The notes under the pieces were generated by a model. The model had not been told where the DNA came from. It ran no database searches and was given only the letters and a program-made list of their open reading frames with translations. The translations under genes were made by a program, and so were the position numbers. A DNA stretch of 64,000 nucleotides from Lachnospiraceae bacterium (GTDB lineage: Bacteria > Bacillota > Clostridia > Lachnospirales > Lachnospiraceae), in contig JAFRYA010000003.1 of the NCBI GenBank assembly GCA_017441295.1, positions 62,001-126,000 on the forward strand, written 5' to 3'. Shown here in pieces: positions 1-64,000 of the stretch (position 1 is its first letter; every line of letters starts with the position of its first letter).

Positions 1-638
1 TTCTCAATCCTCTCCAGATCTGCGCCTTCTTCAGCCACAACATAGCACTCTCTGGTGTGCATCTGACGGGCTGTGAAGCCTTCTGCCTCACCCTTTACGG
101 CTGCCTCCATAGCTGAGAGGATCGGTACAGTATATTGTCTGGCGTCCTTAACGCCTGAAATACGCCTGATAGCATCAGAATGTCCCTGGCTGACACCTCT
201 TCCCCAGAAGGTGGAAAAGCGTCCTTGAGGCAGGATTGCGTTCGCGTAAACCCTGCTTACAGAAAACATTCCCGGATCCCAGCCGCCTGAGATCACTGCA
301 GTATGTCCGCTCTCTGATGCTGCCCTGTCTACATTCGCGAAATGCTCCGGAATGCGCGCATGGGTGTCAAAGCTGTCAACCACATTAAAGTTTTCAGCCA
401 GCATCGGCGTCAGTACTGGCAGGTCTGTGGCGCTGCCTCCGCAGATGATCATTACATCTATTTTGTCCTTGAATTCCAGCACGCTGTCTGCGCTGTATAC
501 AGGCAGTCCTGTCCTGGTCTTAACTGACCGCGGGTCTCTTCTGGTGAATACGCCGACCAGCTCCATGTCTGGATTCTGTCTGACCGCGCACTCTACTCCG
601 CGTCCTATATTTCCATATCCGTAAATAGCTATTCTCAT
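1..638 (-). CDS. ddh: meso-diaminopimelate dehydrogenase, partial (3' end beyond window)
   Basis: This NADPH-dependent enzyme makes meso-diaminopimelate from tetrahydrodipicolinate in one step, supplying cross-linking peptidoglycan residues and lysine. About 212 N-terminal codons are visible; the C-terminus lies left of the window. The protein opens with a Rossmann nucleotide-binding segment (MRIAIYGYGNIGRG), followed by a VVDSFDTHA stretch and an AVISGGWDPGMFS stretch, both characteristic of the family. The start at 638 has a GAGG ribosome site about 8 nt upstream. It lies 16 nt after dapB and is the last visible gene of the dapA-dapB-ddh operon, so it is probably under the lysine riboswitch. 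Its presence implies the dehydrogenase variant of the lysine pathway, without need for succinylase or acetylase genes. Confidence 0.93.
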   Translation of the reverse strand, partial: MRIAIYGYGNIGRGVECAVRQNPDMELVGVFTRRDPRSVKTRTGLPVYSADSVLEFKDKIDVMIICGGSATDLPVLTPMLAENFNVVDSFDTHARIPEHFANVDRAASESGHTAVISGGWDPGMFSVSRVYANAILPQGRFSTFWGRGVSQGHSDAIRRISGVKDARQYTVPILSAMEAAVKGEAEGFTARQMHTRECYVVAEEGADLERIE

Positions 639-654
639 ATATATTCCTCTATTT

Positions 655-1398
655 TTACACCAGATCGTTCATGTTGTAGAGACCTGCGTTCTGCTTAACC
701 AGAAATGCTGCTGCCGAGAGAGCTCCCTCAGCGAAAAGTGCCCTGCTGTGTGCCTCATGCTTAAGCGTGATCGTCTGGTTCTGAGTGCCTATGATAACCT
801 CATGCTCACCAACAATACTGCCCATTCTGATCGCATGGATGCCGATGTCGTTTGGCTGTCTTTTGCCGTTGCCTGCGCGTCCCAGCACAATATTTGCATT
901 TTCTCTGACAGTCTTTAATTCATTTGCCAGAGTCAGGGCTGTGCCGCTCGGTGCATCCAGCTTGCGGTTGTGATGCTTCTCTATGATCTCAATCTCAGCA
1001 TCCGGCATAGCTGCCGCAGCCCTCTTGGCCAGGTCCACTAACACTGCTACTCCCAGCGAATAATTGGCTGCGAAGAACAGCGGGATTTCCTTGGCTGCCT
1101 GAGCGATCATTTCCCTCTCTTCATCGGTCTGTCCTGTGGTGGCCAGCACCAATGGAATATGATTTGATACCGCAAAATCCAAGAGCGATTGTGTATTGCT
1201 GTGATGAGAAAAATCCACAATGCAGTCCACGTCTGTTATGGCCCCCGCGAAATCTGCCGCTACCGGCATTTCAATAGTGCTCTGTGCCGCATTGATGTCA
1301 ACACCGCCTGCCAGCTCGGCTCCCAAATAGCCGTTTCTGCAGAGGTTTGCGACTTCCTTACCCATTGCTCCGAGTATTCCGCTGATAAGTATCCTCAT
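655..1398 (-). CDS. dapB: 4-hydroxy-tetrahydrodipicolinate reductase
   Basis: Cytosolic enzyme that reduces the dapA product to tetrahydrodipicolinate with NAD(P)H, the second step of the diaminopimelate branch. The 247-residue length is normal for the family. The N-terminus has a Rossmann motif (ISGILGAMGKEV), and the substrate-binding region carries the family signature EKHHNRKLDAPSGTA around residues 140-155, with the His-His pair and the catalytic Lys. The C-terminus contains the conserved HEAHSRALFAEGAL segment. It starts 13 nt after the dapA stop and is followed 16 nt later by ddh, so the three genes form one operon behind the lysine riboswitch. Confidence 0.96.
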   Translation of the reverse strand: MRILISGILGAMGKEVANLCRNGYLGAELAGGVDINAAQSTIEMPVAADFAGAITDVDCIVDFSHHSNTQSLLDFAVSNHIPLVLATTGQTDEEREMIAQAAKEIPLFFAANYSLGVAVLVDLAKRAAAAMPDAEIEIIEKHHNRKLDAPSGTALTLANELKTVRENANIVLGRAGNGKRQPNDIGIHAIRMGSIVGEHEVIIGTQNQTITLKHEAHSRALFAEGALSAAAFLVKQNAGLYNMNDLV

Positions 1399-1411
1399 AG
1401 CTATTCCTCCA

Positions 1412-2305
1412 TTAGTCTATAACGCCCAGTCTGCGCATCTCAGCAAACAGAACTTCCTGATGCTCCGGCTCCATAGGTGTAAGAGGCAGACGCAGTGCGT
1501 TTGCGCCGTAGCCCATCTTGGCCATCGCTGCCCTTACAGGGATAGGATTAACTTCACAGAAAAGAGCCTTGATCATTGGCATCATCTCGCACTGAAGCTG
1601 CGCTGCTCCGGCGATGTCGCCCCTGAAGAATCTGTCGCAGATCTCCACGGTTTTAGCAGGCATTACGTTTGAAAGAACGGAGATGACGCCCTGTCCGCCC
1701 ATTGACATCAGCGGCACAATCTGATCGTCATTTCCTGAGTAAATATCCATATTATTACCGACCAGAGCTGCTGTCTCAACAACGCTTACAATGTTGCTGT
1801 TGGCCTCTTTGATGGCCTGCAGTCTCGGATGGTTCATCATCTTGGCGTATGTGGCCGGCAGGATGTTGAGGCCTGTTCTGGATGGCACATTATAGATGAT
1901 AACAGGTACTGTAGACGCGTCAGCGATTGCTGTATAATGCGCTACCAGTCCGTTCTGGGTGGCTTTGTTGTAATAAGGTGTTACCACCAGCACAGCATCT
2001 GCTCCAACCTCGCATGCATGTCTGGTCAGCTCGATAGCATATGCGGTTTCATTGGAACCTGTTCCTGCGATAACAGGGATTCTGCCCGCTACCTTCTCAA
2101 CCGCAAATTTGATGACAGCCTTGTGCTCGTCGTCGGTCAGTGTGGAACTCTCGCCTGTGGTTCCGCATACTACGATCGCGTTGATTCCTTCCGCAATCTG
2201 CCACTCGATCAGGCGCTCAAATGCCTCATAATCCACCTCACACTGCTCTGTCATAGGTGTGATGATTGCTGTTGCTACGCCTCTGAAAATAGGATTGTTT
2301 GTCAT
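1412..2305 (-). CDS. dapA: 4-hydroxy-tetrahydrodipicolinate synthase
   Basis: Condenses pyruvate with aspartate semialdehyde, the committed step to diaminopimelate and lysine. The 297-residue TIM-barrel protein shows the CGTTGE substrate motif near residue 45, the Tyr of VTPYYNK, the SRTG segment and the Schiff-base Lys in LQAIKEAN. The start at 2305 was chosen over an upstream in-frame start at 2446 because AAAGGAG lies 8 nt before it, and because the longer reading would run through the riboswitch and its terminator. First gene of the dapA-dapB-ddh operon; expression should fall when lysine is abundant. Confidence 0.96.
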   Translation of the reverse strand: MTNNPIFRGVATAIITPMTEQCEVDYEAFERLIEWQIAEGINAIVVCGTTGESSTLTDDEHKAVIKFAVEKVAGRIPVIAGTGSNETAYAIELTRHACEVGADAVLVVTPYYNKATQNGLVAHYTAIADASTVPVIIYNVPSRTGLNILPATYAKMMNHPRLQAIKEANSNIVSVVETAALVGNNMDIYSGNDDQIVPLMSMGGQGVISVLSNVMPAKTVEICDRFFRGDIAGAAQLQCEMMPMIKALFCEVNPIPVRAAMAKMGYGANALRLPLTPMEPEHQEVLFAEMRRLGVID

Positions 2306-2349
2306 GATAATTTCTCCTTTTCTAATTTTTATCATATTGCAATCCCAGG

Positions 2350-2385
2350 AATAAACAAGCCGCAAATGCAATACGCATCTGCGGC
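2350..2385 (-). terminator. intrinsic terminator of the lysine riboswitch
   Basis: A stem of GCCGCA/TGCGGC plus ATGC/GCAT (2359-2385) is followed on the minus strand by TTGTTTATT. It lies between the aptamer and dapA. The 5' arm of this hairpin can instead pair with the same ten bases repeated at the 3' end of the aptamer (2428-2438), which supplies the antiterminator. Confidence 0.85.
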
Positions 2386-2418
2386 TAAAAAGTCTGAATA
2401 ATAAGTCTTCAATCAATA

Positions 2419-2580
2419 CATAGCTCTCCGCAAATGCGACAGTCAAACGGATATTCTCCGTTTGCCCAAGACGGACCGGCTCTCCATCTTTCGGCAGCGA
2501 CCCCTTTCATCTACAGCAACGGCTCTGCCAAAGCCTTTAACGCTGCGGGTTACTCATGATAACTGCGCCTCTATCCTTTA
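2419..2580 (-). promoter_or_regulatory. lysine riboswitch (L box) aptamer
   Basis: Read on the minus strand, the leader carries the conserved L-box blocks in order: GATAGAGGCGC, ATCATGAGTAAC, GATGAAAGGGGTCG, GCCGAAAGATGG, AGAGCCGGT, and a closing GGAGAGCTAT that pairs with the opening GATAG to form P1. It lies between a promoter and dapA and is followed by a terminator. The family binds lysine and turns transcription off, which fits control of diaminopimelate synthesis genes. No other riboswitch class fits these blocks. Confidence 0.93.
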
Positions 2581-2602
2581 ATTGCAATATTTAATTTCGT
2601 GC

Positions 2603-2631
2603 ATTATAAACTGATTTTTTCTAATAATCAA
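2603..2631 (-). promoter_or_regulatory. promoter of dapA-dapB-ddh
   Basis: Minus strand TTGATT (2626-2631), 17 bp spacer, TATAAT (2603-2608). It sits between the ilvA stop and the lysine riboswitch, so the leader RNA would begin about 15 nt before P1 of the aptamer. Confidence 0.8.
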
Positions 2632-2645
2632 GCCCTAGTTAAAAA

Positions 2646-3848
2646 TTAATTGATGATATTGTATCCTGCCTCGGTCAAAGCCTGTCTGATCTGTTTGATC
2701 TGCTCGAAATCACGGGTCTCCATACTGATCTTCAGATAGCAGCTGGCTATTGCCATGCTCTCATCTGAACGTTCGTGGAGGACGCTGGTAACATTTGCGC
2801 CGCATTCAGAAATGATACGGCTGATACCCGCGAGCTGACCCGGTTTATCGTCAAGCGAAAACTGGAGCGTACACATTCTGCCATCTGTGACCAGACCTCT
2901 GGTAATAACTCTGGTCATGATGTTAACGTCAATATTGCCTCCGGAAACGATACATACCGCTTTCTTGCCTTTGATAGGCACTTTGTTGAACATGGCTGCG
3001 GCCACGCCTACAGCACCTGCTCCTTCAGCAACCAGTTTCTGTCTTTCCATCAGAGCCAGTATCGCTGCAGCTATCTCGCCTTCGCTGACAGTTACTACAT
3101 CATCAACATATTTACAGATCAGGTCGAATGTCAGGTCTCCCGGCGTCTTAACAGCGATACCATCGGCAAATGTAGCAACACGGTCTACAGAAACAATCTG
3201 TTTGCGTTTGAAGCTCTCCGCCATGGAAGGAGCCTTCTCGGCCTGAACGCCGTATACCTTAACAGACGGTTTAAGTCTCTTGATGACGTATGCCACGCCT
3301 GCGATCAGTCCGCCTCCTCCGATAGGAACCAGTACAGCGTCCAGATCCGGCAGCTGTTCAAACAGCTCCAGACCTATGGTTGCCTGACCTTCGATGACTT
3401 CCTGGTCATCATACGGATGAATGAATGTAGCGCCTGTCTCATGCTGCATCTGCACTGCTCTGTCATGTGCGTCATCATATGTGTGCGGAACCAGACAGAT
3501 TTCCGCGCCAAGTGCCCTGGTGGCTTCGACCTTACTGATCGGAGCTCCGTCCGGCATGCAGATGGTGGCTTTAATACCCATCTTGGATGCTGCCAGAGCA
3601 ACGCCCTGAGCATGGTTTCCGGCGCTGCATGCAATAATGCCTGCATTGCGCTCTTCTTCGGTCAGCTGACTGATCTTGTAATATGCTCCCCTGACCTTGA
3701 AGCTGCCTGTTACCTGCAGATTCTCCGTCTTCAGATAAATCTCTGCTTCATTTGAAAGTTTGGGAGCGTAGATCATATCTGTCTTACGCGCTACGTCCTT
3801 TAATATATATGCTGCCTGATATACTTTATCCAGTGATACTGAGTCCAT
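2646..3848 (-). CDS. ilvA: threonine ammonia-lyase with C-terminal ACT domain
   Basis: Pyridoxal-phosphate enzyme that deaminates threonine to 2-oxobutanoate, the entry to isoleucine. The PLP lysine is K51 in TGSFKVRGA, the phosphate-binding loop is IGGGGLIAGV, and SAGNHAQGVA is the conserved substrate segment. Residues from about 326 to 400 form a single ACT domain (FSLDDKPGQLAGISRIISE), so allosteric control by amino acids is likely. At 400 residues it is the short form, not the 500-residue enterobacterial form. It is the last gene of the ilv-leu operon, 20 nt after ilvE, which supports a biosynthetic rather than catabolic role. Confidence 0.93.
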   Translation of the reverse strand: MDSVSLDKVYQAAYILKDVARKTDMIYAPKLSNEAEIYLKTENLQVTGSFKVRGAYYKISQLTEEERNAGIIACSAGNHAQGVALAASKMGIKATICMPDGAPISKVEATRALGAEICLVPHTYDDAHDRAVQMQHETGATFIHPYDDQEVIEGQATIGLELFEQLPDLDAVLVPIGGGGLIAGVAYVIKRLKPSVKVYGVQAEKAPSMAESFKRKQIVSVDRVATFADGIAVKTPGDLTFDLICKYVDDVVTVSEGEIAAAILALMERQKLVAEGAGAVGVAAAMFNKVPIKGKKAVCIVSGGNIDVNIMTRVITRGLVTDGRMCTLQFSLDDKPGQLAGISRIISECGANVTSVLHERSDESMAIASCYLKISMETRDFEQIKQIRQALTEAGYNIIN

Positions 3849-3868
3849 TATGTGTTACCTTTTCTAAT

Positions 3869-4933
3869 TTAGTCTACTAATACTCTCCAGCCGTATTTAT
3901 CTTCGATCCTGCCCAGCTGAATGCCGGTAACAGTATCATAAAGTTTCTGGCTTAATTCACCGATCTCGCCATTGCCGATGGTCATAACATCATCTTTGTA
4001 ACGGAGTTTGCCTACCGGTGAAATAACAGCCGCTGTACCCGAACCGAATACTTCTTCGAGTTTACCGCTCTTCTGAGCATCAATCAGCTCATCTACTGAA
4101 ATCTTTCTTTCTTCTACTTCCAGTCCCCAGTCTCTGCACAATGTGAGAACTGAATTCCTGGTAATGCCCGGCAGGATGCTGCCGTTCAGCATCGGGGTGA
4201 CTACCTTGCCGTCAATCTTGAAGAAGATGTTCATGGAACCTACTTCTTCGATATATTTACGCTCTACGCCGTCCAGCCAAAGCACCTGTGAATAGCCGTC
4301 ATTGTGAGCCTTGATCTGGCCGATCAGGCTGCATGCGTAGTTGCCGCTGGTCTTCGCGAATCCCATTCCGCCGCGGACCGCGCGTACGAAATCATCCTCG
4401 ATCCAGATGCTGACAGGTGCCAGTCCTTCTGGATAATATGCTCCGCTCGGTGAGAGGATGATCATAAACAGATAGGTCTTGGATGTATCAACACCCAGGA
4501 AAACGTCTGTCGCGATAATAAATGGTCTGATATAAAGAGATGTGCCCGGTTCTGTCGGAATCCAGTCCTCGTCCACCTTGACAATAGCCTTTATGGCCTG
4601 GACGAAATCCTCCTCAGGAATATGAGGAATGCACAGACGGTCATTTGAAACGTTCGCTCTCTTGGCATTCATATCCGGTCTGAACAGGTAATTGTGTCCG
4701 TCCACACCCTTGTATGCCTTAAGGCCTTCAAACATTTCCTGTCCATAATGCAGGATTACGCATGCAGGAGAAATGGAAAGATCGTGGAAAGGCTCGATTC
4801 TCGGGTCATGCCAGCCGATGCCCTCTGTATAGTTCATAATAAACATATGATCTGTGAAAATCTTGCCGAATCCCAGCGGTCCTGTCGGTTTCTCCTTTGG
4901 GGTTGTAGTTCTTGTAATCTTAATATCCAGCAT
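3869..4933 (-). CDS. ilvE: branched-chain amino acid aminotransferase
   Basis: Transfers the amino group from glutamate to the 2-oxo acids of valine, leucine and isoleucine, the last step of all three pathways. The 354-residue protein belongs to the fold type IV aminotransferases, in the longer BCAT subgroup. Visible family segments are QEMFEGLKAYKG, SLYIRPFI, the PLP lysine in GFAKTSGNYA (about residue 193), EEVGSMNIFF and NGSILPGITRNSVL. The start at 4933 has AAGGAGG about 7 nt upstream; an upstream in-frame start would overlap leuB. It lies between leuB and ilvA in the long branched-chain operon. Confidence 0.94.
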   Translation of the reverse strand: MLDIKITRTTTPKEKPTGPLGFGKIFTDHMFIMNYTEGIGWHDPRIEPFHDLSISPACVILHYGQEMFEGLKAYKGVDGHNYLFRPDMNAKRANVSNDRLCIPHIPEEDFVQAIKAIVKVDEDWIPTEPGTSLYIRPFIIATDVFLGVDTSKTYLFMIILSPSGAYYPEGLAPVSIWIEDDFVRAVRGGMGFAKTSGNYACSLIGQIKAHNDGYSQVLWLDGVERKYIEEVGSMNIFFKIDGKVVTPMLNGSILPGITRNSVLTLCRDWGLEVEERKISVDELIDAQKSGKLEEVFGSGTAAVISPVGKLRYKDDVMTIGNGEIGELSQKLYDTVTGIQLGRIEDKYGWRVLVD

Positions 4934-4949
4934 ATTCTGCCTCCTTATA

Positions 4950-6020
4950 TCAGAGTTTGCTGATGATTGCATCAGTCATCTCCCTTGTACTTACAAACTT
5001 TTCATTTTTACCTGCAATATCAGCGGTTCTGACTCCATCGTTCAGTACTGCTTCAACTGCAGCTTCTATTGCGTCTGCCTCAGCGGCCAGGCCGAATGAA
5101 TATCTCAGCATCATGGCTCCTGACAGGATAGTCGCGATCGGATTGGCCTTGCCTGTACCTGCAATATCAGGCGCACTGCCGTGGATAGGCTCATACATTC
5201 CCACTGTGCTGCTGCCCAGAGATGCTGATGGCAGAAGTCCAATGGAGCCTGTGATCTGAGAAGCCTCGTCCGAAAGGATATCACCAAACATGTTTGATGT
5301 CAAAAGAACATCGAAATGTCCGGGGTCTCTGACCAGCTGCATTGCGGCATTGTCCACATACATGAAATCCAGTTCTGCTTCAGGATATTCTTTAGCCACC
5401 TCAGTGACCACTTCTCTCCAGAGCCTGGATGTCTCCAGCACGTTGGCCTTGTCTACGCAGGTTACGCGTTTCTTTCGTGCCATGGCTGTATTGAAGGCTA
5501 CCCTGGCGATACGCTCTATCTCCATGACGCTGTAGCTCTCTGTATCATATGCCTCAGGGCCGTACTTGCCGTCGCGTCTGCCGCGCTCTCCGAAATAAAT
5601 GCCGCCTGTCAGCTCTCGCACGATTACCATGTCGAAGCCCCCTGCTACGATGTCAGGACGCAGTGTACAGGCATCCATCAGAACAGGGAAAATCCTGGCC
5701 GGGCGAAGGTTTGTGAACAGTCCCATTGCGCTTCTTAAGCCCAGCAGGGCCTTCTCAGGTCTTAAATGGTTAGGCTGGCTGTCCCACTTAGGTCCGCCAA
5801 CTGCTCCCAGAAGCACACTGTCGGACGCAAGGCATCCGTCAATAGTCTCCTGCGGCAGAGGCACGCCTGTCCGGTCGATTGCGCAGCCTCCTGCAAGATA
5901 TGGGATGAAGTTGAATTCATGCCCGAATTTCTCGCCTATTTTATTCATTACCTGTACGCATCCGCCGGTTATTTCAGGACCTATACCATCGCCGGCTACC
6001 AGCGCAATATTGTATTTCAT
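4950..6020 (-). CDS. leuB: 3-isopropylmalate dehydrogenase
   Basis: NAD-dependent oxidative decarboxylation of 3-isopropylmalate in leucine synthesis. The 356-residue protein has the family nucleotide and substrate motifs: [10 protein letters not shown] at the N-terminus, [11 protein letters not shown] with the substrate arginines, [13 protein letters not shown], and the C-terminal metal/NAD region [15 protein letters not shown] and [12 protein letters not shown]. The ATG at 6020 is preferred to a TTG at 6041 because AAGGAG overlaps the leuD stop and lies 7 nt before the ATG. The spacing of 10 nt from leuD indicates one transcript and probably coupled translation. Confidence 0.96.
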
Positions 6021-6030
6021 AGGTTTCTCC

Positions 6031-6522
6031 TTAATTGTCAAGCTTAGCTTTATAATACTTCAAAAGACCGCCGTTCTTGATGATGTTGTCAATGAATTCC
6101 GGGAATCCCTTGGCCTGGAAAGTCTCGCCTGTGGTCAGGTCTGTAATGACACCGCTGGCGAAATCCACGCTGACTTTATCTCCATTCTGAATCTTGGCTG
6201 CCGCTTCCGGGCACTCCAGGATCGGAAAGCCCATATTTATGGCATTGCGGTAAAAAATCCTGGCGAAGCTGTCAGCTATTACGCATGAAATGCCGCTGGC
6301 TTTGATAGCGATCGGCGCATGCTCACGTGATGATCCGCAGCCGAAATTGGCTCCTCCGACCATGACGTCTCCAGGCTGAACCCGGTTAACAAAATCAGGG
6401 TCCAGATCCTCCATGCAGTGCTTGGCCATCTCTTCAGGTGATGGGGCATTCAGATATCTTGCGGCAATGATAACGTCGGTATCAATGTTGTCACCATACT
6501 TTATTACATTTCCTGAAATCAT
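6031..6522 (-). CDS. leuD: 3-isopropylmalate dehydratase small subunit
   Basis: Swivelling-domain subunit that pairs with LeuC to isomerise 2- to 3-isopropylmalate. The 163-residue protein has the archaeal/clostridial short form and carries the family motif [15 protein letters not shown] at about residues 57-71, with a [14 protein letters not shown] segment after it. The start codon overlaps the leuC stop by one base (TAATG), a typical sign of translational coupling and of the fixed subunit ratio needed for a heterodimer. Confidence 0.96.
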
Positions 6523-7790
6523 TATTTCACCTCCAGACCTTCCGGCAGCGCAACTGCTCCCATAACCGCGGAAGCTGCTGCTATATATGGGCTGGCTAGG
6601 ATAACCTCACTCTCTGCATGGCCCATTCGTCCAATGAAGTTGCGGTTGGTGGTTGCCACTGCTCTCTCGCCCTCACACATGCATCCCATATGTCCTCCAA
6701 GACATGGCCCGCAAGTTGGGGTGGATACAGCGCAGCCTGCATTAATAAAGATTTCTGTCAGTCCCTCCTCAATGCTCTGCATGTAAATCTCCTGTGTTGC
6801 AGGGATTACGATGCATCTAACAAAAGGAGCGACCTTTCTGCCTTTCAGGACCTCTGCCGCCGCTCTCAGATCGCTGATGCGGCCATTGGTGCAGGAACCG
6901 ATAATAACCTGATCAATGTGCAAGCCCTTTACTTCTTTAGCCTTTTTAGTATTTGAAGGCAGATGCGGGAGCGAAACCGTAGGCTCCAGCTGGTCCAGAT
7001 CGATCACTACTTCTGATTCGTAAATGGCATCCGGATCTGCCTCATATACGTCAACTGTGCCTTTATAGCGGCCTTTGACGTATTCTAATGTTTTCTCATC
7101 AACCGGGAAGATGCCGTTCTTGGCGCCGGCCTCAATAGCCATATTCGCGATGGTGAAACGGTCATCCATTGAGAGCGATGCAACACCCTCACCGGTAAAT
7201 TCCAATGATTTATACAGTGCGCCATCAACGCCAATGCATCCGATAAGATGCAGGATTACATCCTTGCCTGTCACATAACGGTTTAACTGACCTTTCAGTG
7301 TAACCTTGATAGCTTCAGGAACCTTGAACCAGTTCTCACCGGCCGCCATTCCTGCTGCCATATCCGTAGAACCCACACCTGTTGAGAAGGCACCAAGTGC
7401 TCCGTAAGTACAGGTGTGTGAGTCTGCACCGATAATGCAGTCTCCTGGTCCTACCAGACCCTGCTCGGGGAGAAGGGCATGTTCGATGCCCACGCAGCCG
7501 ACATCATAGAATAATGTGAGCTGCTGTTCTCTGGCGAAATCGCGGGCTTTTTTGCAAAGCTGGGCAGCCTTTATATCTTTACAAGGTGTGTAATGATCGA
7601 GTACTATGGCAATTTTTTCTTTATCAAACACCTGCCCGAATCCTGCTTTGCGGAATTCATCAATAGCTACCGGAGCGGTAATATCGTTTCCTAATACCAG
7701 GTCAAGCCTGGCTGCGATCAGGTCTCCTGCCTGAACACTTTCAAGTCCTGCATGAGCTGCCAGTATTTTCTGGGTCATCGTCATTCCCAT
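6522..7790 (-). CDS. leuC: 3-isopropylmalate dehydratase large subunit
   Basis: Aconitase-family subunit that holds the catalytic [4Fe-4S] cluster and works with LeuD in leucine synthesis. Cluster ligands are visible as C300 (GSCTNGRI), C360 and C363 (TCGPCLGG). Other family segments are [13 protein letters not shown] and [10 protein letters not shown]. Three in-frame ATGs lie close together; 7790 is chosen because AGGAGG is 7 nt before it. The ATG at 7796 overlaps the leuA stop as ATGA but is only 1 nt from the Shine-Dalgarno. The two choices differ by two residues. It follows leuA directly. Confidence 0.95.
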
Positions 7791-7792
7791 GG

Positions 7793-9328
7793 TCATACCT
7801 CCTGCGGTGCAAGCTGCGCCTGCATCTTATTCATTGCATTGATATAAGCTATGATACTTGCTTCGATAGTGTCGGTCGAAAGGCCTCTGCCAACGAAGGT
7901 CCGGTCGCCTGCCCTAAGTCTTACGGCAACGTCGCCCAGTGTATCCTTGCCTTCTGAAATGGAATTGATGGTATAGATATCGAAACTGTGCTCAACAGGC
8001 TTAATGATCTGGTCGATAGCATTGAACGAAGCGTCAATAGGACCATCGCCCAGTGCAACCTGCTGGTATTTTTCTCCATCCTTCTTCAGGCATACCGTGC
8101 TGGTGCTGGTCGTGAAGTTGCTGGTGTATACAGCGAACCAATCCAGCTCGAATCCTTCTGTAGCAGTAGCATGGCCTGATGAATGATGCATGACGATAGC
8201 TTCAATATCAGCATCTGTAACTGTTTTCTTCTTGTCGCACAGAATCTTAAATTCTTCCATGCATCTCTTGATCTCATCCGCGGAAAGCTCAAATCCCATA
8301 TCTCTGAGGTGCTCTTCGAAAGCGTGCTTTCCGGAATGCTTGCCGAGTACAATGTTATTGGCCTTGATGCCGACTGACTCAGGAGTAAGTATCTCATATG
8401 TCAGGGCATTTGCCTGAACGCCGTGCTGATGGATGCCTGCCTCATGGGCGAAAGCATTCTGGCCAACTATAGGCTTGTTCAGCGGTGCTTTCTGGCCGAT
8501 CACATTGTAAACGGTCTTGCTGGTATGATAAATCTGACGGGTATCAATGCCGGTCTTAATATCTCCAAAGATGTCAGGACGCGTATGAATGGCCATTACA
8601 ACCTCTTCAAGAGAAGTGTTGCCGCTCCTCTCACCCAGGCCGTTTACTGTACATTCAACCTGTCTGGCTCCTCCCAGCACACCTGCCAGTGAATTGGCGG
8701 TGGCCAGTCCGAGGTCATTGTGGCAATGAAGTGAAAGGTCTACCTTGTCTGCTCCGTCCACATGTTCCAGAATATATTCGATCAGTCCTCTCATCTCACT
8801 CGGAGTAGTATAGCCTACTGTATCCGGAAGGTTGACAGTGGTTGCGCCTGCTCTGATAACTGCCTCCACAACCTGTGCCAGATAAGCCCAGTCGCTTCTG
8901 GTAGCATCCTCAGCGGAAAACTCAATGTTTGAGCAGTATTTCTTGGCGTAGCGGGTCATGGCCTCAGCCTGCTCCAGCACCTGATCACGGCTCATCTTGA
9001 GCTTGTACTCCAGATGGATATCGCTGGTAGCGATAAACAGGTGGATTCTGGGATCAGCAGCGTGTTTAACCGCTTCCCATGCCGTGTCAATGTCCACTGT
9101 GTTAGCTCTGGCCAGAGACGCAACGGTGCAGTTCTTGACAGTCTTGGCAATCTCACTTACGGACTCAAAATCTCCTGGTGATGAAATAGCAAATCCTGCC
9201 TCGATTATATCTACTCTCATTTTCTCCAGACACCTGGCTATCTCCAGCTTTTCCTTGAGGTTCATGCTACAGCCGGGGGACTGCTCTCCGTCTCTGAGTG
9301 TTGTGTCAAATATTTTAACCTTTTGCAT
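7793..9328 (-). CDS. leuA: 2-isopropylmalate synthase
   Basis: Condenses acetyl-CoA with 2-oxoisovalerate, the committed step to leucine. At 511 residues it is full length, with an N-terminal HMGL-like TIM barrel ([14 protein letters not shown] at about residue 6, the metal-binding [10 protein letters not shown] at about residue 200, GLGERSGN after it) and a C-terminal regulatory dimerisation domain from about residue 385. The feedback domain suggests leucine inhibition, as in the family. It begins the leu half of the operon after a 63-nt gap from ilvD, the largest gap within the operon; no clear internal promoter or terminator is visible there. Confidence 0.96.
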
Positions 9329-9391
9329 TTTTTACCCTCTTAAATATTTGTCATGATACGGGTCTCTCCGCAAAGTGGGTTTGAGTCCTTA

Positions 9392-11053
9392 TCATACAAG
9401 TACTGCGCCTTTATCAGCTGATGTAACAAGTTTTGCGTAGCGTGCAGCATATCCGGTCTTGATCCTTGGTTCCGGGCATACCCACTCAGCGCGTCTCTTA
9501 GCGAACTCTTCTTCACTGACCCTGGCGTTCATGGTGCAGGCCTTGATATCAATGTCAATGATATCGCCTTCTTTGATCAGGGCAATGTTGCCGCCTGCTG
9601 CTGCCTCAGGGCTGACATGTCCGATAGCTGCTCCTCTGGTTGCGCCTGAGAAACGTCCGTCTGTAATCAGAGCAACGCTGGCTCCAAGTCCCATACCGAT
9701 GATGGCTGAGGTTGGATTAAGCATTTCTCTCATGCCTGGGCCGCCCTTAGGTCCTTCGTAGCGGATAACCACAACGTCGCCTGCATTGATCTGCTTGCCG
9801 AAGATAGCCGCGATTGCGTCATCCTCGCTGTCGAATACTCTGGCCGGGCCTGAGTGCTGCATCATTTCTGGAGCTACTGCGCTCTGCTTAACAACACTGC
9901 CGTCCATTGCGATATTTCCCTTAAGGACTGCGATACCGCCGCTCTCTGAGAAAGGATTCTCAATAGGTCTGATGATCTCAGGGTTCTTATTTCTTACGCC
10001 CTCGAGGTTCTCGCCCATGGTCTTGCCAGTAACTGTAATTACGTCAAGATTTAAGAGATTCTTCTTGGTGAGTTCCTTCATAACCGCGTAAACGCCGCCG
10101 GCTCTGTCCAGATCCTCCATGAATGTGTCTCCGGCAGGTGCCAGATGGCAGAGGTTCGGGGTTCTGGAACTGATCTCATTGGACATATCCAGGCTCAGTT
10201 CCATGCCGCACTCGTGCGCGATTGCAGGCAGATGAAGCATTGTATTGGTGGAGCATCCCAGTGCCATATCTACAGTGTCGGCATTCTCGAATGCTGCTTC
10301 TGTCATGATGTCTCTTGGGCGAATGTCCCTGTTAACCAGCTCCATGATCTGCATGCCGGCTTTCTTAGCCAGACGGATACGAGCTGAAAGAGGTGCAGGA
10401 ATGGTTCCGTTGCCCGGAAGCGCCATACCGATTGCCTCGCACAGGCAGTTCATTGAGTTAGCTGTATACATACCTGAGCATGATCCGCATGACGGACAAG
10501 CGTTCTCGATATATTCGTTGACCTTTTCTTCAGTCATTGTGCCTGCATGGTAAGCGCCAACTGCCTCGAACATATGACTTAAGCATGTCCTGCTGCCGTC
10601 ATCTAAGTGACCGGCGAGCATTGGTCCGCCTGAACAAAAAATGGTCGGGATGTTCAGTCTGGCTGCTGCCATCAGGAGTCCCGGTACGTTCTTGTCGCAG
10701 TTCGGGATCATTACGAGTCCGTCAAACTGGTGGGCGATGACCATGGCCTCGGTGGAATCAGCGATCAGGTCTCTGGTTACCAGTGAGTATTTCATTCCTA
10801 CATGTCCCATTGCGATACCGTCACAGACAGCGATGGCCGGGAACATGATAGGTGTGCCTCCTGCCATTCTGACGCCGGCTTTGACAGCATCAGCGATCTT
10901 GTCCAGGTGCATATGTCCCGGAACAATCTCATTGTATGAACAAACAACACCAATCAGCGGGCGGTTGATTTCCTCTTCAGTCAGTCCGAGGGCAACCATC
11001 AGGCTCTTATTTGGTGCTCTGTCCACACCTTTCTTTATAAAATCAGAATTCAT
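9392..11053 (-). CDS. ilvD: dihydroxy-acid dehydratase
   Basis: Iron-sulfur enzyme that dehydrates dihydroxyisovalerate and dihydroxymethylvalerate to the 2-oxo acids of valine and isoleucine. The 553-residue protein is of normal length. Cluster and metal ligands are visible in [10 protein letters not shown] and in [17 protein letters not shown], and the C-terminal half has [12 protein letters not shown] and [11 protein letters not shown], the latter with the catalytic serine region. AAAGGA lies about 8 nt before the start. It sits 23 nt after ilvC in the operon and needs its cluster loaded, so function would be oxygen sensitive, consistent with an anaerobe. Confidence 0.96.
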
Positions 11054-11076
11054 AAGTAATTCCTTTCTGTCATCAA

Positions 11077-12628
<1,552 letters not shown>

Positions 12629-12650
12629 TTCAATCTCCTTTTCAACCGCA

Positions 12651-14357
12651 TTAACAGATAATAAACTTTGTGATCGGGTTAGCTGCCGCAACCATCGGAC
12701 GTACCATTTCATCGGTGTCGATCAGGCAGTCAACTACATAACCCTTGCCCCACTCGCGGGCCTCAGTGATAGCTTCCTCCAGTTCCTTAACTGTTGAAAC
12801 CCTCTTGCCCTTCAGGCCGTATGCCTCCGCCAGTTTGACGAAGTCCGGACCTCTGTCCAGGGTAGTCTGGCAGTAATGCTTTTCATAAATCAGGTTCTGC
12901 CACTGACGGACCATTCCGAGTGTCGAATTGTCGAAAATAAATGTTATTATCGGCAGGTTATAGTGTTCCTCTGTAGCCAGCTCATTGCAGTTCATTCTGA
13001 AGCTGCCGTCGCCGGTGATATGGATAACAGCCTTATCCGGATTGCCTATCTGAGCGCCGATTGCCGCTCCAAGGCCGAAGCCCATTGCGCCGAATCCGCC
13101 CGATGTCAGGAGCTGTCCCGGATAATCAAAGTGGAAATGCTGTATTGCCCACATCTGATGCTGTCCAACGTCTGTTGAAACGATGGTGTCGTCCGGCATC
13201 ATTCTGGCTATGCATGAGAGCACCTGCTTAGGTGTCATCTTGCCTTCTACGTCATCATAGATGGTCTCAACAGGGAATGAGAATACGTATTTATTCCATT
13301 CTTTGTGCGTCTGCTGAGTCAGGCTGGCATTGAGCATCTGCAGAACGTGCTTGGCATCGCCGATGATGTGGTGATCTGTCATAACGTTCTTGTTGATTTC
13401 AGAACGGTCGATGTCTATCTGGACGATCTTGGCATTCTTGGCGAATGTCTCAGGATCCAGCGCAACTCTGTCTGAGAATCTGCAGCCTATCGCGATCAAT
13501 AGATCGCAGCCGTCGCAGCCCATGTTGGAAGCCTGTGATCCGTGCATGCCGATCATTCCTGTGGTATGCGGGTTACGGCCGTTAACACCGCCGCCGCCCA
13601 TAACGGTGATGGCTACAGGAGCGTCGATCTTATTAACGAACTCCTCCATCTCATCGTATGCTCTGGCTCTTACAACGCCGCCGCCTGAAATGATCATCGG
13701 TCTTTCTGATTTATTGATCATGTCAACCAGGATGTCGATGTCGTTCTTGTCCGGTTCAGGGGTTCTGAAGTCATTCAGTACTCTCTGTGCCAGTTTCATC
13801 ATACGGCCTGATTTATAATGTTCCTTCTTGTCAAGAGGTTCATACTCTGCCTTCAGCGCTGTGACGTTCTTAAGAATATCTATAAGTACCGGACCAGGTC
13901 TGCCGCTTCTGGCAATGGCGAAAGCCTCTCTGACTATATCAGCCAGTTTGTTAACATCACGGACAACATAGTTGGCCTTGGTGATAGGCATTGTGATACC
14001 GGTGATGTCAACTTCCTGGAATGAATCCTTGCCGAGCAGATGTTCCGCAACGTTGCAGGTAATGAATACGACCGGTGATGAGTCCATGTATGCGGTGGCA
14101 ATACCGGTTGTCAGGTTGGTTGCTCCAGGGCCTGATGTAGCAAAGCAGACACCCACCTTACCGGTGCTTCTGGCGTATCCGTCAGCCGCATGAGCTGCGC
14201 CCTGCTCGTGTGATGTCAGGATATGGTTGATCTTGTCGCTGTAGTTATACAGCTCATCATAAACGTTCAGGATAGTTCCGCCTGGATAGCCGAATACAGT
14301 GTCTACACCTTGTTCTAAAAGGCATTCAAGTAATATCTTCGATCCTGTAATTTCCAT
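12651..14357 (-). CDS. ilvB: acetolactate synthase large (catalytic) subunit
   Basis: Thiamin-diphosphate enzyme that forms acetolactate or acetohydroxybutyrate, the first common step of branched-chain synthesis. The 568-residue protein has the normal three domains: N-terminal TPP PYR domain with the catalytic Glu in LTSHEQGAAHAADGYAR, a central FAD-binding domain, and the C-terminal TPP-PP domain with the GDGSFRMNCNEL metal motif. GGAGG is 5 nt before the start. It is the first structural gene of the operon, directly behind the attenuator terminator, so it and all downstream genes should be controlled by the leader peptide. Confidence 0.96.
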   Translation of the reverse strand: MEITGSKILLECLLEQGVDTVFGYPGGTILNVYDELYNYSDKINHILTSHEQGAAHAADGYARSTGKVGVCFATSGPGATNLTTGIATAYMDSSPVVFITCNVAEHLLGKDSFQEVDITGITMPITKANYVVRDVNKLADIVREAFAIARSGRPGPVLIDILKNVTALKAEYEPLDKKEHYKSGRMMKLAQRVLNDFRTPEPDKNDIDILVDMINKSERPMIISGGGVVRARAYDEMEEFVNKIDAPVAITVMGGGGVNGRNPHTTGMIGMHGSQASNMGCDGCDLLIAIGCRFSDRVALDPETFAKNAKIVQIDIDRSEINKNVMTDHHIIGDAKHVLQMLNASLTQQTHKEWNKYVFSFPVETIYDDVEGKMTPKQVLSCIARMMPDDTIVSTDVGQHQMWAIQHFHFDYPGQLLTSGGFGAMGFGLGAAIGAQIGNPDKAVIHITGDGSFRMNCNELATEEHYNLPIITFIFDNSTLGMVRQWQNLIYEKHYCQTTLDRGPDFVKLAEAYGLKGKRVSTVKELEEAITEAREWGKGYVVDCLIDTDEMVRPMVAAANPITKFIIC

Positions 14358-14371
14358 TAACTTCCTCCTAT

Positions 14372-14407
14372 AAAAAATCCCACGGTTAAAAGTTAACCAT
14401 GGGATTT
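14372..14407 (-). terminator. attenuator terminator before ilvB
   Basis: Minus strand stem AAATCCCATGGTTAA / TTAACCGTGGGATTT with a 3-nt loop and one mismatch, followed by TTTTTTAT. It lies between the leader peptide gene and the ilvB ribosome site. Its loop side (14386-14395) is exactly complementary to 14451-14460 at the leader stop codon, giving an alternative antiterminator helix. Confidence 0.88.
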
Positions 14408-14456
14408 GTCATTTCGAATTCTCTGTCAAAATCTCAATGCCCTCAGGGTATAACTT

Positions 14457-14543
14457 TTAACACCATTCTGTCTGGCCATCTGCCAGGTCAAGAATGACGC
14501 CCACGAGGAGAAGATCAATAATGACTGCATTGTGATTTCTCAA
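14457..14543 (-). CDS. branched-chain leader peptide of the ilv-leu operon
   Basis: A 28-codon reading frame begins with TTG at 14543, 7 nt after a strong AAAGGAG, and ends with TAA at 14457. Eleven of the 28 residues are branched-chain: Val7, Ile8, Ile9, Leu11-13, Val14, Val16, Ile17, Leu18 and Leu20. It lies 32 nt after the promoter -10 box and upstream of a Rho-independent terminator. The stop codon overlaps the 5' strand of the antiterminator, so a ribosome that finishes the peptide would block antitermination, while one stalled at Val/Ile/Leu codons would allow it. The peptide itself is not expected to have another function. An overlapping ATG frame at 14531 has no ribosome site and no such bias. 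Confidence 0.8.
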   Translation of the reverse strand: MRNHNAVIIDLLLVGVILDLADGQTEWC

Positions 14544-14574
14544 GGCTTTACTCCTTTAAAGTGATATTGTTGGC

Positions 14575-14603
14575 ATTCTATCATTGCCGAAAAGCAATGT
14601 CAA
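14575..14603 (-). promoter_or_regulatory. promoter of the ilv-leu operon
   Basis: Minus strand TTGACA (14598-14603), 17 bp spacer, TAGAAT (14575-14580). Transcription would start near 14568, about 25 nt before the leader peptide start. Confidence 0.85.
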
Positions 14604-14752
14604 CCTTATATAAAGGGAGAATTCGTTTTTTTGTCATTTTGTATAAAAAAGTGCTGTATTTTCGAGGTTTTTGGGGATTTTGCCAACACAAATCTCCGGT
14701 CACGCTGATTCAGCCCTCCAGGACTTCATTTTTGGCCCTGAAAGAGCCTGGT

Positions 14753-14793
14753 TTACGTACCAAATCCATCAAAAATGCATATGTAGTACGTAA
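14753..14793. repeat. interrupted palindrome, copy 1
   Basis: Outer arms TTACGTAC and GTACGTAA are perfectly complementary over 8 bp with a 25-nt centre. On the minus strand its first half, TTACGTACTACAT, resembles TTACGGACTACAT in the second element at 14911-14948. No gene is visible here. This and copy 2 are the only structure I see in the roughly 380 bases between the ilv promoter and the gene ending at 14983. Confidence 0.6.
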
Positions 14794-14910
14794 TGGAATC
14801 GCATTTTGCCCGCTGATAAACCTGTTTTTCTAAAAAATACGGCTTTTCACCGAACTTTCCGACCTTGAAACGCCCCAAAAAGCACTCAAAAGCGCCAAAG
14901 ACAGAAAAAA

Positions 14911-14948
14911 TACAGACTACATTGATGAAAATCAAAATGTAGTCCGTA
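14911..14948. repeat. interrupted palindrome, copy 2
   Basis: Arms GACTACATT (14915-14923) and AATGTAGTC (14936-14944) pair perfectly, and the inner GAT/ATC extends the stem with a one-base bulge around a GAAA loop. Related in sequence to copy 1 at 14753-14793. It lies just downstream of the LURP-one-like gene, but there is no T-run that would make it a standard terminator. Confidence 0.6.
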
Positions 14949-14982
14949 AATTCGATCAAGTGATTCGAAATAGTTGGAAAAG

Positions 14983-15483
14983 CTATGCCATTTCTGTCTT
15001 TGCGATTGCGTATGCAACAAGAAATGAAAGGTCGATATTGTCCTCCTCGGTTACGACCTCAAAGTTCATGGTCGGGATGAGCGCCGCTCCGGTGTGGTTG
15101 GCGTTAGTCATGGCAATGGTTGCCACCAGGTTGCCTTCATAGAAAACCTGATAAGACGATGACAGTGTCCCCTGCTGCATACCTGAATTGATCTCGACAC
15201 CTTCCCCATAAAGGAAATTCCAGATGTTTTCTCCGTCAAATTTGAAATAAGCTTTTCTGGTATAGAAAACCTCGCCGGTTAAAGTCTCGATAGTGACGGT
15301 CTGGCCGACAGAGTGCTCCTCGCTCATGTTGGTCAGATGATTAATGAATTCAACGGTGGCAGCGCCAATGATAGGCTGTTTGAGCACCTTCGCCTCGAAA
15401 ACGATACTGCCCGATTCATCTTCCATGATGTATCCCTGTTTTAATACCTTTTTCTCAGGATGTAAAAAATATGTTTTGTTCAT
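14983..15483 (-). CDS. LURP-one-related / tubby-like beta-barrel protein
   Basis: A 166-residue soluble protein of unknown function. Repeated beta-strand pairs such as YIMEDESGSIVFEAK, FYTRKAYFKFDGENIW and YQVFYEGNLVATIA resemble the LURP-one/tubby C-terminal fold, a family found widely in Firmicutes whose bacterial role is not established. No signal peptide or membrane segment is seen. The start at 15483 was chosen because GGGAGG lies 6 nt upstream; a longer in-frame reading to 15531 has no ribosome site. It stands alone between palindromic non-coding DNA on both sides. Confidence 0.6.
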   Translation of the reverse strand: MNKTYFLHPEKKVLKQGYIMEDESGSIVFEAKVLKQPIIGAATVEFINHLTNMSEEHSVGQTVTIETLTGEVFYTRKAYFKFDGENIWNFLYGEGVEINSGMQQGTLSSSYQVFYEGNLVATIAMTNANHTGAALIPTMNFEVVTEEDNIDLSFLVAYAIAKTEMA

Positions 15484-15548
15484 TATGTCCTCCCAGCTTT
15501 GTAATGATTTGTTGTTACTATCATAACGCATCTGTTCTTCATACGCCA

Positions 15549-15682
15549 GCGCAGATATTTATTAATAAACCTATGCTTTCTGCGCCTTTTAGCTTGGATT
15601 TGGAGAGTGTCGGCGCAGTTTTTTAATGGTCTTCTTTATAATCTGCGCTGTTCAGTTAAATACAAGACTTAAAAGGCGCAGA
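15549..15682. repeat. nested inverted repeats with a GCGCAG core
   Basis: TCTGCGCCTTTTA (15579-15591) is repeated in perfect inverted form at 15670-15682. Between them GGCGCAG (15612-15618) and CTGCGC (15643-15648) form an inner pair, and GCGCAGA at 15550-15556 is another copy of the core. The arrangement suggests a folded RNA or a small palindromic element. No coding frame is credible. Confidence 0.6.
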
Positions 15683-15744
15683 ATAATGTTATTTTTACTA
15701 TTTTTCTCTGTAGCAAGCTAAAGCTAATTATCATGGCTTTCATT

Positions 15745-15914
15745 CAGTAGGGCCGCATTTCTCATTTTCACTGTTTAGGCCCTACTTTTTAGCTGCTATT
15801 GCCCTAATTATAGGGCTGCAACTGCAAAAATATCATTTGCAGCCCCAATAACAACACGCAAGAGTGCCATTTAGTAGGGCTTAAAAATCAAAAGACGGAA
15901 ATGCAGCCCTACTG
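15745..15914. repeat. inverted-repeat element with four GTAGGGC cores
   Basis: The ends CAGTAGGGC-CGCATTTC (15745-15761) and GAAATGC-AGCCCTACTG (15898-15914) are complementary over 17 positions with one mismatch. Two further copies of GTAGGGC lie inside in opposite orientations (near 15777 and 15873), and GCCCTAATTATAGGGC (15801-15816) is a perfect small hairpin. Together with 15549-15682 this accounts for most of the roughly 530-base stretch between the LURP-one-like gene and the tRNA-Gly. A MITE or a structured RNA are both possible. Confidence 0.6.
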
Positions 15915-15976
15915 CATGCGAATTCGCCCAGCGTGCGGCTCGCTCCCTCCTGGTTCGACTCCCATCCTCCGGGCCA

Positions 15977-16014
15977 GACAGAAAAAGAGCCCCCGAAGGG
16001 ACTCTTTTTCTGTC
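15977..16014 (-). terminator. terminator after tRNA-Gly
   Basis: A stem of GACAGAAAAAGAG / CTCTTTTTCTGTC extended by CCC/GGG closes on TTCG. It begins immediately after the tRNA discriminator base. The T-rich 3' arm serves as the termination tract. Confidence 0.85.
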
Positions 16015-16085
16015 AGCGGATGACGGGTGTCGAACCCGCCTCTTCGGCTTGGGAAGCCAACGTTCTACCGATAGACCACACCCGC
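16015..16085 (-). tRNA. tRNA-Gly (anticodon CCC)
   Basis: Read on the minus strand: acceptor GCGGGTG pairs with CATCCGC, D-arm with ATCGGTA loop, anticodon stem TTGGC/GCCGA around the loop TTCCCAA giving anticodon CCC, and T-loop TTCGACA. The 3' CCA is not encoded. It begins 12 nt after the stop of the GntR-family gene and is followed directly by a terminator, so it looks like the last product of the rimP-nusA-infB operon unless it has its own unseen promoter. Confidence 0.9.
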
Positions 16086-16097
16086 GTGTTCGGACGA

Positions 16098-16781
16098 TCA
16101 ATACATCTGTCCGCTTATTAATTTGTTTAAGTAATACTCTTTTGTATTTGAGTAGTGCTGGCTGATGGCGTCTTCCGCACCTGCCAGGTCATTGTCTGCG
16201 AGGCAGTTATATATGTTCCTGTGCTCCAGATATGAGCGTTCTGCCAGGCCTGTGTCCTGCAGCGTTGATGAAAGGAATCTGAATATCTGCCCGGATATCT
16301 GATCATAAAAAAGCTTGAGTCTGGAGCTGCCTGAAAAGTCTACGAAGAACTCGTGGAACCTGATGTCCCATTTGATCGCCTCCAGTACATTTTCTTCATC
16401 TAATGCCTGACGTATCCTATAGAGGATGTTCTCCAGGGTTTTGAGGCTGACCTCGTTCATTCTCTTGATCGACCTGCGGATCGCGTAGATCTGGAACAGT
16501 TCCATCAGATCGTAGATTTCGAAGATGTCTTCGATCGTGATCTCCGGCACCATCATTCCCTTGCCTGGGGTGAAACTGAGCAGGCCGTCTCTGGCCAGGT
16601 TCTGGAGGGCGTTGCGGATCGGTGATCTGGAAACGCTGTAAATATCGCAGAGTTTTCTTTCAACCATGACTGTTCCCGGCGGGAATGTGCCGTTCAGGAT
16701 GTCCTCTTTGATCTGGTTGTAGACCTGGATCTGCTTGCTTTCGTTGTCGTCGGCAGTTATTGCTTTTTTCTTATCTGTCAT
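16098..16781 (-). CDS. GntR-family transcriptional regulator, FCD (FadR) subfamily
   Basis: DNA-binding regulator of 227 residues. Residues about 17-85 form the winged helix (QVYNQIKEDILNGTFPPGTV, then SVSRSPIRNALQNLARDGL), and residues about 95-220 form the all-helical FCD ligand domain. His residues in RFHEFFVD, LEHRNIY and QHYSN are placed as in members that bind a metal and a small carboxylic acid. Its start overlaps the ribF stop as ATGA, so it is translated with the housekeeping operon, an unusual partner for such a regulator. Target and ligand cannot be read from the sequence. Confidence 0.88.
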   Translation of the reverse strand: MTDKKKAITADDNESKQIQVYNQIKEDILNGTFPPGTVMVERKLCDIYSVSRSPIRNALQNLARDGLLSFTPGKGMMVPEITIEDIFEIYDLMELFQIYAIRRSIKRMNEVSLKTLENILYRIRQALDEENVLEAIKWDIRFHEFFVDFSGSSRLKLFYDQISGQIFRFLSSTLQDTGLAERSYLEHRNIYNCLADNDLAGAEDAISQHYSNTKEYYLNKLISGQMY

Positions 16782-17704
16782 ATCGTCAACTCTCTTACTT
16801 CTTCTTTGTTCCTGTCAATCTCGGCCTTCAGTTCCTCCCATGAGGAAAACTTCATCTCCGGCCTGATGAACTTAAAGAATCTGACTTCTGCTGTCTGGCC
16901 GTAAATATCCTTATCAAAATCCAGGATATTGGTTTCGACAGTGCGCATATTACCATCGTCAAATGTCGGGCGGTTGCCTACATTCGTTATGCTGATCAGC
17001 TCTTCTCCGTCAACTATTGTCTTTGTTGCGTACACTCCGTTCGGCGGCAGGATCTTGTCCTCTGATGCCTCGAAATTAATGGTCGGGAAGCCCATCTTAC
17101 TGCCCATGTGCTTGCCATGCATTACCGTTGAAATAATGGAGAACGGATGGCCCAGCATAATATTCGCGTCTTCAATGTTGCCTGCTGCGATTGCCTCCCT
17201 GATCCTGGTTGAGCTGACTTCCTGGCCCTTGTATTTAACTTTCTCAAAGGCGTATACAGCGAAGCCATATTTCTCTCCCAGTTCCTTCAGGGTGTCAACA
17301 TTGCCGCTCCTATGGATGCCGAAACAGAAATCCATGCCGCAAACAACAGCCTTTACACCGAACTTGCCTACCAGAATGTTCTTGACGAACTCCTCCGGAG
17401 ACATTGACATGGTCTCCTTGGTGAACGGCCATTCAACCAGGTAGTCAATATTGGGCTGGTCATGAAGCTGTCTTTTCTCCAGGCTGGTCTGAATTGTGCG
17501 CAGATGTGTGCCGCACACCACATTCATCGGCTGTACGTCGAATGTCAGAATAACTGTTGTATAGCCTTTCTCAGGCTGGCTGTTCTTGATTTCTGCTGCC
17601 TTGTCGAAAAGCAGCTGGTGTCCTATATGATTGCCGTCAAATTTACCAAGCGTAACAATTGAATTATCTATTTTCAGTTTTTCTCTGTCAGTAATGTATT
17701 CCAT
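16778..17704 (-). CDS. ribF: bifunctional riboflavin kinase / FAD synthetase
   Basis: Converts riboflavin to FMN and FMN to FAD. The 308-residue protein has an N-terminal nucleotidyltransferase domain with VTLGKFDGNHIGHQLL at about residue 17 and the SSTRIREAI motif, then a C-terminal kinase domain with GKHMGSKMGFPTINF and PPNGVYAT. In the first motif Asn replaces the more usual Val/Leu before HxGH. Start at 17704 is 1 nt after the truB stop, with GGAG 7 nt upstream inside truB. The truB-ribF pair is standard in Firmicutes. Confidence 0.95.
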   Translation of the reverse strand: MEYITDREKLKIDNSIVTLGKFDGNHIGHQLLFDKAAEIKNSQPEKGYTTVILTFDVQPMNVVCGTHLRTIQTSLEKRQLHDQPNIDYLVEWPFTKETMSMSPEEFVKNILVGKFGVKAVVCGMDFCFGIHRSGNVDTLKELGEKYGFAVYAFEKVKYKGQEVSSTRIREAIAAGNIEDANIMLGHPFSIISTVMHGKHMGSKMGFPTINFEASEDKILPPNGVYATKTIVDGEELISITNVGNRPTFDDGNMRTVETNILDFDKDIYGQTAEVRFFKFIRPEMKFSSWEELKAEIDRNKEEVRELTI

Positions 17705-17705
17705 C

Positions 17706-18629
17706 TTATGCTCCGAAAAACATTTTTTCACATTTATAGCATCCGGCCTTGCGGTCGTAATAATAGAGGGCATAGAAATTACCCATTTCATCGTAAATAC
17801 GGTACTTGCCCTTCTCACCCAGCTTCTGACCCTTTACGAAATCAGGAGGGTTCATCTGATTGCCCTGTGCGAGCCTTCTGACAGCCCAGTCGCGAACTGT
17901 CAGCGGAGGATATTTGGTCAGGAATCTGTCGGTCGGAATGATGAATTTATCCAGTTTGCCTTCTTTGGCCAGTTCCTCAGCCTGTGCCAGGGTTATGGCT
18001 GTATCGATGCCCAGTCCTGAACTTTCTGTTCTCTCCAGGTCGCCCATGCATGCCGGCACTCCCAGTGCCTTACCAATGTCCTCGCAGAGTGTCCTGATAT
18101 ATGTGCCTTTTGAGCAGCGTACTGTAAAGGTGGCCCTGTCCAGCCTGCTGTCCACTTTGATGTCAGTAATCTTGTAAATTTTAACTTTTCGGGGAGTTCT
18201 CTCGATTTCCCTGCCCTTGCGGGCTGCGTCAACCAGCTTCACTCCATCCACTTTGACTGCGCTGTACATAGGAGGCAGCTGCTCGATTTCTCCGACAAAA
18301 CTCAGGATGGCCTTCTCTATGGCCTCGGCTGAGCCAACTTTTGTGCGGAGCTTTTCATAAGACATTTCCTCAAGAACCTTGCCGCTCTTATCCAGTGTGT
18401 CAGTGGACCTGCCCAGCAGCAGTTCTGCCTTGTAAACCTTGTCGGTATCCATCAGGAAATCCACCAGTTTGGTGGCCTTGCCCAGACAGATAGGCAGCAC
18501 CCCCGTAGCGTCGGGGTCCAATGTGCCTGTATGTCCTATTTTCTGCTCTCCGGTAATCCAGCGGAGCTTAGCCACAGCGTGGAATGATGTGCAGTTTTTC
18601 TCTTTGTATATATTAATAACGCCGTTCAT
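17706..18629 (-). CDS. truB: tRNA pseudouridine(55) synthase
   Basis: Makes pseudouridine at position 55 in the T-loop of tRNAs. The 307-residue protein carries the catalytic Asp in GHTGTLDPDATGVLPICLGKATK (about residues 32-54, D38 region), the GEIEQLPPMYSAVKVDG segment and a C-terminal extension. Its start is immediately adjacent to the nrnA stop (no intergenic base) and ribF follows after 1 nt, so it is part of the long rimP-to-ribF transcript. Confidence 0.96.
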   Translation of the reverse strand: MNGVINIYKEKNCTSFHAVAKLRWITGEQKIGHTGTLDPDATGVLPICLGKATKLVDFLMDTDKVYKAELLLGRSTDTLDKSGKVLEEMSYEKLRTKVGSAEAIEKAILSFVGEIEQLPPMYSAVKVDGVKLVDAARKGREIERTPRKVKIYKITDIKVDSRLDRATFTVRCSKGTYIRTLCEDIGKALGVPACMGDLERTESSGLGIDTAITLAQAEELAKEGKLDKFIIPTDRFLTKYPPLTVRDWAVRRLAQGNQMNPPDFVKGQKLGEKGKYRIYDEMGNFYALYYYDRKAGCYKCEKMFFGA

Positions 18630-19589
18630 TTAGTCCTCGTAAGTATCAAGCTGTTCTTTGATGTCCGCCATTACACGGTCGATGCAGTCCTGCACCTCGC
18701 CTGAAATATTGAAGCCCGATGCTCTGACGTGACCGCCGCCGCCGTATTTAACGGCTATCTTATTCACGTCGAAATTGCCCGTTGAACGCAGGCTGCACTT
18801 GTATTCGCCGGGGCCCAGCTCATACATAAAGAACGCGCAGAGCACGCCTCTGGTAAGTCTCAGCTGCGGTACAATGCCGTCCAGGTCCTTCTGGGTCACG
18901 CCGAATTCTTTCATTTTCTCCTGTGAGACATATGAATAAATCGCCCGTCCGTCATACATCAGGACGCTGTTAACAACCGCGTCGCCAATGATGCGGTTTT
19001 CGTTATAGCTTTTAGCATAGAAGCTGTCATCAATTATCTCATTAGTAGGAATGCCGAACTCCATCAGGTCGGCTGCGACGCGCATTGTATCCGGTGATGT
19101 GAGCGGGTACTTAAATACACCTGTGTCAAAGATAATGCCTGTGTACAGGGCTATCGCGATATCCCTGTCGATTTTGGAGCGGTCCATGTAGCCATACACG
19201 GTCTCGCTGGCGGATGAAGAATTGGCATTTACGTAATTCTCATCCGCATATTTAGTATTGCTGATATGGTGGTCAATATTTACGGTGTGCTTAGCCTTCT
19301 CAAAATATTTAACGGCCTGCCCTATCCTGTCCAGGCTGGCTGCATCCAGGCAGATCATCAGATCATATTCCCTGTCAACGTCATATGATGAATTGATCTT
19401 ATCGATGTTTTTGATAAAGGTCAGCTTGCCCTGAGGCTCTTCCAGGAACAGATCAACCTGTATTTCAGGGAAGTTCTTTACCACATAATTGTAAAGCCCC
19501 AGATTAGAGCCCACGCAGTCGCCATCCGGTCTGATATGACCCGTGATGGCCAGAGTATTAACATTTTTCAGCAGTTCATCAATTAACAT
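18630..19589 (-). CDS. nrnA: DHH-family phosphoesterase, NrnA-like nanoRNase/pAp phosphatase
   Basis: Bifunctional oligoribonuclease and 3',5'-bisphosphate nucleotidase expected to degrade short RNAs and pAp. The 319-residue protein has the DHH catalytic motifs: GHIRPDGDCVGSN at about residue 18, DLMICLDAAS, the DHH triad in NIDHHISNT, and the C-terminal DHHA1 RNA-binding motif YGGGGHVRASGF. It overlaps rbfA by 7 nt and abuts truB; the order rbfA-nrnA-truB-ribF is common in Clostridia and supports the assignment. Confidence 0.92.
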   Translation of the reverse strand: MLIDELLKNVNTLAITGHIRPDGDCVGSNLGLYNYVVKNFPEIQVDLFLEEPQGKLTFIKNIDKINSSYDVDREYDLMICLDAASLDRIGQAVKYFEKAKHTVNIDHHISNTKYADENYVNANSSSASETVYGYMDRSKIDRDIAIALYTGIIFDTGVFKYPLTSPDTMRVAADLMEFGIPTNEIIDDSFYAKSYNENRIIGDAVVNSVLMYDGRAIYSYVSQEKMKEFGVTQKDLDGIVPQLRLTRGVLCAFFMYELGPGEYKCSLRSTGNFDVNKIAVKYGGGGHVRASGFNISGEVQDCIDRVMADIKEQLDTYED

Positions 19590-19927
19590 AATTCGTCAAT
19601 CTTCTTCATCATCTCCATCGCGTCCTCAATGGATGTGTCCATAATGAACGTGATTTCCGGAGTATTGCGCATGTTTAGCCTGTGCGCCAGCTCTCTTCTT
19701 ATAAAGCCGGCTGCGCTTTTCAGCCCTTCGCCCGTCTGGGCTCTGTCTTCGTCAGAACCCAGCACGGAAATATATGCCTTGCAGGTTTTGAGGTCCGTAG
19801 CCACCTCAACCAGCACTACGCTGGTGAGCGGATGGATCCTCGGGTCCTTTGTTTCCCTGATTATCTGGGAAAGTTCACGCTGGACCTCTGCATTTATTCT
19901 GGTACTCTTTATAGAATTCTTTCTCAT
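19583..19927 (-). CDS. rbfA: ribosome-binding factor A
   Basis: Small KH-like protein that assists maturation of the 30S subunit and processing of 16S rRNA. The 114-residue sequence has the expected features: R-x-N-AEVQRELSQII near the N-terminus, KDPRI followed by TSVVLVEVATDLKTCKAYISVL, and RRELAHRLNMRNTPEITFI. The start overlaps the infB stop as ATGA and the end overlaps nrnA by 7 nt, consistent with coupled translation in the operon. Confidence 0.95.
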   Translation of the reverse strand: MRKNSIKSTRINAEVQRELSQIIRETKDPRIHPLTSVVLVEVATDLKTCKAYISVLGSDEDRAQTGEGLKSAAGFIRRELAHRLNMRNTPEITFIMDTSIEDAMEMMKKIDELC

Positions 19928-22900
19928 GTTCTTGGTACTTCTTTCATTTCATAAGCTTCCATGATATCGCCTTCTTTGATATCCTGGAAATCCTTGAGAA
20001 CGATACCGCATTCGTAGCCGGATCTGACTTCCTTAGCGTCATCTTTGAATCTCTTAAGTGTATCTACAGAGCCTTCATAAATCTGCTCGCCGTCTCTGCT
20101 CAGGCGGATCTTGGAATCTCTCTTGACAATACCGTCGGTTACATATGAGCCTGCGATAATGCCTACGCCTGAAGCCTTGAATGTCTGTCTTACCTCTACA
20201 TGTCCGGTAATAACTTCCTCATAGATAGGCTTGAGCATACCCTTCATAGCCAGCTCGACGTCGTCGATAGCATTGTAGATTACGCTGTATGTTCTCATGT
20301 CGACGTTCTCATGCTCAATGATATCCCTGGCATCAGCATTCGCGCTGACATTGAACGCGATGATGATAGCCTTGGAAGCGGAAGCCAGGATAGCATCTGA
20401 AACAGATACATTACCAACGCCTGAATGGATAACACGGATGACAACTTCGTCATTTGACAGCTTGTTCATGCTCTCCTTGATAGCCTCAACAGAACCCTGA
20501 ACGTCGGCTTTAACGATGAGGTTGAGTTCTTTCAGCTCGCCGGCCTTCATCTGGTCAAATACGTCATCCAGACTCATCTTCTTGGACTTGGTGCCTGCCA
20601 GCAGCTTCTTCTTGTTCTCCTCAATGAATACCTGAGCGAACTGCTTAGCATCCTTGTCGTTGTCATAAGCAACGAATGTATCACCAGCGTTAGGAACGCC
20701 GTTCATACCGGTGATCTCAACAGGTGTGGATGGGCCTGCTTCTTTGATCTTCTGGCCTTTGTCATTGGTCATTGCACGGACTTTACCATAGGATTCGCCC
20801 ATTGCGACATGGTCGCCGACCTTCAGTGTACCCTTCTGTACGAGCAATGTAGCTACTGAGCCGCGGCCCTTGTCCAGCTTAGCCTCGATAACGATACCAC
20901 GTGCCTTGCGGTTCGGGTTAGCTCTGAGCTCAAGGATTTCGGTATCCAGCAGAACCATCTCAAGGAGGTTCTCAATACCGTCGCCCTTCTTGGCTGATAC
21001 CGGTACGAAGATGGTATCTCCGCCCCACTCTTCAGGAACGATACCCTGATCAGCCAGTTCCTGTTTAACCTTTTCAATGTTTGCGCCAGGTTTATCAATC
21101 TTGTTGATAGCTACGATGATGTGGATTTTGGCAGCCCTGGCATGGCTGATTGCCTCAATAGTCTGAGGCATAACACCGTCGTCAGCTGCAACTACCAGGA
21201 TGGCAACGTCTGTAGCCTGAGCGCCACGCAGACGCATAGCAGTGAATGCTTCATGGCCCGGTGTATCCAGGAAAGTGATGGATTCACCATTAATTTCAAC
21301 TGTATATGCACCAATGTGCTGTGTAATACCGCCTGCCTCTTTGGCAATAACATTGGTCTTTCTGATAGCATCCAGAAGGGATGTCTTGCCGTGGTCAACG
21401 TGGCCCATTACAACTACTACAGGGGGTCTCTTAACCAGAGTCTCTTCCGGATCCGGTTCCTCCTTCAGCAGTTCCTCAATGGCGTCAACTACTACTTCGT
21501 GCTCGCATATGATATCCATGTCGAGCGCGATCTCTTCAGCGGTCTCATAATCAAATATATCGTTTACGGTTACAATCTGACCCTTCAGGAAGAGCTTCTT
21601 GATCAGTGCTGCAGGCTGCATCTTCAGCTTGGCAGCGAAGTCCTTTACTGAGATATGGTCAGGAATGGTGATAACCTTGATTTCCTCTTCTTCAGGCTGT
21701 GGCTTAACAGGCTGCTTATTGGCTCTCTGGGCTGCTTTCTCGTTCTCTAAGCGATCGAACTTATCGCCCTTCTGCTTATCAAATCTGCCCTTGTCCTGGC
21801 GCTGATTGCCCTTCTTCTTGGAACGGTCGTCAACCGGCGCGCCTCCGCCTGCAGGTCCGCTCTTTCTCTCGTTCCTGCCCTGCTGGCCGCCTCTGCGCTC
21901 GTTCTGATTATCGTCGTCTTTATCTTTGGCAAAACGGTCGTCACGGCCGCGGAATCCGCCGCCCTGGCCTCTGCCCTGCTGGTTATTGTCGCGGTTCGGA
22001 CGATTGTTATTTCCCTGTCCGCCCTTTCTGTCACGGTTATCACGTCCGCCTCTGTCATTACGGTCAGACTGTCTGTCACCATCCTTTTTCGGTCTGCTGA
22101 CAAGCAGATCGTCAGGATTTACGGTTCCCTTAACAATCTTGGCTCTGAGTGATTTTACAGCTTCACTCTCGCCAGGCTTGGAAAGGTCCTGCTTAGGCTG
22201 CTGAGGCTTGGCCTGCTCTGGTTTCTTAGCCGGAGCCGGTGCCGGTGCCTTAGGTGTCTCTGCAGGTTTTGCAGGCTCCTGAACAGGAGTTGTTTCAGGT
22301 GCCTTAGGTGTCTCAGCCGGAGCTGGTGCTGGGGCTGGAGCAGGTGCCGGAGCCGGTGCTGGGGTTGGCTGCGGTGTTTCTGTTTTTTCTATAGCCGGTG
22401 CTGGCTGTTCTTCTTTTACAGGAGTTGGTACATAATCATCAGGTTTTCTGTCTCTGGCAGGACGTACCTGACTTGGCAGCGGTCTTTTAACAGGCTGGAC
22501 TTCATCATCCGGCCTTCTGTCCCTTGCAGGACGTACCTGGCTTGGAAGAGGCTTTTTCTTTTGCTCTTCCCTTCTTCTTTCATCGCGCTGATGCTGGGCA
22601 ATCTCACGGCCTTTCTGAGAAGTGCTGTGCTGAGGATTGAATACAGCAATGATCTTCTTTTTCTTCTTTGCTCCATCCCCTTCAGCAGATGCAGGCTTCT
22701 TAGCTGCGTTTGCTTTCTCTGCCTGAGCCTGAGCATGCTCTCTGGCCTCTTTGGCTTCCTTTTCTACCTGCTTAACAATATGGTCCGGAAGCGCAACAGC
22801 CTTAACAGCCGGCTTTGCGGCAGGTTCTGCCTGAGTCTGTTTGCCAAATTTTGCCCTGACTTTAGCGATCAGATCATCAGGAACAGTGCTCATGTGACTT

Positions 22901-22986
22901 TTTACATCAGCACCCTCCTTAGCAAGAAATCCCAGTATTTCCTTGCTTTCAACGTTGAGTTCCTTTGCCAATTCGTGAATTTTCAA
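19924..22986 (-). CDS. infB: translation initiation factor IF-2
   Basis: GTPase that positions initiator tRNA on the 30S subunit. At 1020 residues it is long because of an extended N-terminal linker: an IF2-N domain at the start, then a low-complexity region (about residues 50-430) with Ala-Pro repeats, Arg/Asp/Gly-rich blocks and a 23-residue tandem repeat beginning [12 protein letters not shown]. The GTPase domain has [23 protein letters not shown] and NKIDKP, followed by domains II-IV. It starts with TTG at 22986, supported by AGGAGG 7 nt upstream, and overlaps ylxQ by 4 nt. Confidence 0.96.
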
Positions 22987-23294
22987 ATGTTTACCTCCTG
23001 TAAAATAGATCTTATCTTTTCACTGAATCCCTGATCGGTAACTGCCACGCTGGCACGCGCGGCCTTACCGGTGCATTTCCCTAACCCTTCACGGGTTGAA
23101 TATGTGTATACAGGGATATTTCTATAATTACACATATCATAGAAATGCTTCTTTGTATTTTCCGAGGCATCGCCGGCTATGATCACCAGCTGAGCCTGTC
23201 CTTCCTTTATTGCCTGTTCTGCTGAAAATTCGCCGCTCACGCACTTACGCGCTCTGGTGGCCAGTCCCAGCAGGGATAATACTCTATCCTGCAA
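22983..23294 (-). CDS. ylxQ: L7Ae-family RNA-binding protein YlxQ
   Basis: Small ribosomal L7Ae-like protein that binds kink-turn RNA. The 103-residue protein shows the family pattern: LGLATRARKCVSGEFSAEQAI near the N-terminus and QLVIIAGDASENTKK in the middle. The start is a TTG at 23294, just 1 nt after the nusA stop, with AAGGAG about 9 nt upstream; a longer reading would run into the acidic tail of nusA in another frame. The usual partner ylxR, normally between nusA and ylxQ, is absent here. Confidence 0.88.
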   Translation of the reverse strand: MQDRVLSLLGLATRARKCVSGEFSAEQAIKEGQAQLVIIAGDASENTKKHFYDMCNYRNIPVYTYSTREGLGKCTGKAARASVAVTDQGFSEKIRSILQEVNI

Positions 23295-23295
23295 T

Positions 23296-24462
23296 TTATT
23301 CTTCTCCTTCTTCTGCGCCTTCTTCGTATTCCTCTTCGTACTCGTCCTCGTACTCATCGTCATACTCTTCACCCTCGAAGTCGCCCTTGTAGATCTCATC
23401 AAGGATGTCAGCAGCCTGTGTCTCGTTCAGGATGTCAATCTTGAATCCTGTAAGACGTGCAGCCAGACGCGCATTCTGTCCTTCTTTACCGATAGCCAGT
23501 GACAGTTGGTAGTCAGGAACAATTACTGTAGCGGTCTTCTCTTCGTCATCAGCGATTACGGAAATAACCTTAGCCGGTGACAGAGCGTTCTCGATGAGGA
23601 TAGCCGGGTTGTCTGACCAGTTGATAATGTCGATCTTCTCACCCTTAAGTTCTGAAACAACTGTATTAACACGCATTCCATTCATTCCGACACATGCGCC
23701 TACAGGATCAACGTCAGGATCGTTTGAGTAAACAGCCATCTTGGTACGGCTGCCTGCCTCACGGGCGATAGCCATGATCTCAACAGTTCCGTCCTTAACC
23801 TCTGCTACTTCTGATTCAAATAATTTCTTAACGAGTTCAGGATGTGTTCTGGATACCAGTACTCTTAATGACTTCTTGGTATTCTTAACTTCAAGTACAT
23901 ATACCTTTACTCTCTCGCCGATGCGGAACTTCTCGCCCTTAACCTGCTCGTTTTCATTTAATATGCCGTCAGCCTTACCCAGATTGATGGTAATGCTGTT
24001 GTCATTGATTCTCTGAACAACGCCGTTTACGATATCCTTCTCCTTAGCAAGGAACTCCTCGTAAACATTGTCCTTTTCTCTCTCTCTTAAATTCTGCATC
24101 AGAACATTCTTTGCATTCTGAGTCGCGATACGGCTGAATTCTCTTGATTCAGCTGCAAGTCTGACGATCTCGCCCACCTGGCAGAGTGGATAGATCTTCC
24201 TTGCGTCTTCCAGTGAAATCTCAACCAGACCATTCTCTACTTCGTCAACAACTGTCTTCTCAGCGTAAACGTAGAATTCACCGGTCTCCTCATCAACCTT
24301 GGCGAATACATTCTCTGCTGCCAGAATGCTGTCATCTTTCTTCTTGTACTGGTTCTTGTAAGCAGTAACAAGTGCACTCTCGATAGCTGCCAGAATAGAC
24401 TCTTTGCTGATATCCTTTTCTTTTTCCAGAATTTCCAATGCTTCCATTAATTCGCTTGCCAT
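23296..24462 (-). CDS. nusA: transcription termination/antitermination factor NusA
   Basis: RNA polymerase-associated factor that modulates pausing, intrinsic termination and antitermination. The 388-residue protein has the N-terminal polymerase-binding domain, an S1 domain (about 135-200), and KH1-KH2 domains with MAIAREAGSRTKMAVYS, DPVGACVGMNGMRV and SLAIGKEGQNARLAARLTG. It lacks the extra C-terminal acidic repeats of enterobacteria, but ends in a tail of about 30 residues made mostly of Glu, Asp and Tyr. It lies 18 nt after rimP and 1 nt before ylxQ. Confidence 0.96.
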   Translation of the reverse strand: MASELMEALEILEKEKDISKESILAAIESALVTAYKNQYKKKDDSILAAENVFAKVDEETGEFYVYAEKTVVDEVENGLVEISLEDARKIYPLCQVGEIVRLAAESREFSRIATQNAKNVLMQNLREREKDNVYEEFLAKEKDIVNGVVQRINDNSITINLGKADGILNENEQVKGEKFRIGERVKVYVLEVKNTKKSLRVLVSRTHPELVKKLFESEVAEVKDGTVEIMAIAREAGSRTKMAVYSNDPDVDPVGACVGMNGMRVNTVVSELKGEKIDIINWSDNPAILIENALSPAKVISVIADDEEKTATVIVPDYQLSLAIGKEGQNARLAARLTGFKIDILNETQAADILDEIYKGDFEGEEYDDEYEDEYEEEYEEGAEEGEE

Positions 24463-24480
24463 TTTTTTATCTCCTTATTT

Positions 24481-24942
24481 TTACCACTCAAAGTACTGTC
24501 TTATCATTGATATGCCGGACCTCTCCAGGGTTATCTCCTGTCCGTCCTCATCGATGGTGACCGTATCACCGTCGAATGCTTTCAGGATTCCGCAGAAGTC
24601 CTTTTGCTTATTCAAAGGCTTATACAGATGGATTTCCACCGGTTTGCCTAAATTTCTTTGGTAATCTCTTTCTTTCTTAAGCGGCCTCGTAAGACCTGGT
24701 GAACTGATCTCCAGAATGTACGGATCTGTTATAAAATCCTCTTCGTCCAGCTTCTTCTCGAACGCTCTGCTGACCATCTCGCAGTCATCGACGGCGATAC
24801 CGCCTTCTTTGTCAATATATCCGCGCAGATAAAAGTCATTTCCTTCTTTGACATACTCGACATCTACCAGCTCAAAATGGTTTTCTTCGAGTATGGGAAC
24901 GAGAAGTGCTTCGGCTCTGGAGGCAATGTCAATCTTTGCCAT
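24481..24942 (-). CDS. rimP: ribosome maturation factor RimP
   Basis: Needed for 30S subunit maturation. The 153-residue protein has the two family domains: N-terminal alpha/beta with LVDVEYVKEGNDFYLRGYIDK and DDCEMVSRAFEKKLDEED, then YILEISSPGLTRPL leading to the C-terminal SH3-like barrel. It is the first gene of the nusA-infB operon. GGAG is 7 nt before the start. A promoter and a hairpin lie between it and the transporter gene upstream. Confidence 0.95.
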   Translation of the reverse strand: MAKIDIASRAEALLVPILEENHFELVDVEYVKEGNDFYLRGYIDKEGGIAVDDCEMVSRAFEKKLDEEDFITDPYILEISSPGLTRPLKKERDYQRNLGKPVEIHLYKPLNKQKDFCGILKAFDGDTVTIDEDGQEITLERSGISMIRQYFEW

Positions 24943-24969
24943 TTTGATTCTCCTGCAATCCCGAAAAGA

Positions 24970-24995
24970 AAGAGCCGACCTCTCGGTCCGCTCTT
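24970..24995 (-). terminator. hairpin with T-run in the rimP-nusA leader
   Basis: Minus strand AAGAGC-GACC/GGTC-GCTCTT stem with a GAGA loop and one internal mismatch, followed by TCTTTTC. It may end the transporter transcript, but the only visible promoter for rimP lies upstream of it, so it may act as a leader attenuator. Confidence 0.7.
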
Positions 24996-25018
24996 ACTAA
25001 CTACATACTACAGTGGTC

Positions 25019-25047
25019 AATATATCACTAAAATCCAATAAAATCAA
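25019..25047 (-). promoter_or_regulatory. promoter of the rimP-nusA-infB operon
   Basis: Minus strand TTGATT (25042-25047), 17 bp spacer, TATATT (25019-25024), located just after the transporter stop codon and before the leader hairpin. Confidence 0.65.
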
Positions 25048-25050
25048 GGA

Positions 25051-26415
25051 TTATTTAAACTTGAAGGTGATAATTCCGATAACAAAAACAATCAGTACCA
25101 GGATCGGCAGTACATATTTCATGTAGCCCTTCATCCAGTTCTTGATTTTGGCGCCTTTGCCGGTATTGGCCTCTGCCATGAAATTGTCCCAGCCCCATCC
25201 GCTCTTGAACGTACAGAACAGAACATAAACCAGTGAGCCCAGCGGCAAAATGACGTTGCTGACGATGAAGTCTTCCAGATCCAGCACGCCTGAATCCGCT
25301 GCGAACGGATGGAATCCGGCCCAGACGTTAAAGCCCAACGCGCAAGGAATTGACAGCACAGCCAGCGCTACTCCCAGCAATATACATGCCTTCGGCCTGC
25401 TCCATCCCGTCAGGTCTCTGAACATTGACAGGATGTTCTCAAATACAGCCAGCACTGTTGACAGCGCGGCGAAAGTCATGAACAGGAAGAACAGCGTGCC
25501 CCAGATCCTTCCGCCAGGCATATTTACAAATACGTTAGGCAGGGTCATGAACAGCAGTCCCGGGCCTGCTCCCGGATTAATATCAAAGGTAAAGCATGCC
25601 GGGAAGATGATCAGTCCGGCCATTACAGCAACAACCGTATCCAGGATGGTTACGTTGATGCTCTCACCCAGAAGTGATCTGTCCTTGCCCAGATAGCTGC
25701 CGAATATTGCCATAGAGCCTATTCCGAGGCTGAGTGTGAAGAAGGCCTGGTTCATCGCCTTGTTGACGGTCTCCCATGAGAACTTGGCGAAATCCGGTTT
25801 CAGATAGAACTCAAGTCCTGCGGATGCGCCCTTCATGGTCAGAGAATGTACAGCCAGCACTACCATCAGCGCCAGCAATATGATCATCATGATCTTCGTG
25901 ACTCTCTCGAGTCCTTTCTGCAGGCTGAATGAGCAGACAAAGAAACCTATTGCGACCATTATGATGGTAAAAATCAAAGAAGTAGAGACACTGCCCATTG
26001 TATTATTTACAAAATAATTTGTGACAGCATCAGTATCCATGCCGGTGAAGTCACCTTTAATAAATCCAATGAAATACTTGAGGATCCATCCCGCGATAAC
26101 GGTATAATACATCATCAGCAGGATATTGCCCGCGAATGCGAAGAATCCCTGAACATGCCACTTCTGTCCAGGCTTCTCGAGTTTCTGGATCATCATGACA
26201 GGGCTTTTCTGTGCTGCACGTCCCAGTGAGAATTCCATGGTCATTACCGGAATGCCGAATAATATCAGGAATATAATATAGAACAGCACGAAAATGCCGC
26301 CGCCGTACTGGCCGGTGTAATACGGGAATTTCCAAACGTTGCCGAGTCCTATCGCGCATCCCGCGCTCAGGAGAATGAAGCCCAGACGGCTTCCCAGTCT
26401 TTCTCTCTTCTCCAT
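25051..26415 (-). CDS. sodium-dependent transporter, neurotransmitter:sodium symporter (NSS) family
   Basis: Membrane protein of 454 residues with 11-12 hydrophobic spans. The first span has the NSS signature with the unwound sodium/substrate site: GCAIGLGNVWKFPYYTGQ followed by YGGG. Bacterial members (LeuT, TnaT, MhsT) bring in amino acids with sodium; the specific substrate here cannot be told. The start at 26415 is favoured over a GTG at 26427 by an AGGTGG 9 nt upstream. It lies 15 nt after a small TSCPD-domain gene and is probably co-transcribed with it. Confidence 0.92.
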   Translation of the reverse strand: MEKRERLGSRLGFILLSAGCAIGLGNVWKFPYYTGQYGGGIFVLFYIIFLILFGIPVMTMEFSLGRAAQKSPVMMIQKLEKPGQKWHVQGFFAFAGNILLMMYYTVIAGWILKYFIGFIKGDFTGMDTDAVTNYFVNNTMGSVSTSLIFTIIMVAIGFFVCSFSLQKGLERVTKIMMIILLALMVVLAVHSLTMKGASAGLEFYLKPDFAKFSWETVNKAMNQAFFTLSLGIGSMAIFGSYLGKDRSLLGESINVTILDTVVAVMAGLIIFPACFTFDINPGAGPGLLFMTLPNVFVNMPGGRIWGTLFFLFMTFAALSTVLAVFENILSMFRDLTGWSRPKACILLGVALAVLSIPCALGFNVWAGFHPFAADSGVLDLEDFIVSNVILPLGSLVYVLFCTFKSGWGWDNFMAEANTGKGAKIKNWMKGYMKYVLPILVLIVFVIGIITFKFK

Positions 26416-26430
26416 GTCAGTTACCACCTG

Positions 26431-26685
26431 TTATTTTTGAGATTCGTATGCTGCCCTGACAGCTTTAGCGAGCTGATCAGCGCATGATGTAGGTTTCGGG
26501 CCGCAAGTGTTGCCCAAAAGCTTGGACTCAATGTCTTCTACTGTCATGCCGTCAACCAGCATGGAGATGGCCTTGAGGTTGCCCGGGCATCCGCCCATGA
26601 ATGAAACATTTGTAATTACATTATCATTAATATCAAAGTTGATCTCTTTAGAGCATGTGCCCTTTGTCTTGTATGTGTAGTTCAT
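26431..26685 (-). CDS. TSCPD domain protein (TIGR03905 type)
   Basis: An 84-residue protein consisting of a single TSCPD domain, the zinc-binding module also found at the C-terminus of vitamin B12-dependent ribonucleotide reductases. Conserved features are GTCSKEI, FMGGCPGNLKAI and the closing CGPKPTSCADQLA, which provide the cysteines. The free-standing form is common in Clostridia and has no established role. GGAGG is 6 nt upstream of the start. It is followed by the NSS transporter gene. Confidence 0.85.
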   Translation of the reverse strand: MNYTYKTKGTCSKEINFDINDNVITNVSFMGGCPGNLKAISMLVDGMTVEDIESKLLGNTCGPKPTSCADQLAKAVRAAYESQK

Positions 26686-26774
26686 TTTTCCTCCAATAAT
26701 TACCTTTTTCGAATTATTGTCCTTTATTATACATATTTGATTTTACAATGCCATAAAAAAAGAAAAAATTCTTC

Positions 26775-26803
26775 TTGATATTTTTTCACCCTTCATATAT
26801 ACT
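26775..26803 (+). promoter_or_regulatory. promoter of tRNA-Glu
   Basis: TTGATA (26775-26780), 17 bp spacer, TATACT (26798-26803), 20 bp before the tRNA 5' end. Confidence 0.85.
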
Positions 26804-26822
26804 ACAAAGGCACTGTAAATTT

Positions 26823-26894
26823 GGCTCGTTGGTCAAGTGGTTAAGACGCCGCCCTCTCAAGGCGGAATCAGGAGTTCAATTCTCCTACGAGCTG
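26823..26894 (+). tRNA. tRNA-Glu (anticodon CTC)
   Basis: Acceptor GGCTCGT pairs with ACGAGCT (one G-T pair); D-loop contains GTCAAGTGGTTAAGAC; anticodon stem CCGCC/GGCGG around CTCTCAA gives anticodon CTC; T-arm GGAGTTCAATTCTCC. CCA is not encoded. It has its own promoter and terminator and is a single-gene unit. Confidence 0.93.
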
Positions 26895-26897
26895 CTT

Positions 26898-26928
26898 AAG
26901 GAACTGTTCATCGGACAGTTCCTTTTTT
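26898..26928 (+). terminator. terminator of tRNA-Glu
   Basis: Stem AAGGAACTGT / ACAGTTCCTT with a 7-nt loop, then a T-run. It abuts the stop codon of the convergent deacetylase gene and may serve both. Confidence 0.88.
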
Positions 26929-28246
26929 AATCCCAGCTATACGCGCTGTAGTACTGTACTCCGGCTACAGGCGGATTGCCTGTCTTGCCGTATATCAGTT
27001 CTGATACTGTTACCAGCTGATAACCATTCTCAACCAGCCATGGAACCAGCACATCCACAGCGTCCGCGGTCGACCCATAAATATTGTGCATAAGTATGAT
27101 AGAGCCATCCCGAACGTTATTCTTAACTATATCTATAACTGAGGCCGCGTCTCTGCTCTCCCAGTCTCTGGTGTCAATTGTCCAATAATATAATGCCTGA
27201 CCTTCATCAGCGCATATGTTTCTGATTGCTGATGTAGTCTCTCCTCCCGGAGATCTGAATGCCGATGGCCTGATCCCGCAGGCTCTTTCGATCGCGTCAT
27301 TTGCAGGAACAATATCATCCCATGTAACGCTGTCGCCCATATGTCTGTGATCATATGTATGGCAGCCTACTTCATGGCCTTCATCGACCATTCTCCTGAA
27401 CAGATATCCCAGATCATCTGCTTTGTCTCCCATCTGGAAAAATGTTGCGTAGCCGCCGTACTTATACAGCGTATTCAGGATGCGCTCCGTATATCCGCTG
27501 TAATCAGGGCCGTCATCAAAGGTCAGCGCGATCATCGGCAGGCTGTAATCAGCGCCGTTTTCACGCACGTTGATCATCTTCTTGTCCGTTTTGGCAGATA
27601 CATTCTGAGACCAGTCGGAATAATATTTATCCGTGAAGTCCTTATCATCATACTGTGTATATGTCCTGACTGAAAAGAAGTATTCAGTATCGTCTTCCAG
27701 TTCGGTCAAAGTATATGACGGCACCTTGAGTTCGACTGTCTGAGCGTCTTTGAAATCCTTATTCTTACTGTATCTAAGCTCATAAGCTGCAATGTTGGAT
27801 GCCTTATCCCATGAAACATAAATCGTGTCCGTGCCCTGAGCCTCTGCCGTAACAGTTTTAACACCTTCTGTCGGAGTATGATCCTTGACCACTACTTCTC
27901 CGGATTTGTATTCTCTGTGAAGGAAGCTGGTGACTGCCACAACCTTATATCTGTATACTGTGCCATATGAAAGTTTGTCGAAAACAACACTGGGAGTTTC
28001 ACCCGAGGCCACAGTTTCAACCAGCCTGAAATCTCCATTTCCTTCGGCCTGGTAAACCTCGTAATACCATCTGTCCACTTCTATTTCCCAGCTGATGTTC
28101 TGCGTGAGACCATCCGTTTCAACCTTAAGGCCTGATACCGGGTGGATGGTGGTGTATTTGGTATGGACGTAGTTAGCCGCACCTGCCAGTCCGATCAGGA
28201 TCACCAATATCAAGTTTACTATTAACAGCCTTTTAATCTTTTTCAT
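26927..28246 (-). CDS. membrane-anchored polysaccharide deacetylase with two fibronectin type III-like domains
   Basis: Carbohydrate esterase family 4 enzyme expected to act outside the cell on N-acetylated wall polymers such as peptidoglycan. The 439 residues comprise an N-terminal membrane anchor (about residues 6-26), two fibronectin type III-like domains (about 36-120 and 127-215), and a NodB domain (about 235-425). Catalytic motifs visible are LTFDDGPD with the metal Asp, HTYDHRHMG with the metal His pair, FRSPGG, a DTRDW segment and LMHN. The RSPGG motif differs slightly from the usual RxPyG. It ends against the tRNA-Glu terminator; upstream is the cold shock gene terminator. Confidence 0.88.
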   Translation of the reverse strand: MKKIKRLLIVNLILVILIGLAGAANYVHTKYTTIHPVSGLKVETDGLTQNISWEIEVDRWYYEVYQAEGNGDFRLVETVASGETPSVVFDKLSYGTVYRYKVVAVTSFLHREYKSGEVVVKDHTPTEGVKTVTAEAQGTDTIYVSWDKASNIAAYELRYSKNKDFKDAQTVELKVPSYTLTELEDDTEYFFSVRTYTQYDDKDFTDKYYSDWSQNVSAKTDKKMINVRENGADYSLPMIALTFDDGPDYSGYTERILNTLYKYGGYATFFQMGDKADDLGYLFRRMVDEGHEVGCHTYDHRHMGDSVTWDDIVPANDAIERACGIRPSAFRSPGGETTSAIRNICADEGQALYYWTIDTRDWESRDAASVIDIVKNNVRDGSIILMHNIYGSTADAVDVLVPWLVENGYQLVTVSELIYGKTGNPPVAGVQYYSAYSWD

Positions 28247-28280
28247 ATCTGAGTATTATACGGCAATTTTGGCCAATAGA

Positions 28281-28306
28281 AAAGGGCTGTCTGCAAATGA
28301 CAGCCC
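28281..28306 (-). terminator. terminator after the cold shock gene
   Basis: Minus strand GGGCTGTC / GACAGCCC stem with a 7-nt loop followed by TTTTCT, located 57 nt after the csp stop. Confidence 0.85.
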
Positions 28307-28362
28307 GATTTATAATCAGTTATAGTATCCTAAGAGGCTAGTGCCGATTATAACATCGTAGT

Positions 28363-28563
28363 TTACAGCTTGGTAACGTTCGTTGCCTGAGGGCCCTTCT
28401 CGCCTTCAACTACATCAAATTCTACTTCAGCGCCTTCCTCAAGAGTCTTAAATCCCTCCATGTTAAGTCCTGAATAGTGTACGAAAATATCTCTTCCTGC
28501 TTCGTCACAGATAAATCCATAGCCCTTCTGATTGTTGAACCATTTAACTGTTCCCTTTTGCAT
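28363..28563 (-). CDS. cold shock protein, CspA family
   Basis: A 66-residue single-stranded nucleic acid binding protein made of one cold shock domain. It has [15 protein letters not shown] (RNP1) and DIFVHYS (RNP2), with the usual aromatic residues. It acts as an RNA chaperone that melts structured mRNA. The start at 28563 is preferred because GGAGG lies 8 nt before it; an in-frame start 15 nt upstream would include the ribosome site. The mRNA leader is only about 45 nt, shorter than the regulated leaders of E. coli csp genes. Confidence 0.95.
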
Positions 28564-28616
28564 TGCAAAAACCTCCAATGAGACATTAGTTTATTCGGTA
28601 AAATTAACCTTGTGAG

Positions 28617-28645
28617 AATTTACCACAATTAACATACAGTGTCAA
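28617..28645 (-). promoter_or_regulatory. promoter of the cold shock gene
   Basis: Minus strand TTGACA (28640-28645), 17 bp spacer, TAAATT (28617-28622). Confidence 0.8.
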
Positions 28646-28742
28646 TAAAACTGGCATGCATATTTTAGGTATTTTTTTAGTACGAGTTAGATGGTGGCAA
28701 CCATGTTTTTTTTGTATTATAAGCGTTTTTAGGCAAAAAGAT

Positions 28743-28764
28743 AGGGCGGGTAAAAACCCGCCCT
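28743..28764 (-). terminator. terminator after the cupin gene
   Basis: AGGGCGGGT / ACCCGCCCT stem with a 4-nt loop, followed on the minus strand by ATCTTTTTG. It begins 20 nt after the cupin stop. Confidence 0.88.
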
Positions 28765-28784
28765 AAATGTTAATTTGTCAAGAT

Positions 28785-29141
28785 TTAAGCCTGTGGCGGT
28801 AACAGAACTACCAGCATCTGAGCTGTGTCAGGACCTACGTTGGTAACGCACTTTGGTGAGCCACCTGCAATGTGAACGCTGTCACCAGCCTCAAGGATGG
28901 TCTCAACGCCGTCTTCGCCTTTGAACTTCATTGTGCCATGAAGAATATAGTAGATTGATTCAGCAGGATTTGCTGCGAACTCTGTGCCGCCGCCTGCCGG
29001 AAGGAAATGTGTTAAACCATTGATCAGTCTTCCGCCATCAACATCTGCAGGGTCATGAAGTCTTGTGCATTTGCACTCATTATGACCTGGAGCAGTGTAA
29101 GTATAGTAACCGTCTTTTTTTGTAACTTTGTATCCAGCCAT
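28785..29141 (-). CDS. small cupin-domain protein
   Basis: A 118-residue single cupin domain protein of unknown substrate. The core beta-barrel is visible from about residue 45 to 115: ESIYYILHGTMKFKGEDG, then ILEAGDSVHIAGGSPKCVTNVG. The usual metal-binding GxxxxxHxH pattern of motif 1 is not intact, since only one His (LHG) is present, so metal binding is uncertain. No signal peptide is seen. It is a single-gene unit with a terminator after it; the leader contains the perfect small palindrome GACGG-GAAA-CCGTC at 29171-29184. Confidence 0.7.
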   Translation of the reverse strand: MAGYKVTKKDGYYTYTAPGHNECKCTRLHDPADVDGGRLINGLTHFLPAGGGTEFAANPAESIYYILHGTMKFKGEDGVETILEAGDSVHIAGGSPKCVTNVGPDTAQMLVVLLPPQA

Positions 29142-29216
29142 TTTACACCTCTTATAAATTAAATATTTTTGACGGTTTCCCGTCTTTTCGCCAATATTTT
29201 AATCCTTTTTTTATAG

Positions 29217-29245
29217 TTGGTCAATAGCATTTACGGCTGTAATAT
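29217..29245 (+). promoter_or_regulatory. promoter of the zinc-ribbon protein gene
   Basis: TTGGTC (29217-29222), 17 bp spacer, TAATAT (29240-29245). The -35 is weak and the -10 is good. Confidence 0.6.
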
Positions 29246-29285
29246 GTTAATATGTATTTAACAAAAAACATAGGAGGTGTTTTTC

Positions 29286-29696
29286 ATGCCAAATCAATAT
29301 CGTGTTGTTTGTCCAAAATGCGGAAAGGCCGCCAACGTTCCTGTAGGTCCTCAGTATACTTGCTCATGCGGCAGTGTAAACGCTACCCCTCAGGGAGGCC
29401 TGCTCTATATTTATAGAATGGGTAACTTTGTAGGCGCTGCTATCGGAATGAGCATTTACCTGAACGAGAATCCTGTAGGTGCCATCGCAAATAAAGAAAC
29501 TGTCTGCATCCCTCTGGGATACGGCACATACAAACTGCATATGGCTCACGGCCCAAGCAGAAAGTGCAATGATCCTGTTTTCGAGATTTCAGCTGCCAAT
29601 CCTGTAGTATATATGAAAGCTCACATTAAACCTGGTGCTTTCACAAATACTATTCTTATCGATCCATGCGCAGCCAGCGAGATGCCGGGCGTATAA
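29286..29696 (+). CDS. zinc-ribbon protein with a beta-sandwich domain, function unknown
   Basis: A 136-residue soluble protein. Residues about 6-32 form a zinc ribbon with CPKCGKAANV and a CSCG pair. The rest, with VGAAIGMSIYLNENPVGAI and a late hydrophobic VVYMKAHIKPG segment, looks like a compact beta domain of the kind found in DUF2846-like proteins, which often present a short carrier or binding surface. I do not recognise a specific family. AGGAGG is 8 nt before the ATG at 29286, so a nearby upstream start is unlikely. It has its own promoter and a strong terminator and no functional neighbours. Confidence 0.7.
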   Translation: MPNQYRVVCPKCGKAANVPVGPQYTCSCGSVNATPQGGLLYIYRMGNFVGAAIGMSIYLNENPVGAIANKETVCIPLGYGTYKLHMAHGPSRKCNDPVFEISAANPVVYMKAHIKPGAFTNTILIDPCAASEMPGV

Positions 29697-29707
29697 AGCA
29701 AAATTAA

Positions 29708-29744
29708 ACCCTCCTTTCCTAACCGGAAGGGAGGGTATTTTTTG
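29708..29744 (+). terminator. terminator after the zinc-ribbon gene
   Basis: ACCCTCC-TTTCC / GGAA-GGGAGGGT stem followed by ATTTTTTG. It lies between two convergent genes and could also stop proS on the minus strand, where the run is less T-rich. Confidence 0.8.
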
Positions 29745-29764
29745 TTATGTCTCAAAGGCCGGTA

Positions 29765-31498
29765 TTAGCCGCGGCGCTCAGCGTTAACTAAATCAATCGC
29801 GTTTTGCTCAGCCTCTTCAACTGTATATTCAACAATGTCGCCGCCGCGTCTGAGCTTGTACTCGACTATTCCGTCAGCAGCCTTCTTGCCGACAGTGATC
29901 CTGATCGGGATTCCCAGGAGGTCTGCATCTTTGAACTTAACTCCTGCTCTCTCATCCCTCTCATCCATCATCACTTCCAGACCTGCTGCCTGCAGATCTT
30001 CATAAAGCTTTTCTGCCAGGTTCATCTGGGTCTCGTCTTTAATATTTACCACATCAATTACAACATGATACGGAGCTACGCTGATAGGCCAGATGATTCC
30101 GTTGTCATCGTGATGCTGCTCAACGATGGCTGCCATTGTTCTGGTAACGCCGATGCCATAGCATCCCATAACAACAGGGCGCTCCTGCTGGTTCTCGTCT
30201 TTGTAGTACAGGCCCATTGGAACTGAATATTTGGTGTGAAGCTTGAATACTTGGCCAACTTCGATGCCCATAGCCTTTTTAACCGGCTTTCCGCATACAG
30301 GACATGGATCACCTTCCTGAAGAAGCTTGATATCCTTAACGATGTCACCCTTGTAATCACGTCCGTAATTAACATTTATAAGATGGTGATCAGCCTCGCA
30401 TGCGCCTGCGCACATGTTCTTAAGGCCCACCAGTTCTGAATCCACGATAATGGTGCAGTCATGCAGGCCTACAGGACCGGTGAATCCGCCTACACAGCCT
30501 GTAACAGCGCCCATTTTGGCTTCATCAGCCATGGTGAGGGCATACTCCGGAATATCCAGTGCGTTGACGATCTTGGTCTCGTTAACCTGTCTGTCTCCTC
30601 TGATGAATGCAGCTACATATTTAACCGGGTCATCATCGCTGACCTGTACCTGATACAGCAGAGCCTTTATGCTCTTCTCCTGCGGGATTCCCAGGAAATC
30701 ACATACTGCTTCGATGGATTTTGTCCCCGGAGTCAGGACCTTCTCGAGTGGCTTCTCTGCTTCCTGCTCGGCCGGTGCGTCCTTAACGTCAGCCTTCTCA
30801 GCTGTGGCAGCCATATCGCAGCTCTCGCAATAAAGGATTTCTTCTTCACCTACATCGCACAGAGCGCAGAACTCGTGTGAACCGCTGCCTCCGATAGCAC
30901 CGGAGTCAGCCTCAACTGGTCTGTATGTCAGGCCGCATCTGTCAAATATCCTGGAATAAGCGTTGTACATATTCCAATATGACTTATCGAGTCCTTCTTC
31001 ATCACGGTCAAATGAATAGTTGTCCTTCATGATGAACTCACGGCTCCTGATAAGGCCGAAACGAGGACGTGCCTCATCACGGTACTTGGTCTGGATCTGG
31101 TAAAGGTTGACCGGAAGCTGTCTGTATGAACTGATATTCTGACGGACAATGTCCGTGAAAACTTCTTCATGTGTAGGTCCCAGGCAGAACTCTCTCTGAT
31201 TGCGGTCCTTGATTCTCCACATCTCAGGTCCGTAAGCTGCCCATCTGCCGCTCTCCTGCCACAGCTCAGCCGGCTGGAGCGCGCTCATCTGGATTTCCTG
31301 GGCTCCTGCATTGTCCATTTCTTCGCGGACGATATTTTCTATCTTATGAAGGGTCCTGGTTCCGAGCGGCATGAATCCGTAGATACCTGCTGCCAGTTTT
31401 CTGATGAAGCCTGCTCTCAGCAGAAGAACGTGAGAAGCGATCTCTGCTTCCGCCGGAACCTCCCTCAGTGTGTAAAGATACATTTGCGATGCTTTCAT
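29765..31498 (-). CDS. proS: prolyl-tRNA synthetase, bacterial type with editing domain
   Basis: Class II aminoacyl-tRNA synthetase that charges tRNA-Pro. The 577-residue protein is the bacterial form: motif 1 near RKIENI-like residues 50-70, motif 2 YRDEARPRFGLIRSREFIMKD (two adjacent parts, about 138-158), an inserted YbaK-like editing domain (about 225-400) that removes Ala mischarged on tRNA-Pro, motif 3 MGCYGIGVTRTMAAI, and a C-terminal anticodon-binding domain. A promoter is visible 40 nt upstream of the start, and AAAGGA lies about 8 nt before the ATG. Confidence 0.96.
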   Translation of the reverse strand: MKASQMYLYTLREVPAEAEIASHVLLLRAGFIRKLAAGIYGFMPLGTRTLHKIENIVREEMDNAGAQEIQMSALQPAELWQESGRWAAYGPEMWRIKDRNQREFCLGPTHEEVFTDIVRQNISSYRQLPVNLYQIQTKYRDEARPRFGLIRSREFIMKDNYSFDRDEEGLDKSYWNMYNAYSRIFDRCGLTYRPVEADSGAIGGSGSHEFCALCDVGEEEILYCESCDMAATAEKADVKDAPAEQEAEKPLEKVLTPGTKSIEAVCDFLGIPQEKSIKALLYQVQVSDDDPVKYVAAFIRGDRQVNETKIVNALDIPEYALTMADEAKMGAVTGCVGGFTGPVGLHDCTIIVDSELVGLKNMCAGACEADHHLINVNYGRDYKGDIVKDIKLLQEGDPCPVCGKPVKKAMGIEVGQVFKLHTKYSVPMGLYYKDENQQERPVVMGCYGIGVTRTMAAIVEQHHDDNGIIWPISVAPYHVVIDVVNIKDETQMNLAEKLYEDLQAAGLEVMMDERDERAGVKFKDADLLGIPIRITVGKKAADGIVEYKLRRGGDIVEYTVEEAEQNAIDLVNAERRG

Positions 31499-31536
31499 AA
31501 TATGTTTTTCCTTTCAAATCAAATAACAACCTGTTT

Positions 31537-31565
31537 ATTTTAAGTTAATATTCCAAATAATACAA
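31537..31565 (-). promoter_or_regulatory. candidate promoter of proS
   Basis: Minus strand TTGTAT (31560-31565), 17 bp spacer, TAAAAT (31537-31542). It overlaps the region just after the hslO stop. No T-box leader is visible in the short leader. Confidence 0.5.
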
Positions 31566-31574
31566 GCAGTTATC

Positions 31575-32501
31575 CTACTCTTCCGTGTCTCCTAAGATGC
31601 CGATCTTCCTGGCGCCGGACTTGATCCTGGCCACTCTCAGCAGTTCTTTGATCTCGTCAACCGTATAAGTATAATCCGAGTTGCAGAAATGGCATTTGAC
31701 TGTTACGTCCTGTCCGTCGTCGATAATGGACTGAAGCTCTTCCTTGCCCATGCTGATCAGCGCTTTGGCAATATGATCTTTAGAGCAATTGCATAAAAAT
31801 CTGGTCGTCAGTTTGTCATTTATTACCAATCCAAATTCTCCCAGCACGCTTTCCAGAATATCTTCCGGAGTCATGCCGTCTTCCATCATAGAAGTAACTG
31901 ACCTGATGCTGCCCAGCTTCTGCTCTAATTTCTCAATAAGTTCATCGGCAATGCCCGGCATAACCTGGATAATAAATCCGCCGGCTTCTTTCACTGTATT
32001 ATCGCGGTTCATGAGCACACCCAGAGCAACACTGCTCGGAGTCTGCTCAGACTTGGCGAAATAATAAGTCAGATCCTCGGCCACCTCAGAAGTGCCCAGA
32101 GGGGTCTGGCTGACATAAGGCTCCTTAAGGCCCAGATCCTTGATTACAGTTAATTCTCCATATCCGATGGCTGCACCTACATCCAGCTTGCCTGCGTAAT
32201 TAGCAGGGATCAGCACCAACGGATTATTTGCAAAACCCTTAACGTTTCCGTGGGAATCTGCTGTAACGGTAAGCGCTCCCACAGGACCGTCGCCCTGCAT
32301 CTTAAGGGTCAGTATATCCTTCTCGCCCTTCATCATAACGCCCATCATGGCACCTGCGGAAAGCAGACGTCCAAGGGCTGCTGTGACGACCGGGCTGGTA
32401 TTGTGTCTCTGTCTGGCCTCTTCCACCAGTTCCGTGGACTTGATGGCGAAGGCTCTGATCTTCAGATTTGCTGCTGTAGCTCTGACAATATAATCACTCA
32501 T
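31575..32501 (-). CDS. hslO: Hsp33 redox-regulated chaperonin
   Basis: Holdase chaperone that is activated by oxidation and unfolding. The 308-residue protein has the N-terminal domain (VRATAANLKIRAFAI and ALGRLLSAGAMMGVMMKG) and a C-terminal zinc switch in which the four cysteines are intact: CNC near residue 240 and CHFC about 30 residues later. These bind zinc when reduced and form disulfides under oxidative stress. It stands divergent from the membrane-protein operon at 32638, with a perfect inverted repeat between them. For an anaerobe this would be part of defence against oxygen. Confidence 0.95.
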   Translation of the reverse strand: MSDYIVRATAANLKIRAFAIKSTELVEEARQRHNTSPVVTAALGRLLSAGAMMGVMMKGEKDILTLKMQGDGPVGALTVTADSHGNVKGFANNPLVLIPANYAGKLDVGAAIGYGELTVIKDLGLKEPYVSQTPLGTSEVAEDLTYYFAKSEQTPSSVALGVLMNRDNTVKEAGGFIIQVMPGIADELIEKLEQKLGSIRSVTSMMEDGMTPEDILESVLGEFGLVINDKLTTRFLCNCSKDHIAKALISMGKEELQSIIDDGQDVTVKCHFCNSDYTYTVDEIKELLRVARIKSGARKIGILGDTEE

Positions 32502-32551
32502 TTTGTATTCCTCTTTTCATAGTGCATAGTATTATATTCCTTTTTCCTCAG

Positions 32552-32577
32552 ATTTGCCATTGTTTTATTTGGCAAAT
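32552..32577. promoter_or_regulatory. inverted repeat between divergent genes
   Basis: ATTTGCCA (32552-32559) and TGGCAAAT (32570-32577) are perfectly complementary with a 10-nt centre. It lies between hslO and the plus-strand membrane-protein operon, just upstream of the latter's -35 box. Possible operator; the binding protein is unknown. Confidence 0.45.
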
Positions 32578-32587
32578 GCCCATAGAG

Positions 32588-32616
32588 TTGCGGATTTGCG
32601 CGTTTTGCTTTATACT
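32588..32616 (+). promoter_or_regulatory. promoter of the membrane-protein/GH3 operon
   Basis: TTGCGG (32588-32593), 17 bp spacer, TATACT (32611-32616), 21 bp before the first start codon. Confidence 0.65.
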
Positions 32617-32637
32617 ATTAGATTACTGGAGGGAAAT

Positions 32638-33624
32638 ATGCATAAATCTATTAAGCAATACATCAAGAAAATCTCTGCCGTGAATCTCATTTTCCCGGTG
32701 ATAATCTGTATCATCATGGTGGTACTGCTTCTTGTCATTCCATCCAAAAACGTCTTTTCGCCTACTGAGGCCACGTCCATAGGGCAGATCAAAGAAATCT
32801 ACAGCAAGGACGAAGGCTATGTGGACTTCAGCATAGATGACCTGCTCTATACAGGCTATGATTACTATTCGGGATCTACTCCTGTTGCGTCTTATTATTA
32901 TTCAGTTGATGCCAACAGCGGCAGCCTGTGCGCCTTCTTCCTCATACCGCTTGAAAAAGGCCAGAACCCTCAGGAGGTCATAAATCATTATTCTGCCAAG
33001 GCTAAACTCGTAGATGATGACAAATATTTCAGCACATTCCTGGCTGCTTACGCATCAGACATCGGTTGGAGCACCCAGGGCCTGATCGAGGCCAGCGGCG
33101 GCTTCCTGGTCAGCGATCCTGATTACCATCCTGAAATATTCGTGATCACACGTATATTGATATATATCGTTCTGCTGCTCTGCGGCATTTCAATCCTGGC
33201 CAATATCATCGTATTCTTTGTGCCTCACCTGCATCACTCCTGCAGACGCCTCAGAATCTTCGGTCTGGACGGCAGCGATGTTTCATACATTGACAGGGAG
33301 CTGGTCAAGAACGTTGTTATCGAAGAAGACAATATCGTCGTAACCGATCATTTCCTGGTCATCTTCGGCAAGAATGACCTGTGCATGGTGCCTCTGTTCA
33401 ACATCATCTGGACATACAGATACAACAGATGGCATCCTCTCCGCTCTAAAGATAAGATGAGCTATTCCATCAATATCATCACGAGCCCTAAGGATAAGAT
33501 AACTATGCACGGCTGCAAAAAGAAAAGCACTGATGCTGTCCTTAAATTCCTGGACGAGGAGTTCTCCCATATTACTGTCGGATACAGCGACGAGATAAGG
33601 GAAGAAATGGAAAAGCTGATATGA
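32638..33624 (+). CDS. membrane protein of unknown function with two transmembrane segments
   Basis: A 328-residue protein that I do not assign to a named family. Hydrophobic segments at about residues 15-35 and 172-195 frame an outside domain of about 135 residues, which is rich in Tyr and Asp. After the second span comes a cytoplasmic domain of about 130 residues with strand-turn-strand character (VVIEEDNIVVTDHFLVIF, then VPLFNIIWTYRYNR), which resembles a pleckstrin-homology-like fold. GGAGG is 5 nt before the chosen ATG. Its stop overlaps the next gene as ATGA, and a glycoside hydrolase follows, so it may take part in glycan sensing or export. That role is only inferred from context. Confidence 0.7.
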   Translation: MHKSIKQYIKKISAVNLIFPVIICIIMVVLLLVIPSKNVFSPTEATSIGQIKEIYSKDEGYVDFSIDDLLYTGYDYYSGSTPVASYYYSVDANSGSLCAFFLIPLEKGQNPQEVINHYSAKAKLVDDDKYFSTFLAAYASDIGWSTQGLIEASGGFLVSDPDYHPEIFVITRILIYIVLLLCGISILANIIVFFVPHLHHSCRRLRIFGLDGSDVSYIDRELVKNVVIEEDNIVVTDHFLVIFGKNDLCMVPLFNIIWTYRYNRWHPLRSKDKMSYSINIITSPKDKITMHGCKKKSTDAVLKFLDEEFSHITVGYSDEIREEMEKLI

Positions 33625-33869
33625 AAAAGTTCAAACAGATACTGGCAATAATAACTATTGTTTTACTGGCAGGCCTTTATATCGCCACGCTGGTCCTCGC
33701 GATCATCGGCAACGAGCATACAAACGGCTGGTTTATGGCCTGTATTTTCGCGACTATAGTTGTCCCGATCATCATGTGGGTAATCCAATGGCTGTACAAG
33801 ATGGTCAAGAAGAAAGCTTCTGAAAACCCAGTTCAGCCTGAAGAGGAAGCAAACGATGAGCAACGTTAA
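33621..33869 (+). CDS. small membrane protein with two predicted spans
   Basis: An 82-residue protein with two hydrophobic segments, about residues 7-29 and 36-58, separated by a short GNEHTNGW turn and followed by a charged tail rich in Lys and Glu. The N- and C-termini are probably cytoplasmic. It overlaps its upstream neighbour by 4 nt (ATGA) and the downstream glycoside hydrolase by 14 nt, so all three are translated from one mRNA. Function unknown; it might be an accessory subunit of the preceding membrane protein. Confidence 0.65.
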   Translation: MKKFKQILAIITIVLLAGLYIATLVLAIIGNEHTNGWFMACIFATIVVPIIMWVIQWLYKMVKKKASENPVQPEEEANDEQR

Positions 33870-36153
33870 TGAGCATTTGGAATTAGCATACAGATGTGCC
33901 ATTGAGAGCATGGTCCTGTTGGAAAACGACGGTACCCTGCCTCTTAAAAATGTGGACAGGATTGCCCTGTTCGGCCCCGGCGCGCGCTATACTCTCTATG
34001 GTGGAGGCGGCTCAGGTTCAGTTAATTCACTGCATCCAATAAGCATTTATGAGGGTCTTCTGGACGCCGGCTATCAGGTCACTTCTCAAAACTGGCTGGA
34101 GCGTTTCAGCGGCCTGTTCAGAAAAGCTGAAGAACAGGTGCTGTCCAAGCTTCAACGTGCTCTGTTTACTTTCAATGTCAATAAAATAGGCCAGGCAGTT
34201 ATGGACGAAGTAACCCTGCCTGAGCTCAATGTTACACAGACGCACATTGAATCCAGTCCCGGCGATGCAGCCATTTATGTGCTTACTCGCCAGAGCGGCG
34301 AAGGCAGGGACAGAACTCTGACACCTGGCAGCTATTACCTCACAGAAGGTGAGAAAGACAGCATTCAGCGTCTTTCCAAGGCATACAACAAATTTATCCT
34401 GGTGATCAATTCAGGCGCACCTGTTGATATGGAATTCATGAAGGATATGAACCATGTCAACGCTATTATTTTCATGGGACAGCCCGGATGTATGGCCGGC
34501 AAAGCCCTGGCAGACATTCTGAACGGCACTGCCAATCCATGTGGTAAGCTCACAGATTCATGGCCTATCAGCTACAAAGACATTTATCACGGCAAACATT
34601 TCGGCAATATCAGCGGCAATCTCAAGCAGACCCATTACAAAGAACGCGGTCTGGTGGGAGACCGTTATTTTGATTCCCAGAATGTTCCTGTGCGCTACTC
34701 TTTCGGCTACGGTCTCAGTTATACCAGATTCTCTATTGACCGTCCGGATATCTCTATTGAAAAGTCAAAGGTAACTGTCTCTGTCACAGTCAAGAATACC
34801 GGTTCAGCTCCGGGCAAGGAAGTGGTCCAGGTTTATGCAGGCAAGGCTTTCAGCGCCGGCATGGGCGAGCCGCGCGTTCTGGTCGGTTTCGCCAAGACTG
34901 AGCTGCTGCCTCGCGGCGGCAGAGAAACCCTCAATATAGAATTTGACACTAAAGACCTGGCAACTTTCAGGGAAAAGGAAGGACGTTTCCGCGTAGACGC
35001 AGGCGAATATGCCATTTATGTTGGCAACTCCCTGGATAATACTGCCAAGCCTATACCGATTTATATCCCTGAAGAGAGTTTCTTGAGCCGCATCAGGAAG
35101 CCTACCCCATCTACATCCAGACGTACTCTTCAGATTATCGACAGTGTGGAGAAGGTAGTGTCACAGATTTCCGATGAAGACAAGATTGCGCTCTGCGTTG
35201 GTACCGGAATGCTGGATAACAAAATGCCTTCCCCAGCACAGGGAAGTGTGGGCCATACCGCTTATCATCTGGCTCATCTCGGCGTAAATAATCTGGAAAT
35301 GGCTGATGGTCCATCCGGACTGAGGCTTCAGACCCGTTATGGTATTTATCCGGATGGTAAGAGAAAGATGATCACCCCGCAGATGAATGCGCTGAACTAT
35401 CTGCCGGGTTACATAAAGAGATTTATTTTTGCAGACCCAAATAAATGTGAGATTGTTGAACAGCCGACCACCGCATTCCCTGTAGGCACTTCAATGGCCC
35501 AGACCTGGAATCTGAATCTGCTCGAGGAAATGGGACGCGCCATTTCCGAAGAAATGACCGATTTCAATGTGGCCTTCTGGCTGGCACCGGCAGTAAACAT
35601 CCACCGCAATCCACTCTGCGGCAGGAACTTTGAATACTATTCCGAGGATCCTCTGCTGGCCGGCAAATGCGCTGCTGCCGTCATCCGCGGCGTCCAGAGC
35701 ATCCCGGGCCACATATCAGTAATAAAGCATTTCTGCTGCAACAACCAGGAGGATAACCGTATGGCATCCAACAGCGTTGTTGATATCTGCACTCTCAGGG
35801 ACATCTATCTGAGAGTCTTTGAGATTGCCATCAGGGAAGGCAAACCAAAGGGCGTAATGACATCATACAACCGTATTAACGGTATCCACGCAGCCGCCAA
35901 TGAGTTCCTGATCCTGCAGGTTCTGCGCGACGAATGGTACTATGACGGCATTGTAATGACTGACTGGAATTCCTCTATGGTAACCAAGGCTCATGATTCC
36001 ATCAAGGCCGGTGTGGATCTGATCATGCCGGGCAGCAAACGTGATATCAAAGACATTACAAAAGCAATAAAAAAGAAAACCCTTGATACAGAAAACATTG
36101 AAGTCAGCTGCAGAAGGGTTTTGAGAGCTTATTTTGATTATACGCTTGGCTGA
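33856..36153 (+). CDS. glycoside hydrolase family 3 beta-glucosidase with permuted domain order
   Basis: Cytoplasmic enzyme of 765 residues expected to release terminal beta-linked sugars; no signal peptide is seen. The usual order of family 3 is reversed. Residues 1 to about 270 are the alpha/beta sandwich, beginning CAIESMVLLENDGTLPL. About 275-400 is a fibronectin type III-like domain (VSVTVKNTGSAPGKEVVQVY). The TIM barrel comes last, about 420-745, with MADGPSGLR, RNFEYYSEDP, SVIKHFCCNNQE and the nucleophile D703 in IVMTDWNSS. This arrangement is known from rumen bacteria such as Ruminococcus albus and Butyrivibrio. GAGGAAG is about 7 nt before the start. Substrate could be a glucoside or xyloside. 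Confidence 0.9.
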   Translation: MSNVNEHLELAYRCAIESMVLLENDGTLPLKNVDRIALFGPGARYTLYGGGGSGSVNSLHPISIYEGLLDAGYQVTSQNWLERFSGLFRKAEEQVLSKLQRALFTFNVNKIGQAVMDEVTLPELNVTQTHIESSPGDAAIYVLTRQSGEGRDRTLTPGSYYLTEGEKDSIQRLSKAYNKFILVINSGAPVDMEFMKDMNHVNAIIFMGQPGCMAGKALADILNGTANPCGKLTDSWPISYKDIYHGKHFGNISGNLKQTHYKERGLVGDRYFDSQNVPVRYSFGYGLSYTRFSIDRPDISIEKSKVTVSVTVKNTGSAPGKEVVQVYAGKAFSAGMGEPRVLVGFAKTELLPRGGRETLNIEFDTKDLATFREKEGRFRVDAGEYAIYVGNSLDNTAKPIPIYIPEESFLSRIRKPTPSTSRRTLQIIDSVEKVVSQISDEDKIALCVGTGMLDNKMPSPAQGSVGHTAYHLAHLGVNNLEMADGPSGLRLQTRYGIYPDGKRKMITPQMNALNYLPGYIKRFIFADPNKCEIVEQPTTAFPVGTSMAQTWNLNLLEEMGRAISEEMTDFNVAFWLAPAVNIHRNPLCGRNFEYYSEDPLLAGKCAAAVIRGVQSIPGHISVIKHFCCNNQEDNRMASNSVVDICTLRDIYLRVFEIAIREGKPKGVMTSYNRINGIHAAANEFLILQVLRDEWYYDGIVMTDWNSSMVTKAHDSIKAGVDLIMPGSKRDIKDITKAIKKKTLDTENIEVSCRRVLRAYFDYTLG

Positions 36154-36155
36154 TC

Positions 36156-36365
36156 TTACAGGATTCCGACCACCTCATATCCTGCATCAACAACAGCCTT
36201 TGTAAGAACATCGTCAGCAACTTCTTTTGAAAGGCTGAGCTTTGCGAATCCGGTCTCGTGGCTGACATCAGCTGATGCAACACCCTCAACCTGCTCTAAA
36301 GCGCCTTTAACTCTTGCCTGGCAGTGTTCACACATCATTCCATTGATCTTCATTACTTTTTCCAT
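36156..36365 (-). other. possible internally initiated CopZ-like copper chaperone (in frame within copA)
   Basis: The last 69 codons of copA start with an ATG at 36365, preceded by AAAGAGGTG about 6 nt upstream. The product would be a complete HMA domain ([18 protein letters not shown] at the start) of normal CopZ size, with both copper-binding cysteines. Whether separate translation occurs is not known; the sequence only shows that the signals are present. Confidence 0.45.
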
Positions 36366-38750
36366 AGTTACACCTCTTTCTGATTTTTCTGTTATATTTG
36401 TTTCTGACTCTTCCGCACTGCCTGCGAGCAGTTTGGTTCCTTCAAGAAGATTCAGTGACTTCTTTTGTTTCCTGTCTCTGGATGGATTATATACTTTTAT
36501 GAGGTTCAGTCTCAATGCGTTCATGCATACACAGAAGCTGGAAAGGCTCATGGCCGCTGCGCCGAGCATAGGATTCATTACTATGCCCAATCCTGAATAA
36601 ACTCCCGCAGCTGCAGGAATCAGCAGCACGTTATAGATCAGCGCCCAGAACAGGTTCTCAACAATATTCCTGTACGTCCTGCGGCTGAGACGGATAGCTG
36701 CTGCCACATCCATCAGACTGCTCTTCATAACTACCACGTCTGCCGCGTCAATAGCCACGTCAGTGCCCGCGCCGATAGCGATTCCTATATCAGCTCTGGT
36801 AAGCGCCGGCGCATCGTTAATTCCATCGCCGACCATTGCGACTTTACCATACTGCTGGAGCTGTCGGATAACGCTTTCCTTACCGTCCGGTTTGACTCCC
36901 GCCACAACTTCACTGACGCCTGCCTCTCTGCCAACTGCTTTGGCGGTCTGCTCATTATCGCCTGTCAGCATTACCACATGGATTCCCATGTTTTTAAGCT
37001 GTCTGATAGCCTCTGCGCTGTCGTCCTTCATAGTATCAGCAACTGCTATAATACCCATTAATTCCTTATCCTTCGCGAAGAACAAAGGAGTCTTGCCATC
37101 TTCAGCCAGTCTCAGGAATGCGCTGTGGATATCAGCCGGAACTGTAGTTACTGTCTTAATGAAGGCTTCATTTCCTCCGCTGAGCACTGCACCGTCCATT
37201 ACAGCAGTCAGTCCGTTGCCCGGAAGTGCCTTGAAGTCCTCTACTTCAGCAGGTGTCAAGCCCTTATCTTCTGCATATTTAAGTACAGCCTTGGCCAGCG
37301 GATGCTCACTCTTTTGTTCTAATGCAAACGCAAGGCTCAACAGTTCATCTTCGCTTACTCCCTCAGCTGCCACAATGTCTGTAACCTTAGGTTCACCGCT
37401 GGTGATCGTGCCGGTCTTGTCAAGTGCCACTATCTGGACGTTGCCCGTTTCCTGCAGGGCTTCAGCATTCTTGAACAGGATGCCGTTTTTGGCTCCTACT
37501 CCGTTGCCGACCATTATGGCCACAGGGGTCGCCAGACCCAGAGCGCATGGACAGCTGACTACGAGCACACATATGCCTCTGGCCAGTGAAAAGCCTACCG
37601 TTCTGCCAATGATCAGCCATACAATAATAGTGACTATGGCTATGGCTATGACAGCAGGAACAAATATTCCCGAAATCTTATCTGCCAGTCTGGCAACCGG
37701 CGCCTTGGTGGCAGCCGCGTCGCTGACCATTTGGATAATCTGTGAAAGAGTCGTATCCTCGCCAACCCTGGTTGCCTCACATTTCAGGAAACCTGACTGG
37801 TTAAGGGTTGCTGATGAAACCTCATCTCCGGGTGCCTTATCTACCGGAATGCTCTCTCCTGTAAGAGCCGACTCATTCACAGCACTCGTGCCTTCTATTA
37901 CAACGCCGTCCACCGGGATATTTTCACCCGGACGGACTACGAAGATATCGCCTTTGTTAACATCATCAATGGAGACCGTCAGCTCTGCTCCTCCGCGGAT
38001 AACATTCGCGGTCTTAGGAGCCAGTTTCATCAGGCTCTTCAGGGCGTTAGTTGTCTTTCCTTTAGAATATGCCTCCAGCATCTTGCCGACAGTGATCAGC
38101 GTCAGGATCATTGCAGCGGATTCAAAATAGAATTCCATCATATATTTCGAAACTGCTTCCGTATTGCCTGCCAGCTGGGCGTTGGTCATCGCGAAAAGCA
38201 TACATGTGGAATAACCAAACGCCGCGCTTGAGCCCAGCGCGATCAATGTGTCCATATTTGGAGCGCCATGGAACAGGCTCTTGTATCCGCTGATGAAGAA
38301 CTTCTGGTTGATAACCATTACTATTGCGGAAAGAAGGAGCTGCACGAGTCCCATCGCGATGTGGTTGCCTTCCATGAATCCAGGGATAGGGAATCCCAGC
38401 ATCATATGGCCCATAGAAAAATACATCAAAATGATCAGGAAAACGAGTGATACTATCAGTCGTTTCCTGAGCTTTGGCGTTTCGTGATCCTTCAGGGCTT
38501 CCTCCTGCTCCGCCAGTTTTGCCAGTGTGCTGGATTTCCTGCTCGTATCAGCGCCTTTGACAGACGCGCCGTAGCCTGCGTCAGTCACCGCCTTAATTAT
38601 ATCTGCAGGTGAGGCCGTTCCCTCAACGCCCATTGAGTTGGTCAGCAGACTGACGCTGCAGCTGGATACGCCGGGAACCTTTGACACTGCTTTCTCTACT
38701 CTTGCCTGGCATGCCGCGCAGGACATGCCTGTAACTAAATATTGTTCCAT
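36156..38750 (-). CDS. copA: copper-exporting P-type ATPase with N- and C-terminal heavy-metal domains
   Basis: P1B-type ATPase that pumps Cu(I) out of the cell. The 864 residues comprise an N-terminal HMA domain ([10 protein letters not shown], residues 9-18), eight membrane spans, the ion-binding [13 protein letters not shown], the phosphorylation motif ALDKTGTI, the SEHPLA nucleotide motif and GDGINDAP. After the last span and a charged linker comes a second, CopZ-like HMA domain (residues 796-864, [10 protein letters not shown]). A C-terminal HMA domain is unusual. The codon for residue 796 is an ATG with its own Shine-Dalgarno, so the domain may also be made alone. It lies 11 nt after csoR and shares its copper-controlled promoter. 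Confidence 0.94.
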
Positions 38751-38761
38751 TTACAAGCCTC

Positions 38762-39082
38762 TTATTTCATCAGTTTCTGTAATGTCTTTACCAGTTCGTC
38801 CAGCTTTTCGTCATTTCCTTCGCGGACGTCATCTACAACGCAGCTCTTTATATGATTGCTGAGCAGCACCTTGTTGAAGCTGTTCAGCGCGCAGTTAGCC
38901 GCTGAAACCTGGTTCAGTACATCAATGCAGTATGCGTTATTCTCGATCATCCTCTTGATACCGCGGATCTGGCCCTCTATTCGGCTGAGGCGGTTGATGA
39001 GATCTTTATACTCTGCTTCAGAACGTTCCTTTGTCCTGCATGCCGGGCATGCTGCCTGTTCATTCTTCATTTTCATATCCAT
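38762..39082 (-). CDS. csoR: copper-sensing transcriptional repressor CsoR
   Basis: Four-helix repressor that releases DNA when it binds Cu(I). The 106-residue protein has the family core RLSRIEGQIRGIKRMIE and the Cu(I) triad C52, H77 and C81 with the canonical 25- and 4-residue spacing. An additional CPAC pair at residues 12-15 is seen in some clostridial members. The start may be 39082 or 39076; neither has a strong ribosome site. It is the first gene of the csoR-copA operon and its promoter holds two CsoR-type operators, so autoregulation is expected. Confidence 0.93.
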   Translation of the reverse strand: MDMKMKNEQAACPACRTKERSEAEYKDLINRLSRIEGQIRGIKRMIENNAYCIDVLNQVSAANCALNSFNKVLLSNHIKSCVVDDVREGNDEKLDELVKTLQKLMK

Positions 39083-39099
39083 TTCTTTCTATTTATTGC

Positions 39100-39116
39100 A
39101 TACCCCCATCGGGTAT
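39100..39116. promoter_or_regulatory. CsoR operator 1
   Basis: ATACCCCCATCGGGTAT, a near-palindrome of the TACCCC/GGGGTA type bound by CsoR proteins. It lies just downstream of the -10 box of the csoR-copA promoter. Confidence 0.75.
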
Positions 39117-39126
39117 CTATAATTGT

Positions 39127-39155
39127 ATGTTATACCCCCTCGGGGTATTTGTCAA
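39127..39155 (-). promoter_or_regulatory. promoter of csoR-copA
   Basis: Minus strand TTGACA (39150-39155), 17 bp spacer, TAACAT (39127-39132). The spacer is filled almost exactly by CsoR operator 2. Confidence 0.75.
39132..39148. promoter_or_regulatory. CsoR operator 2
   Basis: ATACCCCCTCGGGGTAT, a better palindrome than operator 1, placed between the -35 and -10 boxes so that bound repressor would exclude RNA polymerase. Confidence 0.8.
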
Positions 39156-39217
39156 CTGCTTTATATGGATTTGTTTTAATCAGGCTGATATAATACTTAT
39201 CAGCAAAAGGAGATGTT

Positions 39218-39655
39218 ATGAGATTTGGATGGATAAACATATTTGGAGCATGCATTGTTGTGATAATGCTCATTCCGAATATCATTTACTCAATCAGAAA
39301 TAAAAATGAACAGAACCTGTGTACAAACAGGTTTATGAATGTTTTGGAGCAGGTCGGACGTTATGCCTGCATCATATTGATGTGGCTGCCTCTTCTGGTA
39401 TGGAAGTTTGGATTCGCGAGCGTATTCGAAATGGCGCTGTATCTTCTGTGCAATGGGGTGCTGATTACAGCTTATATAGTCATTTTTATTATTTATTTGC
39501 GCAGGAAAAGCCACGCGTTAGCTCTGATACTCGCGGTCCTGCCCTCCTGTATCTTCCTGCTGAGCGGCCTTTTGCTGAGGCACTGGCTGCTCGTGGGCTT
39601 CGCAGTGGTGTTTGCCATCGGACATATATACGTCACAGTAAAGAATATGCAATAA
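39218..39655 (+). CDS. membrane protein with four predicted spans, function unknown
   Basis: A 145-residue hydrophobic protein with spans at about residues 7-25, 48-66, 70-95 and 103-140 (the last may be two). Short charged loops such as RNKNEQNLCTNRF separate them. I do not recognise the family with certainty. AAGGAG lies 6 nt before the start, and a TATAAT box is visible at about 39188-39193 but without a good -35 partner. It is divergent from the copper operon and has its own terminator, so it is probably a single-gene unit. Confidence 0.65.
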   Translation: MRFGWINIFGACIVVIMLIPNIIYSIRNKNEQNLCTNRFMNVLEQVGRYACIILMWLPLLVWKFGFASVFEMALYLLCNGVLITAYIVIFIIYLRRKSHALALILAVLPSCIFLLSGLLLRHWLLVGFAVVFAIGHIYVTVKNMQ

Positions 39656-39656
39656 A

Positions 39657-39686
39657 AAAGACTCCGGACTAAATCCGGAGTCTTTC
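39657..39686 (+). terminator. bidirectional terminator
   Basis: AAAGACTCCGGA / TCCGGAGTCTTT stem with a 5-nt loop, placed directly after the membrane protein stop. A-run on the left and T-run on the right allow use by the convergent deacetylase gene too. Confidence 0.88.
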
Positions 39687-39698
39687 AATTAATAAAGA

Positions 39699-39914
39699 TT
39701 AATACTTGATTACTGTATGTCCGTAGGTCTCACCGAGCCATTCCTCATCCTCTTTGTGAATAACGATGGTATTCGGATCACCGTCTGAGATATACTTTGT
39801 GCCGTTCTCGAGCTCGTTGAAATTGTACTCAATATCAAAGTCTTCGCCGTTGTTGTCATATCCACGGATTCTCTTGACATAGGTCAGATCAAAGCCGGTG
39901 CTGAATGGTGAATT
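39699..39914 (-). pseudogene. out-of-frame C-terminal part of the deacetylase lipoprotein
   Basis: Translation of this stretch in a different frame from the upstream gene gives about 71 residues, starting ENSPFSTGFDLTYVKRIRG, with an ISDGDPNTIVI segment, and ending at TAA (39699). Such tails (IRG followed by YISDGDP) are typical of clostridial polysaccharide deacetylases, so this is the natural end of the gene at 39889-40782. The frame is lost at the GAGAG run at 39915-39919: a missing GA dinucleotide or one extra base would explain it. Confidence 0.75.
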
Positions 39915-40782
39915 CTCTCATCCATGAGCAAAGGAGTGTGGCTTTGGTCGTATAATGGAATCCCTCATATGTTCCCTCGAAGAGCTTCTGATACTTCTCG
40001 TCAGAGCTGGTGTCCGTAGGATATCCGAAAGGAAGGGCAATGATATTAACATACTGTCCAGGTATGATCTCATCCAGTCTCTTATATACCCTGCCGACCT
40101 CTTCTTCAATCTCGTCAGCTGTCAGGTCCGGGATCATGTAATGATTAGCAGTATGGTTTCCAATATCGTATCCATTCTCAACCATCCATTTGATAATAGC
40201 CTCGTCCTGTCCTTTCTCATCATTGAACAGCTCAATGTTGAGGAAGAATGTGGCTGTTACATTGAAGTCCGGATATTTCGCCTTCATCCTCTCCAGAATG
40301 CCGATGGCGGAATTTGGTGAGAATGTAACAGATCCGTCTTCGTGGACTTCTGCGCCTTCAGTGTCCTGCAGGCCGTCATCAAACGTGATCATGATCGGTG
40401 AATATCCGAGAGGAACGTCAACATATCCGTCCAGATAATCTGTCAGACGCACCATACGGTAGCCATGTGCATAATAGTACTCGAGATCTGCTTCGAACGC
40501 TTCTGCTGTTCTGTTGTAGCCGTCCACGTCAACGTTTCCGCCGGTGTATTCTGTCTCGGAATTTTTCATGTCATAAATACGATGATACATCAGAATAGGC
40601 GCTGAATTCAGCTCGTCAACACCGTATCTTCTGTAATCCTCCTCAGTCAGCGGTTCGCGTGTGGTGGTTTCTTCAGGAGTAGTCTCCTCAGGGGTGGTCT
40701 CCTCCTCTTCTTTGTCCTTACCGCATGCAACAAGTGCCAGCATCATACATATAATTAAGATAAAATAGATTATTTTTTTCAT
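39889..40782 (-). CDS. polysaccharide deacetylase lipoprotein, frameshifted near the C-terminus
   Basis: Carbohydrate esterase family 4 enzyme that should remove acetyl groups from surface glycans. The first 19 residues are a lipoprotein signal with lipobox LVAC (C20), followed by a Glu/Thr-Pro spacer and a NodB domain from about residue 58. Visible motifs are PILMYHRI, MITFDDGLQD, NHTANHYM and PFGYPTD. The frame as given continues for 297 residues, but the last 12 (after about C286) are an artefact of a frame change; the correct tail lies in another frame down to 39699. Either the gene is mutated or the sequence has an error here. It lies divergent from the nitroreductase gene. Confidence 0.82.
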   Translation of the reverse strand: MKKIIYFILIICMMLALVACGKDKEEEETTPEETTPEETTTREPLTEEDYRRYGVDELNSAPILMYHRIYDMKNSETEYTGGNVDVDGYNRTAEAFEADLEYYYAHGYRMVRLTDYLDGYVDVPLGYSPIMITFDDGLQDTEGAEVHEDGSVTFSPNSAIGILERMKAKYPDFNVTATFFLNIELFNDEKGQDEAIIKWMVENGYDIGNHTANHYMIPDLTADEIEEEVGRVYKRLDEIIPGQYVNIIALPFGYPTDTSSDEKYQKLFEGTYEGFHYTTKATLLCSWMREFTIQHRL

Positions 40783-40865
40783 ACTGAAATTATACTCATT
40801 TAATATTATTTTCTCAATATTAATGTTGTGCTATAATTAAAAAAAATTCTGAAAGGAGCGACATT

Positions 40866-41390
40866 ATGAACGAAACTATAAAGAACATTCTTGAAAGAAG
40901 AAGCATCAGACAGTACAAACCGGATCCAATTAAGGAAGAAGAGCTCGAGCTCATCCTTCATGCAGGTATTATGGCAGCCAGCGGAATGAATAAACAGCCT
41001 GTTACTCTGGTAGCTGTTACTGACAAAGCCACCCGTGACGAGCTGTCCGCACTGAACGCCAAGGTAATGGGCAGAGACATGGATCCATTCTATGGAGCAC
41101 CGAATTTAATCGTTACTCTTTACAATCCTGAGGTCAGCCCAATAGCTATTTATGACGCCACCCTCGCAATGGGCAATATGATGAATGCAGCTCATTCTCT
41201 TGACGTTGATTCATGCTGGGTACACAGAGCTAAAGAAACCTTTGAAATGCCTGAAGGCAAGGCCCTTCTTAAGAAATGGGGACTGCCTGAGAATCTGGTA
41301 GGCGTTGGCAACCTGATCCTCGGATACAGAGACTGCGAATATCCTGCAGCACCTCCAAAACGTGACGACATTGTAGTATATGTTAAATAG
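40866..41390 (+). CDS. nitroreductase family protein
   Basis: FMN-dependent oxidoreductase of 174 residues. The N-terminus has the flavin-binding pattern ILERRSIRQYKPDPI, typical of the family, then AGIMAASGMNKQPV, a GNMMNAAHSLDVDSCWVHRAK-type segment in two parts, and the closing GYRDCEYPAAPPKRDDIV. The small size suggests a homodimeric NAD(P)H oxidoreductase acting on nitro compounds, quinones or related substrates; the true substrate is unknown. AAAGGAG is 8 nt before the ATG. It is a single-gene unit followed by a complex inverted repeat with a terminator inside. Confidence 0.88.
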   Translation: MNETIKNILERRSIRQYKPDPIKEEELELILHAGIMAASGMNKQPVTLVAVTDKATRDELSALNAKVMGRDMDPFYGAPNLIVTLYNPEVSPIAIYDATLAMGNMMNAAHSLDVDSCWVHRAKETFEMPEGKALLKKWGLPENLVGVGNLILGYRDCEYPAAPPKRDDIVVYVK

Positions 41391-41491
41391 TCCCGACAGG
41401 ACAGTTTTTTAACCCAAAAATAATAATCGAGCCACACTGACTAAATGTGTGGCTCGATTTTTTATTTTTGATATAACTGTCCTGTCGGGAC
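41390..41491. repeat. 17-bp perfect inverted repeat flanking a terminator
   Basis: GTCCCGACAGGACAGTT (41390-41406) is repeated as AACTGTCCTGTCGGGAC at 41475-41491. Each arm itself folds into a small GTCC/GGAC hairpin. A terminator hairpin sits in the 68-nt centre, so the whole could form a long double stem. Confidence 0.7.
41426..41464. terminator. bidirectional terminator between nitroreductase and trkH
   Basis: ATCGAGCCACAC / GTGTGGCTCGAT stem with a 9-nt loop; a T-run follows on the plus strand and a T-rich tract on the minus strand. It lies between two convergent genes. Confidence 0.88.
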
Positions 41492-41520
41492 AAACATATT
41501 CTGCAATGTCATCGCAGTCG

Positions 41521-42999
41521 TCAGTCTGCGCGGCGTTTGATTTTCTTAGAAATCCACCTGAACGGTGATACCAGTGTGGCAAACAGTATGATAATCGGGA
41601 ATATCTCCAGCCTGCCGATCAGCATGTCTATTATGAAAATAATCTTAGAGTACCATGCAAATCCGCTCATTGAGCCAACCGCTCCGCCGAAGGCAACTCC
41701 GTTGTTGTTGATCGTGGTAGAAACAGCTGAGAACGCAGTCGTAAAGTCTGATTTCGGATCCAGCGTTACAACGATCATTGAAATACATGTAAGGAGCACC
41801 AGCGCAATAATATAGAACATTACAGTATGGTGTACGTCTTTTGGAAGTTCCTTTTTATTGAATCTGAGCACGCTGACGCTGCGCGGATGCATCATCTTGC
41901 GCAGGTACCTTCTGCAGCTCTTGATCATTATCGCGAATCTGGACACCTTAAGACCTCCGGCAGTACTGCCCGCGCAGGCGCCAATGAACATTATGAGCAG
42001 CAATAGTCCTTTCGAGAACCAGGGCCATAGATCCATATCACACGAAACGAATCCAGTCGTGGTAATAACAGATGCCACGCCAAAGGCTACATGATGGATG
42101 GCTTCTGCCAAAGTCTCAAACTTGCCTGTCATATATACATTAACAGTGATAACAACTGTTGCGATGACATAGATAGCTGCGTACCATCTGAATTCCTCGT
42201 CTTTGATCGCTGATATGCCCTTGCCCGTGGCAATAAGGAAATACAGCGAGAAGTTAAGACCGGCCAGCAGCATGAACACCGTGGCAATCGTCTGCTGTGC
42301 CCATGTCATATCCATAAGTGATGTATTCAGATATGAGAATCCGCCGGTGCCCATAGTGGCGAAACTGATCAGGAATGAATTGAACAGCGACAGCTTAGCT
42401 ATGCAGAGCGCGATAACTTCAGCACCCGTGATAGCGAAATAGATAACATAGAGCCATTTAGCTGTACTGCTGATCTTGGGTGAAACCTTCTCTGTGATAG
42501 GTCCCGGAGACTCTGCTTTCATCAGATATAAAGCAGAACCGCCGCCTGCGATCGGTGTAATGGAAAGCATGAATACCAGGATGCCCATGCCTCCTACCCA
42601 GTGCGTGAAGCTCCTCCAGAACAGCATTGAATGGCTGAGCGCTTCAATATCGTCCAGGATAGTAACTCCTGTGGTAGTGAAACCTGAAACTGTCTCCATC
42701 AGCGCATTCAGGTAGTTTGGTATAGAACCTGAAATAACAAAAGGCACTGCTCCGGCTGCTGATAAAACCAGCCATGCCAGACCTACGATCAGAAATCCGT
42801 CCCTGGCATGCAGCAGTGTATTCTTCGGTTTTATTAGATATAATAATGAACCCAATATAGCCAGGCCAACTGCAGTCAGAATGAAATGCAGCCAGTGCGG
42901 CTCTCTATAAATGACAGCAACAATAACAGGCAGCAGCATGAGCGCAGCCTCTATTATCATTATCATTCCTAAGACTTTCAGAATCAGTCGTTTATTCAT
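41521..42999 (-). CDS. trkH: TrkH-family potassium uptake channel subunit
   Basis: Membrane channel that takes up potassium together with TrkA. The 492-residue protein has the M1-P-M2 repeats; the pore loops with the selectivity glycine are visible in VSGFTTTGVTIL, ATMGTGGFSYL, SVITTTGFVSCD and STTINNNGVAFG. Other landmarks are THWVGGMGILVFMLSI and GACAGSTAGGLKVSRF. In the fourth pore loop the conserved Gly is followed by Val rather than Pro. It starts 3 nt after trkA, so the two are in one operon. Confidence 0.94.
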   Translation of the reverse strand: MNKRLILKVLGMIMIIEAALMLLPVIVAVIYREPHWLHFILTAVGLAILGSLLYLIKPKNTLLHARDGFLIVGLAWLVLSAAGAVPFVISGSIPNYLNALMETVSGFTTTGVTILDDIEALSHSMLFWRSFTHWVGGMGILVFMLSITPIAGGGSALYLMKAESPGPITEKVSPKISSTAKWLYVIYFAITGAEVIALCIAKLSLFNSFLISFATMGTGGFSYLNTSLMDMTWAQQTIATVFMLLAGLNFSLYFLIATGKGISAIKDEEFRWYAAIYVIATVVITVNVYMTGKFETLAEAIHHVAFGVASVITTTGFVSCDMDLWPWFSKGLLLLIMFIGACAGSTAGGLKVSRFAIMIKSCRRYLRKMMHPRSVSVLRFNKKELPKDVHHTVMFYIIALVLLTCISMIVVTLDPKSDFTTAFSAVSTTINNNGVAFGGAVGSMSGFAWYSKIIFIIDMLIGRLEIFPIIILFATLVSPFRWISKKIKRRAD

Positions 43000-43002
43000 A
43001 AG

Positions 43003-44361
43003 TTACGCAAATATATCCGCAAAGCATGTAATGCTTTCCTGTGTTGTCACAACCAGCACTACATCTCCGACTTCCATAGTATCATTACCACCAGGGATAA
43101 ATGGCCTGCCGCCCCTGATGATCTGTGTGATCATAATGTTCTTCTTGAATTTGATGTCTTTCAGCATAATGCCGGTATTAACAGCAGTACTGCTTAAAAG
43201 AAACTCCATGACAGCGACCTTATTATCCATAATATGGCACATTGACTGGGTCTCTTCAGCCAGAACGTTCTCGATAGCCTTAACGTATCTGAGAACATTG
43301 TCAGCTGCAATATATTTCGGATTAACGATTATTCCAACGTCCAGGTTGAACAGCATCTCCTCAAAGTCAGAACTCTTGATCTTGGTAATGACCTTGCTGT
43401 CAGGTGAATTTTTATGCACGAACATGGAAACCATGACATTAACAGGGTCGTTGCTTGTAAGGGTGGCAACAGCAGCTGAATTCAGAATATCCTCTTCCTC
43501 AAGGAAGTTAGTATCCATGGCATCGCCGCAGAGGATATCTGCCGATGGAAGTCTGTTGCTCAAGGAATTGCAGACCTCTTCGTTCTTATCAATGATCGTA
43601 ACAGGAATGCCATTTTCAACAGCCAGCTTGCCGACGAAGTAGCCCAGACGGCCGCCACCGATAATAGTCAGGTTCTTTACGCTGCCCGGATCGTAGCCTA
43701 TCTTTTTGAAAAATGTATAAGAATCTTTGCCTGAAGCCACGAATGACATCGTATCGCCTGCCATAATGACAGTATCGCCGTTAGGGATGAATACTTCTCC
43801 ATTTCGTTTAATGCCGCAGGCGAAGACTTTAGTCTTGGTCTTGTTTTGAAGGTCGCTGATGCGTGTATTACAGATCGGAGAATCATCTTTGACAACAAAG
43901 GTGATAACTTCGGTCATGCCCTTGGCAAATGTCTCTACCTGCTCAGCGTTCCTGAATCTGAGGGCTCTGTAAATAACCTTGGCCGCGTCCAGATCAGGGT
44001 TGATGCTCATGGAAATGCCTGTATCAGACTTGATCAGCTCAACCGTTCTGGCCAGCTGAGGATTTCTGACACGTGCAATAGTCCTCTCCACACCCAGTCT
44101 CTTGGCCAGATGGCAGGACAAAATATTCGTTTCATCGGAATTCGTCATCGCGATAAAAAGGTCGCATGTGCCTATATTCGCAGAAAGCAAAGTATCTGCT
44201 GAAGCGGCATCACCGCAGATGCACAGAACGTCCATGGTATCATTGACGTACTGCAGCTTCTTCTCTTCTTTATCGATAACGATAACGTCGTATTTTTCTT
44301 TTGATAATTTACCGGCCAGGGTCGTTCCAACCTTGCCGCATCCGGTAATGGCAATCTTCAT
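43003..44361 (-). CDS. trkA: Trk potassium uptake regulatory protein TrkA
   Basis: Cytoplasmic ring-forming subunit that gates TrkH in response to nucleotides. The 452 residues contain two RCK modules, each with a Rossmann N-domain and a C-domain: first GCGKVGTTLAGKLSKE at the N-terminus with VIDKEEKK, second GGGRLGYFVGKLAVENG at about residue 232 with IIDKNEEVC. The C-domains (TrkA-C) lie at about 140-220 and 370-452. GGAGA is 7 nt before the start. It is the first gene of trkA-trkH, an order common in Clostridia. Confidence 0.95.
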   Translation of the reverse strand: MKIAITGCGKVGTTLAGKLSKEKYDVIVIDKEEKKLQYVNDTMDVLCICGDAASADTLLSANIGTCDLFIAMTNSDETNILSCHLAKRLGVERTIARVRNPQLARTVELIKSDTGISMSINPDLDAAKVIYRALRFRNAEQVETFAKGMTEVITFVVKDDSPICNTRISDLQNKTKTKVFACGIKRNGEVFIPNGDTVIMAGDTMSFVASGKDSYTFFKKIGYDPGSVKNLTIIGGGRLGYFVGKLAVENGIPVTIIDKNEEVCNSLSNRLPSADILCGDAMDTNFLEEEDILNSAAVATLTSNDPVNVMVSMFVHKNSPDSKVITKIKSSDFEEMLFNLDVGIIVNPKYIAADNVLRYVKAIENVLAEETQSMCHIMDNKVAVMEFLLSSTAVNTGIMLKDIKFKKNIMITQIIRGGRPFIPGGNDTMEVGDVVLVVTTQESITCFADIFA

Positions 44362-44449
44362 CAGCCAGTCTCCTTATATAATGTCATGATATTATAATCC
44401 AAATGGCATTAAGTATCAAGCAAAACCCCTTTTTGATGATTTCGTCCAA

Positions 44450-44477
44450 TAAAAAACTCCCCGCAGTCCGCGGGGAG
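44450..44477 (-). terminator. terminator of the fatty acid operon
   Basis: Minus strand CTCCCCGC / GCGGGGAG stem with a short loop followed by TTTTTTATT, 9 nt after the acyl-CoA ligase stop. Confidence 0.92.
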
Positions 44478-44485
44478 CATTTCAT

Positions 44486-46150
44486 TTATGGTCTTCTTAA
44501 AACTCCGTTCGCCAGATCATCCTTTGCTCCGGCTCTCAGCACATTGTGGAGTTTCTTGCCGGTGGCATTGTATGGAAGTTCTGACACAATAGCATAATAT
44601 CTCGGGCACTTATAATAAGCGATCGCGTCATGGTTCGTGCAGAACGCGTTAATGTCCTGAACTGTCAGGGTCTCATCTGCCGGCAGGATATATGCCGCGA
44701 CTGACTGGCCTCTGGACGGATCGTCCACGCCGATTATCATGCAGTCCTTGACACGCTCGTTCTGGTTAATTACTTCCTCAAGCTGCTCCGGGTAAATATT
44801 CTCACCCATACAGATGATCATGTTATCCTTGCGGCCTGTGATCGAAATATACTGGTTAGCATCCCATGTGCCCACGTCCTTGGTATAGAACCAACCATCA
44901 TCACTGTATTTCTCTTTAGTCTGCTCTTCGTTCGCCACGTAACACATAGCTGTCTTCTCGGGAGCAAAGATAATGATCTCGCCGGTGCTCTTGCCGTCCA
45001 TCGGCACCATATCATCCGGATCAGCTTTTCTGTCAGGATAGATGTTCACAACCCTGACTTCATCGCCGATGCATGACCTGCCGGCTGTACCGCTCATATC
45101 AGGCAGATCATATGGTCTCAGGAAGGTGTTCCAGAATGTCTCTGTTGTTCCATAACCGTTGAATATATTAGGAGTCAGCGTCTTCAGGAAGCGGATGCAT
45201 TCCTCTTTCTCGAGAGGCGCTCCCATTGTAACAATGCCTTTCAGGGTTGGCAGTTCTTCAGGGTGCTTCTGCTGTCTGTCAGCGAGCTTAACCAGCGCTG
45301 CCGGTGCTCCGATCAGGAATGTAATGCCATACTTTTTGGTGTACTCAAAGCAGTATTTCGGGCTGAACATACGCATTACCACAACGCAGCCTCCTACGTA
45401 CAGTGTAGGATTCGGGCCGCCCGAATGCAGTCCTCCTCTGTGGAACCATGGAGTCATGTTCATGGTCACGTCTTTTGGTGACAGCGGAAAGCTCATGATA
45501 GTATCATGCGCTGATAACACTTCGTTGATATTGTTCAGCGGAATACCCTTTGGAGTGCCTGTCGTGCCTGATGTGGAGAGTCTGGTTACTTCCATATACA
45601 TGTCATGCTTAAACTCCACGTCCGGTTCACAGCCATTGCCTTTTGCCAGTATCTCACCAAACGAATAATGGCCTGCAGGCAGTTCTCCCGCATTGCCCCT
45701 GTAATCAACTGCTAATACGATTTCAGGCTTGTTTTCGCACAGTTCCAGCGCTCTGACAGCCATTTCTGATACGTCAGTGTCATAAATGTAAACCTTTGGT
45801 TTGTCACGGTCGATCAGGTTGGCAGTTTCCTGCGCAGAGAAGTTGAAATTGACCGGGCTGTCGATAGCACCGATCTTCTGCGGAGCTATATAGCACATTA
45901 CAAACTGCGGTGAATTGTAAAGCTGGAAGAAAACAACATCTGAAGGTTTTACTCCCTTCTCCAGCAGAAAGTTCGCCAATTTGTTTACATCTGAATTTAA
46001 GTCTTTGTATGTCCAGATCTGCTCCTTGACCGGATCAATCACAGCTCTGCTGTCAGGATATCTTCTGACGTTGCGCATGAACTGGCTGATCCAGGAAAAG
46101 CTGGATTCAAAAACCTTTTTATAACTTTGTACGTCGTAAGTGTAGTCCAT
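44486..46150 (-). CDS. AMP-forming acyl-CoA ligase (ANL superfamily)
   Basis: Activates a carboxylic acid with ATP and joins it to CoA or a carrier thiol. The 554-residue protein has the adenylation core with the P-loop STSGTTGTPKG at about residue 193, the NGYGTTE motif, the hinge region WFYTKDVGTW and ITGRKDNMI, and the C-terminal catalytic Lys in NATGKKLHN. The acid is unknown; a medium- or long-chain fatty acid fits the position as last gene of the fatty acid operon, 12 nt after fabF2. It may let the cell use external acids or prime synthesis; this is inference. Confidence 0.85.
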   Translation of the reverse strand: MDYTYDVQSYKKVFESSFSWISQFMRNVRRYPDSRAVIDPVKEQIWTYKDLNSDVNKLANFLLEKGVKPSDVVFFQLYNSPQFVMCYIAPQKIGAIDSPVNFNFSAQETANLIDRDKPKVYIYDTDVSEMAVRALELCENKPEIVLAVDYRGNAGELPAGHYSFGEILAKGNGCEPDVEFKHDMYMEVTRLSTSGTTGTPKGIPLNNINEVLSAHDTIMSFPLSPKDVTMNMTPWFHRGGLHSGGPNPTLYVGGCVVVMRMFSPKYCFEYTKKYGITFLIGAPAALVKLADRQQKHPEELPTLKGIVTMGAPLEKEECIRFLKTLTPNIFNGYGTTETFWNTFLRPYDLPDMSGTAGRSCIGDEVRVVNIYPDRKADPDDMVPMDGKSTGEIIIFAPEKTAMCYVANEEQTKEKYSDDGWFYTKDVGTWDANQYISITGRKDNMIICMGENIYPEQLEEVINQNERVKDCMIIGVDDPSRGQSVAAYILPADETLTVQDINAFCTNHDAIAYYKCPRYYAIVSELPYNATGKKLHNVLRAGAKDDLANGVLRRP

Positions 46151-46162
46151 AAAGACCTCCGC

Positions 46163-47368
46163 TTAGAATGGTTTGCCAACGATTATTGAAGAGTTCTGAC
46201 CGCCGAATCCGAATGCGTTGGACATTGCTGTTTTAATGTTCTGTTTCTTATTATCATCAGAAACAAGTTTCAGATCACACTCTTCATCCTGCTCTGAAAG
46301 GCCGGCGTTAACAGGCAGTAAACCCGTCTCGATAGCCTTAATGCAGGTAATGAGTTCAACAATACCGCCTGCTCCCATCATATGTCCGGTAGCGCCTTTT
46401 GTTGAACTTACGAACACATTATCCCTGCCAAATACTTCTGTAATGGCCTTGGTCTCAGCGATATCGCCTGCATGTGTTGCGGTACCGTGTGCATTGATAT
46501 AATCAACGTCTTCAGGCTTCAGACCTGCGTTCTCGAGTGCAAGTCTCATACATGCTGCTGCGCCTGTTCCTTCAGGATTCGGGGATACTGTGTTATATGC
46601 GTCTGTATTATTGGCTACACCCAGAAGATCTGCCAGTACTCTGGCATTTCTGAATGCAGCGTGTTCTTTGGTTTCAAGTATTATGCATCCGCCGCCTTCT
46701 CCGAGGACAAATCCGTCCCTGTTCTTATCAAATGGCAGGCTGCTGCCTGTCTTGGACAGCGCTCCTGTCTTGTGAAGGCTCTGGATCAATGTGGCTGTAA
46801 TAGCAGCCTCTCCAGCCATAACGACCATGGCATCTGCCATTCCGGCGTTCAGCATAAGAGCTGCCAGGGTTATTGCGTCGCCGCCTGATGAGCAGGCAGT
46901 GCTAACAGTCATGTCAGGTCCCTGGATGCCATAATTGATTGACAGCTGTGCAGCTGCGATATTGCCCATTGCCTTAACCAGGAATTTAGGGCTCGCAGCA
47001 CGTCCCTTGACAGCTAAGTCAACGCCTGTTCTGTCGATAATGGAGATGCCGCTCAGGGCACTGCCCATTACTATTCCGACACGGCTGCTGTGTGTCTCCA
47101 GGCCGCTCATTTTAATAGCTTCCTCTGCAGCGATATACGCGTACTGCATATATGGCTCCATATCCAGGCTAAGCTTGGTCGGCAGATAGTCCTTAGGATT
47201 GAAATCCCACACCTGACCAGCGTTCTTTACAGGCAGTTCGCTCACATCGATGCTCTTGATCTCACCGATGCCGCATTTGCCTGATGTAAGGTTATTCCAG
47301 AATTCATCCACACCTACGCCTAATGGCGTAACAGCGCCGATGCCGGTGATAACAAGTTTACTGTTCAC
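46163..47368 (-). CDS. beta-ketoacyl-ACP synthase II-like, second copy
   Basis: Condensing enzyme of the FabF type, 401 residues. The Cys-His-His triad is intact: STACSSGGDAIT, INAHGTATHAGDIAET and TKGATGHMMGAGG. It is clearly different in sequence from the neighbouring fabF, for example PLNDKIET-like residues are replaced by HAGDIAET in the first His motif. The start is a GTG at 47368 that shares its first base with the fabF stop (TAGTG), so translation is probably coupled. It may extend particular chain lengths or form a heterodimer with FabF; the sequence does not decide. Confidence 0.85.
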   Translation of the reverse strand: MNSKLVITGIGAVTPLGVGVDEFWNNLTSGKCGIGEIKSIDVSELPVKNAGQVWDFNPKDYLPTKLSLDMEPYMQYAYIAAEEAIKMSGLETHSSRVGIVMGSALSGISIIDRTGVDLAVKGRAASPKFLVKAMGNIAAAQLSINYGIQGPDMTVSTACSSGGDAITLAALMLNAGMADAMVVMAGEAAITATLIQSLHKTGALSKTGSSLPFDKNRDGFVLGEGGGCIILETKEHAAFRNARVLADLLGVANNTDAYNTVSPNPEGTGAAACMRLALENAGLKPEDVDYINAHGTATHAGDIAETKAITEVFGRDNVFVSSTKGATGHMMGAGGIVELITCIKAIETGLLPVNAGLSEQDEECDLKLVSDDNKKQNIKTAMSNAFGFGGQNSSIIVGKPF

Positions 47369-48606
47369 TACTCTTCACCGCCGTTTCTCTTGAAAGCGAG
47401 GCATGCGTTGTGTCCGCCAAATCCAAGTGATGATGAAAGAGCTGCTTCGAAATTGCCAGGGGCAGCTTTATTAGGTGTATAGTTCAGGTCACAGTCCGGG
47501 TCAGGCTCCATATAGTTAATAGTCGGCGGAGCTATGCCGTCTGTCAGCGCCTTAACGCAGATAACAGCCTCTGCTGCGCCCGCAGCGCCGAGCATATGTC
47601 CTGTCATGGACTTGGTGGAGCTGATCGCAATCCTGCGTGCTCTCTCTTCACCGAGCGCCCTCTTGACTGCCAGTGTCTCTATACGGTCATTCATGGCTGT
47701 GCCTGTACCGTGAGCGTTGTAATATACAGCGTCTGTATCAAGACCCAGCTCATTCCATGCCTGAAGGATTGCCTTGTATCCGCCTTCAGCATTTGGTTCC
47801 GGTGATGTCATATGGTATGCGTCACATGTTGAGCCATATCCTGCCAATTCTGCGTAGATATGCGCGCCTCTGGCCTTGGCATGCTCGTATTCCTCCAGGA
47901 TCAGGCAGCCTGCGCCTTCACCCATTACGAATCCGCTTCTTCTTGCGTCGAATGGAAGTGATGCGGCATTTGGGTCTTCTGATAATGACAGAGCCATCAT
48001 TGTGGTGAATCCTGCTGCTGCAAGAGGATTAACTGTAGCCTCGCTGCCGCCTGCGATCATTGCGTCCACATATCCGTGGCGGATCAGGCGCATTGCTTCA
48101 CCAATGGCATTGCTGCCTGATGCGCATGCGGTAACCTGAGGCATGGCAGGTCCCATGCAGCCAAAGCGGATGGCGATCATTGAGGATGCCATATTAGGGA
48201 TCATCATTGGAATAAAGAAAGGTGAAACCCTCTTCGGTCCTTTCTCGATCAGCTTCAGATGCTCTTTCATGAATGTATCGATGCCGCCGATACCTGAGCC
48301 GATCATTACACCGATTCTGTCCTTGTCAACAGTTCCGATGATCTGTGAATCTTCTACTGCCTGGCATGCAGCGCCAATGGCGAAATGTGTATATATGTCG
48401 CTGTGCAGGATATCCATCTTCTCCATGTAGGTCTTTGGATCAAAATCATGCACTTCCGCTGCTACTTTAACTTTGTAATCAGTGGTATCAAATTTGGTGA
48501 TCGGACCGATTCCGTTCTTGCCTGCTTTAATATTTTCCCAGAAAGTCTGAACATCATTTCCTAACGGGCTGACGATGCCCAGACCAGTGACTGCTACCCT
48601 TCTCAT
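47368..48606 (-). CDS. fabF: beta-ketoacyl-ACP synthase II
   Basis: Elongating condensing enzyme of type II fatty acid synthesis, 412 residues. Active site residues are visible: Cys in VTACASGSNAIGEAM, the first His in YNAHGTGTAMNDRIET and the second His in STKSMTGHMLGAAG. The N-terminus MRRVAVTGLGIVSPLGND is standard. AGGAGG is 5 nt upstream of the start at 48606; a longer reading would overlap accA. It follows accA by 16 nt and overlaps fabF2 by one base. Confidence 0.94.
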   Translation of the reverse strand: MRRVAVTGLGIVSPLGNDVQTFWENIKAGKNGIGPITKFDTTDYKVKVAAEVHDFDPKTYMEKMDILHSDIYTHFAIGAACQAVEDSQIIGTVDKDRIGVMIGSGIGGIDTFMKEHLKLIEKGPKRVSPFFIPMMIPNMASSMIAIRFGCMGPAMPQVTACASGSNAIGEAMRLIRHGYVDAMIAGGSEATVNPLAAAGFTTMMALSLSEDPNAASLPFDARRSGFVMGEGAGCLILEEYEHAKARGAHIYAELAGYGSTCDAYHMTSPEPNAEGGYKAILQAWNELGLDTDAVYYNAHGTGTAMNDRIETLAVKRALGEERARRIAISSTKSMTGHMLGAAGAAEAVICVKALTDGIAPPTINYMEPDPDCDLNYTPNKAAPGNFEAALSSSLGFGGHNACLAFKRNGGEE

Positions 48607-48622
48607 GGTTCCTCCTAAAATG

Positions 48623-49405
48623 TTATTTTTGTCCCACTTTGCGGAACTTCCTGTATCTTTCCTCAAGGAGCTCATCTAAAGGCTTGCTGCCGAGCACCTT
48701 GAGCTCATTTATCAGATCTTCTTTTATCATCTTGTAGAATGGTTCCTCATCGATATTTTCTTCAGAGATAACCTTCTCGATGAATCCGTTGTTAAGTGAA
48801 TCCTGGGCCGTGAGCTTGAGCACTTCTGCTGCCTCATCAGCCCTGCCTGAATCCTTCCAGAGAATGCTGGCGCAGCCCTCCGGTGAAATTACTGAATAAA
48901 CAGCGTTCTCCAGCATCCATACCCTGTCAGCCACAGCTAGAGCCAGCGCTCCGCCTGAGCCGCCTTCTCCAACAAAGATGGAGATGACAGGTGTCTTAAG
49001 GGTCATCATTTCCATTAGATTTTCTGCAATGGCTGCACCCTGACCTCTTTCTTCAGCTCCAATGCCGCAGTAAGCGCCTGACGTGTCAATAAAGCAGATG
49101 ACCGGACGTTTGAACTTCTCAGCCTGCTTCATCAGTCTGAGTGCCTTGCGGTATCCTTCCGGCTGCGGAGCTCCGAATGAACGGGCCATTCTTTCCTTGA
49201 TGGAGTGTCCCTTTTCAATCGCCACTACTGTAACAGGCTTATCTGCCAGCATGGCTATTCCGGCAACTACAGCGCCGTCATCAGCGAACTTTCTGTCGCC
49301 GTGCAGTTCCAGGAATACATCGAAAATGTGATGGATATAATCAACTGAGGTCGGTCTGAAATTAGACCTGGCTGTCTTGACTTTCTCGTATGCATCGGTC
49401 TTCAT
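48623..49405 (-). CDS. accA: acetyl-CoA carboxylase carboxyltransferase subunit alpha
   Basis: One half of the carboxyltransferase that moves CO2 from biotin to acetyl-CoA. The 260-residue length is shorter than the E. coli protein (about 320), as is usual in Clostridia and Bacilli lacking the extra N-terminal helices. Crotonase-fold landmarks are ELHGDRKFADDGAVV, FIDTSGAYCGIGAEERGQG and EGGSGGALALAVAD, followed by the SPEGCASILWKD segment. Its start overlaps the accD stop by one base (TAATG), consistent with an equimolar AccA-AccD complex. Confidence 0.95.
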   Translation of the reverse strand: MKTDAYEKVKTARSNFRPTSVDYIHHIFDVFLELHGDRKFADDGAVVAGIAMLADKPVTVVAIEKGHSIKERMARSFGAPQPEGYRKALRLMKQAEKFKRPVICFIDTSGAYCGIGAEERGQGAAIAENLMEMMTLKTPVISIFVGEGGSGGALALAVADRVWMLENAVYSVISPEGCASILWKDSGRADEAAEVLKLTAQDSLNNGFIEKVISEENIDEEPFYKMIKEDLINELKVLGSKPLDELLEERYRKFRKVGQK

Positions 49406-50268
49406 TACGCGTCCTCCCTCCTGTTATGTACTTTGAGCAGATGTCTGATGACGGTCCTCTGCTTCTGCCTGTTTACAATAGCGTCAACAAAGCCATGCTT
49501 CATCATGAATTCCGATGTCTGGAATCCCTTCGGCAGAGGCTTCTTGGTGGTCTGTTCAATAACTCTGGCACCTGCGAATCCAACTGTAGCAGATGGCTCA
49601 GCTAATATAATGTCGCCTTCCATCGCGAAGCTGGCGGTAACGCCGCCCGTGGTCGGATCAGTCAATATTGTCAGATAGAACAGTCCTGCATCGCTGTGGC
49701 GCTTAACTGCTCCGCTGGTCTTGGCCATCTGAAGGAGTGAGAAAAGTCCCTCCTGCATTCTGGCTCCGCCTGAAACAGTAAAGCCTACAACGCTCATCTT
49801 GTGTTCTGTGGCATATTCAAAAAGAGCTGTTATCTTCTCGCCTACCGCAGTGCCCATGCTGCCCATCATGAAATATGGCTCCATGGCAAATATGCAGCAT
49901 TCCTCGCCGCCGATTGTGGCTGTACCGCAGATAACGCCTTCTTTTTCTTTGCTGAGATTCTTGGCGGATTCAATCTTACCTTCATAACCCGGGAATCCGA
50001 TCGGGTCAGAAAATGTTACGTCATCGAACATTTCCTTAAATGAGCCCTTGTCTGTCATGGCGCTGATTCTCTGCCTGGAATTCATCCTGAAATGATATCC
50101 GCAGGTGCAGACGTTCAGATTGCCTGCCAGCTCACTGAGCGGTGTTTCTCTATGGCAATTCGGACATTTCTTTTCCGGTTCGCTTTCATCGCTCTGGATG
50201 AGCGCAGATGTCCTGCCGCCCTTCTCCAGCTCATTTTTAGGCTGTAACCTGAAATTCAAAAAAGCCAT
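49405..50268 (-). CDS. accD: acetyl-CoA carboxylase carboxyltransferase subunit beta
   Basis: Zinc-containing partner of AccA, 287 residues. The carboxyltransferase core shows FSDPIGFPGYEGK, SGGARMQEGLFSLLQMAK, DPTTGGVTASFAMEGDI and AEPSATVGFAGARV. The N-terminal zinc ribbon begins CPNC (about residue 35) but its second half reads VCTCGYHFRM, a C-x-C rather than the usual C-x2-C, so one residue seems deleted. The four cysteines remain and could still bind zinc. It lies 2 nt after accC and overlaps accA. Confidence 0.94.
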   Translation of the reverse strand: MAFLNFRLQPKNELEKGGRTSALIQSDESEPEKKCPNCHRETPLSELAGNLNVCTCGYHFRMNSRQRISAMTDKGSFKEMFDDVTFSDPIGFPGYEGKIESAKNLSKEKEGVICGTATIGGEECCIFAMEPYFMMGSMGTAVGEKITALFEYATEHKMSVVGFTVSGGARMQEGLFSLLQMAKTSGAVKRHSDAGLFYLTILTDPTTGGVTASFAMEGDIILAEPSATVGFAGARVIEQTTKKPLPKGFQTSEFMMKHGFVDAIVNRQKQRTVIRHLLKVHNRREDA

Positions 50269-50270
50269 TT

Positions 50271-51578
50271 CTATCTATCCTCCATAAACGTTAAGTCGTA
50301 GCTTCCGTCCACAAATCTTTCATCTGAAATAATATCCAGCTGCTCAGCGATATTGCATTTAATGCCGTCGATCAGCAGTTCGCACAGCGCAGCCTTCATC
50401 TTGCGGACAGCGTCTGAACGCTTGCTGGCGTATACGATCAGCTTGCCTACCAGTGAGTCATAATATGGCGGCACTTCGTCGCCTATGAACAGGTACGAAT
50501 CAAATCTGATCAACGGTCCTCCCGGAACATGCAGCATCCTGATTGTGCCCGGTGTCAGGGCATTGATGCGGCATTCAATGGCATGTCCCACTGTGCGGAT
50601 ATCATCCTGATTGATGTAAAGTTCCACACCTGCAGCGACTCTGATCTGCCATTTAACAATATCAACCATCGTCAGCATCTCTGTGACGCAGTGCTCAACC
50701 TGCAGGCGCACGTTCATTTCCATGAACCAGAAATTGCCTTCCCTGTCTAAAAGGAATTCCATAGTACCAACGCCTACATAACCGATGCTCTTGGTGGCCT
50801 CGATCACTTTCTGCATCAGGTCTTCCCTGGCCTCTTTGCTGACGCCCGGTGAAGGTGTTTCTTCGAGAAGCTTCTGATGATTTCTCTGGATTGAGCAGTC
50901 TCTTTCTCCAAGGCAGACTACATTGCCGAATTCATCAGCAATGATCTGGACCTCGATATGGCGTGCCGGATAAACGTATTTCTCCATATATACTCCGCCA
51001 TCGCCAAAAGAAGCATTTGCTTCTGAAACAGCCAGATAATAAAGGTCGTTCATCTCTGAAGGGCTGTTTACCAGACGGATGCCCTTGCCGCCTCCGCCTG
51101 ATCTGGCCTTCAGCATGACCGGATAACCGATCCTCTCAGCTGCTTCCAGCGCGTCTTCAGGAGAATCCAGCACATCAGTGTCCGGAATAGGGTTCAGCCT
51201 GGTCTTGGATATCAGCTGTTTGATCTTGGTTTTGTCGCCTATAGCTTCCATAAGTGAAGCGTCAGGTCCTATAAAAACAATGCCGTTCTTGCGGCATGTC
51301 TTGGCAAAATGTGCATTTTCAGACAAAAAACCATATCCCGGATGAATGGCCTGGGCACCTGAAACGAGGGCCGCGCTGATCAGCTTGTCCTCGTCCATAT
51401 AGCTTTGGTCTGAAGGATATGGTCCAATGCAGAAGCTCTCATCGGCCAGTGCCACATGCAGAGCTTCTTTGTCAGCTTCAGAATAAACCGCGACTGTGGA
51501 TATGCCCATTTCCTTGCATGCCCTGATTATCCTGACCGCGATTTCACCTCTGTTTGCAATTAATATCTTAGAAAACAT
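50271..51578 (-). CDS. accC: acetyl-CoA carboxylase biotin carboxylase subunit
   Basis: ATP-grasp enzyme that carboxylates biotin on AccB. The 435-residue protein is slightly shorter than the usual 445-450. Landmarks: FSKILIANRGEIAVRII at the N-terminus, PGYGFLSENAHFA, the ATP loop ARSGGGGKGIRLV, GERDCSIQRNHQKLLEE, FLMEMN-like WFMEMNVRLQVEH with catalytic residues, and HAIECRINA. It lies 31 nt after fabZ and 2 nt before accD in the operon. Confidence 0.95.
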   Translation of the reverse strand: MFSKILIANRGEIAVRIIRACKEMGISTVAVYSEADKEALHVALADESFCIGPYPSDQSYMDEDKLISAALVSGAQAIHPGYGFLSENAHFAKTCRKNGIVFIGPDASLMEAIGDKTKIKQLISKTRLNPIPDTDVLDSPEDALEAAERIGYPVMLKARSGGGGKGIRLVNSPSEMNDLYYLAVSEANASFGDGGVYMEKYVYPARHIEVQIIADEFGNVVCLGERDCSIQRNHQKLLEETPSPGVSKEAREDLMQKVIEATKSIGYVGVGTMEFLLDREGNFWFMEMNVRLQVEHCVTEMLTMVDIVKWQIRVAAGVELYINQDDIRTVGHAIECRINALTPGTIRMLHVPGGPLIRFDSYLFIGDEVPPYYDSLVGKLIVYASKRSDAVRKMKAALCELLIDGIKCNIAEQLDIISDERFVDGSYDLTFMEDR

Positions 51579-51609
51579 TTAATGTCTCTCTCAATCTTCA
51601 AGTAATAAA

Positions 51610-52026
51610 TCATGCATCTACAATAGCAATGGAGAATTCGCCCTTGATACACAGGCGGTCTCCAACATAGCCCTCGCCCTCAGCGAAATAAAACGGTCCT
51701 GAGCTGCGTGTAATATGCACTATAGTTTCAAAAAGGTCTCCCGGACGGACCGGAGACTTAAATTTTACATTCTTAAGTCCTGTGTACATACCGATCTTGC
51801 CTTCAGTCAGCTTGTCCTTGAGCAGGACACATACAGACTGTGCCAGTATCTCACACTGAATGACTCCCGGAACGATAGGATTGCCCGGGAAATGTCCCTG
51901 CAGGAAGAATTCATCTCCCTTAACCAGATATTTGCCCCAGCCCTGGCCGTCCTCGCAGCCTGCTTCATCAAGCAGCAGCATAGGCTCTCTGTGAGGCATG
52001 ATAGCTTTAAGTTCTTCTTTGTTCAT
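51610..52026 (-). CDS. fabZ: 3-hydroxyacyl-ACP dehydratase FabZ
   Basis: Hot-dog fold dehydratase that removes water from 3-hydroxyacyl-ACP in each elongation cycle. The 138-residue protein has IMPHREPMLLLDEA near the start, the catalytic His in GHFPGNPIVPGVIQCEILAQ (written by the family as two adjacent blocks) with the nearby Glu, and a KFKSPVRPGD segment. The start at 52026 is 1 nt after the accB stop; a longer in-frame reading overlaps accB and has no ribosome site. Confidence 0.94.
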   Translation of the reverse strand: MNKEELKAIMPHREPMLLLDEAGCEDGQGWGKYLVKGDEFFLQGHFPGNPIVPGVIQCEILAQSVCVLLKDKLTEGKIGMYTGLKNVKFKSPVRPGDLFETIVHITRSSGPFYFAEGEGYVGDRLCIKGEFSIAIVDA

Positions 52027-52027
52027 A

Positions 52028-52453
52028 CTATCTCTCAATTCTGAACAACTTGGTTCCGTATTCAACTACCTGGCCGTCAGTGATGCAAATCTCTGCAATG
52101 GTGCCGTCAATTTCTGTCTGGATCATGTTCATCAGCTTCATGGCCTCAACAATACACAGGATATCGCCGGCTTTGACTTTGTCGCCGAGCTTTACATAAG
52201 GGTCTGAGTTCTCAGTAGGAGCCAGATAAGCCACACCAACCATAGGTGATGTAACATAGCTGGAATCATCCGTGCTCTCACTCTTCTCTGCAGCTGCGGC
52301 AGGTGCTGCGGCTGCTGCCTGAGGAACCTGGATAACATTTTCAGCTACGGCTCTTTCCAGTCTGACAGTCACGCCGTCTTCGGTGATCTCCAGACCTGAC
52401 AGATCCTCTTCCCTCATTAATTTCGCATATTTTCTGATGTTAGCTTCATCCAT
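52028..52453 (-). CDS. accB: biotin carboxyl carrier protein of acetyl-CoA carboxylase
   Basis: Carries biotin between AccC and the AccA-AccD pair. The 141-residue protein has an N-terminal helical part, an Ala/Pro-rich mobile linker (about residues 45-58) and a C-terminal biotinyl domain (about 65-141) with the biotin-accepting K106 in VEAMKLMN. The thumb region TSPMVGVAYLAPTENSDPYV is the form seen in acetyl-CoA carboxylases. It lies 30 nt after fabG and 1 nt before fabZ. Confidence 0.95.
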   Translation of the reverse strand: MDEANIRKYAKLMREEDLSGLEITEDGVTVRLERAVAENVIQVPQAAAAAPAAAAEKSESTDDSSYVTSPMVGVAYLAPTENSDPYVKLGDKVKAGDILCIVEAMKLMNMIQTEIDGTIAEICITDGQVVEYGTKLFRIER

Positions 52454-52483
52454 TTTTATAAACCGCCTTAAACTAGTTAATTA

Positions 52484-53218
52484 TCACATCGCAATACCGC
52501 CGTCCACCTGAAGGACCGCGCCTGTAATATAATCTGAATTCAGAAGGAACGCTGCAGCATCGGCAATTTCTTCCGGTTTTCCCAGACGTCCCAGTGGAAC
52601 CTGCGCTTCAAGTGCTGCAGTGTCGTTGGTAAGCTCCTTTACCATGTCTGTTGCTACAAATCCCGGAGCAACAGCGTTGCAGGTGACGTTTCTGGACGCC
52701 AGCTCCCTAGCAACGGATTTGGTCAGGCCTATAATGCCTGCCTTTGACGCGGAATAGTTAACCTGTCCCGGATTGCCGATGATGCCGGCTACTGAAGACA
52801 TGTTAACGATCCTGCCGTATCTCTGCTTCATGAAGATCGGCGCGCACTGACGGATCATGTTGAATGTGCCTTTTAAGTTTGCGTCAATTACTTCATCGAA
52901 TGCGCTCTCTTTCATCATTGCAAGGAGTCCGTCCCTGTTAATGCCTGCATTGTTTACCAGCAGGTCAATGGTGCCGAAATCTTTCTTGATCTGAGCGACT
53001 GTCTCTTTGACCTGGTCAAAATCAGCTACATTGCACTGGTAGCTGGCTGCATTGACTTTATAAGCGTCTTTGCACTCCTGGCAGACCTCTTCAGCGAGAG
53101 CTGCGTTTCCGGCATAAATAACAGCTACATTTGCCCCCTCTGAAGCCAGCTTCAGGGCAATTGCCTTGCCAATTCCGCGGCTTCCACCGGTAACAACGGC
53201 TACTTTATCCTTTAACAT
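52484..53218 (-). CDS. fabG: 3-oxoacyl-ACP reductase FabG
   Basis: NADPH-dependent short-chain dehydrogenase that reduces the 3-keto group of acyl-ACP. The 244-residue protein has the cofactor motif VTGGSRGIGKAIA, NNAGINRDGL, catalytic Ser in MSSVAGIIGNPGQ and the YSASK tetrad element in VNYSASKAGIIG, plus PGFVATDM. It overlaps fabD by 7 nt, pointing to coupled translation. Confidence 0.95.
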   Translation of the reverse strand: MLKDKVAVVTGGSRGIGKAIALKLASEGANVAVIYAGNAALAEEVCQECKDAYKVNAASYQCNVADFDQVKETVAQIKKDFGTIDLLVNNAGINRDGLLAMMKESAFDEVIDANLKGTFNMIRQCAPIFMKQRYGRIVNMSSVAGIIGNPGQVNYSASKAGIIGLTKSVARELASRNVTCNAVAPGFVATDMVKELTNDTAALEAQVPLGRLGKPEEIADAAAFLLNSDYITGAVLQVDGGIAM

Positions 53219-54129
53219 GTCAAAACTCCTTGTTTGATTTCTTCTAAGTCACTGTATTCGTTCATGCGGAATACTTTTACTGTCTCATCAATGCGTGTGA
53301 TCAGTCCGGAAAGTGTCTTGCCCGGTCCGACTTCTATGAATGTGTCCACGCCGTTTGCGATCATATCCCTGACTATTGTCTCCCAATGTACAGGGCTGAT
53401 AATCTGTTTCTTGAGAATGCCAGGGACGTCACTGCCGTATGGCTTGCCCAGAGTGTCTGAGTAAACAGTGATTGCAGGCTCAGTAAAGGTCTGCTCATCA
53501 ATAACAGCCTCAAAAGCTTCAGCAGCTTCTTTCATATATGGAGAATGGAAAGCACCTGAAACTTTGAGCGGCATTGCCCTGCCTCCTGCTTCCTTCACAG
53601 CGTCAGAAAATGCCTGCTGGTGCTCTGCAGCGCCTGCAACGGTGATCTGTCCGCCGCCGTTGAAATTAACAGCGTAAACATTTTCAAATCCGCTGATGAT
53701 CTCCATGAGTTTATCCTGCGGAAGGCGAATGACTGCTGCCATAAATGTCTCGGCTTTCTCAGCATCCTCCTGCATCAGCTGACCGCGTTTCATTACAAGC
53801 TTCATTCCGGATTCAAAATCCATTGCACCTGCATAGTAAAGCGCTGAAAGCTCACCCAGTGAGAATCCAGCGCAGCAGTCTGCATGGATTCCATTCTCTT
53901 CCAAAACAGCAGCAAGAGCTGACTCTACAACGTAGAGGCAGCTTTGCGTGTTTGCAGTAATTTTGAGTTCGTCTGCACTTCCTTCAAAGCACTGCAGCGA
54001 TGTGCCATGTCTTAAAGCTTCAGCCTTTTTGAATATTTCTTTAGCTGCTTCGCTGTTTACGAAAGCGGAAAGTCCCATGCCCGGAACCTGGGCTCCCTGG
54101 CCTGGGAAAACAAATGCTATTTTACCCAT
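53212..54129 (-). CDS. fabD: malonyl-CoA:ACP transacylase FabD
   Basis: Loads malonate from CoA onto the acyl carrier protein. The 305-residue protein has the N-terminal FVFPGQGAQVPGMG, the nucleophile Ser in AGFSLGELSALYYAG, the Arg of MKRGQLMQ, the catalytic His in SGAFHSPYM, and a C-terminal EVGPGKTLSGL. The nucleophile motif is GFSLG instead of the usual GHSLG, a change at the residue before the serine. The start overlaps the end of fabK by 13 nt. Confidence 0.94.
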   Translation of the reverse strand: MGKIAFVFPGQGAQVPGMGLSAFVNSEAAKEIFKKAEALRHGTSLQCFEGSADELKITANTQSCLYVVESALAAVLEENGIHADCCAGFSLGELSALYYAGAMDFESGMKLVMKRGQLMQEDAEKAETFMAAVIRLPQDKLMEIISGFENVYAVNFNGGGQITVAGAAEHQQAFSDAVKEAGGRAMPLKVSGAFHSPYMKEAAEAFEAVIDEQTFTEPAITVYSDTLGKPYGSDVPGILKKQIISPVHWETIVRDMIANGVDTFIEVGPGKTLSGLITRIDETVKVFRMNEYSDLEEIKQGVLTC

Positions 54130-55061
54130 TTTAATGCACTCCTAAGTACAGGCTCAGCGCCTTCGATAACTTCTCTGATAATCTCTGCAGCAGGCTGCTC
54201 TTTCTTGACCATAGCTGCGATCTGTCCTGACAGGAAGCTTCCCTTCTCGAGGTCTCCGTCAACAACAGCTGCCCTGAGTGTGCCCATGCCGAACTTGTCC
54301 AGTTCTTCATCTGAAGCTCCGCCGTACTCGAGCTTGGAGTACTCTCTTGGGAAGTTGGTTCTGAGTGCTCTGACAGGATGTCCTGTACGCTTGCCTGTAA
54401 CCATTGTGCACAGGTCAGTAGCTTTCAGGATCTTCTGCTTGTAGTTCGGGTGGATGGAGCATTCTGTAGCGCTTAAGAATCTGGTGCCCAGCTGAACACC
54501 TACAGCACCCAGCATAAATGCAGCTGCCACTCCTCTGCCGTCAGCAATACCGCCTGCAGCGATAACCGGCAGGTCGGTTGCGTCACAGATCTGCGGAACC
54601 AGTACCATGGTGGTCAGTTCGCCTACATGTCCGCCGCTCTCTCCGCCTTCTGCGATAACTGCATCAGCACCTACTCTGGTCATTAATTTAGCCAGAGCAA
54701 CAGATGCAACTACAGGAATAACCTTGATGCCTGCGCCTTTGAAGCCTTCCATGTATTTAGAAGGATTGCCTGCACCGGTTGTTACAACAGGTACCTTTTC
54801 CTCAACTGCAACTTTTGCCACAGCATCAGCAAAAGGGCTCATAAGCATGATATTCAAACCAAACGGTTTGTCAGTCAGTTCTCTCACTACCTGGATCTGC
54901 TTTCTGACCATCTCGCCGTCCATGTTTCCGGCTCCAATGATGCCCAGTCCGCCGCCTTCAGATACTGCCGCTGCCAGCTTGCCGTCTGCCACCCATGCCA
55001 TGCCGCCCTGAAAGAGGGGATACTCGATCCCCAGCATGTCACATATTACTGTTTTGATCAT
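54117..55061 (-). CDS. fabK: FMN-dependent enoyl-ACP reductase II
   Basis: Reduces trans-2-enoyl-ACP, the last step of the elongation cycle, using FMN and NAD(P)H. The 314-residue TIM-barrel protein resembles nitronate monooxygenases, but operon position fixes it as FabK. Visible motifs are YPLFQGGMAWVADGKLAAAVS, GGGLGIIGAGNM, EGGESGGHVGELTT, IAAGGIADGRGVAAAFMLGA and VQLGTRFL. FabK enzymes, unlike FabI, are insensitive to triclosan. It lies 1 nt after acpP. No FabI is present in the window. Confidence 0.93.
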   Translation of the reverse strand: MIKTVICDMLGIEYPLFQGGMAWVADGKLAAAVSEGGGLGIIGAGNMDGEMVRKQIQVVRELTDKPFGLNIMLMSPFADAVAKVAVEEKVPVVTTGAGNPSKYMEGFKGAGIKVIPVVASVALAKLMTRVGADAVIAEGGESGGHVGELTTMVLVPQICDATDLPVIAAGGIADGRGVAAAFMLGAVGVQLGTRFLSATECSIHPNYKQKILKATDLCTMVTGKRTGHPVRALRTNFPREYSKLEYGGASDEELDKFGMGTLRAAVVDGDLEKGSFLSGQIAAMVKKEQPAAEIIREVIEGAEPVLRSALKWVK

Positions 55062-55062
55062 A

Positions 55063-55287
55063 TTATTCGCCTAATTTTCCTTCGATAAATGTAACTAATT
55101 CGCCTACTGTCTCAACAGGCTCTTCAAGTTCGATCTCGCAGCCCAGCTGATCACCAAGATCCATAAGCATTTCAACTGTATCAAGTGAATCGATTCCAAG
55201 GTCTTTGAACCTAGTCTCCATTGTAATCTCTGCAGGATCCTTGTCATTTCTTTCTGCGATCATATCTCTGATTGCTTCAAATACCAT
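55063..55287 (-). CDS. acpP: acyl carrier protein
   Basis: Small acidic carrier that holds growing acyl chains on 4'-phosphopantetheine. The 74-residue protein has the attachment serine S34 in LGIDSLDTVEM and the usual four-helix pattern, with an acidic surface. GGAGG is 8 nt before the start. It is the first gene of the fatty acid operon, with a promoter and repeated sequence motifs upstream. Confidence 0.95.
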   Translation of the reverse strand: MVFEAIRDMIAERNDKDPAEITMETRFKDLGIDSLDTVEMLMDLGDQLGCEIELEEPVETVGELVTFIEGKLGE

Positions 55288-55308
55288 TTTTAATTCCTCC
55301 GTAATAAA

Positions 55309-55349
55309 ATAATCTGATAGTAATTGTCATATAATCTGCTAGTGCAGAT
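55309..55349. promoter_or_regulatory. candidate operator in the acpP leader
   Basis: ATAATCTGATAG (55309-55320) and ATAATCTGCTAG (55331-55342) are direct repeats 22 bp apart. The second is also part of a perfect palindrome ATCTGC-TAGT-GCAGAT (55334-55349). They lie between the -10 box and the acpP start, a place where a lipid-responsive repressor would act. They do not match the FapR or FabT boxes as I know them. Confidence 0.45.
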
Positions 55350-55364
55350 GTAAATGTGTGTTGG

Positions 55365-55393
55365 ATTATATCACAACAGCCCATAAAACTCAA
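55365..55393 (-). promoter_or_regulatory. promoter of the fatty acid operon
   Basis: Minus strand TTGAGT (55388-55393), 17 bp spacer, TATAAT (55365-55370). Confidence 0.82.
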
Positions 55394-55429
55394 TATGTTA
55401 AGAATTTATTAAATGTGTACTTTCTATGT

Positions 55430-55475
55430 AAAAAGCCCACCTTTGCCGAGAGGGGCTCAGCAAAGTGGGTTTTTT
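55430..55475. terminator. terminator between flavodoxin gene and fatty acid operon
   Basis: AAAAACCCAC-TTTGC / GCAAA-GTGGGCTTTTT stem, read on the minus strand, with a GC-rich inner loop and a T-run. It ends the DUF3793-flavodoxin transcript; the A-run on the other side makes it symmetric. Confidence 0.88.
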
Positions 55476-55517
55476 ACGCACAATTGATATTATTAGGTTT
55501 TAGGTATTAGGTGTATA

Positions 55518-55940
55518 TCAGCAAAGAACTTCTCCAAGAGCTCTGCATTTTTCCAGATCATCATTGCCAGGAGCGTCGTTTACGATGAGACTCTCTGCAG
55601 CCAGGTTTACGCCTGCAGCCTTGCATCTATCTTCCCAGTCTCTCATCCACTGACCATCGCCCCAGCCATATGAGCCGAACAATACGATTTTCTTGCCTGA
55701 CAGTGAGCCTTCAACTCCCGCAAACATTGGCTCGAACTCGTCTTCTTCCAGCGTTTCGTCGCCCATAGCCGGGCATCCGAATGCTACTGCATCATACTCA
55801 GCAAGTTTGTCAGCATTAAAATCATATACTCCCAGCCTGTCAACATCTGCGCCTTTATTCCTGGCGCCTTCTGCAACAGCATCTGCCATTGTTTCGGTAT
55901 TGCCTGTTCCGCTCCAAAATACAACTGCAATCTTACTCAT
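55518..55940 (-). CDS. flavodoxin, short chain
   Basis: FMN electron carrier of 140 residues. The phosphate-binding loop WSGTGNTETMADAV (about residues 9-22), a FGCPAMGDETLEED segment and FGSYGWGDGQWM with the isoalloxazine-stacking Trp/Tyr are typical of clostridial flavodoxins. Flavodoxin usually replaces ferredoxin when iron is short. It lies 28 nt after a DUF3793 gene whose promoter carries two DtxR/IdeR-like boxes, which fits induction by iron limitation. Confidence 0.94.
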   Translation of the reverse strand: MSKIAVVFWSGTGNTETMADAVAEGARNKGADVDRLGVYDFNADKLAEYDAVAFGCPAMGDETLEEDEFEPMFAGVEGSLSGKKIVLFGSYGWGDGQWMRDWEDRCKAAGVNLAAESLIVNDAPGNDDLEKCRALGEVLC

Positions 55941-55968
55941 TAAACGTTATGCCTCCTTTAGGTTCTAT

Positions 55969-56523
55969 TCATCCGGCCTGAACTATAAGCTGTGAAAACG
56001 GCCAGCCATTTTGATATGCCTCTTTATATTTCTCTGTGCATTTCTTATATTTTCTGAAAATCTGTTCGGCTTTTTCTTTATCTGTGTAAACTTTCCAGCA
56101 GCCAACACATTTAACACCTTCGTTAGGATGATCAATAAATCCCTTCACATCTCCCGCGGGATATCCCAGGAACAATCCGATCTCGTGAGGGAACTCATCC
56201 CCACATGCAAGCCTTTTAGCGAGCCGTGCAACACATCTGCAAGGATCCGAGCATGTATATCCTCTTTCCAAAAGTATTTCCTCTGCTTCAGGCTGTCTTA
56301 AGTCTTTCTCCAGAAAATTCAGGCGATACACATAAATCAAAGTGCTTCCGCTTTTCTTTCTGACCGGTATCGCCCGGAGTCCTTTTTCTTTCAAGACGCG
56401 GTTTAAGGCTCTGATATCAGAATTTATTTCTTCGTATGATTCATTTTTAACCAAAAACAAACTGCCTGTTTTGAGTCCGGCCAGAGTCGGCGCGCAATAT
56501 TCAATAATTGACTGATTGGACAT
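55969..56523 (-). CDS. DUF3793 family protein
   Basis: A 184-residue soluble protein of unknown function, found mainly in Clostridia and often beside flavodoxin genes. It starts with IIEYCAPTLAGLKTGSLF and contains RYIYVYR-like TLIYVYRLNFLEKDL, then a GLFLGYPAGDVKGFI segment and KCVGCWKVYTDKEKA with a pair of cysteines. No membrane segment or signal is seen. GGAG is 8 nt before the start. Placement behind two iron-box-like sites suggests a role in iron limitation or in handling flavodoxin; this is inference. Confidence 0.85.
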   Translation of the reverse strand: MSNQSIIEYCAPTLAGLKTGSLFLVKNESYEEINSDIRALNRVLKEKGLRAIPVRKKSGSTLIYVYRLNFLEKDLRQPEAEEILLERGYTCSDPCRCVARLAKRLACGDEFPHEIGLFLGYPAGDVKGFIDHPNEGVKCVGCWKVYTDKEKAEQIFRKYKKCTEKYKEAYQNGWPFSQLIVQAG

Positions 56524-56544
56524 TTGATCTCCTGATTATTATAT

Positions 56545-56563
56545 TTGGTTGCCCTCGGCTAAC
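56545..56563 (-). promoter_or_regulatory. iron-box-like operator, copy proximal to the DUF3793 gene
   Basis: TTGGTTGCCCTCGGCTAAC, identical over 19 bases to the copy at 56612-56630. It lies 21 nt before the start codon. The reverse strand GTTAGCC core resembles the DtxR/IdeR half-site. Confidence 0.6.
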
Positions 56564-56611
56564 TGTATATTAAAAAATAAAAACTTTGTGCTTGCCATCT
56601 TGATATTTGTG

Positions 56612-56630
56612 TTGGTTGCCCTCGGCTAAC
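56612..56630 (-). promoter_or_regulatory. iron-box-like operator, copy next to the -10 box
   Basis: Same 19 bases as 56545-56563. On the minus strand it is preceded by extra bases so that TTAGGTTAGCC, the left half of the DtxR consensus, is exact; the right half GGGCAACCAA is a degenerate match. It sits immediately after the -10 box. Confidence 0.65.
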
Positions 56631-56633
56631 CTA

Positions 56634-56661
56634 ATTATATATTATTATTTTCGTTTGTCAA
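56634..56661 (-). promoter_or_regulatory. promoter of the DUF3793-flavodoxin operon
   Basis: Minus strand TTGACA (56656-56661), 16 bp spacer, TATAAT (56634-56639). The iron-box-like repeat follows 3 bp later. Confidence 0.82.
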
Positions 56662-56678
56662 TGGTTTTTTAGTATTAT

Positions 56679-57314
56679 TTATCTCGCCAATTCAGCACCC
56701 AGCTGGAATGCGTGCTCGCACTCCTGCGGGAATACTGTTTCATGTCTTTTCAGTTTTTTCTCAGGATCAAAGATTGACCACTCCCAGTCGGTCTTGGAAT
56801 AGTCTTTCAGCTGCAGGGTGTCCCCACAGACCAGCAGCTCGGTAGGTCCTACGAAACGGCTCAGGGTCTGCTGGTAGTTTTTCTTCATGTCCTGATAGAA
56901 TGATTCCGGAGCATTGCTCGTCATTACGAAGAGCACCGGCACAGGATGCTCGTTGCAGCATGGGTTTTCTTTATTATATGTCAGATTCTGGAATATCAGC
57001 CTCTCATAAAGCGCACGGAAAGATGATGTCATCTCTCCCAGATAATTGGGGGATCCTATGATCAGGCCGTCAGATTCTCTGATTGCGTCCAGAACTTCTT
57101 TCAGGCCATCCCTGCATATGCACTGACCCTTAAATTTTTCTTTCTTGCAGCCGAAGCATGAAATGCAGCCGGTAAATTTCTCAAGTTTGAACAGGTCGAA
57201 CCAGACAATCTCCGCGCCTGTGCTCTCTGCTCCTTTTGCTGCCTCGCTTAGCAGTGTATCTGTGTTCCAGCCCTTTCTTGGGCCTGCGTTTACTACAACT
57301 ATCTTTTTACTCAT
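56679..57314 (-). CDS. flavodoxin-fold NAD(P)H-dependent oxidoreductase (iron-sulfur flavoprotein-like)
   Basis: A 211-residue flavoprotein. It has the NADPH-dependent FMN reductase pattern VVNAGPRKGWNTDTLL near the N-terminus, an early cysteine cluster CISCFGCKKEKFKGQCICRD at about residues 50-69, and the SDGLIIGSPNYLGEMTSSF segment that contacts FMN. Several cysteines suggest an iron-sulfur site as in archaeal iron-sulfur flavoproteins, though the spacing is not the classical compact motif. It begins 1 nt after the DUF3786 gene, so it is the last gene of the acs operon and could feed electrons to the corrinoid activator. Confidence 0.85.
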   Translation of the reverse strand: MSKKIVVVNAGPRKGWNTDTLLSEAAKGAESTGAEIVWFDLFKLEKFTGCISCFGCKKEKFKGQCICRDGLKEVLDAIRESDGLIIGSPNYLGEMTSSFRALYERLIFQNLTYNKENPCCNEHPVPVLFVMTSNAPESFYQDMKKNYQQTLSRFVGPTELLVCGDTLQLKDYSKTDWEWSIFDPEKKLKRHETVFPQECEHAFQLGAELAR

Positions 57315-57315
57315 A

Positions 57316-57924
57316 TTACCATCTCCCCTTCAGCGCATTTATAAATGTATCTCCGACCACTGCCATCTCTTCTGCAGAAAAAGCCAGCAGGAAGTTGTCA
57401 GAGAACAGTATCTGTGAGTTTGCAGGGAATTCGTCATCTCCTTCCCACACAGTCGCCCGGACAGTCAGATCCGGGATAAAATCAAATTCTATGGTGCAGT
57501 CACCGCCCGGCACCTTTACTGCGCCGAATTTTAATGCATCCTCCGCCAGCTTGACCGCGTTATGGCCGTATACTCCGGAAAGGCGGTTCAGGCATCTGCC
57601 CTGAAACGCCTTGTAATAATGCATTCCCCACGGTATCTCGTTATACGCCAGCATCTTGCCGCCCTTTGGGGTGAGGATGCCGTACATAACCAGCCTCGTG
57701 AAGAGTATGATATACGCATTTGAAGCCGCGCTGCCGTCATCTTCAAAATAGCACTCCAGCGCAGGCCACAGCAGTTTAGCCGGACGGCTCATCATTGTTA
57801 AATGAAATGCCTCTCCGTCGAACGGTACTCCGCTCTTCGCCGAAAGCACCTGCGGATCAAACTCCGCAGTCTTCTCTCTATAATATTTTAATGGGTTTTC
57901 AATTTTGTTATTCTTGATTTCCAT
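57316..57924 (-). CDS. DUF3786 family protein
   Basis: A 202-residue soluble protein of unknown function, known mainly from anaerobes with corrinoid metabolism. Visible segments are NPLKYYREKTAEFDPQ, FHLTMMSRPAKLLWP, KMLAYNEIPWGMHYYKAF and FDFIPDLTVRATVWEGDDEF. No cofactor motif is seen. The start at 57924 has AAGGA about 7 nt upstream; longer readings overlap the activator gene. It lies 10 nt after the RACo-like gene and 1 nt before the flavoprotein gene, so it probably aids corrinoid protein maturation or activation; this is inference. Confidence 0.8.
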   Translation of the reverse strand: MEIKNNKIENPLKYYREKTAEFDPQVLSAKSGVPFDGEAFHLTMMSRPAKLLWPALECYFEDDGSAASNAYIILFTRLVMYGILTPKGGKMLAYNEIPWGMHYYKAFQGRCLNRLSGVYGHNAVKLAEDALKFGAVKVPGGDCTIEFDFIPDLTVRATVWEGDDEFPANSQILFSDNFLLAFSAEEMAVVGDTFINALKGRW

Positions 57925-57934
57925 GTTATTGTCC

Positions 57935-59602
57935 TTAATCAAAAAGTGTTGCATCCGTATGAGGCAGGAAGCACGCCGCCAGGAATTCATCCATATATCC
58001 GGGCTCTGTAGACAGCTCAATGTATGTCATGTTTCTGCCGATATCGAAGACCTTCTGTGTGGCCTCGTCTGAAATCAGCATAGCACATGCTCCTGTAAGC
58101 GATGAATTGCCGATGTATGAATATTTCTCCAAAGGAACCTTTGGCAGCATTCCTATGCTGATAGCCTTCTCCATATTGATTCCGCTGCCGATGCCGCCTG
58201 CAATGATGATCCTGTCAATATTATCGACTGTCATATCCAGCGATTTCAGCATGGTGCGGATAGCTGAGAAAATAGCTCCTTTAGCGCGGATAAAGTTGTC
58301 CAGGTCGCCTTCAGTCAGCTCTATCTGCTTGCCGCTGCCGCTCTCATCTTCGAAAGCAACGATATATGTACCGCCGAATTCGTCATAGCGGATCCTTTTG
58401 CTCTCACGCACGAATCTGCCTTTGGCGTTGACCGCGCCTGTCCTGAACAATTCGCTGATAATGTCGATCAGACCGCTGCCGCACAGACCTAAAGGTTTAT
58501 CGCCTGAAATCAATGTATATTCCGGTTCCAAAGTGTCATCGTCAATGTGCACGCTGTCGATTGCTCCCTTTGTGGCTCTCATTCCGCAGCTGATGTCGCC
58601 GCCCTCGAATGCCGGTCCCGCAGAGCATGCGCAGCACAGCATGTAATCGCGGTTTCCGAATACCAGCTCGCCGTTCGTACCCAGATCGATGAACAATGTC
58701 ATCTCGTCTGAATTCCAGAGCATTGTATCCAGGACGCCTGCGGTAATGTCACCGCCTACATAGCTGCCTACGTTTGGCGCAAGAATTACAGGCGCATCCG
58801 GCTTGCCGGGCATGCCCGCATCTTTTATCGTTACGCCTGAAAGCTCAAGGAATTCGGGCACATACGGCTCTAATCTGATGGAATCTCCGTCAGCGCCCAT
58901 AAAGAGGTGCTCCATTGTCGTATTGCCGGCGATAACAATACGTGAAATGTCTGTTTCTGACTTACCGCTGTCTTTCAGAAGGGCCTGAATGATAGGGAAT
59001 AAAGTTTCTTCCCTGACAGCCTTCTGAAGGCGTTCTTTGCCGCCCGGCTTCATCTGCTGGATGATACGGTTGATGACGTCAGCTCCGAAGCGGATCTGCC
59101 CATTGCCTCTGCTGGCCTTGGACAATACCTTGCCGGTGTCCAGGTCAAGAAGCGCTGCCGTAACCGTAGTCGTACCAATATCGATTGCTACGCCGCAGCC
59201 TTTTTCAGTGCAGCCTCTGGCAAGTCCTGATGAAAATATGTCATCCATCGCCTTCTCATATCTGGCTAATTCTGCAGGTGTGGACAGATCGGCTGTTGCG
59301 ATATCTTCCTTGAAAGCACTGGCAGTAGCCGGCACCCATACAACAGCGTCACCGATCACCTTGCTCTGGCAGGCCAGACGCCACATCTCCTCATAATCAA
59401 TATATGGCAGATGCGGATTTGATGGCATCTCTACCGCTCCGGATATCAGACGCACCCTGCATTTGCCGCAGGTACCGTTGCCTGCGCATGGAGCATCTAT
59501 TTCAACGCCTTCTGCCACAGCCGCGTCCAGTATATTAGTGCCTGCCTCAACCTGGCATTTTACATCCGGTTTGCCTTCGATCTTGAAAGTCAGTGTGTAC
59601 AT
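57935..59602 (-). CDS. corrinoid protein reductive activator, ASKHA/RACo family
   Basis: ATP-dependent activator that returns inactive Co(II) corrinoid protein to Co(I). The 555 residues have an N-terminal [2Fe-2S] ferredoxin domain with cluster cysteines in APCAGNGTCGKCR (about residues 38-50) plus a later one, a linker, and a C-terminal ASKHA ATPase domain with GVAIDIGTTTVTAALLD at about residue 137, FIDLGTNGELVFG and IAGGIGSGINM. In Carboxydothermus the same protein serves the corrinoid iron-sulfur protein encoded beside it, as here. It follows acsB after a gap of 69 nt with a strong hairpin. Its N-terminal electron site suggests a partner reductase. Confidence 0.9.
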   Translation of the reverse strand: MYTLTFKIEGKPDVKCQVEAGTNILDAAVAEGVEIDAPCAGNGTCGKCRVRLISGAVEMPSNPHLPYIDYEEMWRLACQSKVIGDAVVWVPATASAFKEDIATADLSTPAELARYEKAMDDIFSSGLARGCTEKGCGVAIDIGTTTVTAALLDLDTGKVLSKASRGNGQIRFGADVINRIIQQMKPGGKERLQKAVREETLFPIIQALLKDSGKSETDISRIVIAGNTTMEHLFMGADGDSIRLEPYVPEFLELSGVTIKDAGMPGKPDAPVILAPNVGSYVGGDITAGVLDTMLWNSDEMTLFIDLGTNGELVFGNRDYMLCCACSAGPAFEGGDISCGMRATKGAIDSVHIDDDTLEPEYTLISGDKPLGLCGSGLIDIISELFRTGAVNAKGRFVRESKRIRYDEFGGTYIVAFEDESGSGKQIELTEGDLDNFIRAKGAIFSAIRTMLKSLDMTVDNIDRIIIAGGIGSGINMEKAISIGMLPKVPLEKYSYIGNSSLTGACAMLISDEATQKVFDIGRNMTYIELSTEPGYMDEFLAACFLPHTDATLFD

Positions 59603-59623
59603 TATTATCTCCTCTTTACAACA

Positions 59624-59648
59624 CTGCCCCGGAGAGTATCCGGGGCAG
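59624..59648 (-). promoter_or_regulatory. strong hairpin between acsB and the activator gene
   Basis: CTGCCCCGGA / TCCGGGGCAG is a perfect 10-bp stem with a 5-nt loop, but it lacks a T-run. It may protect the acsB mRNA or act as a weak attenuator, so that the activator is made in smaller amounts. Confidence 0.6.
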
Positions 59649-59671
59649 CGATATAATTTTGGGTATATTAA

Positions 59672-61813
59672 TTACATAATAGGATCCATTGTCAGTGCAG
59701 GATGTCCCTTCTCTGTCAGGAATGCCAGCAGCTCTTCTGGATCTGTTGCGATGGTCTCATCACCGATCATATCTGTGAAGTTCTCGATGCCGAGGGTTTC
59801 TTTAGCTGTCTTGTTCAGACGGCCTGCCAGATCATCCTTCAGTTCCTTAGGCATCCAAACGATACGTCCGATACCGCCTTCAGCGCTGATGAACTTCTTG
59901 GAAGCGATGAAGTGACGTCCATGTCCCATGAAGCCAGGTGTCTGAACACCGCCGCCTGTCATGGAAGCGAGCTCACCGAATGTCATGCCGGTAGGTGTCA
60001 TGCCTGCATACTCACGGTTAACAACTACAACACCGTTTGAGAATGGCTCGATACCGCAGATGCACTCGAAGCATCCGCATGATGTCATAGGATCTTCGAT
60101 CAGTGAGTACAGAGTTACGTTCTCAACTGCGCCGTGTGTTGCCTCAGCAACAGCCTTGTTAACAGCTTCGTATCTGCCTGTACGCTCATCGATAAGGCCT
60201 TCCTTTGGAACAGGCTGTGAAGGACCGGTAGCATTCAGCTCATATGTAGCCTTAGCATCCAGCCATGAAACAGCACCGCACAGACCAAGACGCTCAGGAG
60301 TAACGATGCAGCAGTGTGCAGGAGCAAAGCTCTGGCACAGGATACATGTGTAGAACTGATCAACGCTCTCATCGCTGAGTGATGACAGTCTGTCGTCACG
60401 GAAACGATAACGCGGCATTGCGTCAGACTCCAGCATAGCGCGTACCTTAGCTTCATCTGTGATAAGGGTAACTTCGCACTTGTCAACAACTGATCCGAAC
60501 TCGTCCATGATCATGCTGTAAAGAACCTCTGCGAAATCTTTCAGACGAAGGCCTGCCTTGAAGCTGTCCTTGCTGATACGGATACGGAACAGGTTCCTCT
60601 GTCCTGTATGCATAACGCCTTCAATATAGTTGAACCATGTATGGAACTTTCTCTCGATTACTGACTCGAAGTCTTTCTGCATCTTAGCGCCGTATACCTT
60701 AACCGTTGTAGCCAGAGGCAGACGGATGATATCAGCTGCATCTTCCGGCAGATCCGGTCCGTCGATGGTGATCTTGTGATCCTCTACTCCGTTCGGATCC
60801 TCAACCATGGTAACGAGCTCGAATGTTGGATTATGATCTGAATCAAATTCTGCATAAGTATCAGCCTTACGGATGATCTCGCCTTCGAATGCTGATGCGA
60901 AGCTTACAGGAAGCTTAACAGCTTTTGCTTTAACTTTGATGTTACGAAGCTCAAGGGATGTCTTAACTGTCTCATTGTGATCCAGTACAGATACTAAAGC
61001 TCCAGGAACCTGATTTTCAGCCAGGTCAATGTCAACGATTACAGGGAAGCCGAGAGCGATAGCGCCTGCACCTGCAGATACAACTACGCTGTCAAGTGCG
61101 CCGAATGTATTAACGAATGCAGGAACACGGTCCTTGGTGTACTGAAGCAGTCCAGGAAGATCGCCAGGCTTAAGTCCGCCGAAGATCAGAGCTGCACGCA
61201 CAGCAACGGTAACAACATGGATAACTGCGGTTACGTCATGTCCCAGAGGGATTACACGATAGTCAAGGCCTACCTTTACGCCCTGCTCCAGGATCTGGTC
61301 GATAACGTTACCAACGAGGAAGGTCAGAAGGCCTTTGTCCTGATAATCTCTAACGATAGCAGCAACATCTTCTGCTTTCTCAGCCTGGCCAAGTACTACA
61401 GCTACGCCAGGGATGTCGCCTGTTACCAGAGGAACACCGAGTGAACGGATGATAGGATCAGGAACAAATCCGATGCCTGCTTCGTTCTCATACGGATTCT
61501 CACTCTCAACATATTTCAGAGCTTCAAGGATTTCAGCTCCTACTGCTGTTGCGAGGCCGGCATTGAGTGCCTGTCCCAGGTCTTCTTCGTTAGTGATAAG
61601 AGATTTTAATACTCCTACGCATGCTGGAAGGTCACCCAGTTTCTCAACCTTTACACCTGTTGCGGCATAGATGGTTGGAAGGAAATAAGCGGTGTCCGGC
61701 ATTACGACCGGCTTGTCCTCGCCATACTTTGCGATAGCGTCATTAACTGCGCCTTCGGTAAGTCCGGCAACAGCATTAGATCCGCCATAAATAAGGTCTG
61801 TTAAAACGCTCAT
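59672..61813 (-). CDS. acsB: acetyl-CoA synthase subunit of CODH/ACS
   Basis: Nickel enzyme that joins a methyl group, CO and CoA to make acetyl-CoA in the Wood-Ljungdahl pathway. The 713-residue protein is close to the Moorella length. All six A-cluster cysteines are present with the same spacing: C490, C493, C502, C512, C579 and C581 (segments TCILCQSF, HCC, LGLCG and SCGCFE), which hold the [4Fe-4S] and the distal nickel. The N-terminal domain, which binds CODH, and the middle domain are also present. It lies 36 nt after acsE. Confidence 0.96.
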   Translation of the reverse strand: MSVLTDLIYGGSNAVAGLTEGAVNDAIAKYGEDKPVVMPDTAYFLPTIYAATGVKVEKLGDLPACVGVLKSLITNEEDLGQALNAGLATAVGAEILEALKYVESENPYENEAGIGFVPDPIIRSLGVPLVTGDIPGVAVVLGQAEKAEDVAAIVRDYQDKGLLTFLVGNVIDQILEQGVKVGLDYRVIPLGHDVTAVIHVVTVAVRAALIFGGLKPGDLPGLLQYTKDRVPAFVNTFGALDSVVVSAGAGAIALGFPVIVDIDLAENQVPGALVSVLDHNETVKTSLELRNIKVKAKAVKLPVSFASAFEGEIIRKADTYAEFDSDHNPTFELVTMVEDPNGVEDHKITIDGPDLPEDAADIIRLPLATTVKVYGAKMQKDFESVIERKFHTWFNYIEGVMHTGQRNLFRIRISKDSFKAGLRLKDFAEVLYSMIMDEFGSVVDKCEVTLITDEAKVRAMLESDAMPRYRFRDDRLSSLSDESVDQFYTCILCQSFAPAHCCIVTPERLGLCGAVSWLDAKATYELNATGPSQPVPKEGLIDERTGRYEAVNKAVAEATHGAVENVTLYSLIEDPMTSCGCFECICGIEPFSNGVVVVNREYAGMTPTGMTFGELASMTGGGVQTPGFMGHGRHFIASKKFISAEGGIGRIVWMPKELKDDLAGRLNKTAKETLGIENFTDMIGDETIATDPEELLAFLTEKGHPALTMDPIM

Positions 61814-61849
61814 GATTTTTATCCTTTCTTAAAATGCACTCTCTGTATC

Positions 61850-62635
61850 TTAGATGTCCAGGAAGGAATCCGCATACAGGAAATTGTTCTTAATAATGTC
61901 AGCTGACTTGATGGTCTCGATCAGTCTTCTGTCACATGGATTTACGATAGCTGATGTAAGTCCCTTGCACATTGCCATGGCAACCATTGTGCTGTCCAGG
62001 ATAGGACGGATGATCTTAGGTGTTCCGTTGGAAACATTTGAAAGACCGCCTGTTGAGTTCAGGCCCATGTCTGAAAGCAGTCCGATGAATTCCAGAACAT
62101 CCATCTGCTTGTCCTGCATGCCTTTGATAACAAGGAACAGAGGATCAAACCACATGTCTTCTGCTTCCATGCCATGCTCCATGCCTCTTTCCAGAAGCTC
62201 CTGGCAGTACATCATACGCTCGTCATTATCTGACGGAACGCCAGCCTTTGAGCAGAGAGCGATAATGATAGCATCGTTAGCTGCTGCCAGATCCACATTC
62301 TCGATCCTGTCGCCGGCATCAGCTGAGTTAACGATCGGTTTGCCCTTTGAACGGTTGTATACAGAAATACCTGCCTCAATAGCAGCTCTGTTAGCTGTAT
62401 CCAGTGCCAGAGGAACATTGTCGCATGCTTCCTGGATGGTCTGAACAGCCCATTTCATCAGTTCAGGTCCGTTCTTCTCAGCAGGTCCGATATTGACGTC
62501 GATATATGTTGCGCCAGCTTCGATCTGCTCTTTAGCTCTCTGTATGATCGGTTCCGGATTCATGTCTGCCATAGCCTGCTTGATAACAGGTGAAATGCAG
62601 TGAATACGCTCGCCGATGATAACAAATTTACCCAT
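61850..62635 (-). CDS. acsE: 5-methyltetrahydrofolate:corrinoid iron-sulfur protein methyltransferase
   Basis: Moves the methyl group from methyltetrahydrofolate to the corrinoid iron-sulfur protein. The 261-residue TIM-barrel protein has the pterin-binding pattern: FVIIGERIHC at the N-terminus, GATYIDVNIGPAEKNGPELM, PLALDTANRAAIEAG, PIVNSADAGDRIE and LNSTGGLSNVSNG. Its size equals that of the Moorella AcsE (about 262). It lies 18 nt after acsC and 36 nt before acsB in an operon that also encodes its protein partner. Confidence 0.96.
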   Translation of the reverse strand: MGKFVIIGERIHCISPVIKQAMADMNPEPIIQRAKEQIEAGATYIDVNIGPAEKNGPELMKWAVQTIQEACDNVPLALDTANRAAIEAGISVYNRSKGKPIVNSADAGDRIENVDLAAANDAIIIALCSKAGVPSDNDERMMYCQELLERGMEHGMEAEDMWFDPLFLVIKGMQDKQMDVLEFIGLLSDMGLNSTGGLSNVSNGTPKIIRPILDSTMVAMAMCKGLTSAIVNPCDRRLIETIKSADIIKNNFLYADSFLDI

Positions 62636-62653
62636 AAAAAGTGCCTCCTTAAT

Positions 62654-63979
62654 TTATTTGAAATCCTTCATAAACTTAACAAGGTTCGTTGCCTCATTCG
62701 GAGCCACAACAATAGTCCAGCCAGGAAGTCTTTCTTCCAGTTCGCCCTTCAGGACTGCGGCTTTACCAGGAATGATCAGGGTTCTGCTCTTGATCTTATT
62801 CTCGATGTCGTATTCCTTGATGAACTTGGAAATGCTGCCTGCGCTGAATTTGCCTGCTGCCCATGCAGTAAGAACTGAATAGCCGCCGGCGTCAGAGATG
62901 AGGAAGTTTACAGGAACGCCGCTGCGCTCAAGCTCGCCTGAAACTACGAAGTATGTCAGAGCGAAGTCTACTGTTGTTGCGCATACGCTGTTCTCGTCAG
63001 CACCGTTCAGAGGATAGATGCCAGGAGCAACCTTCATCGGCTTCTGCGGGTCAGTGTAAATGTTCTGACGCAGGCCGTACAGAGGCAGTGCCTGAGCATA
63101 GCTCATATCTTCCATAACGATGATCGAACCATATTTAACTACAAAGAGTGTTGCCAGAGCTGTCTGCATATTAGCGTCACCCTTTGCCAGTTTCTTAACA
63201 TTAACGATTGAAGGATATCCGAATGTTCTGTCAGTATTCTTAAGAGCTGCGCGGCGAACCTGAACAGCGCCTGCGAAAGCGTCTTTCATGGATGCGCCCG
63301 TAACGTCCAGAACGAGGTCCTTGTATCCCAGTCCTTCAATAGCAGCTGCTGTGTCGTAGAGCTGATCCAGATCAGGTGCTCCAACGCCCAGTACAACGCC
63401 GTACTTCTTGGCAATCTCAACAAACTGAGCATAGTTCTCAGGAGTAGCGCCATTGAGGATAGGCTTCTCTGCTGCGCATACTTCCAGAGCTGCTTCAGCT
63501 GCCTCAGCGTCCTGAACTTCGAGGATGAGGAGTCTGCCCTTGCCGGAAACCTTCTTAACCAATTCAACATATGAATCCTTGTCGCTGTATTCGAGGTTGA
63601 GTGCCTCAACATGCATACGCTCGCCGATACGCTCGTAATCGATTTTCTCGATCTCAGGGAGTTTGGCGTCAACGCAGCCCTTGCATACGCAAACCGCGAA
63701 CAGATTCTCTGAAACGAATGTCTTCTCATGACGGAAAAGAACTGTCTCTCCGCCTAATGTGTGCTCTGCCTCGCCTGCACCTACTTTGAGGGATTTCATT
63801 GGAGGTGCTGTAGCCTCTGAGAGCTGTGCAATAGCCTCTGCAGACATATGCGGGCACTTCTCAACAGGGATAGCGCCCTGGGCTACCTTCATGGCGAATG
63901 CCATACATGTCGGGTTGCCGCATTCCTTGCAGTTGGTCTTCGGAGTCAGTTTGAAGATATCTAATCCTTTTAATGCCAT
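62654..63979 (-). CDS. acsC: corrinoid iron-sulfur protein large (gamma) subunit
   Basis: Carries the cobalamin that shuttles methyl groups between AcsE and AcsB. The 441-residue protein starts with the [4Fe-4S] domain: C-x2-C-x4-C in NCKECGNPTCMAFA and a fourth Cys in VEKCPHM, followed by a TIM barrel and a C-terminal corrinoid-binding region with FLISDAGGYSVLTAWAAGKF. GGGAGG is present about 9 nt before the start. It is the first acs gene seen; the small subunit acsD and possibly acsA would be expected to the right or elsewhere. Confidence 0.95.
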   Translation of the reverse strand: MALKGLDIFKLTPKTNCKECGNPTCMAFAMKVAQGAIPVEKCPHMSAEAIAQLSEATAPPMKSLKVGAGEAEHTLGGETVLFRHEKTFVSENLFAVCVCKGCVDAKLPEIEKIDYERIGERMHVEALNLEYSDKDSYVELVKKVSGKGRLLILEVQDAEAAEAALEVCAAEKPILNGATPENYAQFVEIAKKYGVVLGVGAPDLDQLYDTAAAIEGLGYKDLVLDVTGASMKDAFAGAVQVRRAALKNTDRTFGYPSIVNVKKLAKGDANMQTALATLFVVKYGSIIVMEDMSYAQALPLYGLRQNIYTDPQKPMKVAPGIYPLNGADENSVCATTVDFALTYFVVSGELERSGVPVNFLISDAGGYSVLTAWAAGKFSAGSISKFIKEYDIENKIKSRTLIIPGKAAVLKGELEERLPGWTIVVAPNEATNLVKFMKDFK

Positions 63980-64000
63980 AATGCGCGCCTCCCTTCTACA

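Follow-up and report, generated by a model that had tools for sequence, protein, structure and literature searches.

Repression by the IdeR/DtxR family has been described in Actinobacteria, in which the operator is a 19-bp box, TTAGGTTAGSCTAACCTAA (PMC10317159, PMC8464063), and each of two dimers reads TTAG-N6-CTAA within this box (PMC8464063). The IdeR protein of Saccharopolyspora erythraea additionally binds a single half site, TTAGGNNNNCCTAA, as one dimer (PMC8464063), and a review of IdeR leaves open the occurrence of single-dimer half sites in further species (PMC10317159). The roles of the metal ligands in DtxR-family proteins have likewise been reported (PMC10317159, PMC4805248). In Clostridioides difficile, the flavodoxin gene fldX is under the control of Fur and iron, and is induced at low iron (PMC6311696). 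Iron control in Lachnospiraceae has been little described so far: a literature search yielded nothing on a DtxR-type feo/flavodoxin regulon for this family, and the only paper on DUF3793 that it returned concerns a fungus.

The window, which is the whole 64,000-nucleotide stretch of Lachnospiraceae DNA analysed here, encodes on its minus strand a DUF3793 protein followed by a short-chain flavodoxin. Upstream of this pair, a Wood-Ljungdahl operon (ACS/CODH beta, RACo, DUF3786 and FMN reductase) comes to its end, and a fatty-acid synthesis cluster lies downstream. The promoter of the pair agrees with the consensus at 12 of 12 positions. As reported in the initial annotation, a 19-base sequence, TTGGTTGCCCTCGGCTAAC, is exactly repeated, once beside the -10 hexamer and once near the ribosome site: the two copies are identical at 19 of 19 bases and are spaced by 67 bp. 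The probability of an exact repeat of this length arising by chance within the intergenic region of ~155 bp is estimated to be below 1e-6. Along the minus strand, the elements are arranged as TTGACA, 16 nt, TATAAT, 3 nt, copy 1, 48 nt, copy 2, AGGAG, the ATG of the DUF3793 gene and, finally, the flavodoxin gene. Copy 1 thus covers the expected transcription start, as it begins 3 nt past the -10 hexamer, and the end of copy 2 is ~11 nt from AGGAG and 21 nt from the ATG at 56523. The coordinates of these features are provided in Table 1.

Table 1. Features of the DUF3793-flavodoxin locus, with positions numbered along the window.
Feature	Position	Strand	Remarks
-35 hexamer TTGACA	56656–56661	-	6/6
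-10 hexamer TATAAT, spacer 16	56634–56639	-	6/6
TTAGGTTAGCC, left part of the DtxR consensus	56624–56634	-	copy 1 only
Candidate operator, copy 1	56612–56630	-	box GTTAGCCGAGGGCAAC (56615–56630) within the 19-base repeat
Candidate operator, copy 2	56545–56563	-	same 19 bases; box 56548–56563; shortly before AGGAG
AGGAG, Shine-Dalgarno sequence of the DUF3793 gene	56529–56533	-	read from the sequence
DUF3793 protein, 184 aa	55969–56523	-	Pfam PF12672, E 1.2e-55
Short-chain flavodoxin, 140 aa	55518–55940	-	Pfam PF00258, E 1.3e-21; NCBIfam TIGR01753 above cut-off

The copies had been annotated as DtxR/IdeR-like boxes, with an exact left half of the DtxR consensus and a degenerate right half that was one base longer. 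In the classical 19-bp sense, which entails four CCTAA repeats, this designation does not hold: copy 1 carries only the two left CCTAA repeats, with CGAGGGCAA on its right side, and copy 2 is devoid of the outer TTAG. It does hold for the single-dimer TTAG-N6-CTAA spacing of the wider family of boxes described below. The exact left half applies to copy 1, in which TTAGGTTAGCC reaches beyond the repeat, but not to copy 2, which reads ACAGTTAGCC. The right half is indeed degenerate but of the same length, with GGCAAC in place of GCTAAC (two substitutions).

In related whole genomes, the regions upstream of DUF3793 genes share the palindrome GTTAGC-N4-GCTAAC. One such box usually sits at the promoter, and a second is often found close to the start codon. 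Named genomes (Lachnospiraceae, Butyrivibrio, Shuttleworthella, Oscillibacter and others) provided a set of 80 DUF3793 loci. In 75 of these, the 700 nt upstream of the gene include GTTAG-N6-CTAAC with no more than one mismatch, and hence show the single-dimer TTAG-N6-CTAA arrangement with spacer 6 dominant. Other spacers (0, 1, 3, 4, 5, 7, 8, 9, 11 and 12) were found in 0–8 of these loci each, and matches with N2 or N10 spacers were mostly registers of the same boxes. Across 61 whole genomes, GTTAGC-Nx-GCTAAC occurred at 48 sites for x = 4 and at no more than six for any other x, compared with three sites for a reversed-pattern control at x = 4. The GTTAG/CTAAC core is almost invariant in the 80 loci, and the next base is C, T or A in 58%, 25% and 14% of the half-sites, respectively. 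The box is located at the promoter in 53 of the 71 loci that have both a strong promoter and a box, mostly 0–12 nt past the -10 hexamer. Two identical boxes, as emphasised in the initial annotation, are not a rule of the family, since at least two boxes are present in 46 of the 80 loci and such paired boxes usually differ in their spacer. Separately, pairs of GTTAGC-NN-GCTAAC palindromes, with a two-base spacer, were observed 48 nt apart (L257:2938 and 2986; L258:2553 and 2601). In congeners, these palindromes lie near mobile-element-like genes; they apparently constitute a different site from the N4 box and were set aside.

Inspection of the 57 proteins encoded behind exact boxes in relatives revealed DUF3793 (eight), FeoB (five), FeoA (four), DtxR (two) and siderophore-type binding proteins (two), and many relatives also have the box at their feo promoters. 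A DtxR-family gene is the neighbour of box-carrying feo or DUF3793 genes in L069, L077, L078, L097, L103, L109, L112, L114, L122 and L123, which supports the diverged clostridial DtxR-family regulator proposed earlier. A DtxR match is missing in three of the 20 genomes with exact boxes, all three of which are 66–80% complete. In each of two distant genomes, an exact box is immediately followed by an enolase gene (L224:2931–2946, Butyrivibrio sp. MC2021; L080:2053–2068, G031). Another precedes a Fur-family gene (L232:1796–1811, Butyrivibrio sp. MC2021), so some relatives may couple their two iron regulators to each other.

The window's own genome was searched for boxes by pattern. The genome-wide scan for the motif proposed in the initial annotation yielded the exact 17-mer core only in the two window copies; support for an iron regulon came from recognising these copies as degenerate members of the palindrome, which is found before feoA-feoA-feoB. 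This promoter (G000:C32) reads TTGACA-a-GTTAGCCATAGATAAC-TATAAT-tcca-GTTAGCAATGGGTAAC, and its boxes are one-mismatch sites, one of them exactly between the -35 and -10 hexamers; a further box precedes feoB. In these feo boxes, the second half is relaxed as well (GTTATC, GTTACC). The same type of box is thus present before ferrous-iron transport genes of the same genome. Exact sites number two, namely GTTAGCCAAGGCTAAC, which follows the -10 hexamer of a gene pair for an HMA-domain protein and a ZIP transporter, and one in an orphan promoter. Palindromes with two mismatches were found at 27 sites versus 23 in the control, so such matches alone carry no meaning. Among the one-mismatch matches, those within the gene for a ribosomal protein and ahead of a hypothetical gene were dropped as chance, and one further match to the 17-mer core, with three mismatches and beside a large open reading frame, was uninformative.

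Two observations concern the contig G000:C27. In the ZIP transporter gene that follows the HMA gene (L065:3539–4360), an in-frame stop interrupts the N-terminal part, which may reflect either a genuine lesion or a fault of the assembly. The orphan promoter (L065:11861–12105) comprises TTGACA, TATA and the exact box GTTAGCCGTGGCTAAC at the start site; the genes on either side of it converge, and a terminator-like hairpin but no evident gene is found ~180 nt farther on. Its product is a candidate iron-repressed small RNA, and a search of 13 congeners for conservation of this element (box at G000:C27:11894) found no full homologue.

The window copies correspond to GTTAGC-CGAG-GGCAAC, with a perfect left half and two substitutions in the right half; relative to the single-dimer site, the left half is exact and the right one has GCAA for CTAA. 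They score 5.1 bits compared with 13.8–22 for the other boxes of the genome, and approximately five such scores per 64 kb are expected by chance. Two core mismatches per copy and a chance-level score would be consistent with relics, whose right halves have decayed and whose operon is now unregulated or weakly regulated. We regard this as improbable, as independent decay would not keep two copies identical over 19 bases, spacer included, the relaxed second half recurs in the feo boxes, and both promoter and placement are intact. The copies were instead accepted as operators on the following grounds: one is located at the start site and the other ahead of the ribosome site, they are duplicated, relatives have orthologous boxes, and the second half is relaxed at the feo promoter as well. 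The two copies agree even in the free spacer, which points to a recent duplication in place; paired boxes in relatives usually differ.

A single DtxR-family gene was found in this genome (L004:1318–1677, G000:C40), and it adjoins no box. The encoded 119-aa protein matches PF01325 and PF02742 above cut-off, which correspond to a winged helix and a metal-binding dimerisation domain, and its fold superposes on MntR, IdeR and DtxR with query-normalised TM values of 0.8–0.9. A C-terminal SH3-like domain is absent, with the chain ending after the dimerisation domain as in MntR. Metal ligands were assigned using DtxR and MntR reference sequences, and the same columns were aligned to PDB chains by HMMER. 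Residues M7, C98, E101 and H102 are equivalent to DtxR M10, C102, E105 and H106 (PMC10317159), so that the full primary-site set of Met, Cys, Glu and His of the IdeR/DtxR iron sensors is present. In most relatives, the Met10 position is occupied by Asn or Asp, and metal specificity may therefore be mixed. No Fur-family gene was found in the own genome, which is ~90% complete, and the best upstream match to a Fur box (GATAATGATAATCATTATC-like; 12/19) was within the range of shuffles. Judging from these sequences, the box is probably read by a short, SH3-less repressor of the DtxR/IdeR type.

The same box and the same protein might respond to manganese, in the manner of MntR, or to a mixture of metals, which we deem rather unlikely. 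The lack of an SH3 domain, MntR proteins as the closest solved relatives, and MntR as the best sub-threshold NCBIfam match would fit such a signal, and so would Asn/Asp at the Met10 position of most relatives, as found in the manganese-binding Porphyromonas protein (D, C, E, H; PMC4805248). However, all members of the group have the cysteine that typifies iron sensors, and the own-genome protein has the full IdeR set. Moreover, the targets are feoAB and flavodoxin, and no manganese-specific transporter family is prominent among the top families.

A leader switch made up of one RNA hairpin per copy (GGUU-A-GCC GAG GGC-AACC) is hardly credible. The copies are self-complementary and folding of the leader is somewhat more favourable than that of shuffled sequences (z -1.99), but the two arms keep one fixed sequence without compensatory changes, as expected of a DNA palindrome read by a protein. 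In addition, boxes elsewhere lie between the -35 and -10 hexamers or across the latter and are therefore absent from the RNA. With neither an Rfam match nor covarying stems, a riboswitch or leader RNA was rejected. Similarly, chance or a recent duplication devoid of any regulatory role would agree with the 17-mer core being confined to these two places but is scarcely plausible, given that the orthologous promoters of relatives have one or two boxes at the same positions.

Taken together, the window copies are very probably operators of the short DtxR/IdeR-type repressor, which would place the DUF3793 and flavodoxin genes under iron-starvation control together with FeoAB. The earlier suggestion that a diverged DtxR protein exerts iron control over this operon is hence largely supported. 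We infer iron as the signal, repression as the mode of action, and the binding and function of the degenerate window copies. In the mechanism we propose, the Fe(II)-loaded repressor would bind as one dimer per GTTAG-N6-CTAAC-type site. At copy 1, it would block RNA polymerase over the -10/start region, and at copy 2, ~60 nt farther downstream, it would provide a second block. Once iron runs out, the repressor would leave, and DUF3793 and flavodoxin would be produced together with the ferrous-iron importer FeoAB, with flavodoxin then standing in for ferredoxin.

Regulator and operator also covary. Lys or Arg at the position equivalent to IdeR residue 43 is paired with C next to the core (GTTAGC) in 21 of 26 half-sites, whereas Val or Ile is mostly accompanied by GTTAGT or GTTAGA, with C in 10 of 50 half-sites (genome-level permutation p = 0.00045, uncorrected for phylogeny). 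The sites were drawn from DUF3793 and regulator loci, with the adjacent base left free during selection, and the contrast is also seen within the window's own genus (G008 versus G001 and G010). In IdeR, Gln43 touches base 1 of the CCTAA repeat, yet is itself dispensable for binding (PMC8464063), so the covariation is evidence for pairing rather than for a specific contact. It represents a simple candidate specificity switch.

As for DUF3793 itself, a flavodoxin gene is located directly downstream in 38 of the 80 loci. In 22 of the 80, a DUF2325 gene directly precedes DUF3793 and the box is ahead of DUF2325, which probably belongs to the same iron response. Examples of this arrangement are L091:4530–4817, L005, L010, L014 and L015. 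The AlphaFold model of DUF3793 is confident (pLDDT 89.7, pTM 0.86), and the family has the invariant motif FPHE.G....YP..DV..F. A PDB search with the model retrieved no fold relative, and DUF3793 may possibly represent a new fold. In G049 (same order), the region upstream of DUF3793 (L027) contains GATAATGATAATCGTTATC, which matches the Fur consensus at 18 of 19 positions, and the DtxR-type box is absent, which at the level of sequence is a regulator swap at the same gene. The link of DUF3793 to iron, already put forward in the initial annotation, is supported by the generalised motif at the feoA-feoA-feoB promoter of the own genome and at the feo promoters of many relatives. It is independently backed by the Fur box of G049 and by the flavodoxin partner, in view of C. 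difficile fldX (PMC6311696). DUF3793 thereby gains a first physiological context, which is iron limitation.

More generally, we lean towards a scheme in which a large group of anaerobic gut Clostridia (Lachnospiraceae and relatives) would control iron by a short, SH3-less IdeR rather than by Fur, with a single-dimer half site as the normal operator and position 43 setting the core-adjacent base. DUF3793, along with DUF2325, would be a core iron-starvation protein alongside flavodoxin.

When compared with the IdeR/DtxR 19-bp box, the clostridial box shares the TTAG-N6-CTAA spacing, the position over the -10/start site and the iron-uptake targets. In contrast, it conserves one dimer's worth of sequence, with the two-dimer overlap absent, and CTAA is adjoined by G (or A/T) where the 19-bp box has C. 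The half site of S. erythraea IdeR has the same geometry for one dimer, but it is exceptional there (few genes), whereas it is apparently the standard operator in the clostridial group, and it reads TTAGG...CCTAA there and TTAGC...GCTAA here. Given the single-dimer geometry and the changed fifth base, the box would work like an IdeR half site and not like a classical DtxR box. The regulator resembles MntR of Bacillus subtilis (PDB 1on2, 2f5f), a short two-domain protein with the closest solved fold, but the manganese ligands Asp8 and Glu99 are replaced with Met and Cys in the own-genome protein, and the targets are iron genes. Finally, fldX of C. difficile is likewise a low-iron flavodoxin gene but has a Fur box, whereas Fur was not found in the own genome, in which a DtxR-family protein seems to fill this role.
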